Shown here in pieces: positions 1 to 47,993 of a stretch of 47,993 nucleotides of DNA. The stretch is taken from positions 1 to 47,993 of the IMG/VR virus record IMGVR_UViG_3300037520_001079, one strand, 5' to 3'. Under the pieces are notes generated by a model that had not been told where the DNA came from, ran no database searches, and worked only from the letters and a program-made list of their open reading frames with translations. The stretch is from a virus. Position 1 is the stretch's first letter. Each line of letters opens with the position of its first letter. The position numbers and the translations under genes were made by a program.

Positions 1-297
1 CAAGGCAATGCCAACATTGCGGGTAATATCGGCGGCGGAATTATTCGGCTGAACAATCATCTCTCAACAGGCTTTGACCGACTTCAATTCGGAGGTGGCA
101 CGACAAGTTTCCCCGCGCTGAAGCGCGACAGCACCGTCCTCCAAGCTCGTCTTGCGAACGACTCCGACTTCTGCCCGCTCCAAGGTCAGCTACGCACTCA
201 CGCCAACGCCGTCACCGAAACAATCACGGCAGACAAAACGCTCACCCTCTATGACGCCGCTGGCACGGCTTACAAAGTGCCGTGCGTTGCAGCCTAA
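1..297 (+). CDS. Tail fibre or needle protein, C-terminal part (partial)
   Basis: Frame 1 is open from the first base to TAA at 295-297 and encodes 98 residues, so the 5' part lies outside the window. The visible part has a Gly/Asn-rich start (NIAGNIGGG) and then a domain containing LQFGGGTTSFPALKR, a run STVLQARLANDSDF and the end LTLYDAAGTAYKVPCVAA. I know this layout from C-terminal domains of phage fibre proteins, where a 'fresh' tip domain follows a repetitive shaft. It is probably an exposed structural protein used in host binding. The ATG of the next gene follows three bases after the stop, so the two are likely co-transcribed. The family assignment rests on pattern memory. Confidence 0.6.
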   Translation, partial: QGNANIAGNIGGGIIRLNNHLSTGFDRLQFGGGTTSFPALKRDSTVLQARLANDSDFCPLQGQLRTHANAVTETITADKTLTLYDAAGTAYKVPCVAA

Positions 298-300
298 TTT

Positions 301-606
301 ATGCTAACCAACCCTAATCCCATCGAAACGCCCGCCGTAGCCGCCAAAGTCTACGACCGCCTCCACGTTTACAGTCTGTCCGCCATCCAGCCGACCGCTG
401 ATTCCGGCAGCATCACTGTCGAGTTGCTCCCCGCGACCGCCGACGGCGAACTGGCCAACGGAAGCCTCGTCCAAAAGATGACCGCGCCGTTGACGCCCGA
501 AATCATGCAGGCGGTTCCCGAACTCGCCGCCGCGTTTGAGGCAGTCCTCGCCGCGATTCCCGCGACTATGGCTTACATCGCCGCACAGGAGCAACCCAAT
601 GAGTAA
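301..606 (+). CDS. Small virion-region protein, paralogue of 5199-5510
   Basis: 101 residues, unknown function. It begins MLTNPNPIETPAVAAKVYDRL and ends in an Ala-rich helix PELAAAFEAVLAAIPATMAYIAAQEQP. The gene at 5199-5510 has the same plan: PNPI..PAV..K.Y..L at the N-terminus, a central segment ending LLPA/FLPF, and PEVAAAYAAIL..APMIAWLEQRNQP at the C-terminus, with nearly the same length (103 aa). The two are probably paralogues, each following a structural gene (fibre here, capsid there). Its TAA overlaps the start of the next gene by eight bases. No membrane segment or signal peptide is visible. Confidence 0.75.
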   Translation: MLTNPNPIETPAVAAKVYDRLHVYSLSAIQPTADSGSITVELLPATADGELANGSLVQKMTAPLTPEIMQAVPELAAAFEAVLAAIPATMAYIAAQEQPNE

Positions 607-769
607 GTCCGTCACTCTTACGGAAGCCGAGGCGAAGGTCGTCATGCAGTGCCTCGACATTGCGACCAAGGCGGGCGGCTTGAATGCTGCTGCTGGCATC
701 TTGCCGGTGGCGATGAGTATCGAAAAACAACTCACCGCGACCGAGGAGCCTCAGTTGCAGGAGTCCTGA
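599..769 (+). CDS. Small hypothetical protein (56 aa)
   Basis: 56 residues starting at ATG 599, which overlaps the end of the preceding gene by eight bases (ATGAGTAA), so translation is likely coupled. I chose this start over an earlier ATG in the same frame because the earlier one lies deep inside the preceding gene. The protein begins MSKSVTLTEAEAKVVMQCLD, is mostly predicted helix and ends in a Glu/Gln-rich tail. It follows the same order as the 5199/5507 pair, where a second small acidic protein follows the paralogue. Function unknown. Confidence 0.65.
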   Translation: MSKSVTLTEAEAKVVMQCLDIATKAGGLNAAAGILPVAMSIEKQLTATEEPQLQES

Positions 770-787
770 TCCAGAAGCATATTAACC

Positions 788-1075
788 ATGAATGTCTCCG
801 ATCCGCTCAACATGTTGGCTCCCGACGGTTCTCGCCGACGGAAGGAAGAATCTCTGTCGATGAGCTTCGATGGTGAAAGACTGGCGCGGTTGGAGACCAA
901 GGTCGACTTGATCTTGGAGCACCAGGAGTCCTTCCGGAGATCGTTCGAAAAACATGACGATCGGCTCAAGCACCTCGAAAATACCAAGTCGACGATCTAC
1001 GGGATCGCTGCCGCGATCGGGGCGCTCTCGGCTTTCTTGATGGACGGGTTGCGGGCCGCGATTTTGCAACGATAG
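788..1075 (+). CDS. XhlA-like coiled-coil membrane protein, lysis module
   Basis: 95 residues from ATG 788; an internal ATG at 860 giving 71 residues is the other possible start. The central part (RLARLETKVDLILEHQ to HDDRLKHLENTK, about residues 32-67) has a heptad pattern, followed by one hydrophobic helix (IYGIAAAIGALSAFLMDGL, about residues 70-88). A coiled coil followed by a C-terminal membrane helix is the layout of the XhlA haemolysin family, small membrane proteins that accompany holins in phage lysis. Its place just upstream of a holin-like protein, a small lipoprotein and an endolysin supports this. The gene ends TAG inside the recurrent motif GTAATAAC. Confidence 0.65.
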   Translation: MNVSDPLNMLAPDGSRRRKEESLSMSFDGERLARLETKVDLILEHQESFRRSFEKHDDRLKHLENTKSTIYGIAAAIGALSAFLMDGLRAAILQR

Positions 1076-1088
1076 TAATAACCACACA
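1075..1088 (+). promoter_or_regulatory. Copy of the GTAATAACNCCRYA junction motif
   Basis: GTAATAACCACACA. It contributes the last base of the preceding TAG and adds two further in-frame stops. The holin-like gene starts at 1096 with no Shine-Dalgarno sequence between. Confidence 0.5.
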
Positions 1089-1095
1089 ATATATT

Positions 1096-1272
1096 ATGGA
1101 CATCACCAACATCATCCAAGTGGTCAGTTCCCTGAACTGGCTGGAAATCCTCGGAGCGGCCTACGGCCTCATCCTCGCCTTGATCGCGATCTTCGCGCTC
1201 ATCCCCGGCGAGCAGCCGGAGAAGACGCTCAAGGCGATCGCCAACATCGTCGCTAAGTTCTCCCGTAAATGA
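1096..1272 (+). CDS. Holin-like small membrane protein
   Basis: 58 residues from ATG 1096. After a short N-terminus comes one strongly hydrophobic stretch (NWLEILGAAYGLILALIAIFALIP, about residues 14-37), then a basic tail rich in Lys/Arg (TLKAIANIVAKFSRK). One membrane helix with a positively charged C-terminus fits a small holin or holin-like pore protein. Its TGA overlaps the ATG of a lipoprotein gene (ATGA at 1269-1272), and an M15 peptidase follows, so it sits at the normal holin position in a lysis cassette. There is no Shine-Dalgarno; the junction motif precedes it. Confidence 0.65.
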   Translation: MDITNIIQVVSSLNWLEILGAAYGLILALIAIFALIPGEQPEKTLKAIANIVAKFSRK

Positions 1273-1412
1273 AATACGTGGTCACGGCGGTGGCTTTGCT
1301 CCTCACCGGCTGCGTGACCCCGAAAATCGGGTTCGGCTACGACTTCCTCAATCAAAGGGTGACGGTCTCGGTCGAGCCGGGCGACGGGAAAAAAGTGGTC
1401 AAGCCTGAGTGA
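1269..1412 (+). CDS. 47-aa lipoprotein, candidate outer-membrane spanin
   Basis: 47 residues from an ATG overlapping the preceding stop (ATGA). It starts MKYVVTAVALLLTGCVTPK: a Lys, a hydrophobic core and a lipobox LTGC with the lipidated Cys at position 15. The mature part is only 33 residues. A tiny lipoprotein between holin and endolysin is what an Rz1-like outer-membrane spanin looks like, although known Rz1 proteins are usually Pro-rich and this one is not. No separate inner-membrane spanin is obvious unless the XhlA-like protein plays that role. It implies a diderm host if the spanin reading is right. Its TGA overlaps the GTG start of the endolysin. Confidence 0.6.
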   Translation: MKYVVTAVALLLTGCVTPKIGFGYDFLNQRVTVSVEPGDGKKVVKPE

Positions 1413-1990
1413 ACCAAACCCAGATCAAGATCATCCAAGAGACGGTCGGCACCGAGCCCGATGGGTTCTTCGGGCCGCAGTCGATCGCCGCGACCCAGCG
1501 TTATCTGCGGGCAATGATGCCCAAGCCGAACCCTTGGCCGAAGCAGGATCAGAAAAGTCTCACCGCGTTCTACGGTGCGGCCGGCAAGGTCTCGGTCGTC
1601 CAGATCCCGGTGCCTTACAAGATGTATCTCTACAACGGACCTAAGACGGTCCGCTCGATCGGAGTCCACGAGAAGCTGGCCCCGAGCTTGGAGCGCATCC
1701 TCAAGGAATTGGGTAAACGCTACAAGACCGACGAAGCCCGGAGCGAGGCGGGGATCAACAAATTCTACGGAGTCTATGCCAACCGCAAGATGCGCGGCGG
1801 CAGTCTCCCGAGCCTCCACGCACGGGCGGCGGCGATTGATTTCGATGCGCCCCGCAACGGGCTCCACACCCACTGGCCGACACGGGCGCACATGCCGCTC
1901 GATGTCATGGAGATCTTTGCACGGGAAGGGTGGCTCGCGGCAGGGGCTTTCTGGGGCCGCGATTCGATGCACATGCAGGCCACGCAGTAA
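1409..1990 (+). CDS. Endolysin, M15-family peptidase with N-terminal wall-binding-like segment
   Basis: 193 residues from a GTG start overlapping the lipoprotein stop (GTGA). Residues 1-35 contain GTEPDGFFGPQSIAATQRYL, the core of a peptidoglycan-binding repeat. The C-terminal half has the M15 zinc-peptidase residues: SLHARAAAIDF gives H137 and D144, and GRDSMHMQ gives D185 and H188. This family cleaves peptide bonds in murein (D-Ala-D-Ala carboxypeptidase or L-Ala-D-Glu endopeptidase types). No signal peptide is present, so it would depend on the holin-like protein for release. It is the last gene of the lysis cassette and ends in a tandem stop formed by the junction motif. Confidence 0.88.
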   Translation: MNQTQIKIIQETVGTEPDGFFGPQSIAATQRYLRAMMPKPNPWPKQDQKSLTAFYGAAGKVSVVQIPVPYKMYLYNGPKTVRSIGVHEKLAPSLERILKELGKRYKTDEARSEAGINKFYGVYANRKMRGGSLPSLHARAAAIDFDAPRNGLHTHWPTRAHMPLDVMEIFAREGWLAAGAFWGRDSMHMQATQ

Positions 1991-2000
1991 TAATCCCGCA
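1987..2000 (+). promoter_or_regulatory. Copy of the junction motif (variant)
   Basis: GTAATAATCCCGCA. It supplies the endolysin stop and a second stop in frame. The next start (ATG 2009) has no Shine-Dalgarno. Confidence 0.4.
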
Positions 2001-2008
2001 ACCACTTT

Positions 2009-2296
2009 ATGAAACACAATCTAAACTCCTTCCGGCGCAACGAGCATCTCCAAGGCGGACTCGCCGAAGTGCTGCGCCATCCCTCGATGCAAGCCGCCCT
2101 CGATGTGCTCCGCGATCTGGGAGAGCCGACCGAGATGCCGGTGCCGAGCGATGTCGACTTTCTAATTTTCAACGCCCTGCAAAACGCCCGCCGTGAAGGG
2201 TTCTTCCACGCGCTGCGCTCCCTCGAAGCCTTGGCGACCCCGATCAAGGTCGTCCCCTCGACCAAAGATCTGATGCCGAACTTGGTCGACGAATAA
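2009..2296 (+). CDS. Small protein upstream of scaffold, unknown
   Basis: 95 residues from ATG 2009. It begins MKHNLNSFRRNEHLQGGLAE, is largely predicted helix and contains LREALRHP-like and FFHALRSLEALATPIKV segments; there is no membrane helix. It lies three bases before the scaffold gene, and the spacing suggests they are translated as a unit. Its place between endolysin and scaffold suggests a head-assembly role, but I do not recognise the family. The start follows the junction motif. Confidence 0.7.
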   Translation: MKHNLNSFRRNEHLQGGLAEVLRHPSMQAALDVLRDLGEPTEMPVPSDVDFLIFNALQNARREGFFHALRSLEALATPIKVVPSTKDLMPNLVDE

Positions 2297-2299
2297 TTT

Positions 2300-3568
2300 A
2301 TGGCAGAAACCAATACGCCGAGTAACCCGTCCGCGCCGGCGTCGGACAACCAACCAACCACCACTCCGGAACTTTCCGAAGCCGGTGGCACTATGACCTT
2401 CGACGCGGCTCGTTCGCTCTCGGAGGCTTTCAACTCGATCGGCAAAGAGCCCACCGCTCCCACGCCCGAGGCACCCAAGGCGGAAGCCCCCAAGGCTCCC
2501 GAGACCAAAACCGAAGCACCCAAAGCGGAACCCGTCGCGGAACCGACCAAAGAAGAAGCCCCGGCTACGGCCGATGCCGACGCTTTGGCTGAACTCCTGG
2601 GCGGACCGAAGAAAGCCGAGGCCAAGCCGGAGCCGGACGACGCACCTCCCGAAGGGGCGATGACCGAAGGGGCTACGAAGAAGTGGGCCGAGCAGCGCAA
2701 AGCTCTCAAGGAGGAGCGCCGTCGCCGCGAGGAACTCGAAGCCAAGGTGGCCGAACTGGAGAAGAAGTCGACCGATGTCGCACCCGACGAGGTCAAACAA
2801 CTCCGCGAGACGGTCGACGCCTACGAGCGCGAGCTACAAATTGCGCGGGTCGAGGCGACCAAGGAATTCAAGGATGCGGTCGCGGTGCCCCGTGAACGGA
2901 TCAACGGGCAACTCGAATCCTTCGCCAAGAAGTATGAGTTCCGTGAGGCCGACGCCCGTGTGGCCTTCGCCGAAGCCGATCCGGAGAAGCAGACCGAGCT
3001 ACTCGTCGATATGGCCAGCGGGATGAATGACCGCGACCGGATGCGCTTCTACGCGATGGCGGAAGAGTGGCAGAAGGTCGAGGGCATCGCCAACAAGGTC
3101 CGCAACAATGCGCGGCTGGCCCTGGAGAAGATCCAGGAACATCACGCCGAGCAGAACAAGGCATTCGTCGAGACCCGCCAGAAGCAGTATCGCGGGGCGC
3201 TGGAGAAGATCTGGGGCGATGTTTCCGAGAAAGCACCACTCTTCCGCCGCCGTGAAGGCGACGATGCGTGGAACCAGAAGATCGGGGAGATCGAGCAATT
3301 CGCCACGGGGCTGGATTGGAACACGGTGGCCGACAACGACCAAGCACGGGCCGAAGTCGCTCTCCGGGCCGCAGCCTCGCCCTTCCTCTATGGTCTGGTG
3401 CAGCAGCTATTCGCCAAGACGGCCGAGCTAAACAAGACCCTCTCGAAATACCAGAGCGCGAAGCCTGGTGCGGGTGGGGGAGCAGCCGACCCGATCGTGG
3501 GCAGCGGCCAAGAGGAGAAGGTCGAGCACGAGGACTTCTTCTCGGCGATCAAGTCGGGGTTATCTTAA
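2300..3568 (+). CDS. Capsid scaffolding protein
   Basis: 422 residues. Residues 1-120 are a disordered region rich in Pro, Ala, Glu and Lys (repeats of APKAEAPKAPE type). About residues 125-185 form a coiled coil with many charged residues (EERRRREELEAKVAELEKK). The rest is helical, with a Gly-rich hinge (KPGAGGGAADPIVGSGQ) before a short C-terminal helix (HEDFFSAIKSGLS) of the kind scaffolds use to dock on capsid protein. The length, charge pattern and position directly upstream of the capsid gene fit an internal scaffold, present during procapsid assembly and then lost. No protease motif is visible in it. It is followed by a hairpin terminator. Confidence 0.8.
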   Translation: MAETNTPSNPSAPASDNQPTTTPELSEAGGTMTFDAARSLSEAFNSIGKEPTAPTPEAPKAEAPKAPETKTEAPKAEPVAEPTKEEAPATADADALAELLGGPKKAEAKPEPDDAPPEGAMTEGATKKWAEQRKALKEERRRREELEAKVAELEKKSTDVAPDEVKQLRETVDAYERELQIARVEATKEFKDAVAVPRERINGQLESFAKKYEFREADARVAFAEADPEKQTELLVDMASGMNDRDRMRFYAMAEEWQKVEGIANKVRNNARLALEKIQEHHAEQNKAFVETRQKQYRGALEKIWGDVSEKAPLFRRREGDDAWNQKIGEIEQFATGLDWNTVADNDQARAEVALRAAASPFLYGLVQQLFAKTAELNKTLSKYQSAKPGAGGGAADPIVGSGQEEKVEHEDFFSAIKSGLS

Positions 3569-3600
3569 AATCCCTCCGGAAACTTCGGTGACCGGACGCG

Positions 3601-3636
3601 AGGGAGGGGGATATTTTGCCCCCTCCCTTTGCTTTT
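3601..3636 (+). terminator. Rho-independent terminator after the scaffold gene
   Basis: A perfect 10-bp stem AGGGAGGGGG (3601-3610) and CCCCCTCCCT (3619-3628), loop ATATTTTG, followed by TTGCTTTTT. It lies 33 bases after the scaffold stop and would separate scaffold from capsid transcription, at least in part. Confidence 0.75.
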
Positions 3637-3647
3637 TGTAGGCAGAC

Positions 3648-3713
3648 GGACGGCTAGGGCCAGCCGTCCCTACCAAATATATCCCCTGGTAGGGTCGTCT
3701 CGCCGAGGCGACC
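3648..3713 (+). repeat. Head-to-head pair of REP-like palindromes (REPIN-type element)
   Basis: Two hairpin units face each other. Unit 1 read on the minus strand starts GGTAGGGACGGCT and pairs AGCCGTCC with GGACGGCT. Unit 2 on the plus strand starts GGTAGGGTCGTCT and pairs GGTCGTCTC with GAGGCGACC over a 3-nt loop. The shared GGTAGGG ends (3668-3674 and 3688-3694) are themselves complementary, separated by a 13-nt AT-rich spacer. This is the architecture of REP doublets in bacterial chromosomes, and it is unexpected in a compact phage genome. The unit resembles GGTAGGG-type repeats I recall from Verrucomicrobia, which is unverified memory. Confidence 0.7.
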
Positions 3714-3724
3714 GAGTGCCTAAT

Positions 3725-3738
3725 GTAATAACCCCGTA
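3725..3738 (+). promoter_or_regulatory. Copy of the junction motif outside a gene end
   Basis: GTAATAACCCCGTA, directly after the REP pair and three bases before TTGACA. It does not end a gene here, so the motif is more than a tandem stop codon. Confidence 0.45.
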
Positions 3739-3740
3739 AT

Positions 3741-3769
3741 TTGACAACCACTTAACCGAGCGTAACTTA
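3741..3769 (+). promoter_or_regulatory. Sigma70-like promoter candidate for the capsid gene
   Basis: TTGACA at 3741-3746 is a perfect -35 box. The best -10 candidate is TAACTT at 3763-3768 with a 16-bp spacer, a weak match. It follows a terminator and precedes a 190-nt leader to the capsid gene, where an extra promoter would raise capsid expression over scaffold. Confidence 0.4.
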
Positions 3770-3956
3770 GTCTCACGTTTACGGGTAGCGGCAATCATCC
3801 GGTAGAAATCAGAAAAGATAGGTTCGCGAGGAAGCCCGATCCGCGACGGGAAGAGAAAAGCAAAATCGTGGTGTTGTCACTAGCCTCGGGACCGCATGTG
3901 CGTCTCCCGATCAAGGCAAAGTAATAACCCCACAAATTAGGAGAAAAACAAGCATT
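3770..3956 (+). other. Structured untranslated leader of the capsid gene
   Basis: 187 bases without a credible gene. It can form TCGCG/CGCGA (3824-3828 with 3842-3846) and a bulged hairpin CGGGA-CGCA/TGCG-TCCCG (3887-3909). A junction-motif copy GTAATAACCCCACA lies at 3921-3934, followed by AGGAG at 3939-3943 as the ribosome-binding site. Possible roles are transcript stability or control of capsid translation; I see no known riboswitch. Confidence 0.4.
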
Positions 3957-5132
3957 ATGCCTTGCAATAATATTGAAGCTCTCTTCGTGGAACATGCCGG
4001 CCTTATCCGGAACAATGTCTCGAAGAACATCATCAACTCCGATTTCTACCTGAAGTATCTGCCGCGTGAGCAGTGGATGGACGGGCAAGGAACGGAATAT
4101 AGTTACCCGATCTATGAGCGCACGCTCTCGTCCAGCCCCGTCACTTTCAGTGCATGGGAGTCTTCGGACGGCGAAGCGGGCGGTCAGTGCCAAGTCGCCG
4201 GTCAGAACATCGACAACTTCGGCATCACCCTGCGCCAGACCAGCCTCAAAAAGGCCGCGCTGAACTCGCCCGACATCTGTCTGGACGATCTTCAGTTCGC
4301 CTGGCAGGTCGAAGATCAGGTGAAAAACATCGTTCGCGTTCTCTCGGAGAACACGAAATGGGTTTGGACCAACGCTTATCAGGACGAGTATATCGACGCT
4401 TGCGGCACCAAAATGGTCGCATCGGCGAACCTCCCGTCTGGTAGCTCGGTCTTCCCTTCGACTCCGGCCACTTCCAAACTTACCTGGGGGATCCTCGAAG
4501 AGATCTACCAGCAGCTTGGTTACAATGGCGGCAGCATGAATCCGTTCGCTCGCGTTGACGAGATGACCCCGATTTATGCCGCAGTCGGCGAGCGTTTCAC
4601 GTTCCATGATCTGAAGCGCCAAGACGCTAACACCCGTGACGACTTCCGTTACGCTTACGAGGGTTCGGAGACTCAGTCCCCGATGCTCGGAGCGCCCGGT
4701 CTGTCCGGTGTGTATCGCGGCTATCGCTTCTTCACGGTTGAATTCCCGCCCCGTTACGACTTCGTCGGCGGTGCATGGGTTCGCCGTCAGCCGTTCGCGT
4801 CGACCCCGACGACGAAGGGTGACAAGTGGGAAGTGTCCGACGCCTACAAGAATGCGGAATACACCGACACCGTGATTTATCACGCTGACGTGTTGAAGGT
4901 TCTTGTGCCCAAGCCGAAAGCTGCCAGCCCGATGAAGTATAACCCCCAGTATAGCTGGACCGGTGAATTCGTCTGGCGGAATATCCCTGACCGCGACTGC
5001 AACGTCGATGGAAATACAGGGTTCTTCCGGGCACTCTTCGCGTATGGCCCGAAGGTGGAGCGTCCCGACCTCGGCTTTGTGGTTCGCCACAAACGCTGCG
5101 CTCGCGCCCTCGACCTCGTCGCTTGCTACTAA
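3957..5132 (+). CDS. Major capsid protein
   Basis: 391 residues from ATG 3957 after AGGAGAAAAACAAGCATT. It begins MPCNNIEALFVEHAGLIRNN and ends RHKRCARALDLVACY. The position right after a scaffold gene, own promoter candidate, long leader and strong hairpin after the stop are the hallmarks of the most highly expressed phage gene. The sequence is a mixed alpha/beta protein without membrane segments; the long N-terminal helix followed by polar loops (EYSYPIYERTLSSSPVTFSAWE) is compatible with an HK97-fold capsid protein, but I cannot show the fold from sequence alone. The long open frame on the opposite strand here (3795-5090) is a shadow. Confidence 0.8.
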   Translation: MPCNNIEALFVEHAGLIRNNVSKNIINSDFYLKYLPREQWMDGQGTEYSYPIYERTLSSSPVTFSAWESSDGEAGGQCQVAGQNIDNFGITLRQTSLKKAALNSPDICLDDLQFAWQVEDQVKNIVRVLSENTKWVWTNAYQDEYIDACGTKMVASANLPSGSSVFPSTPATSKLTWGILEEIYQQLGYNGGSMNPFARVDEMTPIYAAVGERFTFHDLKRQDANTRDDFRYAYEGSETQSPMLGAPGLSGVYRGYRFFTVEFPPRYDFVGGAWVRRQPFASTPTTKGDKWEVSDAYKNAEYTDTVIYHADVLKVLVPKPKAASPMKYNPQYSWTGEFVWRNIPDRDCNVDGNTGFFRALFAYGPKVERPDLGFVVRHKRCARALDLVACY

Positions 5133-5151
5133 GGTAGCACCTCACATCACT

Positions 5152-5171
5152 CTGGGAGCTTCGGCTCCCAG
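5152..5171 (+). terminator. UUCG-capped hairpin after the capsid gene
   Basis: CTGGGAGC, loop TTCG, GCTCCCAG: a perfect 8-bp stem with the very stable UUCG tetraloop, 20 bases after the capsid stop. The T run (ATTTTT, 5189-5194) is 18 bases away, so it may work as an mRNA 3'-end stabiliser or leaky terminator more than as a full stop. Confidence 0.6.
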
Positions 5172-5198
5172 GGTGCCAGAGGCGCTGCATTTTTAAGC

Positions 5199-5510
5199 AT
5201 GAACATTCCTTCGCCCAATCCCATCGTCTTCCCGGCTGTCCCGGAGAAGACGTATCCGCATCTGTGGATCAAGCGGCTTTTGCTTGAGAGCAGCAATGTG
5301 GGGGTCGGGAAGATGGAAGCTGAGTTCCTGCCTTTCAATGCCAATACGAATGAGATTGGCCCGTCGATGTTCGACACAAGATTCAGCACGGATGACCTTT
5401 GGACGGCGATCAATGAAGTTCCCGAGGTCGCGGCGGCTTATGCTGCTATATTAAACTCTGTCGCGCCGATGATCGCGTGGCTTGAACAACGTAACCAACC
5501 AACACTATGA
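5199..5510 (+). CDS. Small virion-region protein, paralogue of 301-606
   Basis: 103 residues. It shares with the 301-606 product the N-terminal PNPI..PAV..K.Y pattern, a middle segment ending in FLPF, and the C-terminal helix PEVAAAYAAILNSVAPMIAWLEQRNQPT. Gene order is also mirrored: both follow a structural gene and both overlap a second small gene. This copy contains more aromatic residues (HLWIKRLLLES). Its TGA overlaps the next ATG (ATGA). Function unknown; a capsid or tail accessory role is inferred from position only. Confidence 0.75.
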   Translation: MNIPSPNPIVFPAVPEKTYPHLWIKRLLLESSNVGVGKMEAEFLPFNANTNEIGPSMFDTRFSTDDLWTAINEVPEVAAAYAAILNSVAPMIAWLEQRNQPTL

Positions 5511-5728
5511 AATTCGCAATCCCTGAAGGAATGGTCCCGCCCGACGGCGTAACTGTCGGCTCGACCTTCGACGCCCTCGCCACCCTCAAACTCGGTGAAA
5601 CCGACTTGGAGCTTATCGCCGTCGACGGCCTGCCCGTAGCCAACGCCGAAGCCCCCGAAGCGGAAGAAGCCCCCAGCGAAGAGATGGGCTTCGACGAAGC
5701 CATTCGCTCTGGGATGATGGAGGGTTAA
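5507..5728 (+). CDS. Small acidic hypothetical protein
   Basis: 73 residues from an ATG overlapping the preceding stop. It begins MKFAIPEGMVPPDGVTVGST, has a short beta-like middle (LKLGETDLELIAVDGLPV) and a very acidic Ala/Glu tail (EAPEAEEAPSEEMGFDEAIRSGMMEG). A disordered acidic stretch ending in a short helix resembles the end of the scaffold protein (DFFSAIKSGLS against DEAIRSGMMEG), so a capsid-docking role is possible, but this is inference. It is followed by a GTG-started tail gene four bases later. Confidence 0.65.
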   Translation: MKFAIPEGMVPPDGVTVGSTFDALATLKLGETDLELIAVDGLPVANAEAPEAEEAPSEEMGFDEAIRSGMMEG

Positions 5729-5732
5729 TCCC

Positions 5733-8039
5733 GTGATCGCCGACACGGAGCGTCTCATCGACGGCTTCCGCGGCCTTCCGGCGGGGATGGACGGCTCGAA
5801 GGAGCCGCCCCAGACACCAAGCGAAGCCGCTTGGTATGCGACCAATGTGACCTTTCGCGGCGGCAACGGGCCGCGCACACGCCCCGGTTTCCGTGAGATT
5901 CCGTCAACCTTTTGGCGTAACCCGAAGCCGCGCCGCACGGTCAGTTCCCTTTCATTGTCGGGAACCTTGGCGACCGCGACATCGAATGGCCACGGATACA
6001 CCACCGGGGATTGGGTAACGATCGCAGGCTCCTCGGTTGCCGGAGCCAACGGCAGTTTTCGCATCACGGTAACGGGAACAAACACGTTCACTTATGCTAC
6101 GACGGCGACTGGAACCGTGACTGGAACGGTGACGGCGTTTCGAGATGTCGATTACACCTACAACCAAGATTTCGTAGACAGTAAGACAAGCCGAGACAGA
6201 TATATCACCTACATCCGTGGGGCCACCTATGTCCAAGGATCCTTTGTTTACCAGGATACGCGAGAAGGAAATACGACGCAGCTTATTATGGCGGTCGATG
6301 GCTTCATCCTTGCTCTGAACTTCAACAACTCGTCCTGCTACCTCTTAAACCTGAACGACCGGATCTCGGTCGACGTTCCAGTTTACATGGTGCAGGCCGA
6401 GAAATATCTCATCATCCAGAGCGGTAAAGACGAACCCCGTGTCTACGATGGATACACCCTCCGCCGGGCGAGCCACTACAACGCGATAAACAGCTTACCT
6501 ATCGGTAAGCAGATGGCTTATGGGCAGGGTCGACTCTTTGTCGCGATCAATGAAGGCTCTGAAATCACGGCTGGGGATCTAGTCTTCAGCGGGATAACGA
6601 CAGAGGCAAAGATCGTCGGCAATACAGTCGCCACATCCACAGAAATAACAACCGCGACAGACCACAACTTTACGACCGGTGATTTAGTCACGATTGCCGA
6701 CAACACTTCGATTGTTCCGTCGACCTACGTCGTAACCGTTACGGCGGCAAAAACTTTCACAATCCCCGTGAATGTCGGCACCGCCGGAACCGGAGGAACA
6801 GCGACAAAGTTCGTCGCCGGACAAGATAGCGATGTCCTCAGATTCTCCGAAACAACATTTCTCAATGAGGGTGGAAATCTGGCACCGAGCGGAAAGATCG
6901 GGAGGATTACAGGCTTGGCTTTTTTACCAGTGCAAGACACAGCCACGGGGCAGGGTGATCTGATCGCCTTCTGTGAGCGGGGTGCGGTGACCTTCCAAGT
7001 CTCGGCCCCTCGCGACCAATGGAAAAACACCGAGGCTTTTCAGCGTATTCTTTTCGACAACATCGGTGCGACGAGCGAGAGCATCCTTTCCGTCAATGGC
7101 GATTTATTTTTCCGAAGCCGTGAGGGCAATGGCATCCGCACCTACCGCAACGCCAGGGCAGAAGCAGGCAACTACGGCCAGACGCCGATCTCTGCCGAGA
7201 TCGATCCGGTGTTGCGTCAAGACACCCAATGGATGCTCGATCAAGTGAGTTTGGCCTACTTTGACAACCGGCTTTTGATGACTTGTCTGCCTAAACAGTT
7301 CCCACGAAGGGCGACGGACCAGACTCAGGCCGACACCTTTGCCGCGCAACCGATCCCGACGATTTACGAGGGGATTGCGGTCTTAGACTTCAATTCTTCC
7401 TCGGTCGGTCGCGGTAAAACTGCCGCGGTCTTCGACGGAGTGTGGACGGGTATCCGCATTCTCAAGCTGGTCCAGGGAACTTTCGACGGTGACCCGCGTT
7501 GCTTTGCCGTCTGTTTCCATGAGGATGATACGGGTCGTCGGATCGAACTCTGGGAAATCACCAAGAACGACGAATACGACACTCCAGTCGAAGGTAAACG
7601 ACGGATCACCGCCGGCATCGTGACCAAGGCGTTTAACTTCAGAGACGAGATGAGCCTGAAAAAACTGATCCGCTGCGACCTTTGGTTCGATGATTTGGGG
7701 GGAGGATCAGATTATCCGTTTGAGTGCGAACTAGCTTACCGGCCTGACGACTACCCGAATTTCACGACTTGGGAGAACTTCGAGCGGGAGTTTGAGACGG
7801 AGTTCTACATCCCGTCTTACGTCACGACACCAGCCGAGCCTTTCAACATAGAGCGAGGATACGCGCCCCAAGTCCGGTTCCCTACGCCCCCTCTGACCGC
7901 GAACATCGCGACAAATGTCCCAGCCTACTTGGGGCATGATTTTACGCTGCGGATCAACTGGACAGGGCGTGCCCACCTTGGGCGGCTCATGCTTCATGGC
8001 CAGCGGCTTACTGAAGCGGTCAACGGAGGATCACTATAA
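5733..8039 (+). CDS. Large tail protein (tubular or hub-like)
   Basis: 768 residues from GTG 5733. The opening DGFRGLPAGMDGSKEPPQTPSEAAWYATNVTFRGGNGPRTRPGF (about residues 8-52, broken here by no gap) follows a pattern I know from large podovirus tail proteins: a GGxD-type start, then N-x-x-F-R-G-G and R-P-G-F. The middle holds two Thr/Gly-rich beta inserts (FRITVTGTNTFTYATTATG at about 108-126 and a second around residue 290) that look like inserted Ig-like or fibre domains. The rest is beta-rich with many Asp and Tyr. Candidate role: tail tube or nozzle. It abuts the next gene with a one-base overlap (TAATG). Confidence 0.6.
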   Translation: MIADTERLIDGFRGLPAGMDGSKEPPQTPSEAAWYATNVTFRGGNGPRTRPGFREIPSTFWRNPKPRRTVSSLSLSGTLATATSNGHGYTTGDWVTIAGSSVAGANGSFRITVTGTNTFTYATTATGTVTGTVTAFRDVDYTYNQDFVDSKTSRDRYITYIRGATYVQGSFVYQDTREGNTTQLIMAVDGFILALNFNNSSCYLLNLNDRISVDVPVYMVQAEKYLIIQSGKDEPRVYDGYTLRRASHYNAINSLPIGKQMAYGQGRLFVAINEGSEITAGDLVFSGITTEAKIVGNTVATSTEITTATDHNFTTGDLVTIADNTSIVPSTYVVTVTAAKTFTIPVNVGTAGTGGTATKFVAGQDSDVLRFSETTFLNEGGNLAPSGKIGRITGLAFLPVQDTATGQGDLIAFCERGAVTFQVSAPRDQWKNTEAFQRILFDNIGATSESILSVNGDLFFRSREGNGIRTYRNARAEAGNYGQTPISAEIDPVLRQDTQWMLDQVSLAYFDNRLLMTCLPKQFPRRATDQTQADTFAAQPIPTIYEGIAVLDFNSSSVGRGKTAAVFDGVWTGIRILKLVQGTFDGDPRCFAVCFHEDDTGRRIELWEITKNDEYDTPVEGKRRITAGIVTKAFNFRDEMSLKKLIRCDLWFDDLGGGSDYPFECELAYRPDDYPNFTTWENFEREFETEFYIPSYVTTPAEPFNIERGYAPQVRFPTPPLTANIATNVPAYLGHDFTLRINWTGRAHLGRLMLHGQRLTEAVNGGSL

Positions 8040-8434
8040 TGGCCGTTTTGCAGACAGTTCCCACGATCGACATTGATCTCTCTCCGGAGATGGATTCTTG
8101 GAGTTCGCCTCCTGCGGGATATGAACTTCTGATTTCTAGGGTAAATACGAGTTCCACATCCAACAGTATAGGGACTGGCTCCAAGACATTTACTTTGGCG
8201 GCGAGCGGAAACCAAGAATGGGTGGCGAGCGGGTCGGTCACTGTGACATCGACAGCCAATAGCGCCAACACCATGACCGGAACGGTGACGAGCTATAACT
8301 CAGGAACCCAAGCCCTTGTCATTAATGTGACTTCGGTCACTGGGAGCGGGACAGTTGCTTCCTGGACTTTGGAGGATTTGACCAGCCCCTTTACCCTTTC
8401 ACTCGATGGCACCTACGATTTGCTGATCGAGTAA
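8039..8434 (+). CDS. Small beta-rich fibre-associated protein
   Basis: 131 residues from ATG 8039, sharing one base with the preceding stop. After about 38 residues comes a repeat-type domain rich in Ser, Thr and Gly: GTGSKTFTLAASGNQEWVASG, then TANSANTMTGTVTSYN and a W near the end (GSGTVASWTLED). I know this block from phage fibre shafts, where it occurs once or several times as a beta domain. As a free-standing protein before the collar fibre it may be a fibre base or decoration protein. It ends at a junction motif. Confidence 0.65.
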   Translation: MAVLQTVPTIDIDLSPEMDSWSSPPAGYELLISRVNTSSTSNSIGTGSKTFTLAASGNQEWVASGSVTVTSTANSANTMTGTVTSYNSGTQALVINVTSVTGSGTVASWTLEDLTSPFTLSLDGTYDLLIE

Positions 8435-8444
8435 TAACCCTGTA
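8431..8444 (+). promoter_or_regulatory. Copy of the junction motif
   Basis: GTAATAACCCTGTA; its first TAA (8432-8434) is the stop of the preceding gene. The collar-fibre gene starts at 8455 with no Shine-Dalgarno. Confidence 0.5.
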
Positions 8445-8454
8445 AAATAAGACA

Positions 8455-10023
8455 ATGCCTTATACTTCTAATAAAAAGCCCGGGGGCTTGGATGCCGCTT
8501 CCTCGGTAGGAAATGATACGATAGTTATCGAGCAGAGCGGTTCAGTGCTCAAGGCCACGGTTTCCCAGCTTGAGGACCGCGTTTTCGGATCCAAGACAGC
8601 CGTGACCTCACCGGACGGGAGCGAGGCCGTAGTTGTCCGCACCTCCGGTAACCTTATTCGGCAGGTGGCCCTCTCCAACATCGTCCCAGCTTTGAATATC
8701 ACGGACGCCAAGGTGGCGGCGGGCGCTGCAATCGTCGGGAGTAAAATCAACCCAAATTTCGGTAGCCAGACTGTTCAGACGACCGGACAAGTGTCGACTG
8801 GGTCTTTGGCGGTATCGGGTAACACGACAATGGGAGGAACCTTGGTTGTGACTGGTGCTTTGACTGCCAACGGCGGCATCAATGCCACGATTACTGGGAC
8901 ATCATCTTCAGCCAATCAGCTTACCACGGCGCGTAATATTGCTGCGACTACAGATGTGGCTTGGAACGTCAACTTCAATGGAAGCGCCGACGTTACCGCC
9001 GCGGCTACGATTCAACCCAATGTCGTGACCGACGCCAAGTTGAGGACTGGGGGAGCGTGTTCGGTCGTCGGAAGAAGCGCCAACTCCACTGGAAACGTCG
9101 CTGACATCGCCGCATCCGCAGACAATCAAGTGCTACGCAGGGTTTCTGGTGCTCTTGGTTTTGGCACCATACCTACGGACTGCATCGCAGATGATGCTGT
9201 TACATTTGCCAAGATGCAAAACTCTGCTGTAGCGGGGCTCTCGGTTGTTGGGCGGGGTGCGGCAACGGGCGGCGACTTTGCAGAAATCAACGCGGCAACA
9301 GACGCCCACGTCCTTCGTAGGAGCGGAAGTTCCCTCGCGTTCGGACAAGTCGCGACAGGAGGTATCGCCGATAGCGCGATCACTTTGGCCAAACTCGCTG
9401 CCGCTGTAGCTAATGCTTTGATTCCGGTTGGGACAATCTCAACCCTTGCCCGTAACACGGCACCGACAGGGTGGCTTGCCGCTAACGGTGGCACGTTTGG
9501 GTCGGCATCTAGCGGAGCAACAAGTGCGTCTGCCGACTACGAGGCGCTATTCACTTTGTTATGGGGCAATGGGTGGACGGATGCGAACCTCCCTATTCTT
9601 ACAAGCGCCGGAGCCGCCAGCACCAGAGGATTGAGCGCGGCAGCAGACTGGGCGGCAAACAAGCGTCTCACATTACCTAATCTGCAAGGTATCTTTGTGC
9701 GTGGCAGTGACTCGCAGACAATTAGCGGAACAACTTACAGCGGCACTTTTGCTGGGAAACAGACGGATGCAGTCATTGCTCATACTCACAGTGGAACCAC
9801 TAATGTCGATTTTCCAGATCACGCGCATAGTTACCAACGCCCTGGTTTCGCCGCTGCGCGAGGGTCGGGTGGGGTGGGTGCCGCAGTAAGCGAATTCTCC
9901 ACTTTCACTGGCGGAGCTAATGCTCGCCACCAACACGAATTTGCTACTAGTAGTCAGTCACCCGCGGGAGCCGACGAAACCCGCCCCGCGAACATCGCCC
10001 TGCTTTACTGCATCAAATTCTAA
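8455..10023 (+). CDS. Tail fibre with C-terminal tail-collar domain
   Basis: 522 residues. The N-terminal 320 residues are a low-aromatic shaft with repeated pieces (VVGRSANSTGNVADIAASADNQVLRR recurs as VVGRGAATGGDFAEINAATDAHVLRR, about 26 residues each). From about residue 322 comes a phage tail-collar domain: IPVGTISTLARNTAPTGWL, ANGGTFGS, LPNLQGIFVRGSD and the ending ETRPANIALLYCIKF, plus His-rich strands (HTHSGTTNVDFPDHAHSY) as in metal-stabilised fibre tips. This family forms trimeric fibres that hold the receptor-binding tip. The gene follows a junction motif and is six bases from the next gene. Confidence 0.85.
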   Translation: MPYTSNKKPGGLDAASSVGNDTIVIEQSGSVLKATVSQLEDRVFGSKTAVTSPDGSEAVVVRTSGNLIRQVALSNIVPALNITDAKVAAGAAIVGSKINPNFGSQTVQTTGQVSTGSLAVSGNTTMGGTLVVTGALTANGGINATITGTSSSANQLTTARNIAATTDVAWNVNFNGSADVTAAATIQPNVVTDAKLRTGGACSVVGRSANSTGNVADIAASADNQVLRRVSGALGFGTIPTDCIADDAVTFAKMQNSAVAGLSVVGRGAATGGDFAEINAATDAHVLRRSGSSLAFGQVATGGIADSAITLAKLAAAVANALIPVGTISTLARNTAPTGWLAANGGTFGSASSGATSASADYEALFTLLWGNGWTDANLPILTSAGAASTRGLSAAADWAANKRLTLPNLQGIFVRGSDSQTISGTTYSGTFAGKQTDAVIAHTHSGTTNVDFPDHAHSYQRPGFAAARGSGGVGAAVSEFSTFTGGANARHQHEFATSSQSPAGADETRPANIALLYCIKF

Positions 10024-10029
10024 AATCTC

Positions 10030-10455
10030 ATGGCCCTCATCCCAGGAACCCTCCCGAACGGAACCAAGTATCCCAACGACCCGCAGTCGTTGCTTGATAC
10101 GTTTGCTTCCTATCTCACGGCACCCGAGGTTAAAAAGAATTACCCGACGGTCACCGTAGCGACTCCGGCCAGCGCGGGGACAATCACGTTCAACGCAGGT
10201 GGGCAGGACGAACTTATCTATCTAGATATTGGCGCGGCGATTACTGGACTGGTTGTTAATTTTCCATCTGATGGCAACAGCGTGATCGGGCAGACCGTTT
10301 CGGTATTTTCCCGTAGTGCGGTCAACGCGACCGTGACTTATCCGATTGGAACTGAAGTTCCTACCGCACCCACCGCACTCGTTGCTGGCATCTTGTATTC
10401 TTGGACGAAAGTTCAGGCGAGCACATGGGCCGGATGGCGTTCCGTAGCATACTAA
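10030..10455 (+). CDS. Tail-associated beta protein, unknown
   Basis: 141 residues from ATG 10030. It begins MALIPGTLPNGTKYPNDPQSL and continues with a beta-rich region ending ALVAGILYSWTKVQASTWAGWRSVAY. It has no membrane helix or signal. I do not recognise a named family, though the final W-rich strand segment looks like fibre or tail surface proteins. It sits between the collar fibre and the repeat-containing structural protein with spacings of six and three bases, so it is almost certainly part of the tail module. Confidence 0.65.
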   Translation: MALIPGTLPNGTKYPNDPQSLLDTFASYLTAPEVKKNYPTVTVATPASAGTITFNAGGQDELIYLDIGAAITGLVVNFPSDGNSVIGQTVSVFSRSAVNATVTYPIGTEVPTAPTALVAGILYSWTKVQASTWAGWRSVAY

Positions 10456-10458
10456 CCG

Positions 10459-13425
10459 ATGCCAGTCGCCTACACAGCCGCACGCACCGCACTTGCGCCC
10501 TACGTCGACAATGGCGTAGCGGCGACCGATACCTCGCGCATTGACTCGCGGATCGACGAGGCGCAGCGACGGCTGGCCGACCACTACAACTTCCTCTCCC
10601 GCAGGGAAGAGAGCGCCCGAACCGCGCTGACGTGGCAAGCCGGGGGCACGACCGGAAATCCGGCAACGGCTGATCTCATCGTCGACAATATCGATGCGAC
10701 CAAGAACATGATCTTGTCGCTGTGGCGTGAGGAAAACAACCAGTTGGATCTGGCCACGGCATTGGAGACCAAGGCGTATTCCTACATCGAGCGCAATATC
10801 GTCAATGACGTTGAACGCGAGCGGCGGACCGCATTCGAGACTTTGGCGGCAACCAGCCAGAATACCTTCGGGGGTTTGTCCGGCCGTCTCGGGTTGGAGA
10901 CGCTCGTCCAATACAGGCTTCCAGAAAGCCGACTCAAGAGCTTCATCAACCAAGCCTACCAGCAGGCGATCGATCACCATAACTTCATCAGTCGTCGGGA
11001 AGATAAATCACGGACGCCACTGACTTTTACCGCTTTGTCGGTGAACTCCGACGCTTTCAACGCGCTTCTTCCGGTCGAAGTCGTCCGGCTTCTGGCTCTG
11101 GCTTTGATCGTTACTGATAGCGGGGGAGACGGCGGTGGCCTGAAATCCCAAGCCTTCGAACTTATCGACCGCAACGTAACGACTTTAGTTGAGCAGACTC
11201 GCCGTGATACCGCGGGGGAAGAGGGTCGGCTGCACAATGAACTTCCTGAAGGTGTGCGCGTGGCGACTGCCCGGCTGACTCAATACTTGACCCAAGCGGC
11301 GACCGATGCTTCCACGCACTACGACTTTCTCGCCAGACGTGAAGACTACTCGTCCGGATCAAAGCCCGCTACTTTCCCATTCGAGATCCGAAAGAAGTTG
11401 GTTGAATCTTATATCGCCACGACGAGCGGGGTGGTCGATGTAGCCACAGCAATCAAGCAAGAAGCGTTTTCCCTGATCGAGCGTGACTTGATGACCAATG
11501 TCGAAGCCGCTCGGAGAGCAACTGGAGGTGAAGCCGGGCAGCTTCACAACGAACTCCCCGAAGGTGTGCGGGTGTCCACGACGCGCATAAACACGTATTT
11601 GGCGCAAGCGGCAACGGAAGCCGGTTTGCACTGGGATTTCTTGGCCCGCCGGGAAGATTACTCCAGCGGAACCAAGCCAAACCCTTTCTCTTACGAGGTC
11701 CGCAAGCTCTTGGTTGAATCTTATGTAGCCACGGCCAATGCGGCATTGGAGGTGGCAGCGGCTAAGAAGAACGAATCTTTCCAAATCATCGAGCGTGATC
11801 TAATGCAGGGTGTTGAGAGCGTGCGGAGACAAGCGGCTGGAACGGAAGGTCGTCTCCATAATGAGTTGCCGGGTGGGCTACAGATTCCCACCACGCGGCT
11901 GACCACTTATCTAACCCAAGCGGCCACGGAAGCGGGTGTCCATTGGGATTTCTTGGCCCGCCGGGAGGATTACTCCTCGGGCGTGAAGCCCAATCCGTTC
12001 CCCTACGAAGTGCTCAAGTCGTTGGTTGAATCCTATGTCGCGACGGCCAACGCCGCTCCGGATGTGGCAGCATCACTCAAGCAAGAGGCATTTACCACGA
12101 TCGAGCGCGACTTGATGCAGAACGTCGAAGCCGCCCGTCGTGCCACGGCCGGAGAAGCGGGGCGCTTGCACAATGAACTGCCCGAGGGTGTGCGGATCGC
12201 CACGGCCCGTATCAACGAGTATCTGAGCCAAGCCGCCGCCGAGGCTGGCGCTCACTGGGACTTCTTGGCCCGTCGTGAGAACTATTCGAGCGGAACCAAA
12301 CCAAATCCTTTTACCTATGAAGTGCGGAAAAAGTTCGTGGAAAGCTATGTCGCGACCGGGGCTGGTCAAATCGAAGCCGCGTCGGCGCTCAAAGCCGAAG
12401 GCCAAGCGTTGATCGAGCGCGACCTGATGACCGAAGTCGAAGCGGCCCGTCGGGCTGCGGCGGGCGACGAGGGCAAGCTGCACAATGAACTACCCAACGG
12501 GGTCACGATCCCGACTAATCGTTTGACCACCTATCTGTCCCAGGCTTCGACCGAGATCGGGGCGCAGCAAGACTTCCTCCAACGCCGCGAGGATTACAAC
12601 GGTTCCGCGCCGACGCCGACCTACGAGCAGAGGAAGATCTTGGTCGAAAGCTATCTGGCGACTTCGGCGGGACAGCCGGATGTGGCGACCGCGCTCAAGC
12701 AGCAAGCCCTGGCTGCGGTCGAACGCGATGTGATGACTGCGATCGAAGCCGCCCGGCGCTCGACCCGTGAAGCGTTGCTCGCTTCGGCTAATGACAGCTT
12801 CGGCTACCACTGGGGCCGGATCGGGCTGGAGCTTCCCGAGGCTTACCGACTCTCGGACTCCGCCGTGAAGCGCATGGTCAACGCGGCCGAGGAGCAACTG
12901 ATGTTTGCCGGTAAGTGGGTTGGCACCGTGGCCGAGTATACCCTTTCGGTCTCTACCACAGGTGAGTTTTTCCTCCCCCGTGAGGTCGAGACGATTCTCT
13001 ACATGTCTTTCGACGGCGATCCCAAGCCCGTGCATGATCGGCTCAATGAGTGGATTCGTGGTGGCACGGGCTACCGCGAGACGGACGACAAGTGGCGTGA
13101 AGGCGCGGTCGACCGCGGCGAGGCGATTGATCCGGCCGATGGGTTCCTCAAGCGGAAGTATTGGATTACGCTACCGAACGTGGTTCCGGTAGTTCGGATC
13201 TTGGCCAAACGCCGCTTCGTCCCCCATACCACGGACGCCGAAAAGATGTATCTGCGTAACTACCAAGCGATCTACGAGGCGACCAAGGGGATTCTCCTGG
13301 GCGGCGAGCAAATCACCCCCCACATTGAAAAGGCCAAGGAGATGCTGGCTGGCCAGATCGCCCAACAAAACTTTTCCGGAAACCGCGGAGCCGCCCACAC
13401 CCGTCGCGTTTACCAGTTTCGGTGA
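10459..13425 (+). CDS. 988-aa virion protein with exact 104-residue tandem repeats
   Basis: Helical protein built from a repeated unit of about 104 residues: LHNELPEGVR, TTYLTQAATEAG.HWDFLARREDYSSG, VESYVAT, EAFTTIERDLMQNVEAARR. Two diverged units fill residues 1-258, five close units fill about 259-776, and a final variant (ELPEAYRLSDSAVKRMVNAAEEQ) leads into a different C-terminal domain of about 190 residues (FFLPREVETILYMSFDGDPKPVHDRLNEW, KRRFVPHTTDAEKMYLRNYQAIYEATKG). Repeats of this order suggest a rod or ring of stacked helical modules. The C-terminal domain may be the conserved tail or adaptor part and the repeats an expanded insertion. Function unproven. Confidence 0.7.
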   Translation: MPVAYTAARTALAPYVDNGVAATDTSRIDSRIDEAQRRLADHYNFLSRREESARTALTWQAGGTTGNPATADLIVDNIDATKNMILSLWREENNQLDLATALETKAYSYIERNIVNDVERERRTAFETLAATSQNTFGGLSGRLGLETLVQYRLPESRLKSFINQAYQQAIDHHNFISRREDKSRTPLTFTALSVNSDAFNALLPVEVVRLLALALIVTDSGGDGGGLKSQAFELIDRNVTTLVEQTRRDTAGEEGRLHNELPEGVRVATARLTQYLTQAATDASTHYDFLARREDYSSGSKPATFPFEIRKKLVESYIATTSGVVDVATAIKQEAFSLIERDLMTNVEAARRATGGEAGQLHNELPEGVRVSTTRINTYLAQAATEAGLHWDFLARREDYSSGTKPNPFSYEVRKLLVESYVATANAALEVAAAKKNESFQIIERDLMQGVESVRRQAAGTEGRLHNELPGGLQIPTTRLTTYLTQAATEAGVHWDFLARREDYSSGVKPNPFPYEVLKSLVESYVATANAAPDVAASLKQEAFTTIERDLMQNVEAARRATAGEAGRLHNELPEGVRIATARINEYLSQAAAEAGAHWDFLARRENYSSGTKPNPFTYEVRKKFVESYVATGAGQIEAASALKAEGQALIERDLMTEVEAARRAAAGDEGKLHNELPNGVTIPTNRLTTYLSQASTEIGAQQDFLQRREDYNGSAPTPTYEQRKILVESYLATSAGQPDVATALKQQALAAVERDVMTAIEAARRSTREALLASANDSFGYHWGRIGLELPEAYRLSDSAVKRMVNAAEEQLMFAGKWVGTVAEYTLSVSTTGEFFLPREVETILYMSFDGDPKPVHDRLNEWIRGGTGYRETDDKWREGAVDRGEAIDPADGFLKRKYWITLPNVVPVVRILAKRRFVPHTTDAEKMYLRNYQAIYEATKGILLGGEQITPHIEKAKEMLAGQIAQQNFSGNRGAAHTRRVYQFR
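11233..12786 (+). repeat. Five tandem 312-bp coding repeats
   Basis: Units begin at 11233, 11545, 11857, 12169 and 12481, marked by CAC AA(T/C) GA(A/G) (His-Asn-Glu). The spacing is exactly 312 bp four times; the fifth unit is about two codons shorter. The conserved protein positions differ at synonymous sites between units, so this is not a very recent duplication or an assembly stutter. Confidence 0.9.
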
Positions 13426-13429
13426 TATA

Positions 13430-13443
13430 GTAATAACCGCATA
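13430..13443 (+). promoter_or_regulatory. Copy of the junction motif
   Basis: GTAATAACCGCATA, immediately followed by ATG 13444 with no Shine-Dalgarno. The preceding gene stops at a TGA five bases earlier, so the motif is kept even where it is not needed as stop codon. Confidence 0.5.
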
Positions 13444-13938
13444 ATGGCTGACCAACTGACAGAAACCAAGACTGTGACTCCTTTGGATGTGCTGGAAAAG
13501 ACCATGTTCCAGTTCCCCCAAGTTGACTGTCCGTTGGTGCACCGCTTTACCGACGGTATGTATATCCGCGAGATCTTCATGCCAGGCGGGACAGCGGTGA
13601 CCACGTTGCGGCACAAAACGAACCACCCGTTTGTCATCACCAAGGGGAAAGTCTCAGTCTGGAATGATGGTGAGGTGGAAGAGTTAAAAGCTCCCTACGT
13701 CGGAATTACCAATCCTGGAACTCGGCGTCTCATCATTGTCCACGAAGACACCGTCTGGATCACGTTTCATGTCACGGATAAAACCGATCCGGACGAAATT
13801 GCGGAAATCATCTGCGAGATTGATGTGAATCCGATGCTTGATGAAGAAGATCACCGCAGAGCCATGTGGCGCAAAGAGCAACGCGGAGAGATCGCCCGTC
13901 CAGAAGAAATCGGACAGCTTATGGAGGCAAGTTTATGA
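13444..13938 (+). CDS. Cupin-like protein of the tail region
   Basis: 164 residues. The core reads like a small cupin barrel: MPGGTAVTTLRHKTNHPFVITKGKVSVW, APYVGITNPGTRRLIIVHEDTVWITFHVT, with His at the usual metal-binding places. A C-terminal helical extension (DEEDHRRAMWRKEQRG) follows. Such single cupins occur in the structural gene blocks of many podoviruses. Role unknown; they may be virion parts or assembly helpers more than enzymes. It overlaps the next gene (ATGA at 13935-13938). Confidence 0.75.
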   Translation: MADQLTETKTVTPLDVLEKTMFQFPQVDCPLVHRFTDGMYIREIFMPGGTAVTTLRHKTNHPFVITKGKVSVWNDGEVEELKAPYVGITNPGTRRLIIVHEDTVWITFHVTDKTDPDEIAEIICEIDVNPMLDEEDHRRAMWRKEQRGEIARPEEIGQLMEASL

Positions 13939-15653
13939 GTCTTGGACTTAGCGCAACAAGTGCGGCGATTTTAGGTGGTGCGTCCGTTCTATCGGCCGGT
14001 ATCGGAGCGGCCGGTGCTTCGGGTATGTTTGGTGGAGGCGGTAGCGGCAGCGCAACACCAGTCCCACTTACCCGGTTGCGTAAGATCGCAAACCAGAACG
14101 TCAATAGGATCAGAAACGAAGCAAACACCGTATTGCTGCCGCAGATCAAAAGACTGTCCGACGACCTGATTCAGAAGACTGACGAACTGGTCGCCGACGG
14201 TGGTCGACAACTTAATGACGAAGAGAAAGCGTTGTTGGATCGCTTGAAAGCGAACGACACTGCCCTGACCGAACTTCAAGACAGCGAAGATGCTCTCTTG
14301 AAAGAAGACCTCGACGCGCTTACCAACGATCTGAAACAGGGCATGGCGCTTTTGGACGCCACCGACAGGGAAGAATTCAATACTGCTCTAAGTTCGTTCA
14401 ACGAACGGGCGGCGGAACTGACGGGCGATTATGATGAACGGGCCTCGGGAGTTACCCGAGAAGCGGACACGGAATCACTTGATACGATCAACCGCTTCAA
14501 CGCGGATAGTCTCAGCCTCGGGGATCGTTTTGCCGAACAGACGAACCAAGCCCTCGGGAAATTCGAATCCTTTATTTCGGCGGACAACGCTTCGCAAACC
14601 TTAGACACACTGACCCAAAGCATCTTCGACACCCGCCAAAAACTAATTGCCCAAGCCGACCCCCGAGCCAAAGAGCTTGCCGCACTTGTTGACGAAAATG
14701 CCTCCGCCATGCTGAGTGGTCGCATCTCGGCCGACATGCAAGCCAACGTGGCGCGGTCGAGTGCAATGCGGGCTTTGCAAGGGGGCTTCGGCGCTTCGGG
14801 GCAAATGGGTCGGGGGTTGACCGCCCGTGACTTGGGTCTGACTTCGCTCGACCTCATGCAGCAGGGAACCAAGATGTATGATGACCAGCGTCGACTCAAC
14901 TACGACACACGGGTCGCCGGCATCGAGAGCATCGCGTTAGGTCAGTTCGGTGAATTGCGGACTGGGCAAGATTCCCTGATGAGGAATTCCCTTGATGCGG
15001 CCCAGAGTGATCGAGATCAACGGCAGGATGTTTTCAAGACCTCTTTGGACAGCAACTTGGGGCGAATCGGTGACCGCGCCACCCGTGATCTGGGTATTGC
15101 CGGCTCAGTCCTGCAATCGGGACTGGAAACCGGGAGGCTCGGATTCGACGCACGGCGAGACAACATCTCGGAGCGGACAACCCGTAATGCGAACAACCTT
15201 ACGAATATTTTTGATCGCAACTTTGTCAGTCGTCAGTCCGTCTACGGAGAAAACCTTAATACAGGGCGCTCGATCTACACTACCAATGCCAACGCGGCAG
15301 GTAATATTTTCAGCACGAAAGCCGACTCGATTCTTCAAAATACCGGCCAGAGAATCGGCGCGAGAAACAACGCTTTCACTGCCGGAGTAAACGCGCAGAG
15401 CCGAGTATTTGATACGATAAGCGGGGCAATCCAAGGTGGGTCCGCTACTTTGGCCGATGCAACAATGGCCAACTGGGCCAACAACAACGCCTGGAATGCT
15501 TCAAAGGCTACAACCACACAGAACTTGTGGGGCAGTGCCATCAACTCGGGGATGACCGCGTTTGGAAATCTGGCCAGTAGTGTCGTTAATCGAAAGGCGA
15601 GTAACCCCTATGGGTTTAATAATTTCGACAGCGGGTCAGGGACAGGAGCATAA
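13935..15653 (+). CDS. Internal virion protein, candidate DNA-ejection protein
   Basis: 572 residues from ATG 13935, chosen because it overlaps the cupin stop (ATGA); the frame is open upstream but only as a shadow of the cupin gene. Residues 8-38 are Gly/Ala/Ser-rich and hydrophobic (AILGGASVLSAGIGAAGASGMFGGGG), then come long Gln/Asn/Asp-rich helices with heptad patterns. An N-terminal membrane-active segment plus a long helical body is typical of podovirus internal (ejection) proteins that form a channel across the envelope. The order with the following unknown helical proteins and the giant protein supports this. Confidence 0.65.
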   Translation: MSLGLSATSAAILGGASVLSAGIGAAGASGMFGGGGSGSATPVPLTRLRKIANQNVNRIRNEANTVLLPQIKRLSDDLIQKTDELVADGGRQLNDEEKALLDRLKANDTALTELQDSEDALLKEDLDALTNDLKQGMALLDATDREEFNTALSSFNERAAELTGDYDERASGVTREADTESLDTINRFNADSLSLGDRFAEQTNQALGKFESFISADNASQTLDTLTQSIFDTRQKLIAQADPRAKELAALVDENASAMLSGRISADMQANVARSSAMRALQGGFGASGQMGRGLTARDLGLTSLDLMQQGTKMYDDQRRLNYDTRVAGIESIALGQFGELRTGQDSLMRNSLDAAQSDRDQRQDVFKTSLDSNLGRIGDRATRDLGIAGSVLQSGLETGRLGFDARRDNISERTTRNANNLTNIFDRNFVSRQSVYGENLNTGRSIYTTNANAAGNIFSTKADSILQNTGQRIGARNNAFTAGVNAQSRVFDTISGAIQGGSATLADATMANWANNNAWNASKATTTQNLWGSAINSGMTAFGNLASSVVNRKASNPYGFNNFDSGSGTGA

Positions 15654-15655
15654 TT

Positions 15656-16081
15656 ATGGCTGAATCTTGGCTCAGAAGTTATCCCATCGCAGCCCCGGAC
15701 CCCGTTCCGTGGGGTTGGAACCCTGCTGCTACGTTTCAGACCGCGTTTAATGATGCACAAGAGGAGAAGCGGGCACAAGAAAAGATGGCTCTGGAAAACG
15801 AGCTTGCTCAAATCTTGCTCCCGCAGAAACGAGCCGAGGCTGAGTTTAATCTCAAGAAACTTGCTTACGACACCGAGCGTCTGACGCTCGTCAATAAACT
15901 TCAAACTGAAGACATCGAGGAGCGCCGTCGCCTACTGAGATCTGGTGGGAGTGGGCAAGGTGGTGGTGGGGGTAACAATGCTCCGGCTACCAATGCACAG
16001 CAGCCTCCGGCTCAACCGCGTTTCCGGCCGTTTGGGACTTCAGCACCTCAAACCAGTCAAGAGGAGATGGTGACCATCTAA
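15656..16081 (+). CDS. Internal virion-region protein, unknown
   Basis: 141 residues. A short N-terminus with many Pro and Trp (MAESWLRSYPIAAPDPVPWGW) is followed by a long charged helix (about 30-100, EEKRAQEKMALENELAQILLPQKRAEAEF) and a disordered Gly/Asn/Pro/Gln tail. The coiled-coil centre suggests a role as connector in the internal core. It lies two bases after the preceding stop and five before the next start, so it is part of the same late operon. No family recognised. Confidence 0.7.
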   Translation: MAESWLRSYPIAAPDPVPWGWNPAATFQTAFNDAQEEKRAQEKMALENELAQILLPQKRAEAEFNLKKLAYDTERLTLVNKLQTEDIEERRRLLRSGGSGQGGGGGNNAPATNAQQPPAQPRFRPFGTSAPQTSQEEMVTI

Positions 16082-16085
16082 AGCT

Positions 16086-17468
16086 ATGGATGATCTCAAA
16101 CAATTTATCTATTCGCAGCCGAATCCTCGCACGGGGAAAAACTATGCCCCAGGGGAGCAAATCCCGAAGAGTGAGTATGCCGCCCTTACCGCAAAGTTTG
16201 AGGGCGCTTCGGCTCCTGCGGCGGATATGTCCAGCTTCACAGGAAGTAAGCCGAATCCGCTGACGAATCTACCCGAAGCCCCAGCCTACGAACCCCAAAC
16301 CTTGAGCCTGACCGAGCAGGAAATGCAACCGACCCTGGTGTCGGAAAATCCAGTCGTTCGTTTTGCGGAGAGTCAGCCTGAACCCCAAGCGCAAGCACAA
16401 CAGGCTCCGGCCGCACAAGCTGCCCCGCAAGATGACTTCTACAACTGGACCACGAATACCTACAAAGAAGATCTGCAAAGGTATAAGGGCGACTTGGCCG
16501 CACTGACTGAGGAACTCAACCAAGGGCGGATCAAGACACCGCAGTTTCTCTCACGGAAAAAGCTGTTGGAGAGTGAGTTCAGCCCGGTGATCGCCAGCGC
16601 CATCCCGAATTTCGATTCACAGCAGCAAGCTCTTTTCAAACAACTGACGGATGCCGGAGTCGCTTCTGAAGATGCCGTCTTCCAAGTCGGCTCGATGCGG
16701 CGTGCCAACACCGGAGCAAGCGTTGATCCCAAGGTTTTGGACGATCAACTTAACCAGTCGAGCTATCGCTTGGCACAACTCACCGAAAAAGGCTTTGAGG
16801 AAGCCTCGCCCGAGGTTCAGAACGAAAAGGCGATCTACCAAGGGCTGCAAGAACAACGCTTGGGTCGCCAAAAAACTTCCTCGCTAAACAAACTTTATGA
16901 GAACACGGCTGATCTCAAGGCCCTTGAAATGTCGTTCAAAGGCGGTGAGATCAATGAAGAGACTTACAACACCAAGAAACTGGAACTCAGCCAAGTCCGC
17001 CCTGAGATCCGCAGAGCCGCACTGACCGAAGACCCTTCGAGAATCATCGACACCAGTGTCTTCGAGACCGACCCCAAGACAGGAGCCTTCACGTTGAAGG
17101 GTAGGGAGGATCTCGCCGCCGCATTAGAGCCCTACAAGGGCAGTGTTGTTGGCATCTCGGGCAAGTTCAAAGGCAGTGAGACTTTAGTGCCAAAAGTTGT
17201 GACGCCTGCATATATAAAGAGCGTGCTCGATGGGAAAGATGTGGCACCTCGTGAAGAGACGCCCCAAGCGCCAGCACCCGAAAGCGCCGTGAGTGCCGCC
17301 CGAGCGTTGAAGAAAGTTGGCTGGGCCACGGACTTCGTCGGAGATCCAAGCATGGTTGCAGCCAATGTTGTCCGACGGTATGCCGTCGATCCCGTCGCTA
17401 AAAGCGCGGTGCCTTGGGTCACGGGCTTTGTCAGCGAACTTCTGAAAAAAGAAGAAGAGGAGGAATAG
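16086..17468 (+). CDS. Internal virion-region helical protein, unknown
   Basis: 460 residues from ATG 16086. N-terminal third is low-complexity, rich in Pro, Gln and Ala (QPEPQAQAQQAPAAQAAPQ). The middle is helical with many Gln, Lys and Glu, and includes short motifs such as LEMSFKGGEINEETYNTKKLEL. The C-terminus ends in an acidic run KKEEEEE. It sits between the ejection-type protein and the giant protein, the usual place of a second internal core protein. No enzyme motif seen. It ends 57 bases before the giant gene, a gap without a clear signal. Confidence 0.65.
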   Translation: MDDLKQFIYSQPNPRTGKNYAPGEQIPKSEYAALTAKFEGASAPAADMSSFTGSKPNPLTNLPEAPAYEPQTLSLTEQEMQPTLVSENPVVRFAESQPEPQAQAQQAPAAQAAPQDDFYNWTTNTYKEDLQRYKGDLAALTEELNQGRIKTPQFLSRKKLLESEFSPVIASAIPNFDSQQQALFKQLTDAGVASEDAVFQVGSMRRANTGASVDPKVLDDQLNQSSYRLAQLTEKGFEEASPEVQNEKAIYQGLQEQRLGRQKTSSLNKLYENTADLKALEMSFKGGEINEETYNTKKLELSQVRPEIRRAALTEDPSRIIDTSVFETDPKTGAFTLKGREDLAAALEPYKGSVVGISGKFKGSETLVPKVVTPAYIKSVLDGKDVAPREETPQAPAPESAVSAARALKKVGWATDFVGDPSMVAANVVRRYAVDPVAKSAVPWVTGFVSELLKKEEEEE

Positions 17469-17525
17469 GGCTGGCGCTGACCCAGTCGTCCTTTGGCCGG
17501 CTCTGTTTTACGGCTATATTAAGCG

Positions 17526-20500
17526 ATGATTTCGGACGAGGAATTCAACTGGCTGGTCAACGAAGCTGGAGTCGACACGGAAGAGGAAACTCTGACTCGA
17601 CCAAGCCTGACTCTGCAAAGTCGTCCAGAGGATTTCAGTGACGTAGAAGCTGTTGAGCCCGAACCGGAACAAGAGTTGTCCGATGATATTTGGGCGCAAC
17701 TTGGGATCGGCGAAGATGAGTTGATGGATTACCGTCCGGAGCGCACCCTTCGCGAAGAGTTCTCGACCGGCCTAGATCGCGGTGTCGACCAGACCCAAGG
17801 TCTCGGCTACGGGTTGGTCGGGCTCATGGGGCAGGCACTCGGGGTGGAGGGAATCGAGGAGTTCGGGCTGGATAATTACGTCCGCAAGATGGAGGAGGCG
17901 GCACAGAACCAAGCTACGGTGCAGGATCCCTTCGAGGAGATCGAGGGGGCAGGGGATGCGGCGACCTACGCGGCAGGGCTCTTGGGTGAGCAGATTCCGC
18001 AGTTGCTCGCTTCAGCGGTCGGTGGCGGCATCGGCGGTTTCGTCGGTAAGACCTTGGCCAAGCGGATCGTGGCCAATGAAGTCGGTAAGCGGGTGGCGGC
18101 AGGGATGGCCGGACGGGAGTTTGCCAACAAAGCGGCAGAGATTACGGCTCGTGGTGAGGTAACCAAACAAGCAGCCAAAGAGGTCGCCGAGCAGGTGGCC
18201 CAAGGTGCGCTCATGCGGGAAGGGCAAGCCGCAGCCCGCGGTGGTATCGCGGGTGCTTACCTCGCCAACTTTGGCCAGATCGCGGGAGGGAGCTTCGGGC
18301 AGATCGCGCAAGAGACGGGTGAAGGGGATGCCTTGGCGGCGGCAGCTTTTGCAGTGCCAGGAGCGGCACTCGATACTTTGGGTGAGGTCTTCATTGCCGG
18401 AAAATTTCTCAAACCTTTCACCAAGGCGGGACGGGCGGCAGCAGAGGGTGTCGATACGGCGACGGGTATCTCGTTCCCGGGCCGTGTGGCCCGAAGCGTG
18501 GGCGTTGGTCTTCCTGCTGCGGCAACCTTGGAAGGTGGCACCGAGTATGTGCAGACCGGATTGGAGCAAGCCGCTCTCGGTGCAGCCGATCCGAATCGGA
18601 CGATCGAAGAAACTGTCCTGAATCCCGAAGCCGAACGTGAACGTAGGATCGCTGCGGCGGCGGGTGCCGTGGTCGGTGGCGGTCTCGGTGGCGCGGGCAG
18701 TGTTGTCGAAGCACTGGCCCCGCAGACGGCGGAGAAGTTGCGGCAGTTGCCTCCTCGTCAGGCAGATCAGGCTCCGGCTGAACCTGGTGCTGCTTTACCT
18801 GGACAGTGGTCGCAGCCCGTCGATGTCGGCGGAATCACCATGCGTAAGAGTGCCTCGGGTATCTGGGCGGCGATCAATCCTCCGGACGATCTGGACCCCG
18901 CGGCCCCGCGCAATACGCTTGAAGACGGATCGAATGTCGTGGTGCTGCGTAGTGCAGCGGGCGAGCAGAACGCTTGGCTTATTGAGGAAGCGGAGAGTGC
19001 CTTAAACGAAGTTTCTGAAGGGCAGACCACCGATGATTTAGCTGGTGAGGAAACAAATCAAATCGCCGATGACGAAGATGAGTTAGGTGAGGATGCGGAG
19101 CTTCAAGAAGTCCGTGAGGGGTTGGCCATCGGTGAAAAGCCCCAGCGCCGAGATCTTGGTATGGGTCAGCCGATAAAGTCCGCCGAAGAATCGGCGCGGG
19201 CCATCGACGACATTTATACTGAAGCTGAAAGGACGGGACAAAGTCCATTCGGTGCATTGTTCCAGCGCAAGCGGGCCGATGCAGAAAACTCCCGCGAAAG
19301 AAAAATCAACGAGCGGATGCTTCAGTGGGGTCGCATCATTGCCCGTAAACCCGACGAAACAAAACAATTCGTTGACGGTCTTAACCCCGGCGATCGGGTC
19401 AGTATTGTCTCTGGAGATATTGGCGACGACAACTTTTCCGAAACCACGGGGGTATTTGTAAAGCGCCGGCCGAGCGGCAATGCCGTGTTCAAAGTGGCAA
19501 GGCTCTCTCCACGCTCGGCGGAAGCGAGCGCAGAACAAAGGGCACGCGGCGAAACATTAGTCGGTCGCGTGCAGCGGATCGATATAACCCCTGATAAATT
19601 CAATCGCATCAGCTTGGCCCCACCGCCGGAGTCGCGACCGTTGGTCAGTCCGTTCGAAGAGACGATGCGTGAATTGCTCGGAACGAATCCCGACAAGCGT
19701 TCCGCTGGGCAAGCTCTGGGATCTCCGTTTACGGGGGCAGGGGCTCCGCAAGAAACAACGATCAGCAACCGGATGGGCAGCGGGCCGATCCCCGTTCTGG
19801 TGAGATGGTTCAACAAAAAGGGTGAGAAGGGCACAGTCATTCCGACATTCAAAGGCAAGTTCACAAACTCGCCACTGACGACGGTATTCCAGATGAACGA
19901 AGGTCTTGGCGTCGAGGTGCCGGATGACCAGTTGGCCGACCTTAGTCCGGACATTCAAGTTGAACCGGTCAGCAATAAGAAAGGTGGTCGTAAAAACATT
20001 GTGACCGCGGTCAATCTCTGGGGCCGCACTTACCGCCGCGGTAAAACACCTGATGATTTTTCAGTCGACCTTCCATTGACTTCTCGCGGTGGTAAATCGA
20101 AGAGGCGTGGATTGTGGCTTTTCGATGAAATCTATCGCAACGCGCCCGAACGCATAGCGATGAGCGAAGCCGGTAGACAAGCGGCTGAAACGCGCCAAGG
20201 TGGGCCACTTGAAGAACAACTACGCCGTGTGGCCGGTAACATCGCCAAGCTCGATGCGGTGGAGAACATGTTCTACCAAGACGACTTCCAGAGGGCGACC
20301 GACTTCTTGGAGGACTCCAATCTTCCGGAAAATGAAAAGCGTTTGGCACAGCAAATGGCGCAAGACAAAGTCGTTTTGGCCTACGAAAAAGCTGCCCGCA
20401 CCAGCCGGGGAGCACCGTTTCGTGCGGAGGGGCGCGATCAAATTGCCAAGCGGTTGACAGAGATCTTGGCTGAACTTCGGGCTGAAGAACTGGCGCAGGC

Positions 20501-23500
20501 CAAAGACAAAGCTCTCTCCTCGATCTATGGCGACGTGCGCGGCTCGAAGGAAATCCGGTCGGCCCAGACGCGGGTCAATCGCCTAACCGGAAAAGCTCTC
20601 GGCAGCGTGCGGCAACAAAGTCCCGAGCGTTCGCTGGAGAAACTCGGCGCTTCGCAGCGTAATCTGGCTAAGACACCGAACGAGGTGCAGAAGCAAGCCT
20701 TTGATGACTTGGAAAACTTCTTGGAGGGTCAGGCGCTTGCCGGAAAATCCCGCGAGGACATCGAGAAGCAAATCCTCGGCCGCATTGAAAAGGGCACATC
20801 GGGAATGCTCAACAAGGCCAAGACAATCCTCGAAAAAGAATTTACGGAAGGGCTCAAAGGTAACGCAAAAGGCGATGTCGTTCGCGCTATCAACCAAGTA
20901 GCCGACCGTTACCGCCGTCTTGGGCGGTTCAATCCAATCGGTATTGCGACCCGTGCAGCCTTCTCGGCCAAGCGGACGATCCGCCGCCAAGAGAGCAATG
21001 ATCCTACGGTCAATATGACCGACCGAGAGGCTGAACAATCTGCGACTCGCCAAACCCCCGTCGACACCGAGACGCGGCAAGCCGCGGTGACTGGGGAATT
21101 AGAGCGGGTGCCAGAGACGCGGGAAGCCGAAGTCGGGCAAGTTGAACTTCCGGAAGACGATAACCAACAGACAGAGGAAGGTGCCGTCGCCGCTTCCGAA
21201 GAGGGTGATGTCCAAGACGCATTGGAGCAAGGCCGCGACCGCCTTCTTCAGATCAATGACGACGATCTGGACCTCGTTCTCAGGAATAGAGCCCTACTTC
21301 AAGATGAACGCGGAAGGGCTCTTCGTGGTCAAAAGAGCAGCCTCAATGCGGCTCAACGTAGACGAGCCCGTGAAATTGAACGATTTATATCAGGAGAACT
21401 AAACTATGAAGACATCTACCCCAACGCCCCAAGAGGAGGAGGAGACACCGCCGTCACCGATGGTGCTGTCGCTGCTGGCCGGACGAGCCCTGGAGAAGTA
21501 TTATCCGGAGCTTCTCAATCAGTTGCCCGCGGAGGTGCAGGACCGCGTGGTCAGCGGAGATCAGACCGTGTGGGCGGACTTAATCAAGGAGCAGCCGGAA
21601 CTGTTCAGGGAAGCCCCGTTCAGCGCGATGGAGGATCTGGCGTTCCAGCACCTCTTGACCCCCAAGCCGTCCGCGCAAGAGCCCGAGCTACTACCCGACG
21701 ATTCGTCCAGTCCTTTGCCCGCCTAACCGACGCGGAGCTAACTGCGCTTTCCGATGCCGAGCTTGATCGCGCCAGGCAAGCCATCCTCAATGAACGCGAC
21801 CCAGCCGAGGCGCTGGCCAATCGCGTAGCGATCGGATCCACGGCGGCATCCGTCGCCGACTTGGCGCGGCGTTCGGGTTTGGATCTGCTGCGTGGAGCGG
21901 CGGCTGAACTGGCCACCGAGCAAGCCAACCGAGACGCAGTTAACACGGCCCGTGAAAATCTCGGGGCGTTGCTGAAGAGTGGCGCATTTGCTGACGCCAA
22001 CACGTTTTTAGATCGTGTAGCGGCGACTGGGTCGATGCCGCGGGACATCGTCCTCCGTGCGCGGGAGTTCTTAAAGCTCGCTCGGCCTGAGATTAACCTG
22101 GACCCGAGACTTAGAAGGGGAGCCCGTAGAATTGATTTCAACAACGTCGGTATCCAGATCGGACGCTTCGGGCCGGATACCTCATGGGCCGGACTAACCA
22201 CGGGAGGTAGTGGCGGCTACAACATCACAATCAATTTGGATGCCGTGCACGACCGCGACAGCGTGGTCAACACGATGCTGCACGAGCTTCAGCATGTTGT
22301 CCTCAAGGAGAAAGTCGCCCGCCGCATTCCACTCAACCGAGTCGAGCAGGAGGCGCTTGATCGATTGGAGGGTATCCGCCGTGACGTGGTGATCCGTGCC
22401 GCCCGCTCTCGTGGATTGACGGTGCCGGACCGACCCACTGATGTCGACGTGGCCAATCTCTCCGAGGAACTTTACCGACAGGCGTTGCCGGATGTGGAGA
22501 ACGGTGATCGGTCTTTAGCCTCTTTACGCAACTTGGAGGAATTCGTCGTCGAGGTATCGAGCAATCCAGAACTGGCCGACCTCATGGTGCGGCTCGGATT
22601 CGGCGAAGGCAGAGGTAGGGTCACTATGCTCGGGGCTTTGAAGAATGCTTGGGACTCCTTGGTTCAATTCATCACCGGGGTCAAAGCCGATCCCAATTCC
22701 CCGCTGGCCAAAGCCTTCAAAGATTCTTGGGTGGTCACCTTCGCCAATGCCGGAGCCGACCTTAACTTGGGTGAATACACGATCCCTGAAGTCCGCCGCA
22801 CGGCAATGGCCGACGAATTAGCCAAGTTGGCTGAAATCCGCGCCTTCATTGATGCACGTATCGAGGAGCAAAACTTGGCCGGCACGACCGAGGAGCGGAA
22901 TCGTTTATTGGCCGAGTGGAGCAAGATGAACTCCACCCCAGCCGTCGCTGCCGCCCGCAAGGCTCGCCGCAAAACCGAACGTAGACAAAAAGCCGCTGAA
23001 AAGCAGCCAGAAGCTCCGGCGCAAAATGTCGTAGAACCTCAAGCTGCTGCCGCGCCCGCTCCAGCGCCCCAAGAAACTACCGAGGCAAAAACACCGCAAA
23101 AAAGAATCAAGCGCCAGAAAACTAAAGAGCCAAAGGATTTGGCCCCCAAAGCGCCAAAGCAGCCTGAAAAGAAAACGAAGAAAAAAGAGGAAGGCGTCGA
23201 ACAAAGCAAAGAACTCGAAGAGCAAGACGGCTTTGGACTTGATTGGTCAGCATGGAGAGAAGCAAACACCCGCCGCGGATTCAAGCGCGTCAAAACAGCC
23301 AGGCTTCCGATGGGACATTCTTTCTGGAAGCTGTGGAAAAGCGAAAAGGAATGGCTTCGCGCTTCAGGCTACTCACTAAAGAAACGCGACAGAAACCAAT
23401 GGGAGGTGAACAAATGGGAGCAAGGCGACAGCGTAGTTCTCCCCAAAGAGAGCGACATCCCTGACTCGGCTTTTACTGATACCGTCTCGGAGTCGGTCGC

Positions 23501-26500
23501 TATCCGGAGGACTCCGCAGGAAACAGGCGAAACCCTGCTGCAACTGTCCCGTGACATGGAGCAGAGGTTTTTCTCGTTCCCCCGTGTTCTGTCCGACAGC
23601 ACTGACTTGGAGACAGTATTGTCTTCCGTAGACAAGACCCGCTTCCGGATCCTCAACACCTCCGACAACTCGATAGCGATCGCCGTAGAAGATCAGATTA
23701 TTCCAGGGATGCGCGTGGAATACGCCTCGTGGAAAGAGGGCAGCGAAGAGCCTCTCTCGCTTACGGCCGAAGGTGATTCGGTAGTTTTACCAAAAGAGGA
23801 CGCCATTCCGGAGTCGGCATTTCTTGACCCTGACGATGTGGACATACCTACGGCGGCAATTACCGAACCCTCGACGCGGGGTTTTGAAGTGCTGCGTGTG
23901 ACCAATGATGGTGTGGAGATCCTCGAAAATGGAAATAACCGAGTCGTCCCGACTGAAGACGTTATCGACTTCAAAAATATCAAAATCAAACGGCTCACCG
24001 ACACCGACTTTTATGTCGACTCCGGCTCCGGTTCTTTCGGCGGCATTGCCTCCTCTTCTGCCATATATCAAGCGATCTACCAGTGGGCGCTGAACAACGG
24101 ATTTCGCATCGTTCCCGATCCCCGAGGAACCACCCCTGCTGGAAACTACCGTCGCAACGCCCATCAACTGTCTTCGGCCCTACGTTCCGGCAGCGCAGAT
24201 CACTTCATTCCGACTAACGACCAACTTTCCCGAGCGTTTCCGATGGCGACGAATCGCCCCGAGAATGTCGCGGCTCGCAGAAACCTATGGAACTCAGCGA
24301 CAACTGAAGAAAAAATTGCTGCGCTAACTCGCGCCGAAAAAAGTTATGTTGAACAAGTTATCCCGGAACTTGTCTCAATGAGATATGACCCAACTTCCGA
24401 CAGCTTCATCGACGACAAATCAGGCAAATCCCTCAGTAGAGAACTCGCGGGAGAGAGACTTGCTTCGCTCACTAAGGAAAAGAAAGGACGAGGGGCTTTT
24501 GACCCTGAGCGAATCGGAATTCGAACAATGTCTCGCTATAGTGCGGCGAAGGCCGCATCTGAGGGACTTTTCGGACGAGAGTCTGAGGGGGATAATAATC
24601 GGCGACCTAATCTAGGTCCTGTAGCCTATTCTGTAGCACGCGGTCGTGTCTGGCGTCCGGTGACCCGCCGCACTCCGACCGGCGGCACGATCACCCAAGG
24701 CGGCATGTTCGCCGTCGATGAGCTTCTCGATAAGAAAGCCGGTGACCTCTACCGCTCAAGCCGGATGGCGATCAAGGTCGATGTCGCGACCATCGAAGAT
24801 CTCTCGCGCCTCTTGGAGCGTCAGATGAAGAAATTCTACAAGGGCCAGACACCGCCAGTTGAAACGATCAACACGGCTCTTGGTAACTTGGACAACCCGT
24901 TGACCCCAGAGCAGATCGCCGAGATCGAGCGGATGCGGGCGAACGGGCAGACCAACCAAGCGGCCAAGAAACGCGACCAGTATATCCGCGACAATCGCCG
25001 TAACTTTAAGCAGAACAAACAGACGCAAGCCTTGGCCCAGTTGCCGGAGGAACTTGCTGCGACGATCCGCGAGATGTCGGCGCACATCGAATCGCTATCG
25101 CGCCGTCTGCCGAATGAGGGCTTGGTCAATGGTGACTTGGCGATCACGGTCGACGAAGCCCTCGGCACTTACCTGAATCGCAGCTACGCGATCTTTGACG
25201 ATCCGCAGTGGGCCGACCGCGTGCGTAAAGACCCGAAGGTCATGGACGCGGCCCGCAAATACATCAGCAGCAGCTTGGTCAAAGACAAAACAACTGAGCT
25301 TATCGCCACTGCCGCCGAGGACGGGCGCACGCTATCCCGTGAGGATGCTTTGGTGATGGCCAATGACTCGGTGACCGAAGATGAAGTGGAGAACCTCCTC
25401 GAAGGCTATCTCGCCGTGGGGCAAGAAGCCCCGACCATCGAAGTGCTCTCCGGTCGTATTCCAGGGCAGAAGAATCTCAGCATGTTCTACCAGCGCGGCA
25501 ACATCGCGCCGGAAATCCAAGCCCTCTGGGGACGCTACGAAGATCCGAAGATCAACTACGCCAAGACCGTGATGAAGCTCTCCAGCGTCATCGCCAACGA
25601 TAACTTCCTCAAGGAACTGCGCGACATCGGTATTGAAGAGGGCTGGCTCTGGAGTCGTGAGAACAATCCCGACGACACCCGCCACCCTCCGGGCTACGTC
25701 CGGATCTCGACCGAGAAGAACCCTTCACTGACACCGCTCGGCGGCATGTATGCCCACCCGATGCTGGCCGAGGGTCTCTTCAAGATGTTCCCCGTCGGAG
25801 GTGCCGAAGAGCATTACTGGTGGTTGCGGTCGGCCATGAAGCTGACGGGCATCTCGATGGCGACCAAGACGGTCGGATCGGTGGCGTCCCAGATCCGTAA
25901 CTACTTGGGTAACTACTTGAACTTGGTGGCGACGGGTAACTTGGGTCTGGGTGATATCGCCCCGGGCAGCGACTTCTGGCAGAGGTTCAAAAATTCTAAT
26001 GACACCGTCTTGGCCAACACGTTCGGCAAATACCGCAACATGAGCCGTGCCGAGTGGCGGACCAAAATCGACGACTACATTAGCCGCGGCATTGTCGGTG
26101 AGTCGATCACCACCGGACTCCTTGAAGATCTCCTCACGGCCAGCCGCCGCGCCGGAAGTCCTGATTGGGGTGACTATGTTTGGAATAAGGTCGGTGAGCC
26201 TTTCAAGAAAGTGACCGACTTTGCTGTCCGCACTTACTCCTCCGGTGACGACTGGTTCAAGGTGATGATCTACGAGGCCGAGCAGGACAAATACCGCCAA
26301 GCCTATCCCGACTGGGACGATAACAAGGTCAAAGAGAAAGCCGCGGAGATCGCCCGTGACATCCACTGGACCTACTCGCTGGCCCCATCCATCGTGCAGG
26401 ATCTCAAGAAGTTCCCCTTCATCGCGCCGTTCGTGACCTTCACGAGCGAAGTTATCCGCACCACTTACAATCTGCAAAAGCTGGCCCGCCAAGAAATCAT

Positions 26501-27554
26501 GGAGGGCCGGGCTACGGGCAACAAGGAACTCGAAGCGATCGGCTGGAAGCGTGTCCGTGGTATGACCACGGCAGCTTTTCTTCCCCTCGCGGTGGGTTCC
26601 GCTTCGATGGCGATGGCGGGAATCTCCGGGGAGGACGAAGAAGACCTCCGCCGCTTCTTGCCCGACTGGCAGAAGAACAGCCAGCTTCTCCTCTTCCGTA
26701 AGGAGAATGGTGAAGTCGACTTCGTCGATGTTAGCTTCCTCGATCCCTACGAGTATTTCAAAAAGCCTCTGTATGCGTTCATGCGTTCGCTGCGTAACGC
26801 CGACAGCGCCGACGATATTCTCCTCAAAGGCACGATGGACATGGTGCGCCAGGCTCTCGATCCTTTCACGAGCGAACAGATCTTCTCCGGAGCAATCATG
26901 GATGTGATGCGGAACCGCGATGCGGCCGGACGCCAGGTCTACAACCCGCAGGACACCGGAGCGAACATCGGTCTGAGCGTGGCCCGCAAGATTTTCTACG
27001 ATCCCTTCATCCCCGGCACCGTGAACAGTGTCGAGCGGATCGGTAAAGCCGCCTTCGGAATCGAGAGCGAGACGGGTCGCGCCTATAACCTCTTCAACGA
27101 AATCGGCAGCGTAGTGGCTGGTCAGCGTGTCTCCTCGGTCGACGCGCAGCAGGCCCTTCAGTTCAAGTCTTCACGCTTCATGCGCGAGATACGTGATGCT
27201 TCGTCCCTCTTCAACCGCGAGTTCACCACCCAAGGCACCCGCTCGGCTGGCGATGTGGTCGATGGCTACGAGCGTTCTAATGCCGCCCGCCGCAGCCTGA
27301 TCGACTCAATCCGCCGGGACTACCTCGCCGCCATCCGCCTCGGGGTTCCCGTGCAGCGGGCCAAAGCGATCCTCCGCGACGGAGGTCTCGGCGGCGACAC
27401 CATCAAGATGGTGACCACCGGAATCTACAAACCCTACAACGCGAGCGAGCAGAGCCTCGACTTGGTTCGCGCCCGCGGTAAGAGCGACCGTATCTCGGCC
27501 TACAACCAAGCCCGCCGCTCGGCCGCGCCCCGCGAAGTCCTCGCCGATCGATGA
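17526..27554 (+). CDS. Giant 3342-aa internal virion (polyvalent-type) protein
   Basis: One frame of 10 kb. Residues 1-75 are acidic; about 100-420 is Gly/Ala-rich and hydrophobic (ASAVGGGIGGFVGKTLAKR, AAAAGAVVGGGLGGAGSVV), likely membrane-active. About 1580-1600 contains MLHELQHVV, an HExxH zinc-peptidase motif (H1586, E1587, H1590). About 2180-2235 has AIYQWALNNGFRIVPDPRG and RRNAHQLSSALRSG, a block I know from large polyvalent proteins. A hydrophobic segment lies near 3011-3035. The protein is probably carried in the capsid and injected. I looked for N4-type virion RNA polymerase motifs and saw none. Its codons around 21406-21726 and 24385-24615 seem shaped by embedded genes. The C-terminus overlaps the next ATG (ATGA). 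Confidence 0.8.
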   Translation: MISDEEFNWLVNEAGVDTEEETLTRPSLTLQSRPEDFSDVEAVEPEPEQELSDDIWAQLGIGEDELMDYRPERTLREEFSTGLDRGVDQTQGLGYGLVGLMGQALGVEGIEEFGLDNYVRKMEEAAQNQATVQDPFEEIEGAGDAATYAAGLLGEQIPQLLASAVGGGIGGFVGKTLAKRIVANEVGKRVAAGMAGREFANKAAEITARGEVTKQAAKEVAEQVAQGALMREGQAAARGGIAGAYLANFGQIAGGSFGQIAQETGEGDALAAAAFAVPGAALDTLGEVFIAGKFLKPFTKAGRAAAEGVDTATGISFPGRVARSVGVGLPAAATLEGGTEYVQTGLEQAALGAADPNRTIEETVLNPEAERERRIAAAAGAVVGGGLGGAGSVVEALAPQTAEKLRQLPPRQADQAPAEPGAALPGQWSQPVDVGGITMRKSASGIWAAINPPDDLDPAAPRNTLEDGSNVVVLRSAAGEQNAWLIEEAESALNEVSEGQTTDDLAGEETNQIADDEDELGEDAELQEVREGLAIGEKPQRRDLGMGQPIKSAEESARAIDDIYTEAERTGQSPFGALFQRKRADAENSRERKINERMLQWGRIIARKPDETKQFVDGLNPGDRVSIVSGDIGDDNFSETTGVFVKRRPSGNAVFKVARLSPRSAEASAEQRARGETLVGRVQRIDITPDKFNRISLAPPPESRPLVSPFEETMRELLGTNPDKRSAGQALGSPFTGAGAPQETTISNRMGSGPIPVLVRWFNKKGEKGTVIPTFKGKFTNSPLTTVFQMNEGLGVEVPDDQLADLSPDIQVEPVSNKKGGRKNIVTAVNLWGRTYRRGKTPDDFSVDLPLTSRGGKSKRRGLWLFDEIYRNAPERIAMSEAGRQAAETRQGGPLEEQLRRVAGNIAKLDAVENMFYQDDFQRATDFLEDSNLPENEKRLAQQMAQDKVVLAYEKAARTSRGAPFRAEGRDQIAKRLTEILAELRAEELAQAKDKALSSIYGDVRGSKEIRSAQTRVNRLTGKALGSVRQQSPERSLEKLGASQRNLAKTPNEVQKQAFDDLENFLEGQALAGKSREDIEKQILGRIEKGTSGMLNKAKTILEKEFTEGLKGNAKGDVVRAINQVADRYRRLGRFNPIGIATRAAFSAKRTIRRQESNDPTVNMTDREAEQSATRQTPVDTETRQAAVTGELERVPETREAEVGQVELPEDDNQQTEEGAVAASEEGDVQDALEQGRDRLLQINDDDLDLVLRNRALLQDERGRALRGQKSSLNAAQRRRAREIERFISGELNYEDIYPNAPRGGGDTAVTDGAVAAGRTSPGEVLSGASQSVARGGAGPRGQRRSDRVGGLNQGAAGTVQGSPVQRDGGSGVPAPLDPQAVRARARATTRRFVQSFARLTDAELTALSDAELDRARQAILNERDPAEALANRVAIGSTAASVADLARRSGLDLLRGAAAELATEQANRDAVNTARENLGALLKSGAFADANTFLDRVAATGSMPRDIVLRAREFLKLARPEINLDPRLRRGARRIDFNNVGIQIGRFGPDTSWAGLTTGGSGGYNITINLDAVHDRDSVVNTMLHELQHVVLKEKVARRIPLNRVEQEALDRLEGIRRDVVIRAARSRGLTVPDRPTDVDVANLSEELYRQALPDVENGDRSLASLRNLEEFVVEVSSNPELADLMVRLGFGEGRGRVTMLGALKNAWDSLVQFITGVKADPNSPLAKAFKDSWVVTFANAGADLNLGEYTIPEVRRTAMADELAKLAEIRAFIDARIEEQNLAGTTEERNRLLAEWSKMNSTPAVAAARKARRKTERRQKAAEKQPEAPAQNVVEPQAAAAPAPAPQETTEAKTPQKRIKRQKTKEPKDLAPKAPKQPEKKTKKKEEGVEQSKELEEQDGFGLDWSAWREANTRRGFKRVKTARLPMGHSFWKLWKSEKEWLRASGYSLKKRDRNQWEVNKWEQGDSVVLPKESDIPDSAFTDTVSESVAIRRTPQETGETLLQLSRDMEQRFFSFPRVLSDSTDLETVLSSVDKTRFRILNTSDNSIAIAVEDQIIPGMRVEYASWKEGSEEPLSLTAEGDSVVLPKEDAIPESAFLDPDDVDIPTAAITEPSTRGFEVLRVTNDGVEILENGNNRVVPTEDVIDFKNIKIKRLTDTDFYVDSGSGSFGGIASSSAIYQAIYQWALNNGFRIVPDPRGTTPAGNYRRNAHQLSSALRSGSADHFIPTNDQLSRAFPMATNRPENVAARRNLWNSATTEEKIAALTRAEKSYVEQVIPELVSMRYDPTSDSFIDDKSGKSLSRELAGERLASLTKEKKGRGAFDPERIGIRTMSRYSAAKAASEGLFGRESEGDNNRRPNLGPVAYSVARGRVWRPVTRRTPTGGTITQGGMFAVDELLDKKAGDLYRSSRMAIKVDVATIEDLSRLLERQMKKFYKGQTPPVETINTALGNLDNPLTPEQIAEIERMRANGQTNQAAKKRDQYIRDNRRNFKQNKQTQALAQLPEELAATIREMSAHIESLSRRLPNEGLVNGDLAITVDEALGTYLNRSYAIFDDPQWADRVRKDPKVMDAARKYISSSLVKDKTTELIATAAEDGRTLSREDALVMANDSVTEDEVENLLEGYLAVGQEAPTIEVLSGRIPGQKNLSMFYQRGNIAPEIQALWGRYEDPKINYAKTVMKLSSVIANDNFLKELRDIGIEEGWLWSRENNPDDTRHPPGYVRISTEKNPSLTPLGGMYAHPMLAEGLFKMFPVGGAEEHYWWLRSAMKLTGISMATKTVGSVASQIRNYLGNYLNLVATGNLGLGDIAPGSDFWQRFKNSNDTVLANTFGKYRNMSRAEWRTKIDDYISRGIVGESITTGLLEDLLTASRRAGSPDWGDYVWNKVGEPFKKVTDFAVRTYSSGDDWFKVMIYEAEQDKYRQAYPDWDDNKVKEKAAEIARDIHWTYSLAPSIVQDLKKFPFIAPFVTFTSEVIRTTYNLQKLARQEIMEGRATGNKELEAIGWKRVRGMTTAAFLPLAVGSASMAMAGISGEDEEDLRRFLPDWQKNSQLLLFRKENGEVDFVDVSFLDPYEYFKKPLYAFMRSLRNADSADDILLKGTMDMVRQALDPFTSEQIFSGAIMDVMRNRDAAGRQVYNPQDTGANIGLSVARKIFYDPFIPGTVNSVERIGKAAFGIESETGRAYNLFNEIGSVVAGQRVSSVDAQQALQFKSSRFMREIRDASSLFNREFTTQGTRSAGDVVDGYERSNAARRSLIDSIRRDYLAAIRLGVPVQRAKAILRDGGLGGDTIKMVTTGIYKPYNASEQSLDLVRARGKSDRISAYNQARRSAAPREVLADR
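21406..21726 (+). CDS. Overprinted gene inside the giant gene (106 aa)
   Basis: 106 residues in the +1 frame relative to the giant gene. Its ATG is preceded by CAGGAGAACTAAACT, an AGGAG ribosome-binding site about nine bases upstream. The product looks like a genuine globular protein (VLSLLAGRALEKYYPELLNQLPAEVQDRVV, then WADLIKEQPELFREAPFSAMEDLAFQHLL), with normal hydrophobic spacing and aromatic residues. In the same stretch the giant frame (residues about 1294-1400) becomes a low-complexity Gly/Arg/Ala/Ser string without aromatics, as expected when the other frame carries the constraint. Function unknown; helical. Confidence 0.6.
   Translation: MKTSTPTPQEEEETPPSPMVLSLLAGRALEKYYPELLNQLPAEVQDRVVSGDQTVWADLIKEQPELFREAPFSAMEDLAFQHLLTPKPSAQEPELLPDDSSSPLPA
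24385..24615 (+). CDS. Second overprinted gene candidate inside the giant gene (76 aa)
   Basis: 76 residues, in the same +1 relative frame as the other embedded gene. The N-terminus is polar (MTQLPTASSTTNQANPSVEN); the rest reads like a folded helical protein: LLRSLRKRKDEGLLTLSESE, FEQCLAIVRRRPHLRDFSDE, SLRGIIIGDLI. The giant frame here (residues about 2287-2363) is Ser/Lys/Arg/Gly-rich and shadow-like towards the end. The ribosome-binding site is weak (AATGAGAT upstream), which lowers confidence. Function unknown. Confidence 0.4.
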   Translation: MTQLPTASSTTNQANPSVENSRERDLLRSLRKRKDEGLLTLSESEFEQCLAIVRRRPHLRDFSDESLRGIIIGDLI

Positions 27555-28171
27555 TAGTAACCGATACCAGCGTGACCCCGCCCGGCGGTTGGCGTTACGT
27601 CCAACCGGAAACGGGCTTCGAGTTTGCCGCTTCGACCTTGCGGGAACTGGTCAAGAAGGTGACCTCCCATCGCGAGGCCAATGGCATTGCCGTGGGCGAT
27701 CCCTCGGCCGACATCCAAGACTTTGTCTGTGCCCAGCTTCCGGTCGGCAGCGAGAGTTGCAGTCACGTCATCGAGGGTGACTACGCACTCAAGACCCACT
27801 TCACGATGGAGGATGTTAAGCGTTTCATCCAAGCCGCGGTCTCCGCACTCGCGGGGAGGGGCCTCGTCGATCAGACCGAAGCCGAACGCCGGGCCGCACT
27901 CTGTGCCTCATGTCCCCTGAACACAACAGTCAAAGGATGCTGGCGGTGCAAGGGTTTGGCCGAATGGCTCTTCAAGCTGATCGGTGCGCGGACCACGGCA
28001 CATGCTTCACGGCTCAACCAATGCGGCGTCTGCGGTTGCGCGATCAAGGCGAAGATCTGGTTGCCGCAGGATGTGGCCCAGAAGGTCAGCGAGGGTTACA
28101 CTTTCCCCTCGTGGTGCTGGCTCAATGACAAACCACTCTCGACGGGAATTGAACCCGTATCGCAGCCTTGA
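27551..28171 (+). CDS. Cys-rich putative zinc-binding protein
   Basis: 206 residues from an ATG overlapping the giant gene's TGA. The N-terminal part has GGWRYVQPETGFEFAASTLRELVKKV, a domain of unknown function. The C-terminal half has paired cysteines: ALCASCPLN, GCWRCKGL, CGVCGCAIK, and a late WCW, enough for two zinc sites. I have seen this arrangement as a conserved late-region phage protein of unknown role. The last 13 residues (KPLSTGIEPVSQP) are encoded by the complement of the tRNA-Glu gene, so the true C-terminus may be an accident of convergence. It closes the rightward late operon. Confidence 0.75.
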   Translation: MIVTDTSVTPPGGWRYVQPETGFEFAASTLRELVKKVTSHREANGIAVGDPSADIQDFVCAQLPVGSESCSHVIEGDYALKTHFTMEDVKRFIQAAVSALAGRGLVDQTEAERRAALCASCPLNTTVKGCWRCKGLAEWLFKLIGARTTAHASRLNQCGVCGCAIKAKIWLPQDVAQKVSEGYTFPSWCWLNDKPLSTGIEPVSQP

Positions 28172-28205
28172 GAGGGCTGTGTCCTAACCGTTAGACGACG
28201 AGAGC
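28134..28205 (-). tRNA. tRNA-Glu (anticodon CUC)
   Basis: A full cloverleaf on the minus strand. Acceptor GCTCTCG pairs with CGAGAGT (first pair G-T), the D arm is GTCT-AACGGTT-AGGAC, the anticodon stem CAGCC/GGCTG is perfect with loop CTCTCAA giving anticodon CUC, the variable loop is CGAT, and the T arm is ACGGG-TTCAATT-CCCGT. Total 72 nt; CCA is not encoded. It reads codon GAG. It is the last gene of the leftward operon and overlaps the 3' end of the convergent Cys-rich gene. Confidence 0.92.
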
Positions 28206-28223
28206 AGACTAAACCCGATGAAA

Positions 28224-28532
28224 TCACCGGAATCGGTCTGGCACAATAATTTTCGAATCCTCTTGCAGGGGCTCCTCCGGAAGCTCTTCCCCCTTCATCT
28301 TCGCGACCTCCCGCTGGAGAGCGCGATTGACCTGGTTGGACAGCGTGACCGAGGAATTGATCGCATTAAGAAGAAGCGACTGCTGGAAAAAGATCTGCTG
28401 TAGGAGGGCATCGCCCTCGGACATGCCTTCGTTTTTAGTCTCTTCGATCTTCTTACCGAGGTAAGTCGCCACGGCTTTCAGGCTATGGCTATGGATGGGG
28501 GCGTCGATTGGTTGTGTGTTTTCTTCAGTCAT
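28224..28532 (-). CDS. Small coiled-coil protein, unknown
   Basis: 102 residues. I start it at the ATG at 28532, which overlaps the stop of the methyltransferase gene (ATGA); the frame is open nine codons upstream. It begins MTEENTQPIDAPIHSHSLKAVATYLGKKIEE and has a long helical middle (ALLQQIFFQQSLLLNAINSSVTLSNQVNRALQREVAKM) suited to oligomerisation, followed by an acidic tail. No enzyme motif. It is the last protein gene of the leftward operon, 18 bases from the tRNA. Confidence 0.7.
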   Translation of the reverse strand: MTEENTQPIDAPIHSHSLKAVATYLGKKIEETKNEGMSEGDALLQQIFFQQSLLLNAINSSVTLSNQVNRALQREVAKMKGEELPEEPLQEDSKIIVPDRFR

Positions 28533-29053
28533 AAATTCTTCTCCAAGACGATGCCCCACGAGTAGTCATCGAAGTCGGCCTCGGTCCACACTTCGTCGCG
28601 GATGTTGCCGGTCTTGAGCACGCGCTTCTTGAAAGTCTTCAGCGAGTAGTCGGCTTCCTTGTGGGCTTCGTTGATTGGCTGACCCGTGGCCGCGCAGTGG
28701 GCCAAGAACCGTTGCTGGTCGGGGGCCAGAATAAGGAGCCGACCGCCCGGCTTGAGCACGCGGAGCCACTCTTTAACCACTGCGACTTGCTCAGTGTAGG
28801 TAAAGTCCTCGATCAGGTGCGAAGAGTAGACCCAGTCGAGGGTGTTATTCTTGAAAGGCAGACGGCGGGCGTCACCGCCTAAGTGCTGTGGTGCCGACCC
28901 GACCGAGGTGTAAGGCTGCGGCATGTCGAAGCAGATGGCATGGGGGACAAGCGGGTCGCCGCCGTAACCGAGGTCGATGCCATAGCCTTGGGTATGTGGC
29001 AGGAACCAAGCACGATACTTACTGGTCTCACTCATATCGTTAATTGTGCTCAT
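28529..29053 (-). CDS. Class I SAM-dependent methyltransferase
   Basis: 174 residues from ATG 29053, overlapping the stop of the upstream glycosyltransferase gene. The Rossmann-type methyltransferase motifs are in order: YGIDLGYGGDPLVP (motif I, SAM binding), an acidic strand end CFDMPQ, GGDARRLPF (motif II/III), LDWVYSSHLIEDF (motif IV) and WLRVLKPGGRLLILAPD (post-motif). These are the Methyltransf_11-like features. The target cannot be told: candidates are a sugar, small metabolite or virion component. Being coupled to a glycosyltransferase suggests joint modification of a glycan or nucleotide. The longer open frame upstream is a shadow. Confidence 0.82.
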   Translation of the reverse strand: MSTINDMSETSKYRAWFLPHTQGYGIDLGYGGDPLVPHAICFDMPQPYTSVGSAPQHLGGDARRLPFKNNTLDWVYSSHLIEDFTYTEQVAVVKEWLRVLKPGGRLLILAPDQQRFLAHCAATGQPINEAHKEADYSLKTFKKRVLKTGNIRDEVWTEADFDDYSWGIVLEKNL

Positions 29054-29646
29054 AGAATACTCTTCAAAATCTCGACCCGTTGCTCGTCGGAAAGCGCGGG
29101 GAGATGGAGGACCATGTCGCCCTGCTGCCAATCGGCCTCGCTTGCGCCTGGATACTCGTAAGCTCCCGGCCAATAGGAATTCATCGTGCGCTGGGAGTGG
29201 CACTCCAGCAGCCGATCGTAGGGCGGGTGCATGGTTAGCCAACGGATCGCTGTCTGCTCGGGGTTGATTAGGTTGGCGACCAACTGCCGGCCGTAACCGG
29301 AAAGGGCAAAGAAGAACTGGCGGGTGAGAAGGGTGTTGGCAATGAACATGATCCCCGCGTTGGGGCCGTGGACATCACAAGTCAGCGCCACGCCCGTGGT
29401 CTTGGGGGGCTTCTTGTCCGGATTGGTCACCGCGGCATCGGCATCGAGCCAACAGACCAAGCGGTGACCGCGCTCCAAGTATTCACGGATCATGGCGACC
29501 TTGGCCCAAAGACATCCTTCCTGCGGCACGGTGCGTGCTTCATGGTGCATGGACCATGTCTCGGCGAATTTCGAATGGGTCGGCACGGTCAGGGCTGCGA
29601 CCTCGGCCATGTTCTCCGAGTAACAAGTGATGACGGCGGGGATCAT
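29050..29646 (-). CDS. GT-A type glycosyltransferase
   Basis: 198 residues. I start at ATG 29646, which overlaps the preceding stop (ATGA). Strand-helix pattern IPAVITCYSENMAEVAAL, then WAKVAMIREYLERGHRLVCWLDADAAVTNP with the acidic D-A-D metal/sugar-nucleotide motif, and later GPNAGIMFIANTLLTRQFF and QQGDMVLHLPA. This matches the GMA12/MNN10-type or related GT34-like glycosyltransferases. It would transfer a sugar from a nucleotide donor, acceptor unknown. Together with the adjacent methyltransferase it may decorate virion glycans, phage DNA or the host surface. Confidence 0.72.
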   Translation of the reverse strand: MIPAVITCYSENMAEVAALTVPTHSKFAETWSMHHEARTVPQEGCLWAKVAMIREYLERGHRLVCWLDADAAVTNPDKKPPKTTGVALTCDVHGPNAGIMFIANTLLTRQFFFALSGYGRQLVANLINPEQTAIRWLTMHPPYDRLLECHSQRTMNSYWPGAYEYPGASEADWQQGDMVLHLPALSDEQRVEILKSIL

Positions 29647-29864
29647 TTCACCCAACCCTCCGGTATCTCCACATCCCATCCACGCCCCTCCATCGGGTTG
29701 CCGTAGATGCGAATGTCCGGTGAGAAGTAGTGTCTAGGCTCTCCGCCGTGCAGCCGGACGATCCAGACCGAGTTGGTGCTAAGTCCGTAGTCCATTGTGG
29801 CTAAAGCCTCGCCTTCGCCGTGTGGCGTATGGACAAGCAATGAAGGTTCCCACTTGATGACCAT
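29643..29864 (-). CDS. Small conserved phage protein, unknown
   Basis: 73 residues from ATG 29864; its stop overlaps the glycosyltransferase start (ATGA). The sequence MVIKWEPSLLVHTPHGEGEA then LATMDYGLSTNSVWIVRLHGGEPRHYFSPDIRIYGNP is beta-rich, with a YG...WVV-like core and a final W-D-V pattern. I recall similar short proteins in phage genomes beside sugar or hydrolase genes, with no known function. Coupled translation with the glycosyltransferase hints at a shared pathway. Confidence 0.7.
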   Translation of the reverse strand: MVIKWEPSLLVHTPHGEGEALATMDYGLSTNSVWIVRLHGGEPRHYFSPDIRIYGNPMEGRGWDVEIPEGWVK

Positions 29865-29865
29865 A

Positions 29866-30117
29866 TCAATCCCAATACTTCTGTGATCCGGTCAGCTTCC
29901 CGCTCATCATGCGTTCGAGGACAGCCTCGGCATCCCACGCATAGACCCCACCCGCGTAGCATGTCTGCACCCCGAAGAGATCGCTGAACCGCTCACGGTC
30001 CAAGCCTGCCCCGTTGATCGCTGCATCCAACTCGGTCCACGGAACATGGTCCATCGGTTCACGCTTCACGTTGCAGCCGATCTGGTGGAGTCGGGGGTAT
30101 TCGGTTGCGGTCGTCAT
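29866..30117 (-). CDS. Small hypothetical protein
   Basis: 83 residues from ATG 30117, which overlaps the stop of the 50-aa membrane protein upstream. It starts MTTATEYPRLHQIGCNVKREP and contains HVPWTELDAAINGAGLDRE and a final helix VLERMMSGKLTGSQKYWD. Two Cys are present (IGCNV and QTCYAGG). No family recognised. It is tightly packed with its neighbours, with one base between its stop and the next ATG. Confidence 0.65.
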   Translation of the reverse strand: MTTATEYPRLHQIGCNVKREPMDHVPWTELDAAINGAGLDRERFSDLFGVQTCYAGGVYAWDAEAVLERMMSGKLTGSQKYWD

Positions 30118-30266
30118 TGAAGAAAACCCCACGCCCACTTGAGCCCAGCCACGCCCAGAACCAGCGAACCGAGAGCAAACGTGATCGAGAGGATGAAGAA
30201 ACCAATCACGAAAAACGACCCGAACGCGATCATCGCCGCGTCTTCGACTTGTTCAATGGTCACCAT
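30114..30266 (-). CDS. 50-aa single-pass membrane protein
   Basis: 50 residues from ATG 30266. After MVTIEQVEDAAMIAFGS comes one long hydrophobic helix (FFVIGFFILSITFALGSLVLGVAG, about residues 18-41), then KWAWGFLQ. Both ends overlap neighbours: seven bases with the gene upstream and ATGA with the next, so it is convincingly a gene despite its size. Function unknown; a small inner-membrane protein acting on the host envelope is plausible. Confidence 0.7.
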   Translation of the reverse strand: MVTIEQVEDAAMIAFGSFFVIGFFILSITFALGSLVLGVAGLKWAWGFLQ

Positions 30267-30526
30267 AAATCTTTACAGGCCCAATATCCCGCGGTGGATT
30301 TGTCCTTCTTGGCCGCGCAGTTGTGGCGGCTGCGGAAGTTGGCCCGACGTTTCGGGTTCTTGTGCTTGGTGAAGTCCGACATCGAGGAGTCCCCGAAGTG
30401 GACGACCTTCGCGGTGCCAGCTTTTTTACCCGGCACGAAGACCGACTTCTTCTTCGCGGCCGGAGTGATGCCCGCCATCTTGCGCGGCTTATACAGCGTG
30501 ACCTTCTTGCCTTTGTAGGTAGCCAT
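30260..30526 (-). CDS. Conserved basic phage protein with YWACK..W ending
   Basis: 88 residues, very basic. MATYKGKKVTLYKPRKMAGI and AAKKKSVFVPGKKAGTAKVV are followed by a conserved core HFGDSSMSDFTKHKNPKRRA and NFRSRHNC, and the end KDKSTAGYWACKDLW. I recognise this core (HFGD..M.D...H.D..RR..F..RH.C, then YWACK.LW) as a widespread small phage protein of unknown function, with a Cys/His set that could bind zinc and DNA or RNA. It overlaps the start of the membrane protein that follows. Confidence 0.8.
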   Translation of the reverse strand: MATYKGKKVTLYKPRKMAGITPAAKKKSVFVPGKKAGTAKVVHFGDSSMSDFTKHKNPKRRANFRSRHNCAAKKDKSTAGYWACKDLW

Positions 30527-30663
30527 TAGCGGCGTCCTTTCTTGGCGAAACCTCCGCGCTTAGACTTCATCTTTGCGTAGGTCTTGGGGTCGACGGTGGA
30601 CTTGGACTTCGGACGGGACGTGCCCGCCTTCCGACGTTTGTTGATGTTTTCGTATAGGCTCAT
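30526..30663 (-). CDS. 45-aa conserved basic phage protein
   Basis: 45 residues starting MSLYENINKRRKAGTSRPKS and ending KMKSKRGGFAKKGRR. I know this opening (MSLYENINKRR.AG.SRPKS) from many phage genomes, where it is a short basic protein of unknown role. Start at ATG 30663 overlaps the previous stop; its TAA shares one base with the next ATG (TAATG). Its charge suggests nucleic-acid binding. Confidence 0.75.
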   Translation of the reverse strand: MSLYENINKRRKAGTSRPKSKSTVDPKTYAKMKSKRGGFAKKGRR

Positions 30664-30746
30664 AGGAAATACCGGAAGAAGATGACCGTGGCGAAAGCGG
30701 CCCAGGCGATCAGCAGAACCAGCGTGATGTCGCGGGGCTCCATCAT
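30660..30746 (-). CDS. 28-aa membrane peptide
   Basis: 28 residues: MMEPRDITLVLLIAWAAFAT then VIFFRYFL. It is essentially one membrane helix. Both ends show ATGA overlaps with neighbours (upstream stop at 30743-30745, downstream ATG 30663), which is the main support for such a short gene. An alternative start is the second Met one codon later. Function unknown. Confidence 0.55.
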   Translation of the reverse strand: MMEPRDITLVLLIAWAAFATVIFFRYFL

Positions 30747-30967
30747 GCCAATAGCTCCTTGGTCTCTTGATCGTGGCGGTCGATGACCGACTGCACCATC
30801 GACTTGGCATCGCCGTAGTTGAAGAGGTCGATCAGACCGACAGCGACCCGGAGGTTGTCGACGATCGAGAGTTCGCGGTCGTAGCTTTCGACGAAGCGGT
30901 TCTTCCACGCCTGTGCGCCTTCGCTTTCCTCTTTAGTCAGCTTTCTTCTTGTTCGCTTTTTTAACAT
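30743..30967 (-). CDS. Small charged helical protein, unknown
   Basis: 74 residues from ATG 30967. The N-terminus is Lys/Arg-rich (MLKKRTRRKLTKEESEG), then helices with AWKNRFVESYDRELSIVDNL and LFNYGDAKSMVQSVIDRHDQ. It overlaps the previous gene by 35 bases, more than its neighbours do, but no later start fits. No recognised family. Confidence 0.6.
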   Translation of the reverse strand: MLKKRTRRKLTKEESEGAQAWKNRFVESYDRELSIVDNLRVAVGLIDLFNYGDAKSMVQSVIDRHDQETKELLA

Positions 30968-31241
30968 AGATCTTCTTCTGCATGGGTTGTCCGAAGATGG
31001 CGGAGAGCGCCTTCTCGGCATCAGCCAAGACGGCTTGTAGTGCCGCCTCTTTGGCTGCTTCCTCGTCGTTGTCGCCAGAGATCTCCTCCGCCCGATCGGC
31101 CATATCGAAAGCGCCGGCCTCATAGGCAGCGTTCCAAGTCAGGTCGAAGAAGCGGCGAAGCGACTCCGGCGTAAGGCAGGGGTCGGTGCACAACCGAGGA
31201 TTCTGTTGGAGAAAAATCCCCCAGAGCTTTTCTTTATTCAT
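30933..31241 (-). CDS. Small hypothetical protein with Lys-rich tail
   Basis: 102 residues from ATG 31241, overlapping the stop of the preceding gene (ATGA). It begins MNKEKLWGIFLQQNPRLCTD with a conserved-looking LTPESLRRFFDLTWNAAYEAG helix, an acidic middle (EEISGDNDEEAAKEAALQA) and a Lys tail (KIYVKKANKKKAD). I have seen the opening (LW..F...NP) in small phage proteins of unknown function. Probably cytoplasmic. Confidence 0.65.
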   Translation of the reverse strand: MNKEKLWGIFLQQNPRLCTDPCLTPESLRRFFDLTWNAAYEAGAFDMADRAEEISGDNDEEAAKEAALQAVLADAEKALSAIFGQPMQKKIYVKKANKKKAD

Positions 31242-31615
31242 CGGGACTTCCTCCGGCTGTTGAGCTTGTGTTCGATCTCATCGACCAAGTGCTGCACCAG
31301 GTAGCAGCATGTCTCCTCGGCTTTGCGGATGTCCTCGCGGACATGGTCACGCAGGAAGCTCATGGCGACATGGACGCACTCGTGGGTCAGGGTCTTGCTG
31401 TTCCCTTTCTTCCGCGACTCGGGCCATGACTTGAGCCAGATGTAGGCCCGGTTGGCGTTGGAGAGCGCCCAGCCCGCATCGGATTCGTCATCGTCCCCGT
31501 CGGTGGATAAGGTGTCGGTGAACTTGGTCGCCGAGCGCCAAGCCGCGAGCGCATCGCCCCCAACTTTGACCCTGACCTTCAGGCCGAAGGTGCGCTCGGT
31601 TGCCGTCACTTGCAT
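31238..31615 (-). CDS. HExxH putative zinc-peptidase-like protein
   Basis: 125 residues if started at ATG 31615, 19 bases after a junction-motif copy; the alternative start at 31660 overlaps the preceding stop (ATGA) and would read the motif as Val-Ile-Thr-Pro-Tyr. The protein contains TLTHECVHVAMSFL, an HExxH zinc motif, and further on EETCCYLVQHLVDEIEHKL, which supplies a possible third ligand Glu. The size and placement resemble minimal phage zincin-like proteins whose substrate is unknown. The C-terminus is basic. Confidence 0.6.
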   Translation of the reverse strand: MQVTATERTFGLKVRVKVGGDALAAWRSATKFTDTLSTDGDDDESDAGWALSNANRAYIWLKSWPESRKKGNSKTLTHECVHVAMSFLRDHVREDIRKAEETCCYLVQHLVDEIEHKLNSRRKSR

Positions 31616-31625
31616 GGAATCAATG

Positions 31626-31639
31626 TATGGCGTTATTAC
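31626..31639 (-). promoter_or_regulatory. Copy of the junction motif
   Basis: On the minus strand GTAATAACGCCATA, with ATG 31615 after a short gap and no Shine-Dalgarno. Confidence 0.45.
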
Positions 31640-31656
31640 TAACTCGCAACTGCGGC

Positions 31657-31902
31657 TCATCGGATGGTCTTCCCGAAGGAGGGATTGCGGGTCACGATTG
31701 CCTTCATGTGCTTACGCAGCACGGCGTTGAGTTCGGCGTAGATCTCGGGATCGAGACGACTGAACTTGTGGTGACGGGTCTGGTTGGCCCAGTCCATAAT
31801 ATACTGCTTACAAGCAGCCTTATTGACGAAGTTAGAGACGCGAGTCCGGATGGTCCCTTCGAGTTCGATCCGATCGTTTGTTGGTGTAGTAGGTAGATTC
31901 AT
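31657..31902 (-). CDS. Small hypothetical protein
   Basis: 81 residues from ATG 31902, behind the leader GAAAGGAACCCGAAACC, which fixes the start. It begins MNLPTTPTNDRIELEGTIRT and has a basic helical C-terminus (HHKFSRLDPEIYAELNAVLRKHM, then KAIVTRNPSFGKTIR). No family recognised. It is the leftmost member of the series of genes that use the GAAAGGAA leader. Confidence 0.65.
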   Translation of the reverse strand: MNLPTTPTNDRIELEGTIRTRVSNFVNKAACKQYIMDWANQTRHHKFSRLDPEIYAELNAVLRKHMKAIVTRNPSFGKTIR

Positions 31903-31921
31903 GGTTTCGGGTTCCTTTCGG

Positions 31922-32251
31922 TTAGAAGCTATACGGGTTGTTATTGATCGACGGCAAGGTCGGGGGCGCGGGAAGCCGCTTGCCCGGTAGGGGCTGCACC
32001 CAGACAAGGCTGTGGATCTTGCTGTCGGCTCTGACTTGGTGGACCAGAGGCACAAGCTGCTCGGCCGGCGGGTCAGCCAGTGGCAGGAAGGCCGCAGCGA
32101 CAATGACGGGGGTTGCCCCGATGAGCCACCGCCAGAGGCGGGCCAAGCGGGTTGCGGGTCTCTCCTGCGGTTCGGCCAAAGCCAAGGCCAGATAGGGGTA
32201 AGCCTCGGCAGGGAGGCAGGAGTTGATGGGGTCGTAATCTCTGTAGTTCAT
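31922..32251 (-). CDS. Membrane-anchored hypothetical protein
   Basis: 109 residues from ATG 32251, behind GAAAGGAACCTAAAACC. The frame is also open to ATG 32362, which lies after a junction motif and would add 37 residues; I prefer the start with the ribosome-binding leader. It contains RLARLWRWLIGATPVIVAAA, one membrane helix at about residues 38-58, then a Pro-rich outside region (PPAEQLVPLVHQV, LPAPPTLPSINNN). Function unknown. Confidence 0.55.
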   Translation of the reverse strand: MNYRDYDPINSCLPAEAYPYLALALAEPQERPATRLARLWRWLIGATPVIVAAAFLPLADPPAEQLVPLVHQVRADSKIHSLVWVQPLPGKRLPAPPTLPSINNNPYSF

Positions 32252-32375
32252 GGTTTTAGGTTCCTTTCTTGGGTTGTTAGTGGTGACGAGACGGGGCCGG
32301 AATCGCATACCGTCCTTTGTGACTTCGACTCGCGTCATGGTCCGCGTCTCGGGTTTGCTCATGTTGGTCTGACAG

Positions 32376-32389
32376 TATGGCGTTATTAC
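32376..32389 (-). promoter_or_regulatory. Copy of the junction motif
   Basis: Minus strand GTAATAACGCCATA, between the 45-aa basic gene (stop at 32410) and ATG 32362. Confidence 0.45.
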
Positions 32390-32409
32390 TCGTTCAAATG
32401 ACTTTGGGA

Positions 32410-32547
32410 TCACATCACGATGAGGTGATCTTTGGCCCAGTCCTTGTTGAGACCGCCGCGCTCGATCAACGCTTTCTTCAAAGTGGCTGGGGTCAAACGC
32501 TTGGCGGTTTTCTTCTTGGCTGCTTTCTTCACGGGTTTCTTTTTCAT
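32410..32547 (-). CDS. 45-aa Lys-rich protein
   Basis: 45 residues: an Ala/Lys-rich N-terminus (MKKKPVKKAAKKKTAKRL) like a histone tail, then TPATLKKALIERGGLNKDWA and KDHLIVM. The start is set by the leader GAAAGAACCCAAAACC, a slightly altered form of the usual one. The basic half suggests nucleic-acid binding. It lies between the methyltransferase gene and the membrane protein. Confidence 0.6.
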   Translation of the reverse strand: MKKKPVKKAAKKKTAKRLTPATLKKALIERGGLNKDWAKDHLIVM

Positions 32548-32565
32548 TGGTTTTGGGTTCTTTCT

Positions 32566-32590
32566 ACTTGGTTCATGGTTCATGGTTCAA
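32566..32590 (-). repeat. TTCATGGTTCATGG-type repeat copy
   Basis: On the plus strand two direct copies of TTCATGG followed by TTCAACGC lie in the gap downstream of the cytosine methyltransferase. Related copies are at 29531-29558, 39317-39340, 42946-42968 and 45691-45715. Confidence 0.5.
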
Positions 32591-32594
32591 CGCT

Positions 32595-33626
32595 TCAGTG
32601 CGTCATAGTGTATGGTGTTATTACTTTGTCGAGCAAAGAACGGAAGGCGACGGCAGCGCACTGGGGCACAACGCCGTTTCCTGCCAGACGTAACTCGTCC
32701 CAGCGCGAATCGCAGGACACGCACAACTCGGCATAAGCCAGCCGATCGGCAGTCCCATCAAGGCTTCGCAGAATCTCGGATTCAGCTTGGCCTTCACCAG
32801 ATAGCCACCCTCGGCCTGACTCACATCCTGCCTGAGTGACTTCTGCTTTCTGCCGACCGCCATCCCAGCTTTGCCGTCCCCCGCGTTCGGTGTTGCCCAG
32901 CAAGACTCGGGGTGGTTCCCAGTCATGCTGCTCTTCGCCCGGGCGGGCGGGCCAAGGATGCCCCCCTCCCGATAGGCTTGGACTGCCACATCCAAGGTGT
33001 CCATCGAGAGCTTCCCGTTCCGTATGCGGCCCCCTTGGTAGCCACCCTTCGAGTCCCGCGCCGAGGCGGTGGGCCAGGATAAACACTCGCTTGCGTTGGT
33101 GTGGCGCTCCCGCATCGACTGACGCCGAGAATAATCCCGCCTCTGCTCGGTAACCCACGCGCTCCAATTCTCGGAGGACATGGAGCAGAACCGGAGTGCC
33201 GGCGGGATCGCTCCACCCGTCGCCCTGGAGTTTGGCCGAGACGATCCCTTCGACGTTCTCCAAGAAAACAACGGAAGGTCCGGATCGCCGGATCCCGTCG
33301 AGTATGTAAGGGAACAAGTGTCTTGGATCGGTGTCGGCAGCGCGGACTCCGGCTGCTGAAAACGGCTGACAGGGGAAGCCGCCCGATAGTATCGAGACAC
33401 CGGAGAACTCTTCCCAAGGGAAAGTCCGGAGATCAGGCCAGATCGGAGCCGCATCAAGTTGCCCGCCTTCCATGCGCGAGAGAAGTAACTCGCACGCGAA
33501 GGCTTCGATTTCGCTGTAAGCAACCGTTCGCAGGCGGTCGCCAATGACTTGTCGGATTCCGAGGTCGAGACCGCCGTATCCGGTGCATAGACTAATGTGT
33601 GTGATGGTAGGATCCACATGATTCAT
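32595..33626 (-). CDS. DNA (cytosine-5) methyltransferase
   Basis: 343 residues. Motif I LCTGYGGLDLG (13-23), motif IV GGFPCQPFS with catalytic Cys86, motif VI ENV (123-125), motif VIII QRKRVFILA (177-185), and motif X near the end GNGVVPQCAAVAFRSLL. It would methylate cytosine C5 in a short site, protecting phage DNA or marking it. The region between VIII and X (about residues 186-310), the expected target-recognition part, is Gly/Arg/Trp-rich. A second frame (32621-33619) is open across nearly the whole gene and shows phage-methylase-like target-domain features in just this part. The frame reads through a junction motif near its end (VITPY), unlike other genes. Confidence 0.85.
   Translation of the reverse strand: MNHVDPTITHISLCTGYGGLDLGIRQVIGDRLRTVAYSEIEAFACELLLSRMEGGQLDAAPIWPDLRTFPWEEFSGVSILSGGFPCQPFSAAGVRAADTDPRHLFPYILDGIRRSGPSVVFLENVEGIVSAKLQGDGWSDPAGTPVLLHVLRELERVGYRAEAGLFSASVDAGAPHQRKRVFILAHRLGAGLEGWLPRGPHTEREALDGHLGCGSPSLSGGGHPWPARPGEEQHDWEPPRVLLGNTERGGRQSWDGGRQKAEVTQAGCESGRGWLSGEGQAESEILRSLDGTADRLAYAELCVSCDSRWDELRLAGNGVVPQCAAVAFRSLLDKVITPYTMTH
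32617..32624 (-). promoter_or_regulatory. Junction motif inside the 3' end of the methyltransferase gene
   Basis: Minus strand GTAATAACACCATA begins here (extends to 32611). The catalytic frame reads it as codons; the alternative frame ends at its first TAA. Confidence 0.4.
32621..33619 (-). other. Alternative open frame overlapping the cytosine methyltransferase
   Basis: A second frame open for 332 codons. Its first half is Ser/Arg-rich shadow. Its second half contains LSWPTASARDSKGGYQGG, GKLSMDTLDVAV, CWATPNAGDGKAGM and LNPRFCEALMGLPIGWL. The pattern W-P/A-T-P..A.D...G, then LNP.F.E.LMG.P.GW, is what I know from C-terminal target regions of phage cytosine methylases. The frame ends exactly at the TAA of the junction motif, as most genes here do. 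Either this stretch is overprinted, or it is a remnant of the original frame shifted by compensating indels. Confidence 0.35.
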
Positions 33627-33632
33627 TTGGTT

Positions 33633-33646
33633 TATGACGTTATTAC
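33633..33646 (-). promoter_or_regulatory. Copy of the junction motif
   Basis: Minus strand GTAATAACGTCATA; its first TAA ends the 106-aa gene, and the methyltransferase ATG (33626) follows without Shine-Dalgarno. Confidence 0.5.
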
Positions 33647-33963
33647 TCTACACCGACATAGACTTGTCGGGTGTAGAACGTGTTGTTGCTATGGAGTTCG
33701 CGGTCGTCGATCTTGCCGAGGGCTTCGATGTCCTTGGCCAAGGCATCGGCGGTCGCCGCGTCCTTCTTGTCCTCGATGCAGCGATCCCACCGCCCGGCGA
33801 CCGGATCGTAGTTGGGGTTGTCCCGCTTGTGCGTGAGGATGTGGACGCAATACGCCTCCTCCTTGCAGCCCCAAGCCTCGGGGTCGAGCGGGTGGATGGT
33901 GACGAAGCGGATGCTGATCGGATGACGTTGCACCGCTTCAAGGATTTTGGTTCGTAGGTTCAT
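33643..33963 (-). CDS. Small hypothetical protein, array member
   Basis: 106 residues from ATG 33963 behind GAAAGGAACCAAGTAAC or the like. It begins MNLRTKILEAVQRHPISIRF, with TIHPLDPEAWGCKEEAYCVH and a later DKKDAATADALAKDIEALGK helix; two Cys occur in the middle. No recognised family. The upstream spacer (33964-33990) carries the common ribosome-binding leader. Confidence 0.65.
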   Translation of the reverse strand: MNLRTKILEAVQRHPISIRFVTIHPLDPEAWGCKEEAYCVHILTHKRDNPNYDPVAGRWDRCIEDKKDAATADALAKDIEALGKIDDRELHSNNTFYTRQVYVGVE

Positions 33964-33990
33964 GTTACTTGGTTCCTTTCTGGTTGGTCG

Positions 33991-34212
33991 TTAGTCGCCG
34001 AGCCAATTGTGCTCGAATTCCTCGGCGGGAACCCAAGCGGGCGCGTCCAAGGTGTAGGTGTAGCCTTGGAACTCGGTGACATACGCGCCTCCGGCGTCTT
34101 GCACCGCCTCGAATAGTTCAAGGTCGTTGCCCGGACGTATGTCAGCTTCGATTTCTGCGACGGCAAACTTGGTGTTGCCGTGATCTTTTAGGTGAATGAG
34201 GTGTTTTTTCAT
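33991..34212 (-). CDS. Small acidic hypothetical protein, array member
   Basis: 73 residues from ATG 34212 after AAGAAAGGAACCAA. MKKHLIHLKDHGNTKFAVAE then LELFEAVQDAGGAYVTEFQG and a short DAPAWVPAEEFEHNWLGD end. The strand-helix-strand order and acidic content resemble other members of the array. No family recognised; possibly a small host-interaction protein. Confidence 0.65.
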   Translation of the reverse strand: MKKHLIHLKDHGNTKFAVAEIEADIRPGNDLELFEAVQDAGGAYVTEFQGYTYTLDAPAWVPAEEFEHNWLGD

Positions 34213-34224
34213 TTGGTTCCTTTC

Positions 34225-34626
34225 TTAGTTGGTTGCTTTGTTGATGGCGGCGAGTGCTTGCTGCACTTCGACGCACTCCCCCCACTCAATCGTTGAGTGA
34301 GGATGTGCTTCGGCGAATATCCGCTTGTGGTCTTCGAGCAGATCTTGAAGGGCTTTCACTGGATCCGCTTTCGGGATGTATCCCGTAATGGTGCGGAAGT
34401 TCCCCCCTGAGATCTTCCCTGCCACTAACTGCGACCATTCGCCGTTGTCTTCGTAATAGACAGTGATGCTGGCGTCCCCGTTGATATCGTTGGAGGGGCC
34501 ATATACCTCCAACACAACCGAATGACCGCCGTGGTTATCCGAAGGTTTCGGAAGTTCGATAGATGCCTCGAACCGAACGAGGTCTTCTTCTGATGTTTCT
34601 AATTGTTCAAACGGATTCTTATTCAT
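34225..34626 (-). CDS. Acidic hypothetical protein, array member
   Basis: 133 residues from ATG 34626 behind AAGAAAGGAACCAAGTAAC, which excludes the longer open frame upstream. MNKNPFEQLETSEEDLVRFE is followed by a beta-rich middle (HSVVLEVYGPSNDINGDASI, VYYEDNGEWSQLVAGKISGG) and a helical end. Very acidic overall. Function unknown. Confidence 0.65.
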   Translation of the reverse strand: MNKNPFEQLETSEEDLVRFEASIELPKPSDNHGGHSVVLEVYGPSNDINGDASITVYYEDNGEWSQLVAGKISGGNFRTITGYIPKADPVKALQDLLEDHKRIFAEAHPHSTIEWGECVEVQQALAAINKATN

Positions 34627-34654
34627 GTTACTTGGTTCCTTTCTTGGTTGTTGG

Positions 34655-34852
34655 TTAGCAGTAAGAGTCTTCGATCCACTGGCAATAGCTGCGGACCGAA
34701 GCAGGGTTGTAGTCGGCCGGTGACTGGCCGAAGTGGTCGAGGGCTTCGACGACATGGGCTCTACCGAAGAGCACCAGGAGTTCGGTGAACTCGCCGTCGA
34801 GCCTCGTGTATCGCCGTCCGTTGAGGACGAAGGGGTCGATGAGGTCGATCAT
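34655..34852 (-). CDS. Small hypothetical protein, array member
   Basis: 65 residues from ATG 34852, which overlaps the stop of the previous gene (ATGA). MIDLIDPFVLNGRRYTRLDG then LLVLFGRAHVVEALDHFGQS and an end with NPASVRSYCQWIEDSYC. No family recognised. It is translationally coupled to the 108-aa SEEQA protein upstream. Confidence 0.65.
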   Translation of the reverse strand: MIDLIDPFVLNGRRYTRLDGEFTELLVLFGRAHVVEALDHFGQSPADYNPASVRSYCQWIEDSYC

Positions 34853-35175
34853 TGGAGTGCGGCAGCGAACTCCTCGTCGTTGCCCAAAGCGTGAGCGAGG
34901 GCAGCAGAAGTCTCCTCGATCGACTTGAGTTCATCGTCGGAGCGTTCGCCGCTATCGACGACCTCAACCTTACTTCCATCAACGTCGCCAGACAGATTTT
35001 CACCGGCACTCCACAGGCAAACATAAGCTGGGAGATCTATGTTGCAGTTTTCGTTTATCGGAAGAACCGGAGTGTAGACCGCAGCGGCTCCGATCCGCTT
35101 GGCTTGCTCTTCGGATTCCGCCACAACATCGAAAGCGATGAAGGCGGGGACGTTGACTCGGTAGTATTGTTTCAT
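34849..35175 (-). CDS. Small protein with a strand-SEEQA-helix opening
   Basis: 108 residues from ATG 35175 behind GAAAGGAAACATACCA. It begins MKQYYRVNVPAFIAFDVVAE, followed by SEEQAKRIGAAA. The same plan (Y.V strand, then A-SEEEA and a helix) occurs in the genes at 36516-36752 and 36773-36985, so these may be distant paralogues. The C-terminal half is acidic (KVEVVDSGERSDDELKSIEE). Such domains occur in small accessory proteins of phages and plasmids; function unknown. Confidence 0.65.
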   Translation of the reverse strand: MKQYYRVNVPAFIAFDVVAESEEQAKRIGAAAVYTPVLPINENCNIDLPAYVCLWSAGENLSGDVDGSKVEVVDSGERSDDELKSIEETSAALAHALGNDEEFAAALQ

Positions 35176-35193
35176 TGGTATGTTTCCTTTCGT

Positions 35194-35511
35194 TTAGTTG
35201 AGTTCGCGGATGAGCCGCATCCGCTCGGCGAGCAGCCACTTGCCGCCTTGATTGGCGGGGCGGGCATACTCGGTGAAGTTGTCGATCTCGACCTCGCACC
35301 AGACCCGTGTCTCGCCGCTGGCAAGTTCAAGGTTGAGGTGCGGGGCTTCGGGTTGGACGGCGCAATGCCAGCCCGGCCGGAAGGCGAATCCTTTCCGGCG
35401 ATGGGCCTCGGCTTGCAGCCATTCGCCATGCGGGATGCGCTGGCGTGCGTTGATGAAGAGCGGGCCAAGCGACCCGTCCCTGCGCTTGCGGAGCAGTTTG
35501 TATGCTTTCAT
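35194..35511 (-). CDS. Small conserved phage protein, array member
   Basis: 105 residues from ATG 35511. MKAYKLLRKRRDGSLGPLFI then HGEWLQAEAHRRKGFAFRPG and HLNLELASGETRVWCEVEID, ending with a basic helix (LLAERMRLIRELN). The opening K.YK..R.RDG.L.PLF.N and the following GF..RPGWH pattern are familiar from phage genomes; no function is known. Its start follows a junction-motif copy, not a ribosome-binding leader. Confidence 0.7.
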   Translation of the reverse strand: MKAYKLLRKRRDGSLGPLFINARQRIPHGEWLQAEAHRRKGFAFRPGWHCAVQPEAPHLNLELASGETRVWCEVEIDNFTEYARPANQGGKWLLAERMRLIRELN

Positions 35512-35512
35512 G

Positions 35513-35526
35513 TGCGTGGTTATTAC
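35513..35526 (-). promoter_or_regulatory. Copy of the junction motif
   Basis: Minus strand GTAATAACCACGCA; first TAA ends the 95-aa gene, and ATG 35511 follows directly with no Shine-Dalgarno. Confidence 0.5.
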
Positions 35527-35810
35527 TTGGTCGCCTTGTCGATTGCGTCCATCGCAACCGCGACCGCGCTGCACTGCGCGGGGCTGGCGTCTTCCGAGGT
35601 ATCGAGTGTGGCGATGTAGCGCAACGCTTCCAGCATTGCCGGAGCGGCAGCGATCAGTTGTGCGTTGGCATTTATCATTCCGGCGTTATCGTCGTCAGGA
35701 GGGGCGCAACGCGGGTCGCAAATGTCGTGAAATTCTCCATCTGCCCACGGGCCTCCAACGATAAATCCATCTACTTCTTTCCAAGGTCCGGGTGTGTGTT
35801 TTGCTTTCAT
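35523..35810 (-). CDS. HTPGPW...ANAQLIAAAP phage protein
   Basis: 95 residues from ATG 35810 after GAAAGGAACCAAC. It shows the two hallmarks of a very common phage small protein: the start MKAKHTPGPWKEVDGFIVGG and the motif INANAQLIAAAPAMLEALRY. Its function is unknown, though the family occurs in phages of many hosts. It is acidic with several Asp (CAPPDDDNAG). The junction-motif copy supplies its stop codon. Confidence 0.82.
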   Translation of the reverse strand: MKAKHTPGPWKEVDGFIVGGPWADGEFHDICDPRCAPPDDDNAGMINANAQLIAAAPAMLEALRYIATLDTSEDASPAQCSAVAVAMDAIDKATK

Positions 35811-35835
35811 GTTGGTTCCTTTCGTTATGGGTTTA

Positions 35836-36141
35836 TTACTGACGGGCCAGCTTGAGGGCTTCCTTGAGACGATCGACGCGGGCGTCGAGCATATCCTGTG
35901 ACGGGAAACAATCCTCATTGGTGGCATCCTGCTTGCACCACGCGAGGGCTTCACGCAGCACGTTGCAGAGTTTCTTGTGACGCTTCGTCACCTCCGCGAT
36001 TGCTGGGAGGATGTCCTCTTCGAGGATCTCCGTAGCTTCTTTCATCGGTTCGGGGTGCTCGTCGTCTGGCTCGGCATCAATGAAGTAATCGGCTGCTTCG
36101 GCCATGATCTTGAGTTCTTCCAGTATTGGTGTTGCTCTCAT
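35836..36141 (-). CDS. Small helical protein, array member
   Basis: 101 residues from ATG 36141. MRATPILEELKIMAEAADYF, an acidic linker (IDAEPDDEHPEPMKEATEIL), then helices KLCNVLREALAWCKQDATNE and MLDARVDRLKEALKLARQ. Its TAA lies within a junction-like sequence (GTAATAAAC). The upstream leader is not the usual GAAAGGAA form (GAGGAAGAATAACC). No family recognised. Confidence 0.62.
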   Translation of the reverse strand: MRATPILEELKIMAEAADYFIDAEPDDEHPEPMKEATEILEEDILPAIAEVTKRHKKLCNVLREALAWCKQDATNEDCFPSQDMLDARVDRLKEALKLARQ

Positions 36142-36143
36142 GG

Positions 36144-36317
36144 TTATTCTTCCTCCTCTTCGTCTTCCTCGTCGCACGGGTAGACGAAGATTTTGAACAG
36201 ACCTCCGGCTCCAGCATGGATGTCGAAGTCGTAGTCGTTGTGGCAATAGTCGGTGACGAGGATCTCGTCATCGGGTTGGTGCTCCTTGAGAGCGTCGATC
36301 AGTTCTTGGACTTTCAT
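36144..36317 (-). CDS. Small acidic protein, array member
   Basis: 57 residues from ATG 36317, behind CAAAGGAGAATAAACCA, which decides this start over the ATG 13 codons upstream that lies inside the previous gene. MKVQELIDALKEHQPDDEIL then VTDYCHNDYDFDIHAGAGGL and a terminal Asp/Glu run (DEEDEEEEE). The MKVQELI..L...PDDEI opening is shared with small phage proteins I recall, of unknown function. Confidence 0.65.
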   Translation of the reverse strand: MKVQELIDALKEHQPDDEILVTDYCHNDYDFDIHAGAGGLFKIFVYPCDEEDEEEEE

Positions 36318-36321
36318 TGGT

Positions 36322-36504
36322 TTATTCTCCTTTGCTTGTTTCGATTTCGTATTCATCGCAATACCCGAAGGCTCCGATGCAGTTCTCTTTGAGGATGTCG
36401 TGCAGCCGTTTGTTCACGGCGGCGACAAGTTCGGAGACAGTCAACTGCTCGAACTCCTTCTCGGTGTCGATGGTTGCGGCCAGATCAAACATGATGTTTC
36501 TCAT
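36322..36504 (-). CDS. Small protein, array member
   Basis: 60 residues from ATG 36504 directly behind AGAAAGGAAACCA. MRNIMFDLAATIDTEKEFEQ then LTVSELVAAVNKRLHDILKE and CIGAFGYCDEYEIETSKGE. The gap to the previous gene is only 11 bases and consists of the leader alone. No family recognised. Confidence 0.62.
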   Translation of the reverse strand: MRNIMFDLAATIDTEKEFEQLTVSELVAAVNKRLHDILKENCIGAFGYCDEYEIETSKGE

Positions 36505-36515
36505 TGGTTTCCTTT

Positions 36516-36752
36516 CTATGAACAGACGATGGCTGTTCCGTTTTTGATTTCGTAAGTGCGGCTACCAAAGAATTCGATGATAGTCGTGGCGGTGTGCGGC
36601 TTGCCCGTGCCTTCATAGACAAGCCCCTGCTTGGTGAGATACTCGGCGGCTTTGCTCGCTGCCAAGTTGATGGCTTCCTCCTCGCTCGCCGCCAGAGACA
36701 TGATCTCGTAGGCGAGGGGAATGATGCAGACGTAGTAGGTTTGTTGTTTCAT
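36516..36752 (-). CDS. Small protein with strand-SEEEA-helix plan
   Basis: 78 residues from ATG 36752 behind CGAAAGGAAACAC. MKQQTYYVCIIPLAYEIMSL then AASEEEAINLAASKAAEYLT, ending EFFGSRTYEIKNGTAIVCS. The opening resembles the 34849-35175 product (MKQ.YYV...) and shares the SEEEA helix with it and with 36773-36985. Function unknown. Confidence 0.65.
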   Translation of the reverse strand: MKQQTYYVCIIPLAYEIMSLAASEEEAINLAASKAAEYLTKQGLVYEGTGKPHTATTIIEFFGSRTYEIKNGTAIVCS

Positions 36753-36772
36753 GTGTTTCCTTTCGTTGGTTG

Positions 36773-36985
36773 TTATCGTGGCAGGGGATGGAGCGTTGCT
36801 CCGTAGAGATCGTCTTGTGTTTCCATAACTCGCGGCTTGTGTTTGGCCTCAAAGCGATGGTCGTGATCGTCGTAGAGTCTGTAGACTCTTGCTCTTGCCT
36901 CCTCTTCAGAGGTTGCTTCGATTGCGAAGCGGGATGGACGGCGGCGGGAGTTTGTTGCTCCCCAGATATACCAGTGAGTTGTCAT
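36773..36985 (-). CDS. Small protein with SEEEA helix, array member
   Basis: 70 residues from ATG 36985 behind CGAAAGGAAACCAAAT. MTTHWYIWGATNSRRRPSRF then AIEATSEEEARARVYRLYDD and a His/Arg-rich end. It has the short version of the strand-SEEEA-helix plan. The longer open frame upstream crosses the leader and is rejected. Function unknown. Confidence 0.62.
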   Translation of the reverse strand: MTTHWYIWGATNSRRRPSRFAIEATSEEEARARVYRLYDDHDHRFEAKHKPRVMETQDDLYGATLHPLPR

Positions 36986-37008
36986 ATTTGGTTTCCTTTC
37001 GTTGGTGG

Positions 37009-37221
37009 TTAGATGTCGAACGTGTGATGCTCCATGTCCGACTCGCACAGGAGCTTGAAGACCGCCGCATCGTTGCCGTGCGGCCCGTAGGGATCAGGGT
37101 CGTCCAAGCGCAGATGCTCGGTGTGGGTGTATGCCTTGCCGTTGGGGGCAAGGATGTGAACCTCGGCGTTTGTCCCATCAGTGCAGACGTAGAGGGTGGA
37201 TTCAGTGTCGATCTCAATCAT
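37009..37221 (-). CDS. Small acidic protein, array member
   Basis: 70 residues from ATG 37221 behind CGAAAGGAAACCAAAACC. MIEIDTESTLYVCTDGTNAE, VHILAPNGKAYTHTEHLRLD and a helical end AAVFKLLCESDMEHHTFDI. Mostly beta, with many Asp, Glu and His. No family recognised. Confidence 0.62.
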   Translation of the reverse strand: MIEIDTESTLYVCTDGTNAEVHILAPNGKAYTHTEHLRLDDPDPYGPHGNDAAVFKLLCESDMEHHTFDI

Positions 37222-37250
37222 GGTTTTGGTTTCCTTTCGTTGTTGGTTGT

Positions 37251-37436
37251 TTAATCCTCAATGCCGACTGCTTCTTTGTAGGCATCCTCGATGCGAGAGA
37301 GTCTTTCTTTGAAATCCTCCAGCATTTCGTTGCGGGTATCGTATCCAATGGCTTTGTAAGACTGTCCGTTGAGCAGATCGCATACGTCGAAGTAGCATTG
37401 CTGTATGTCGGCCAGTCGGTTTCCTTGTATTCCCAT
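37251..37436 (-). CDS. Small helical protein, array member
   Basis: 61 residues from ATG 37436 behind AGAAAGGAACAACAAT. MGIQGNRLADIQQCYFDVCD then YKAIGYDTRNEMLEDFKERL and SRIEDAYKEAVGIED. Almost all helix. The longer frame upstream runs through the leader and is rejected. Function unknown. Confidence 0.6.
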   Translation of the reverse strand: MGIQGNRLADIQQCYFDVCDLLNGQSYKAIGYDTRNEMLEDFKERLSRIEDAYKEAVGIED

Positions 37437-37450
37437 ATTGTTGTTCCTTT

Positions 37451-37639
37451 CTATTTGTCGTGTTGGTTGTTCGGGTCTTTGACCCACTCGATGTCGATGC
37501 CTAACTCGGTCAGCGCGTCGAGGTCGCGATGATCGATGGTGGTCTTTCCGGTCAGACGTTGGACATAAGGGCCAAGGTGTCCGGTCGGATAGATGCTCTG
37601 GCGTCCGTAGACGCTGCGTTCAAACAGTTGCAGTCTCAT
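37451..37639 (-). CDS. Small conserved phage protein, array member
   Basis: 62 residues from ATG 37639 behind AGAAAGGAAACTGAACC. MRLQLFERSVYGRQSIYPTG then HLGPYVQRLTGKTTIDHRDL and DALTELGIDIEWVKDPNNQH. The opening (MRLQ.FE....GRQ.IYP..) and middle (LTG.KTI...HL.AL..LG...) look like a conserved family of short phage proteins; function unknown. Confidence 0.68.
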   Translation of the reverse strand: MRLQLFERSVYGRQSIYPTGHLGPYVQRLTGKTTIDHRDLDALTELGIDIEWVKDPNNQHDK

Positions 37640-37660
37640 GGTTCAGTTTCCTTTCTTTGG

Positions 37661-37674
37661 TGTGGGGTTATTAC
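37661..37674 (-). promoter_or_regulatory. Copy of the junction motif
   Basis: Minus strand GTAATAACCCCACA; first TAA ends the 60-aa gene. Here the next start (37639) also has the GAAAGGAAAC leader, so both signals coexist. Confidence 0.5.
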
Positions 37675-37853
37675 GAAGCCTCATCGAACTCGATGGGCAG
37701 GGTGAGTTGCGGGTCGGCTTGCTCTTTCCGGGCAAGCTGGACGAGGTGCGCGTGACGCACGACGAGTGAAGAGAGGCGCAATGCCGCCTCGATGTCGTAG
37801 TCGTGGGTGGCATTGAAGTGCGCCGCCGACTCAAGGATCAGTAATTTATTCAT
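37671..37853 (-). CDS. Small helical protein, array member
   Basis: 60 residues from ATG 37853 behind AGAAAGGAAACCAC. MNKLLILESAAHFNATHDYD, IEAALRLSSLVVRHAHLVQL and an end with ADPQLTLPIEFDEAS. Helical with His clusters (AHFNATHDYD, RHAHLV). No recognised family; metal binding cannot be judged. Confidence 0.62.
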   Translation of the reverse strand: MNKLLILESAAHFNATHDYDIEAALRLSSLVVRHAHLVQLARKEQADPQLTLPIEFDEAS

Positions 37854-37865
37854 GTGGTTTCCTTT

Positions 37866-38138
37866 CTACAGGGTTTCGTTGATGGTTAGTGTCTTGGCGA
37901 AGTCCAAGATCTGTTCCGGTGAGAGAACAAACCATGCCGCGGCGACCCCTTCGAAACGGATGGTGATGTGGACTTGGTCGTCGGCCTCGGGAACAGCGGC
38001 GTCCTCGAATGCCGTGAGCATCACTTCGATGTCCTCGCGTCCGGTGAAGGATTTGACGAGGGCATCGCAGCCCCCGCCAGTCCCGATCTTGTGGAATCCG
38101 CACTTGCGGAGTTCCTCGTGGAGTTGTTCGGTTGTCAT
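37866..38138 (-). CDS. Small hypothetical protein, array member
   Basis: 90 residues from ATG 38138, which overlaps the stop of the previous gene; the leader AGAAAGGAGAACAGCA lies just upstream inside it. MTTEQLHEELRKCGFHKIGT then GGGCDALVKSFTGREDIEVM and a beta-helix end (HITIRFEGVAAAWFVLSPEQ). Acidic. No family recognised. Confidence 0.65.
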   Translation of the reverse strand: MTTEQLHEELRKCGFHKIGTGGGCDALVKSFTGREDIEVMLTAFEDAAVPEADDQVHITIRFEGVAAAWFVLSPEQILDFAKTLTINETL

Positions 38139-38422
38139 TGCTGTTCTCCTTTCTGTGGTTCAACGCCTTCGTTCTCCATCCACTCGAAGAGTCGATCTTC
38201 AAGCGCGGCAAGGTCGTCGCTTTGGTATTGCTGGTTCTCCAACTGGAGGTAGTAGCGGCCACCCTCGGCGGCTAACTCTCCCTGCCAGTCTTCGATGATG
38301 TAGTTGGCATACGGCTCCACCGGATCGGTGATGCCGTTGTAAACGAGGGCGCGGATCTCCTTCTCGGGATTGCGCTCGTCGTTCTGCGGGAACGTGTGTA
38401 GTTGTTTCGGGTATGTTTTCAT
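38135..38422 (-). CDS. Small hypothetical protein, array member
   Basis: 95 residues from ATG 38422, overlapping the preceding stop (ATGA) with GGGAGG upstream. MKTYPKQLHTFPQNDERNPE, RALVYNGITDPVEPYANYII and a helical end DDLAALEDRLFEWMENEGVE. The MKTYP start is shared with the gene at 38748-39113. No family recognised. Confidence 0.65.
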   Translation of the reverse strand: MKTYPKQLHTFPQNDERNPEKEIRALVYNGITDPVEPYANYIIEDWQGELAAEGGRYYLQLENQQYQSDDLAALEDRLFEWMENEGVEPQKGEQQ

Positions 38423-38745
38423 TTGACCTCCCATTTGATTTCTTCAGTTAGCTTCACGACTTCCGACCAATCGTTCGTCGCAAGCAGTGTCTTCATCTCG
38501 TTCTCACCAGCGTGAGGAGTGAGCAGCACTACGGCATAACGAAACCCTTGGTCGCCGTTCTCCCGTAGTGACGGGTCTTTGTAATCGACGAAGACCATGA
38601 GCGTCTTCGGGTGAACAGCACCCGCGTCGATCTCTCGTGCGATACTCGGACACGCATCATGGCTCCACGACGAGTCGTTGAATCCTTCCAACTCTGGAAG
38701 GGTATCGTCGTAATCAGGGAACATTACTTTGTATTTTGGTTTCAT
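38419..38745 (-). CDS. Acidic hypothetical protein, array member
   Basis: 108 residues from ATG 38745 behind AGAAAGGAAACTAAAT. MKPKYKVMFPDYDDTLPELE, then WSHDACPSIAREIDAGAVHP, VDYKDPSLRENGDQGFRYAV and a final helix SEVVKLTEEIKWEVK. Mixed alpha/beta, acidic. No family recognised. Its stop overlaps the next ATG. Confidence 0.63.
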   Translation of the reverse strand: MKPKYKVMFPDYDDTLPELEGFNDSSWSHDACPSIAREIDAGAVHPKTLMVFVDYKDPSLRENGDQGFRYAVVLLTPHAGENEMKTLLATNDWSEVVKLTEEIKWEVK

Positions 38746-38747
38746 AT

Positions 38748-39113
38748 TTAGTTTCCTTTCTGTGGTAGGTTTGCGTCTTCGATTCCCAGCCAAGACCAAC
38801 GCTCCAAGGTGCGCTTGTATCCGGTGGGCTTTTCTTTCGTGCTGCTCAAGCTGGCGATGATGCTGTCGGCATACTCGCACAGCGTGTCGGTGTCGGTGTC
38901 GATGGGTAGCCCTGTGCAGTAGGACGCATCGTCCAGCCCTTCCCAATCGCTGTTGGTGTTTTCGCGCCAGTCGATTGAGAAGCGCAAGAGCGGCGTATCG
39001 TCTGGATCTTCATCGTTGTAGTCGCCGCTCCATCCCTCGCCGATGTCCTCCCAAACGAAGCGGATGTTGTCTTTGATTACTTCGATGTCGGTGAATGTCG
39101 GGTATGTTTTCAT
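38748..39113 (-). CDS. Acidic hypothetical protein, array member
   Basis: 121 residues from ATG 39113 behind AGAAAGGAAACTGAAC. MKTYPTFTDIEVIKDNIRFV then WEDIGEGWSGDYNDEDPDDT and PIDTDTDTLCEYADSIIASL. Extremely acidic in the middle, a DNA-mimic-like charge pattern also seen in anti-host phage proteins, but this is a charge argument only. No family recognised. Confidence 0.63.
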   Translation of the reverse strand: MKTYPTFTDIEVIKDNIRFVWEDIGEGWSGDYNDEDPDDTPLLRFSIDWRENTNSDWEGLDDASYCTGLPIDTDTDTLCEYADSIIASLSSTKEKPTGYKRTLERWSWLGIEDANLPQKGN

Positions 39114-39127
39114 GTTCAGTTTCCTTT

Positions 39128-39403
39128 CTATTGGTTGAATTTGGGATGCTGTTGCACCCATCCAAGTTCCCTATGCACCTTGCTCATCTCCATGATGATA
39201 GAGAACTTGCGGTGCGCCTTGCGGACGTAGTCGTTGACCACGCCGAACCGCCGCTCCTTCACCGCTTGCGCGGCTTGGGCTACGTCTTCCTCGGCTCTCG
39301 CGAAATAATCCATGATGCACGCTTCATGCTGCATGGTTCGGTATTCGAGCCACGGGATCATCTCGCCTCCGGTGTCGAGGGGTTTGAGTAGTTGTTTGCT
39401 CAT
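39128..39403 (-). CDS. Small helical protein downstream of the amidotransferase
   Basis: 91 residues from ATG 39403, eight bases after palindrome copy 1. MSKQLLKPLDTGGEMIPWLE, then YRTMQHEACIMDYFARAEED and VVNDYVRKAHRKFSIIMEMS. Almost all helix. The TMQHEA stretch is encoded by a copy of the TTCATG..GCATGG repeat. There is no GAAAGGAA leader; the palindrome occupies that place. Function unknown. Confidence 0.62.
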   Translation of the reverse strand: MSKQLLKPLDTGGEMIPWLEYRTMQHEACIMDYFARAEEDVAQAAQAVKERRFGVVNDYVRKAHRKFSIIMEMSKVHRELGWVQQHPKFNQ

Positions 39404-39411
39404 AGGTCAGT

Positions 39412-39429
39412 TGTCCGGAATTCCGGACT
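39412..39429 (-). promoter_or_regulatory. Palindrome copy 1
   Basis: TGTCCGGAATTCCGGACT (plus strand): the inner 16 bases are a perfect palindrome. It overlaps the TAG of the amidotransferase gene and ends 8 bases before ATG 39403. Confidence 0.7.
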
Positions 39430-40546
39430 ACACGATGCCGTCGAGGAGACGCTGGCTCTGCGGGATGAAGCTGCTCATACCCTGCAACTGTTCGAGTTCC
39501 TCTTCCGCCGTCAGATCGACCTCGCGCATCGTGGCGTAGGTCGCCAGATCGTCGTCGAGGTTGTGCTGCGTCAGACCAATGTCCTCGGAACGTGCAGCCA
39601 AGCCGTCATACTTTCCGCTCGGCACTGTGACTGTGCTGTATGCACCTTCGGACTTCTTCTCGAAGCGGAACTCCGAGAGCTTGGGCTGCGAACCTCGGGG
39701 GCCGGAAGCCCATGAGGTGTCGATGGTGGCAAGGCTGCGACCGAGGCTGGCCGAAGCGTATTGCGACTCGCGGCTGGTCGTGTCGCCGTGCAGCCAGCGA
39801 CTCACCTTGGGATCGCCGCCGTTCTTCGGGAACTCCAACCATGACCAGTCGTCGATGGCGAAGGCTTCGAGCGACTTGCAACGCCACGCATCGCCGATCG
39901 CTTCGACAATCTCCGGCTTCGTGCCGAAGATCCAGCGACCTTTCTTGGTGATGCCAGCATACAACGACGCCATCGAATCGACGGCGACGATGAGCTTGCC
40001 GCTCGGAGCGAGGGCGAGGAACGCAGCGTAGCCCGTGATGTGCATCATGGCTTCCCGCTGTTTCTCCGGATCGCCAGCGTTGTCGGTCAACGCATAGAGC
40101 AAGTGCTGCGAATCGCACGTTGCCTTGTTGTGGTGCTTGGTCTGCTTGCCGTGCCAAGTGACCACGCCATTGTGGGCCAACGACCAGCCGTCATGCCGGA
40201 ACGGATGCGTGTTGCCAAGGTTCACGGCACACGTTGCAGTGCGTCCGTGGACGATGGTGGACTTCATCCGGTTGTAGTATCCGGTCTGCTCGAACCGCTT
40301 GCTGGCGGCGAAGGCGGAGAAGCCGTCTCCCGCGAGCTTGGACAACTGCGGCAACGCATCGAGCGTGCGGAAGTCGTCGGGTTTCACATAGCGACCGCGC
40401 AGACCATTAGGTCCGGCTTGGGCGAAACCGAAGCCGTGACGCTCGGTTCTGCCGATTGCTTCTGCCGCTGCGACAAGGGCTTTGTCGGCGGAGTATCGGG
40501 TCAAAGGCGAGGCTTTGCTCGCTGTCCATCCTGCTAATTTACACAT
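39428..40546 (-). CDS. Class II glutamine amidotransferase-like protein
   Basis: 372 residues from ATG 40546 behind CGAAAGGAAACAAATACC. The start MCKLAGW puts Cys at position 2, where the Ntn-type nucleophile sits after Met removal. Other matching blocks are IVHGRTATCAVNLGNTHPF (about 98-116, the R and N/T-H-P-F signature) and WSLAHNGVV (121-129, oxyanion-hole Asn127-Gly128). These define class II (GATase-type) domains, which hydrolyse glutamine or cleave related amide bonds. The C-terminal 130 residues have no match I know. It is bounded by palindrome copies and lies next to an amidoligase, a pairing known for predicted peptide-modification systems. Confidence 0.85.
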   Translation of the reverse strand: MCKLAGWTASKASPLTRYSADKALVAAAEAIGRTERHGFGFAQAGPNGLRGRYVKPDDFRTLDALPQLSKLAGDGFSAFAASKRFEQTGYYNRMKSTIVHGRTATCAVNLGNTHPFRHDGWSLAHNGVVTWHGKQTKHHNKATCDSQHLLYALTDNAGDPEKQREAMMHITGYAAFLALAPSGKLIVAVDSMASLYAGITKKGRWIFGTKPEIVEAIGDAWRCKSLEAFAIDDWSWLEFPKNGGDPKVSRWLHGDTTSRESQYASASLGRSLATIDTSWASGPRGSQPKLSEFRFEKKSEGAYSTVTVPSGKYDGLAARSEDIGLTQHNLDDDLATYATMREVDLTAEEELEQLQGMSSFIPQSQRLLDGIV

Positions 40547-40581
40547 GGTATTTGTTTCCTTTCGTTATGGTTGGTGTGACT

Positions 40582-40599
40582 TGTCCGGAATTCTGGACA
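40582..40599 (-). promoter_or_regulatory. Palindrome copy 2 (one mismatch)
   Basis: TGTCCGGAATTCTGGACA, one change from the consensus, between the amidoligase stop (40604) and the amidotransferase start 36 bases away. Confidence 0.65.
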
Positions 40600-40603
40600 A
40601 GGG

Positions 40604-41935
40604 TTACTGATCGTCCGTGCTGCACACGGCAGTCACGGGTTGACGCTCGACGCGGCGATAGCCACGCAAGCGGGTGTCGGAAGCGTCGAACTGACGCACG
40701 AACTCGTCGCACTTGACCGCCCCGTAGCGGTCAACACTGCGCGAGGTGTTGTTGATGGTGCGGACTTTGGCCTTCATCGCTTTGATGATGTCCTTGAGCG
40801 TCTCCGGCTCATGGATCGCGGCCCACCGATAGAACTGCTCCCACGCTTGCGGTGCAGTCTCGTTGTTGATTGGCGAGTCGGCGCTGGCATGATCCTCGCT
40901 CCACCTTGCGATGGCTTGCATGAGGGAAGCGCGGAGCCTCCACTCACTTGGCTTGCGACTGGTCGGCCACAAGCGGACTTCAATCGTGCCGAGTCGCTCG
41001 AACTGGGCGGCACTGACCGCCGAATACTTGCGACCCAAGGCGTCATCCCAATTCTCGCAGCAAGCGTTGACCGCACACCAACGAGAGCGGCGACGAGTCA
41101 ACGGCGCAAGATACCGGAACCATGACAAGTGACGGCACAGTGCGTGGTAAACGGACTGGCCGACCTCATGGTCACGCTTGCAGTTGATGTGGATGTGACC
41201 GCCGTTGCGCTCGATCGAACCGAGGTTGCTGACCAAGTTGCAAGCGACATCGGGCAACTTCTGCGTGATGCGGAAGCGGATCTCATGCTGACCGCCGCCA
41301 TCGCGACCGACATCCCAGTAGGGTTTCTGGTAGCTGCGGATGCGGTTGGTGCTGACGCTGCGTCCGGTCGGCGTGGTCTTGTAACCATGCAAGCCAGTCG
41401 CTTCCAACTCACCACTGCACTCGTAGAGCGGAAGCCGATCCCAATACTCCGGAGTCAGAGGCTCGGGGAGCATCTGCTTGATCTTGGACTTCTCGATCGA
41501 CTTGAGGAACTGACCGACTCCCTTGATGACATCGCGCTGATTTGCAGATCCGAACCAGTCGTTGCCGAAGTGACAGCGGATGCGCTCGATGAGATCCTGC
41601 AACGTGCCGCCATCCTTGCGGAAGGTGCGACGATACAGCTTGCGATGCCGGAGACATCCGACGATGACCGAAGCCACGCCGCGCAGATGCCGACGCTGAC
41701 GCTCGGCCCGCTCGTCGCGGTAACGCCGATAGACTCGCTCGTAAGCCCTCTTGAGCACCGCCTTGTCGTCGTAATTGAGGACGTAGTAGTTCGGTGCTGA
41801 GTCGAGCGTGACCGGACTGTCGTTGGACTTCAGCCAGTTGTTGCGGAGATACCAGTAGGCATACCGACCATCCTCCGAGAGATGCATCGGCTTCGATGCG
41901 ACCTCGGCCAGTTGTAGTGTGGAGTTATTACTCAT
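40604..41935 (-). CDS. Amidoligase-like (COOH-NH2 ligase, ATP-grasp-type) protein
   Basis: 443 residues from ATG 41935 behind GAAAGGAAAGTTAGACCT. The 59-residue upstream open frame crosses palindrome 3 and is rejected. Signature blocks: YECSGELEATG (171-181, E.E of the nucleotide/metal site), DVGRDGGGQHEIRF (208-221), NGGHIHIN (244-251) and KYSAVSAAQFERLGTIEVRLWPTS (about 303-326; split by the reader as Y...R.GTIE.R..P.S). These fit the putative amidoligase family that joins an amine to a carboxylate using ATP. The N-terminal 110 residues are basic and unusual. With the amidotransferase next door it may build and trim isopeptide or amide links on a protein, glycan or small molecule. Confidence 0.78.
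   Translation of the reverse strand: MSNNSTLQLAEVASKPMHLSEDGRYAYWYLRNNWLKSNDSPVTLDSAPNYYVLNYDDKAVLKRAYERVYRRYRDERAERQRRHLRGVASVIVGCLRHRKLYRRTFRKDGGTLQDLIERIRCHFGNDWFGSANQRDVIKGVGQFLKSIEKSKIKQMLPEPLTPEYWDRLPLYECSGELEATGLHGYKTTPTGRSVSTNRIRSYQKPYWDVGRDGGGQHEIRFRITQKLPDVACNLVSNLGSIERNGGHIHINCKRDHEVGQSVYHALCRHLSWFRYLAPLTRRRSRWCAVNACCENWDDALGRKYSAVSAAQFERLGTIEVRLWPTSRKPSEWRLRASLMQAIARWSEDHASADSPINNETAPQAWEQFYRWAAIHEPETLKDIIKAMKAKVRTINNTSRSVDRYGAVKCDEFVRQFDASDTRLRGYRRVERQPVTAVCSTDDQ
41918..41931 (-). promoter_or_regulatory. Junction-motif copy within the first codons of the amidoligase gene
   Basis: Minus strand GTAATAACTCCACA, read here as part of codons 2-6 (Ser-Asn-Asn-Ser-Thr). It suggests the motif can be moved as a sequence unit. 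Confidence 0.35.
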
Positions 41936-42066
41936 AGGTCTAACTTTCCTTTCATGTGTTGTTTCGTTGTTGCTTGTCCGGAATTTCGGACAACTCTGTC
42001 CGGTTTGAACAAGCGTCCCGCCCCGCAACGGATTGGACGTTACGGAGCCGACCGCTTGTGCAGTTA
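41936..42066 (-). other. Untranslated spacer before the amidoligase gene
   Basis: 131 bases without a gene. From its upstream side it holds the tail of a junction motif, an inverted repeat ACAAGCG...CGCTTGT with GC-rich sequence between, palindrome copy 3 and the leader GAAAGGAAAG. It likely carries control of amidoligase expression. Confidence 0.4.
41975..41992 (-). promoter_or_regulatory. Palindrome copy 3 (one mismatch)
   Basis: TGTCCGGAATTTCGGACA, 39 bases upstream of the amidoligase ATG. The single change is not compensated on the other arm. Confidence 0.65.
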
Positions 42067-42070
42067 TTAC
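42057..42070 (-). promoter_or_regulatory. Copy of the junction motif
   Basis: Minus strand GTAATAACTGCACA; first TAA ends the 119-aa gene. Confidence 0.45.
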
Positions 42071-42426
42071 TTGTCGGCGAACTGACCGACGAACTTGCGA
42101 GGGTTGATCCACTCGCCGTGCGGCATCTCGATGGCGTCATGCCATACCAACTCGAAGTTGTCGCCGCGATCGTGGACGTTGACCTTGGTCACGCCCCGAT
42201 CACGGAACACCGAGAACGATGCGCGGCGTCCGACTCCATTGAGCCGCTCGCGTGTCGTCACAGTGTCCCATCCGGCCAACGTGATCTCGATGTCGCCGTT
42301 GTCTGCATGACGCGCAATCGCATTGCCATGCAGCCAGATCGTCGTGCCATCGGTTCGGGTATTGCCGCACTTGCGGGGACGCCGATTGAAGAAGGCGTCA
42401 GTCACTTCTCTCGTTACTTTTCTCAT
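42067..42426 (-). CDS. Conserved phage protein, NTRTDG...LHGN type
   Basis: 119 residues from ATG 42426, 20 bases after palindrome 4. MRKVTREVTDAFFNRRPRKC, GNTRTDGTTIWLHGNAIARH, then ITLAGWDTVTTRERLNGVG and a C-terminal FELVWHDAIEMPHGEWINPR. I recognise the block GNT.TDG..L.LHGN.IA and GW.T.TT.ERLN as a widespread small phage protein family of unknown function. The gene has a weak purine-rich leader (AGAGAGAAACAGT). Confidence 0.75.
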   Translation of the reverse strand: MRKVTREVTDAFFNRRPRKCGNTRTDGTTIWLHGNAIARHADNGDIEITLAGWDTVTTRERLNGVGRRASFSVFRDRGVTKVNVHDRGDNFELVWHDAIEMPHGEWINPRKFVGQFADK

Positions 42427-42446
42427 ACTGTTTCTCTCTTTCTAAA

Positions 42447-42464
42447 TGTCCGGAATTCCGGACA
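42447..42464 (-). promoter_or_regulatory. Palindrome copy 4 (perfect)
   Basis: TGTCCGGAATTCCGGACA, 20 bases before ATG 42426 and shortly after the junction motif that ends the 32-aa gene. Confidence 0.72.
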
Positions 42465-42468
42465 AGGT

Positions 42469-42482
42469 TGTGGAGTTATTAC
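42469..42482 (-). promoter_or_regulatory. Copy of the junction motif
   Basis: Minus strand GTAATAACTCCACA; first TAA ends the 32-aa membrane gene. Confidence 0.5.
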
Positions 42483-42577
42483 TTGGTGATCTCGATGAGG
42501 AGCCAGACGGCAACGAAGCACAAGGCCGCGAAGCTGAAGAGCAATTCGTCGAGTTGATTCGGGGTGGGCCGTTTCAT
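42479..42577 (-). CDS. 32-aa membrane peptide
   Basis: 32 residues: MKRPTPNQLDELLFSFAALC then FVAVWLLIEITK. A basic start followed by one membrane helix. ATG 42577 follows the motif GTAATAACGCCACACC directly, and its own TAA lies in the next copy of the motif. A peptide bracketed by two junction motifs is good evidence for a real gene. Function unknown. Confidence 0.55.
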   Translation of the reverse strand: MKRPTPNQLDELLFSFAALCFVAVWLLIEITK

Positions 42578-42579
42578 GG

Positions 42580-42593
42580 TGTGGCGTTATTAC
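42580..42593 (-). promoter_or_regulatory. Copy of the junction motif
   Basis: Minus strand GTAATAACGCCACA; first TAA ends the 71-aa gene and ATG 42577 follows two bases later, without Shine-Dalgarno. Confidence 0.5.
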
Positions 42594-42805
42594 ACAAGTT
42601 CCGCCGCCTTGGGAAGCATATCCGCAAAGGGGCTGAACATCAGCGGCTTATCCGCCGCCCGATAATCGCTGCCACCGATCAGATCGGTCGCCGCGTCGAT
42701 ACGTTCCGACATGGACAGCCGATGCGGATGAGTGTCCGCAAAGCGTTCAAGCCGATAGTCTGTCTTGCTGGCACTCGCCAGAAGAACGTGGATGGTTTTC
42801 TTCAT
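42590..42805 (-). CDS. Small hypothetical protein
   Basis: 71 residues from ATG 42805. MKKTIHVLLASASKTDYRLE, then RFADTHPHRLSMSERIDAAT and a C-terminal MFSPFADMLPKAAELV. I chose this ATG because the longer frame would run through palindrome 5. A weak ribosome-binding site (AAACAAA) precedes it. No family recognised. Confidence 0.6.
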   Translation of the reverse strand: MKKTIHVLLASASKTDYRLERFADTHPHRLSMSERIDAATDLIGGSDYRAADKPLMFSPFADMLPKAAELV

Positions 42806-42824
42806 TTTGTTTTGTCTGATTGCT

Positions 42825-42842
42825 TGTCCGGAATTCCGGACA
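42825..42842 (-). promoter_or_regulatory. Palindrome copy 5 (perfect)
   Basis: TGTCCGGAATTCCGGACA, 19 bases before ATG 42805. Confidence 0.72.
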
Positions 42843-42844
42843 GC

Positions 42845-42890
42845 CTTGCCGATTTGGGCAAGCTGCAACGCAAGCGGATCGAACGCTTGC
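42845..42890 (-). terminator. Two hairpins between palindromes 5 and 6
   Basis: CTTGCC/GGCAAG (42845-42862, 6-nt loop) and GCAAGCG/CGCTTGC (42870-42890, 7-nt loop). No T run follows, so they may be RNA processing or pausing structures and not true terminators. Confidence 0.35.
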
Positions 42891-42904
42891 GCTGCTGTGC
42901 TTAC

Positions 42905-42961
42905 TCAATACCAACCCTCTTTGCGCGTTTCATGCCACGGGTCGAACGCTGCATGGTTCAT
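42905..42961 (-). CDS. 18-codon micro-ORF
   Basis: MNHAAFDPWHETRKEGWY, from ATG 42961, eight bases after palindrome 6, made partly by the ATGAACCATG repeat. It would be the only reading unit between palindromes 6 and 5. Its coding status is doubtful; it could be a leader peptide or a relic of a cassette. Confidence 0.25.
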   Translation of the reverse strand: MNHAAFDPWHETRKEGWY

Positions 42962-42968
42962 GGTTCAA

Positions 42969-42986
42969 TGTCCGGAATTCCGGACA
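42969..42986 (-). promoter_or_regulatory. Palindrome copy 6 (perfect)
   Basis: TGTCCGGAATTCCGGACA, beginning one base after the stop codon (42988-42990) of the first gene of the leftward operon. Confidence 0.72.
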
Positions 42987-42987
42987 A

Positions 42988-43407
42988 TTATTTCGAGTCG
43001 CGCAGGATGATGTAAGCGCGGCGGGCGATGGCGATTGCATCGCTAATCTTGCGGCCCTTGCGAAGTTGCACGGCCAGAGCGTGCGCTTGCTTGTCGAATT
43101 CCGACGACTTCATTTTTTGCGCTTCGTTCTTCTTCGCGGTCGTGCGTTCGCGGATGCCCAAGTCGAGCAACACTTCCGACACTCGCCGTTTGTCCATACC
43201 TTCCGCGACAAGGGCAGCGCGGAGAGGCTTCGCCGCTTCTGCCATTGTCACTCCGGCGTTCTTCGCTTCATCCTGCAAACGAGCGATGATGCTTTCGCGA
43301 AGCGCGGCCAAGGCTGTCTTGCCTTTGGCATAAGTCACGATGTCCGCGATGACGTTATTTGAGAAGGCCAGAAGACCTTCGATGCTGATGCTGTTTTGCT
43401 TTTTCAT
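42988..43407 (-). CDS. First gene of the leftward operon, helical protein, unknown
   Basis: 139 residues from ATG 43407. MKKQNSISIEGLLAFSNNVI, then AALRESIIARLQDEAKNAG, AAKPLRAALVAEGMDKRRVS with EVLLDLGIRER, and a basic C-terminus (DAIAIARRAYIILRDSK). The middle could be a helix-turn-helix but I cannot assign it. It is divergent from the terminase-small gene, 113 bases apart, so its start region holds the promoter of the long leftward operon. As first gene, and followed directly by a palindrome, it is a candidate regulator of those sites. Confidence 0.65.
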   Translation of the reverse strand: MKKQNSISIEGLLAFSNNVIADIVTYAKGKTALAALRESIIARLQDEAKNAGVTMAEAAKPLRAALVAEGMDKRRVSEVLLDLGIRERTTAKKNEAQKMKSSEFDKQAHALAVQLRKGRKISDAIAIARRAYIILRDSK

Positions 43408-43520
43408 TTTGTTCGTTTTCTATTTGCTTTGTTAGTGAGTCAGAGAGGAGCAACTTTGCTTCCCTTGCTCATATACAAGTGACCAGCAGCGCGTTTTACT
43501 CTGTTATTGTGGGAGGAATT

Positions 43521-44042
43521 GTGCGATTATTAAGGATGGGAAAACCCTCTCTTCCGGTTGACTGGGACGTTGTCAAAGGTCTTTACTTGCAAGGAGTCTC
43601 TGTTCCTACGCTTTCGCAACGCTTCGGGATCAACGCAAATACCTTGCGCGCAAAGGCTTCCAAGAAAGGATGGAACGCGATTGTAGGAACAGAGAAGGAA
43701 CGCAAGGAGCAACTAACAGAGAAAAGTATAGCAGTCGCAAGGGACATCTGGGCAGAGAGAAGAGAGGCGATCAGAGAGAACATACACACCATTGGAAGCA
43801 GGATGACTGCTTATGCTTCGCAACTACCTGAAGACCAACTGCTTGCCAAAGCTGACAAGGTGAAGATCGCGACAGAGATCGCTGGTAAGATAGTTGGCCT
43901 CGATCGACAAGAGGACAAGAATGTTGTAAACATCGCATTGTTAGGGAGTTACACCGATTCGGGGTCAACGCTGAAAGATATACAAAGTGACACAATCGAA
44001 GGTTCCTACTCTGTTGGACACACAGATTCCGAACCCTTGTGA
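43521..44042 (+). CDS. Terminase small subunit-like HTH protein
   Basis: 173 residues from GTG 43521, chosen for GGGAGGAATT just upstream; ATG 43536 is the other option. Residues 6-57 form a helix-turn-helix region (LPVDWDVVKGLYLQGVSVPT, LSQRFGINANTLRAKASKKG W) like terminase small subunits and related phage DNA-binding proteins. The middle is helical (AVARDIWAERREAIRENIHT, then KADKVKIATEIAGKIVGLDR) and the C-terminus is polar. Terminase small subunits bind the packaging site and recruit the large subunit. The large subunit is not in this window, so the role rests on sequence pattern only. Confidence 0.55.
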   Translation: MRLLRMGKPSLPVDWDVVKGLYLQGVSVPTLSQRFGINANTLRAKASKKGWNAIVGTEKERKEQLTEKSIAVARDIWAERREAIRENIHTIGSRMTAYASQLPEDQLLAKADKVKIATEIAGKIVGLDRQEDKNVVNIALLGSYTDSGSTLKDIQSDTIEGSYSVGHTDSEPL

Positions 44043-44189
44043 CACCACCACCCACCCCACCAGAGTAGAGCCCACCAGCCCGACTCGCCCCTATATCTAT
44101 CATTATAATGGCTTCTAAATTTTTTCGCCCAAAATGGAATTATTAACTTTTCGAAGGGGAGCCGGGTCGGACGGAACCCCCTCGATACG

Positions 44190-44327
44190 CTAGAGCATAG
44201 CGGCAAGGCACTTCAGGAAACGACGCCACCGGGAGGCAGTCACGACAGCCTTCCGATCGCACCGCTCGAAGTAACCAAGACCGCCATAAGGTCCATAGAC
44301 CAAGCCAAGATCATTCGATCGATACAT
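44190..44327 (-). CDS. 45-aa protein with perfect Shine-Dalgarno
   Basis: 45 residues: MYRSNDLGLVYGPYGGLGYF then ERCDRKAVVTASRWRRFLKC and LAAML. The ATG at 44327 is preceded by AAAGGAGGTGAACCCGT, the longest anti-16S match seen in the window, which is strong support for translation. It lies alone on the minus strand between two rightward genes. A Tyr/Gly-rich start and basic end suggest no known family. High expression and independent control are implied. Confidence 0.55.
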   Translation of the reverse strand: MYRSNDLGLVYGPYGGLGYFERCDRKAVVTASRWRRFLKCLAAML

Positions 44328-44378
44328 ACGGGTTCACCTCCTTTCATAGGCCCATAAGAAAGCACACATCGGGCCAAG

Positions 44379-44387
44379 TGCTATAAT
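44379..44387 (+). promoter_or_regulatory. Extended -10 promoter candidate
   Basis: TGCTATAAT: a perfect TATAAT with the TGn extension, about 22 bases upstream of ATG 44409. No -35 match is seen, as allowed for extended -10 promoters. It overlaps a junction-like sequence (TAATAACCACAG). Confidence 0.45.
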
Positions 44388-44408
44388 AACCACAGACGAT
44401 CACAAACT

Positions 44409-44801
44409 ATGGACAAAATCTTCGGCTACGAAATCAGAACTCCCTACGACTCGGAATTGGATTTCTTCAGAAAGAACTTGGACACCACCGGCATGGCCAC
44501 TGAAGACGGCCGGATCATCCTCAACCCCTTCTCTGACTTGGACCCAGCGTCCCAGAAGTCCGTTGCCACGAACGAGGCTGCACGGCTCTTGATGTGGGAA
44601 AACAAGATCAAGCCAGACTTCGATGTGACCGAGGAACAGAGGAGTAAATTCAAGGGAACCGCATACGAGGAGAACGAGGAAGCATTGAAGGAGACGATCC
44701 TCGCCAGGGCTATTGCAGGAGACCCGTCGGCTGGGAAACTCACGGCCCGTCAGAAAGAGTGGGCGAATCTGGTCGGGTCTCAGCTTCGGGCGCGTAAATA
44801 A
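44409..44801 (+). CDS. Conserved phage protein, unknown
   Basis: 130 residues from ATG 44409. MDKIFGYEIRTPYDSELDFF, then GMATEDGRIILNPFSDLDPA, VATNEAARLLMWENKIKPDF and the end SAGKLTARQKEWANLVGSQL. The pattern ...DGRIILNP......K..V..NEAARL.M...K and LT..Q......... is familiar from phage genomes, with no function known. It lacks a Shine-Dalgarno and follows the promoter candidate closely. Confidence 0.72.
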   Translation: MDKIFGYEIRTPYDSELDFFRKNLDTTGMATEDGRIILNPFSDLDPASQKSVATNEAARLLMWENKIKPDFDVTEEQRSKFKGTAYEENEEALKETILARAIAGDPSAGKLTARQKEWANLVGSQLRARK

Positions 44802-44805
44802 TAAA

Positions 44806-45024
44806 ATGAAAGCCACCCTGGAGTTCAACCTACCCCAAGACGACGAGGCCCTCACCGACGCCCGGCAGGGGTCCGATTGGAAGTGGGCGGTCGATGACCT
44901 CTTCAACTACCTCCGATCCGAGACCAAGCACGCCGACCACTCGGCCGAGGAATATGCGATCTTCGATAAGGTCCGCGAGAAGCTCGCTGAGATCCTCGAA
45001 GAGCGGGATCTGAGGCGTTGGTAA
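44806..45024 (+). CDS. Small conserved phage protein
   Basis: 72 residues from ATG 44806. MKATLEFNLPQDDEALTDAR, then WKWAVDDLFNYLRSETKHAD and FDKVREKLAEILEERDLRRW. The form MKA.LEFNLPED..E...A..G......L.D....LR...K...... is one I recognise as a common phage accessory protein of unknown function, acidic and helical. The gene lies four bases after the previous stop and shares one base with the next start (TAATG). Confidence 0.78.
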   Translation: MKATLEFNLPQDDEALTDARQGSDWKWAVDDLFNYLRSETKHADHSAEEYAIFDKVREKLAEILEERDLRRW

Positions 45025-45173
45025 TGTCCGGCTGGCTGATCGCGGCGACCGGCGTGGCCTACGCTTGGGTTGCGATTGAGATGGCGTTATCCGGTAAGTG
45101 GCCGTTGGCGATCGTCTGGGCCGGATATGCCTTCGCCCAGATCGGGCTCTATATCGTCAGCCGGCAGGGCTGA
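45024..45173 (+). CDS. 49-aa two-helix membrane protein
   Basis: 49 residues: MSGWLIAATGVAYAWVAIEM, ALSGKWPLAIVWAGYAFAQI and GLYIVSRQG. Two hydrophobic helices separated by a short SGKWP turn, so both termini face the same side. I have seen this layout (MSGW......Y..VA...AL.G......V..GYA..N.GL) as a small conserved phage membrane protein. Possible superinfection or lysis role; unproven. Confidence 0.7.
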   Translation: MSGWLIAATGVAYAWVAIEMALSGKWPLAIVWAGYAFAQIGLYIVSRQG

Positions 45174-45666
45174 TTTCGATACAGGTCTCCCGAATAGGCT
45201 CGATTTCGAGGGGGTGACCTCGTCTTCCCCCACGTCACCCCCACGTCTTCCCCCAGGGCTAAGTCACTGACGGACAGTATACTTATGTCGAAAAGGGGGT
45301 GAGGGGGTGAACCCTTATCTTTTCTCTCTACAAAATATATATTATATACCCCACGGGATTTCCACCCGGACGAGAAATACCACCACGGGTGGTCCCCCCG
45401 AAGTTCCCCCCTCTTCCCCCTCGCGGGGTTAAGTGCCTCGCGTCGAATGACTTAACTGGGGGGAAACTCACAAAAGGGGGGTGGGGTGACTTTTCGTTAC
45501 CCCCACGAGCCCAGAACCATGTATCATGTTCCTCTGTAGCGTGCACCTTGAGCCTTGAAGCCGAACCTTTCGACTTCATCGAACAGTCGATCGACTGCAT
45601 GAAGTGAGCAATCTGGCCCCGATCTCCAAGCCAAACTTGGACTACTGCGTAAAAGCTACTCCGCGG
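45174..45666 (+). other. G/C-tract-rich gap between convergent operons, candidate origin
   Basis: 493 bases without a credible gene, between the 3' ends of a rightward and a leftward gene set. It has many C or G runs of 4-6 with repeats: GGGGGTGA at 45209, 45294 and 45302 (with a related GGGGTGACTT near 45482), CTTCCCCC several times, CCCCCACG twice. In the middle is an AT-rich run (ACAAAATATATATTATATAC, 45330-45349). The strand asymmetry switches from C-rich to G-rich several times. Repeats beside an AT-rich unwinding-type segment suggest an origin or packaging region; there is also short-hairpin potential (CCACCACGGGTGGT, 45382-45395). Confidence 0.4.
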
Positions 45667-46092
45667 TCAGATCCACCGAACCACGCAGCCCGCTTCATGG
45701 AACATGGTGCGTGCGGCAGAGAAGCTCTCCTCCCATCGGGGAACCGAGTGCTCCGGGCAGTAGACCTCTTTGATGCCTGCTTGGACTATAGCAGCCGCGC
45801 AGTGGGCGCAGGGCTGGTATGGGTAGACAAAGATCGAGTGGCCCTGGAGAGGCTCCTTGGCCGCGAGGATGGCATTCATCTCCGCGTGCAGGGTGTAGAG
45901 GAGTCGGGTCGGTCGGTCGGCCAATCGGTCGGCCTTGTCCTCGACCCCGCGGGGGAACCCGTTGAAGCCGACCGAGGCGATCGAGCGGTCTGGCCGGACG
46001 ATGACGGCCCCGACCTGGCTACTCGGGTCCTTGGACCATGTGGCAACGTGCGAGGCTAAGTTAATAAACCTCGCGGTCCATTTGGCGTTCAT
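45667..46092 (-). CDS. dCMP (deoxycytidylate) deaminase
   Basis: 141 residues from ATG 46092, start MNAKWTARFINLASHVATWS; the 37-residue upstream open frame is the translation of a tRNA-like element and is rejected. The CDA-fold zinc motifs are HAEMNAIL (catalytic His and Glu) and PCAHCAAAIVQAGI (two Cys), with KDPSSQVGAVIV before them as in dCMP deaminases. The enzyme converts dCMP to dUMP, feeding thymidylate synthesis for DNA replication. It is close to full length. The ARTMFHEAGC stretch near the end is encoded by a copy of the TTCATGG repeat. Confidence 0.88.
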   Translation of the reverse strand: MNAKWTARFINLASHVATWSKDPSSQVGAVIVRPDRSIASVGFNGFPRGVEDKADRLADRPTRLLYTLHAEMNAILAAKEPLQGHSIFVYPYQPCAHCAAAIVQAGIKEVYCPEHSVPRWEESFSAARTMFHEAGCVVRWI

Positions 46093-46102
46093 AGTTTTGA
46101 GG

Positions 46103-46201
46103 CGGCGGTGGCGGGATTCGACACCCGCTCTTGTTACATATTCGTGTGTTATTTTGTAACGCTCCGCTGTCCGGCCGCGTGTCCTTCCACGCCGCACCGC
46201 C
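46103..46201 (-). other. tRNA-like element, degenerate class II form
   Basis: On the minus strand GGCGGTG (46201-46195) pairs perfectly with CACCGCC (46110-46104), followed by G as discriminator. Inside are a D-arm-like GCGTG/CACGC, a long-arm stem GTTACA/TGTAAC and a T-arm-like GCGGG/CCCGC with loop TGTCGAAT (one base longer than normal). No acceptable 5-bp anticodon stem with U33 was found. It could be a decayed tRNA-Ser-like gene or a host tRNA fragment. Confidence 0.35.
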
Positions 46202-46207
46202 ATGAGG

Positions 46208-46468
46208 TCAATCCCATCTTTCGGCGTATGCTTTCACAAACGCTTTAACGCAGTCTTTTTTCCGCGTGTAAAATTTGGTCGCCCGTAGGTCCCAATGCCG
46301 ATCGATGACTACCCATTTCCCAGCCTGTTCACCTTTCGTCTCTTTATGCAGATAATATCGAAGCGGTCTGGCGTGAACCCATTCCCGACCCCAATCGGTA
46401 TCGCTTGTGACGTAGGGGCCGGAATGTTTCGGGGTGGGTATACCCGCAGGTGGTTTTGGTATTCTCAT
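46208..46468 (-). CDS. Small hypothetical protein
   Basis: 86 residues from ATG 46468, next to the stop of the helicase gene. MRIPKPPAGIPTPKHSGPYV, then WGREWVHARPLRYYLHKETK and WDLRATKFYTRKKDCVKAFV. Basic, Trp- and Tyr-rich, with no recognised domain. A nucleic-acid-binding helper of the replication gene upstream is possible but not shown. Confidence 0.6.
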   Translation of the reverse strand: MRIPKPPAGIPTPKHSGPYVTSDTDWGREWVHARPLRYYLHKETKGEQAGKWVVIDRHWDLRATKFYTRKKDCVKAFVKAYAERWD

Positions 46469-46473
46469 ATAGT

Positions 46474-47993
46474 TTAGAACGGGTGGATCTCAGGATCCGG
46501 TTCCGGCTCGGGGAGGTCGGCCTCGGGCTTGGTCAGGCGGTATTTGTTGACCTTCATCTTCCCGTAGCGGCGGGCGATGAGTTGGACGTTCGGGTCGCCC
46601 TGGGCTTGGAGTTCACCTAGTCGGCGTCCGAGGATCCGGACCGGCCATTCGCGGGTGAGGGGATTGTTGTCGAAGACATCATTCATCGACTGGTGGAGGT
46701 CGACGGCGGTGCCTTCCCACGGCTCGTCGGTTCCACGGCGTTCCCACCATGAGTTGAGCATGTCGCGGAGTTCCGCGGTCCGTGAAGCGGCGGCGATCTT
46801 TTCCAGAACCTCGTCGGCGATGTAGCTGCGGACGATGTAGCGGTTGGCCGCATCGATGTATTTGACTGGAACCGTCCAAGCCTTGAGCCAAGCAAGGAAG
46901 GCGGGGAGTTCGCTCTCCACGTCCTTGAGTGCCTCGACGGTCGGGCCTTCCTCGTAGGTCTTCAGCGCAAGGGCGATGATCTTGTCCTTGTTGGAGATAT
47001 CGAGAGCGGGGACGGCCTTGATCGAGACCGGATCGTCGTTGGCCGCGATGACGACTCTCCCGCGCCATTCGACCATGATCGGGGTCAGGTATTTCTCGTG
47101 GTATTTGTGCGTGCCGTGCGCGACGAGCTTCTTGATGGCCGAGGCGTAGCGGTTGGTCTGGGCTTCGGATTCCGCGGCCTTGGTGTCGTCGATGATGGCG
47201 AGCGGGGACTGGAAGAGGTCGGCGTTGAAGCCGTTGCCTTCACCCGAGACGATCGAGGAGAGGTCGGCGTAGCCGCCCATTGCCGGCTTCAGCAGGCGCT
47301 CGATGAAGAAGGTCTTAAAGCAGTGCACCGGACCGACCAAGATCATCGCCTGACCCATGCAGAGTTTCCCCTGTTCCGCGGACTCGTAGAAGCGTTTCAG
47401 CCACGCCATGAAGAATTCTTTGTAGTCGGAGTGGGCGAAGACGTTGTCGAGGATGGCGGCGTAGCGGGGGAACCCGACGCCCCAAGCGTCTGCGGTCTCT
47501 GCGGCCGGCATGATGCGGACGTTTTTGGCGGTGTTAAGGTATTTCTTGCCGCCTTCGAACCAGAGTTCGTTCGGGTTGTAGAGGGACGGGCCTGCACCGT
47601 CCACGCGGCGGTGTTCACGGATGAAGGCTTTGGCACGGTCCATCGGCGACATGGCCGCACCTTTCGGGGCGCGGTCCGAAAACCCGCGGCATTTGAGTTC
47701 GCTGGACAGCATCGCGACCATCTCGTAGCGCCAGATCCCGTCGCCCGCTTTCATAAAGAAGGTCTTCCCGTCGTAGTAGATGTCTTCGAACTGTCCGCTC
47801 TTACTGGCCGAAGTGGACGGTTTGGTATCATTGTCTGATACTTCCGCGCTTTCAGATGAGCCCTCGTTAATGTTCTCTTGAGACCTTTCCGCGGAATCGC
47901 CTGCAACCTTTCCGGCGTCCGGGTTGAAGTAGATCAAGGTCTGAGCCTTGCCCGTATCACGGCGCATACACCCAGGAACCCGGGTCAGGCGCA
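46474..47993 (-). CDS. Primase/helicase, D5-like SF3-type ATPase (5' end outside window)
   Basis: The frame is open to the window end; the piece upstream of ATG 47967 reads RLTRVPGCM, which looks like part of the same protein (RLPG...R..TGK.Q.L.Y.NP pattern of phage primases), so the gene is truncated here. About 506 residues are visible. Walker A is GPVHCFKTFF (around 47311-47335) with Phe in place of the usual Gly before Lys; Walker B is LAIIDDT; a sensor-like VVIAANDDP follows. This matches the DUF5906-type helicase domain found behind phage primases. It would unwind DNA at the phage origin. The C-terminus is Pro/Glu/Asp-rich. Confidence 0.75.
   Translation of the reverse strand, partial: RLTRVPGCMRRDTGKAQTLIYFNPDAGKVAGDSAERSQENINEGSSESAEVSDNDTKPSTSASKSGQFEDIYYDGKTFFMKAGDGIWRYEMVAMLSSELKCRGFSDRAPKGAAMSPMDRAKAFIREHRRVDGAGPSLYNPNELWFEGGKKYLNTAKNVRIMPAAETADAWGVGFPRYAAILDNVFAHSDYKEFFMAWLKRFYESAEQGKLCMGQAMILVGPVHCFKTFFIERLLKPAMGGYADLSSIVSGEGNGFNADLFQSPLAIIDDTKAAESEAQTNRYASAIKKLVAHGTHKYHEKYLTPIMVEWRGRVVIAANDDPVSIKAVPALDISNKDKIIALALKTYEEGPTVEALKDVESELPAFLAWLKAWTVPVKYIDAANRYIVRSYIADEVLEKIAAASRTAELRDMLNSWWERRGTDEPWEGTAVDLHQSMNDVFDNNPLTREWPVRILGRRLGELQAQGDPNVQLIARRYGKMKVNKYRLTKPEADLPEPEPDPEIHPF

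Follow-up and report, generated by a model that had tools for sequence, protein, structure and literature searches.

How two palindromes of the bacterial REP type came to lie in the control region of a phage genome, from which host they derive and whether they serve the virus are the questions raised by the window analyzed here, an IMG/VR phage record of 47,993 bases (coordinates refer to this window unless another locus is named). A preliminary description had pointed to two inverted GGTAGGG-headed hairpins flanked by the scaffold terminator and the capsid promoter, and both their location and their setting were confirmed.

Genomic setting and structure of the REP pair

The flanking genes, one scaffold-like (2300–3568, plus strand) and one capsid-like (3957–5132, plus strand), are named from their position and have no family match. 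A terminator-like hairpin (3600–3629, plus strand) lies 3' of the scaffold-like gene, and the capsid-like gene is preceded by a promoter-like block (3741–3772, plus strand; TTTGACA at 3741–3747 ... CGTAACTTAG) that is kept in relatives and absent from the listing of a strict consensus promoter scan. The REP pair is located between these two signals and is extragenic, with the upstream gene ending at 3568 and the downstream gene starting at 3957.

Unit A (GGTAGGGACGGCTGGCCCTAGCCGTCC; 3648–3674, 27 nt, minus strand), a pattern match, consists of the GGTAGGG tag and an 8-bp stem with a GGCCC-type loop, and unit B (GGTAGGGTCGTCTCGCCGAGGCGACC; 3688–3713, 26 nt, plus strand) of the same tag and an 8-bp stem, including one T-G pair, with a CGCCG loop. 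The stems (GGACGGCT/AGCCGTCC and GGTCGTCT/AGGCGACC) differ between the units by compensating changes, and in both units GTAG marks one side of the base of a short, GC-rich hairpin. Arranged tail-to-tail, the units have their tags facing inward across an A+T-rich spacer of 13 nt (3675–3687), which shows one difference in the related virus L009. The complementary ends described earlier do exist, as TAGGCA in the outer tail of unit A (3639–3647, minus strand; AGGCAGACGG on the plus strand) pairs with TGCCTA in the outer tail of unit B (GAGTGCCTAAT; 3714–3724, plus strand), the latter contacting 3639–3644 in both the RNA and the single-stranded DNA folds; they lie, however, outside the span of 3648–3713 originally given and belong to the whole insert at 3637–3725. 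GGTAGGG alone is not rare, with five occurrences in the window vs. 2.85 expected. Followed by an 8-bp stem it occurs twice, in units A and B only, and is absent from 200 simulated 48-kb windows of the same composition. The RNA fold of 3630–3730 is more stable than that of shuffled sequences (z = -3.5), and the single-stranded DNA fold of 3637–3725 (z = -4.4) joins the two inverted REPs into one long hairpin closed by TAGGCA/TGCCTA.

Further features were observed in the record. A capsid leader of ~200 nt (3741–3956; CTCACGTTTACGGGTAGCGG...ATCCGGTAGAAATCA) is kept in relatives and is a candidate structured leader RNA; it is bracketed by a 21-nt direct repeat (81%; TAATAACCCC..., 3722–3742 and 3918–3938), and a partly similar leader occurs in L040, L043, L051 and L052, where capsid identity is no more than ~60%. 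The phage also encodes a tRNA-Glu (anticodon ctc; 28133–28206, minus strand) and a 3342-aa protein (17526–27554) with a large polyvalent protein associated domain 37.

Insertion into an empty site

Comparison with related phages, as suggested in the preliminary description, demonstrates that the REP pair was inserted and that most relatives lack it. Among 51 related viral loci retrieved with the capsid-like gene, 18 display a distance of 54–57 nt between the terminator motif and TTTGACA, i.e., an empty site, compared with 144 nt in the window, L004 and L005 and 143 nt in L009; these four carry the insert, and the site is empty in no fewer than 18 related viruses. Alignments (blastn) with six empty-site viruses (L010, L012 and L015–L018) end at window position 3636 and start again at 3726, separated by one base. 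Since they break exactly at these positions, ~88–89 nt (3637–3725) were gained, corresponding to a net gain of 88 nt with boundaries uncertain by ~4 nt. L004, L005 and L009, being independent assemblies, speak against a mis-assembly of these junctions. The insert begins within or right behind the T-run of the terminator-like hairpin. The tetranucleotide TGTA is repeated directly at 3637–3640 and 3724–3727, and the empty site has G, not A, in some relatives (L027, L028 and L044); consequently, a clean 88-nt gain and a 4-nt duplication both fit.

Over 10.8 kb, L004 and L005 share 98.9% identity with the window, and L009 is 93% identical over the insert-bearing 5.4 kb and far less so beyond. A single base separates the insert itself from its counterpart in L009, a level of change consistent with that of the surrounding sequence (96–100% identity). 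Because it is common to viruses with 93–99% identical flanks, the insert was inherited or recombined within the virus group and is not brand-new, and the "recent" passage through a host proposed earlier finds no support.

Bacterial source of the REP family

A pattern of the unit B type, with three stem and loop positions left open, was scanned against the genome contigs of 84,980 bacterial and archaeal species (genome_contigs) and yielded 68 stretches. By their titles, 61 belong to Verrucomicrobiota sensu lato (Verrucomicrobia, Opitutae, Lentisphaerae, Kiritimatiellae and similar), six to "uncultured bacterium" and one to "Proteobacteria". The units are multicopy in these chromosomes: the broad pattern counts 172 copies in an Opitutus sp. 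bin (G012), 48 in Chthoniobacterales VE1 (G009), 44 in G239 and 31 in a Limisphaerales genome (G002), vs. 0–2 matches per genome for a reversed control pattern. Of 46 distinct copies, 41 and 39 have Watson-Crick pairing at the two stem pairs not fixed by the pattern, as against 13 and 17 after shuffling, and the observed covariation was not attained in any of 10,000 shuffles. Unit B is letter-identical to copies in L068 (Verrucomicrobia Centralia_MAG_483) and G239, and unit A has one mismatch to a copy in G003 (GGTAGGGACGGCTGGCCCCAGCCGTCC). A strict pattern including the TGCCTA tail had no match in genome_contigs. Judged by sequence, the phage REPs belong to a Verrucomicrobiota family that, in the species scanned, is confined almost wholly to that phylum, and the idea that they may identify the host holds at the level of this group. 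A genome labeled Proteobacteria (L129 / G014, SYOC01000249.1) carries Verrucomicrobiota-type REPs and is possibly mislabeled or part of a mixed bin.

The likeness extends to a described superfamily. GTAG-tagged REPs have been reported from PVC bacteria, with Opitutus terrae rich in copies, and occur as tail-to-tail and head-to-head dimers (Di Nocera et al. 2013, PMC3733652). The phage pair shares with them the GTAG at the base of a GC-rich stem-loop, covarying stems of ~8 bp, a small loop, heterodimers of both arrangements, an extragenic position 3' of genes and Verrucomicrobia hosts; it differs in its location on a phage genome, and the likeness is drawn at the level of the superfamily, not of a numbered family. 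The label "REPIN-like" used earlier is apt in that two inverted REPs form one long single-stranded DNA hairpin, as in REPINs, which are presumed to be moved by a RAYT in trans (Bertels and Rainey 2011, PMC3116915). In contrast to the head-to-head unit with outer GTAG tags of the REPIN literature, the phage tags face each other across 13 nt. As the mobile REPIN unit is taken to be head-to-head and the phage pair is tail-to-tail, we class the latter as a GTAG REP dimer that is REPIN-like but not a strict REPIN.

The unusual part is the location of the pair on a phage. Two viral scans detected REPs of this kind in 13 and 49 stretches, respectively, and each set included three from the present virus group. 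Single GGTAGGG REPs were seen on IMG/VR contigs L058–L067 and L216–L260; many of the other REP-bearing viral contigs are short and could be fragments of chromosomes wrongly assigned to viruses. Blastn of the 90-nt element against annotated phages and plasmids gave no match, and a search of full-text literature, covering open-licence papers, found no report of a phage-borne REP pair. The earlier notion that bacterial REP doublets are rare in viruses is supported.

Putative host group

When the 90-nt stretch was searched against 384 genomes of the class, the best match to the dimer was G275:C34 (79% over 85 nt, E 1.4e-13), which has the same tail-to-tail arrangement and a left tail, AGGCAGACGGAC, with one base changed relative to the phage. 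Near full-length matches were also found in G002, G179, G300 and G344, and all five genomes except G002 fall in the order of G009, named Chthoniobacterales from the title of that genome. The AGGCAG tail of unit A recurs in REP copies of G275, G009 and G250, and, across 213 genomes of the order, a unit with the TGCCT tail occurs five times, confined to three of them (G009, G250 and G423). From this REP signature, our best guess is that the host order is Chthoniobacterales. Shared genes added nothing to this host hypothesis: tblastn with the capsid protein found no match in phages and a single weak, partial one in 388 genomes of the phylum, and phage DNA 3957–17500 gave two short matches in the order, neither surrounded by CRISPR-like repeats. 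One contig (L214) has a collar-fibre C-terminus 32% identical, a likeness too general to prove a host.

A second dimer in the same gap

In the related virus L049, another GGTAGGG dimer of different sequence (L049:5462-5527) follows the same terminator directly, arranged head-to-head with the tags outside, as in the REPIN unit. It has full-length matches in Verrucomicrobiota genomes, two of the three best (G260 and G250) falling in the same order as G009, and one of its halves is identical over 27 of 27 nt in G319. Since its sequence differs and its arrangement is opposite, it was gained independently. Unrelated inserts occupy the gap in L006–L008, L026 and L048, which indicates that it accepts foreign DNA in general, and the stretch between terminator and promoter looks like a recurrent landing site. 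Together with that of L049, these inserts measure ~40–300 nt, and several have a common block, GGATAGAAAAGGCTACAG....

Route of entry into the phage genome

We consider it probable that an ancestor phage, while infecting a Verrucomicrobiota host whose order was most likely Chthoniobacterales, acquired from it a tail-to-tail GTAG REP heterodimer. The dimer would have come to rest in the sole non-coding gap that separates the scaffold terminator from the capsid promoter, without harm there, and would since have been inherited as a mostly neutral passenger. The likely route would be that a host RAYT (TnpA-REP, an HUH transposase) recognized GTAG and the hairpin and cut and joined the DNA in single-stranded form. 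We infer this agent because the TnpA-REP of the family recognizes GTAG plus a hairpin and cuts at CT (PMC8266576), a dinucleotide present at both outer ends of the phage pair (TGCCT) and also before unit B. In this respect the pair resembles the substrate of the E. coli REPtron, although E. coli REPs have a bulged stem unlike that of the phage units, and the resemblance is one of sequence.

The phage record has no Y1_Tnp (Y1 transposase) match, so named genes being present in 9 of 12 bacterial genomes examined. The best 12 Y1_Tnp loci had no GGTAGGG nearby; a wider set of loci gave some. GGTAGGG REPs adjoin RAYT genes in L180 (REP_Tyr_transpos 80.5 bits, cut-off 80) and L204 (49.9 bits, below the cut-off) and lie ~1.1 kb off in L193 (85.9 bits). 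RAYT genes with GGTAGGG REPs close by, as sought in the preliminary description, are present in some of these bacteria, but with stems unlike those of the phage subfamily, and no RAYT flanked by REPs of that subfamily was seen among the loci examined. G275, the best match to the dimer, has only a Y1 transposase of the IS200/IS605 type, and Y1_Tnp matches are lacking from G009 and G250; all three genomes may be incomplete. Insertion of the IS200/IS605 type makes no target duplication. The TGTA repeat at the insert ends could be one and would then count against a RAYT, as does the tail-to-tail arrangement, the unit thought to move being head-to-head.

In a less likely origin, the pair is a scrap of host DNA captured by illegitimate or repeat-mediated recombination, REPs being the commonest intergenic host sequence. 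Tail-to-tail pairs also arise within tandem arrays of head-to-head dimers, e.g., in G002:C75, the gap takes unrelated DNA, and a cognate RAYT was not found among the loci examined. Against such a capture, the insert is a bare dimer with paired ends (TAGGCA/TGCCTA) and no further recognizable host DNA, and a second, different dimer was gained at the same place in L049. Entry by way of a host RAYT is the reading we prefer.

Function and persistence

Recruitment of the element for a phage function, as a backup terminator, an insulator of the capsid promoter or a protein site (gyrase, IHF), appears improbable. Strong hairpins that follow a terminator directly and shortly precede a promoter, their retention in viruses with 93–99% identical flanks and two separate acquisitions at one site would suit such a role, but most relatives have nothing at the site and in L009 the element is no better conserved than its neighborhood. 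Stabilization of capsid mRNA, as proposed earlier, is likewise unlikely: the insert lies 3' of the terminator and ahead of the conserved promoter block, and the capsid mRNA would therefore not be expected to include it. That the pair is an intrinsic regulatory RNA of the phage and not a host repeat is scarcely credible despite its stable fold, given its absence from most close relatives with clean empty sites, the multicopy units in bacterial chromosomes and the lack of any Rfam match at the locus. A neutral passenger is the simplest reading of the insert.

Implications for REP transfer

REPINs are said to pass down vertically; no significant horizontal transfer is in evidence, and replicative transfer is considered unlikely (PMC8049555). 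We tentatively suggest, as a possibility beyond the present locus, that host RAYTs copy REP dimers into infecting phages at the recurrent terminator-promoter gap and that phages spread REPs between bacteria. The REP pair ties uncultured phages to Verrucomicrobiota through a host-specific repeat and not through shared genes or CRISPR spacers, and REP dimers on phages, gained at least twice in one virus group, represent a concrete route for horizontal transfer.
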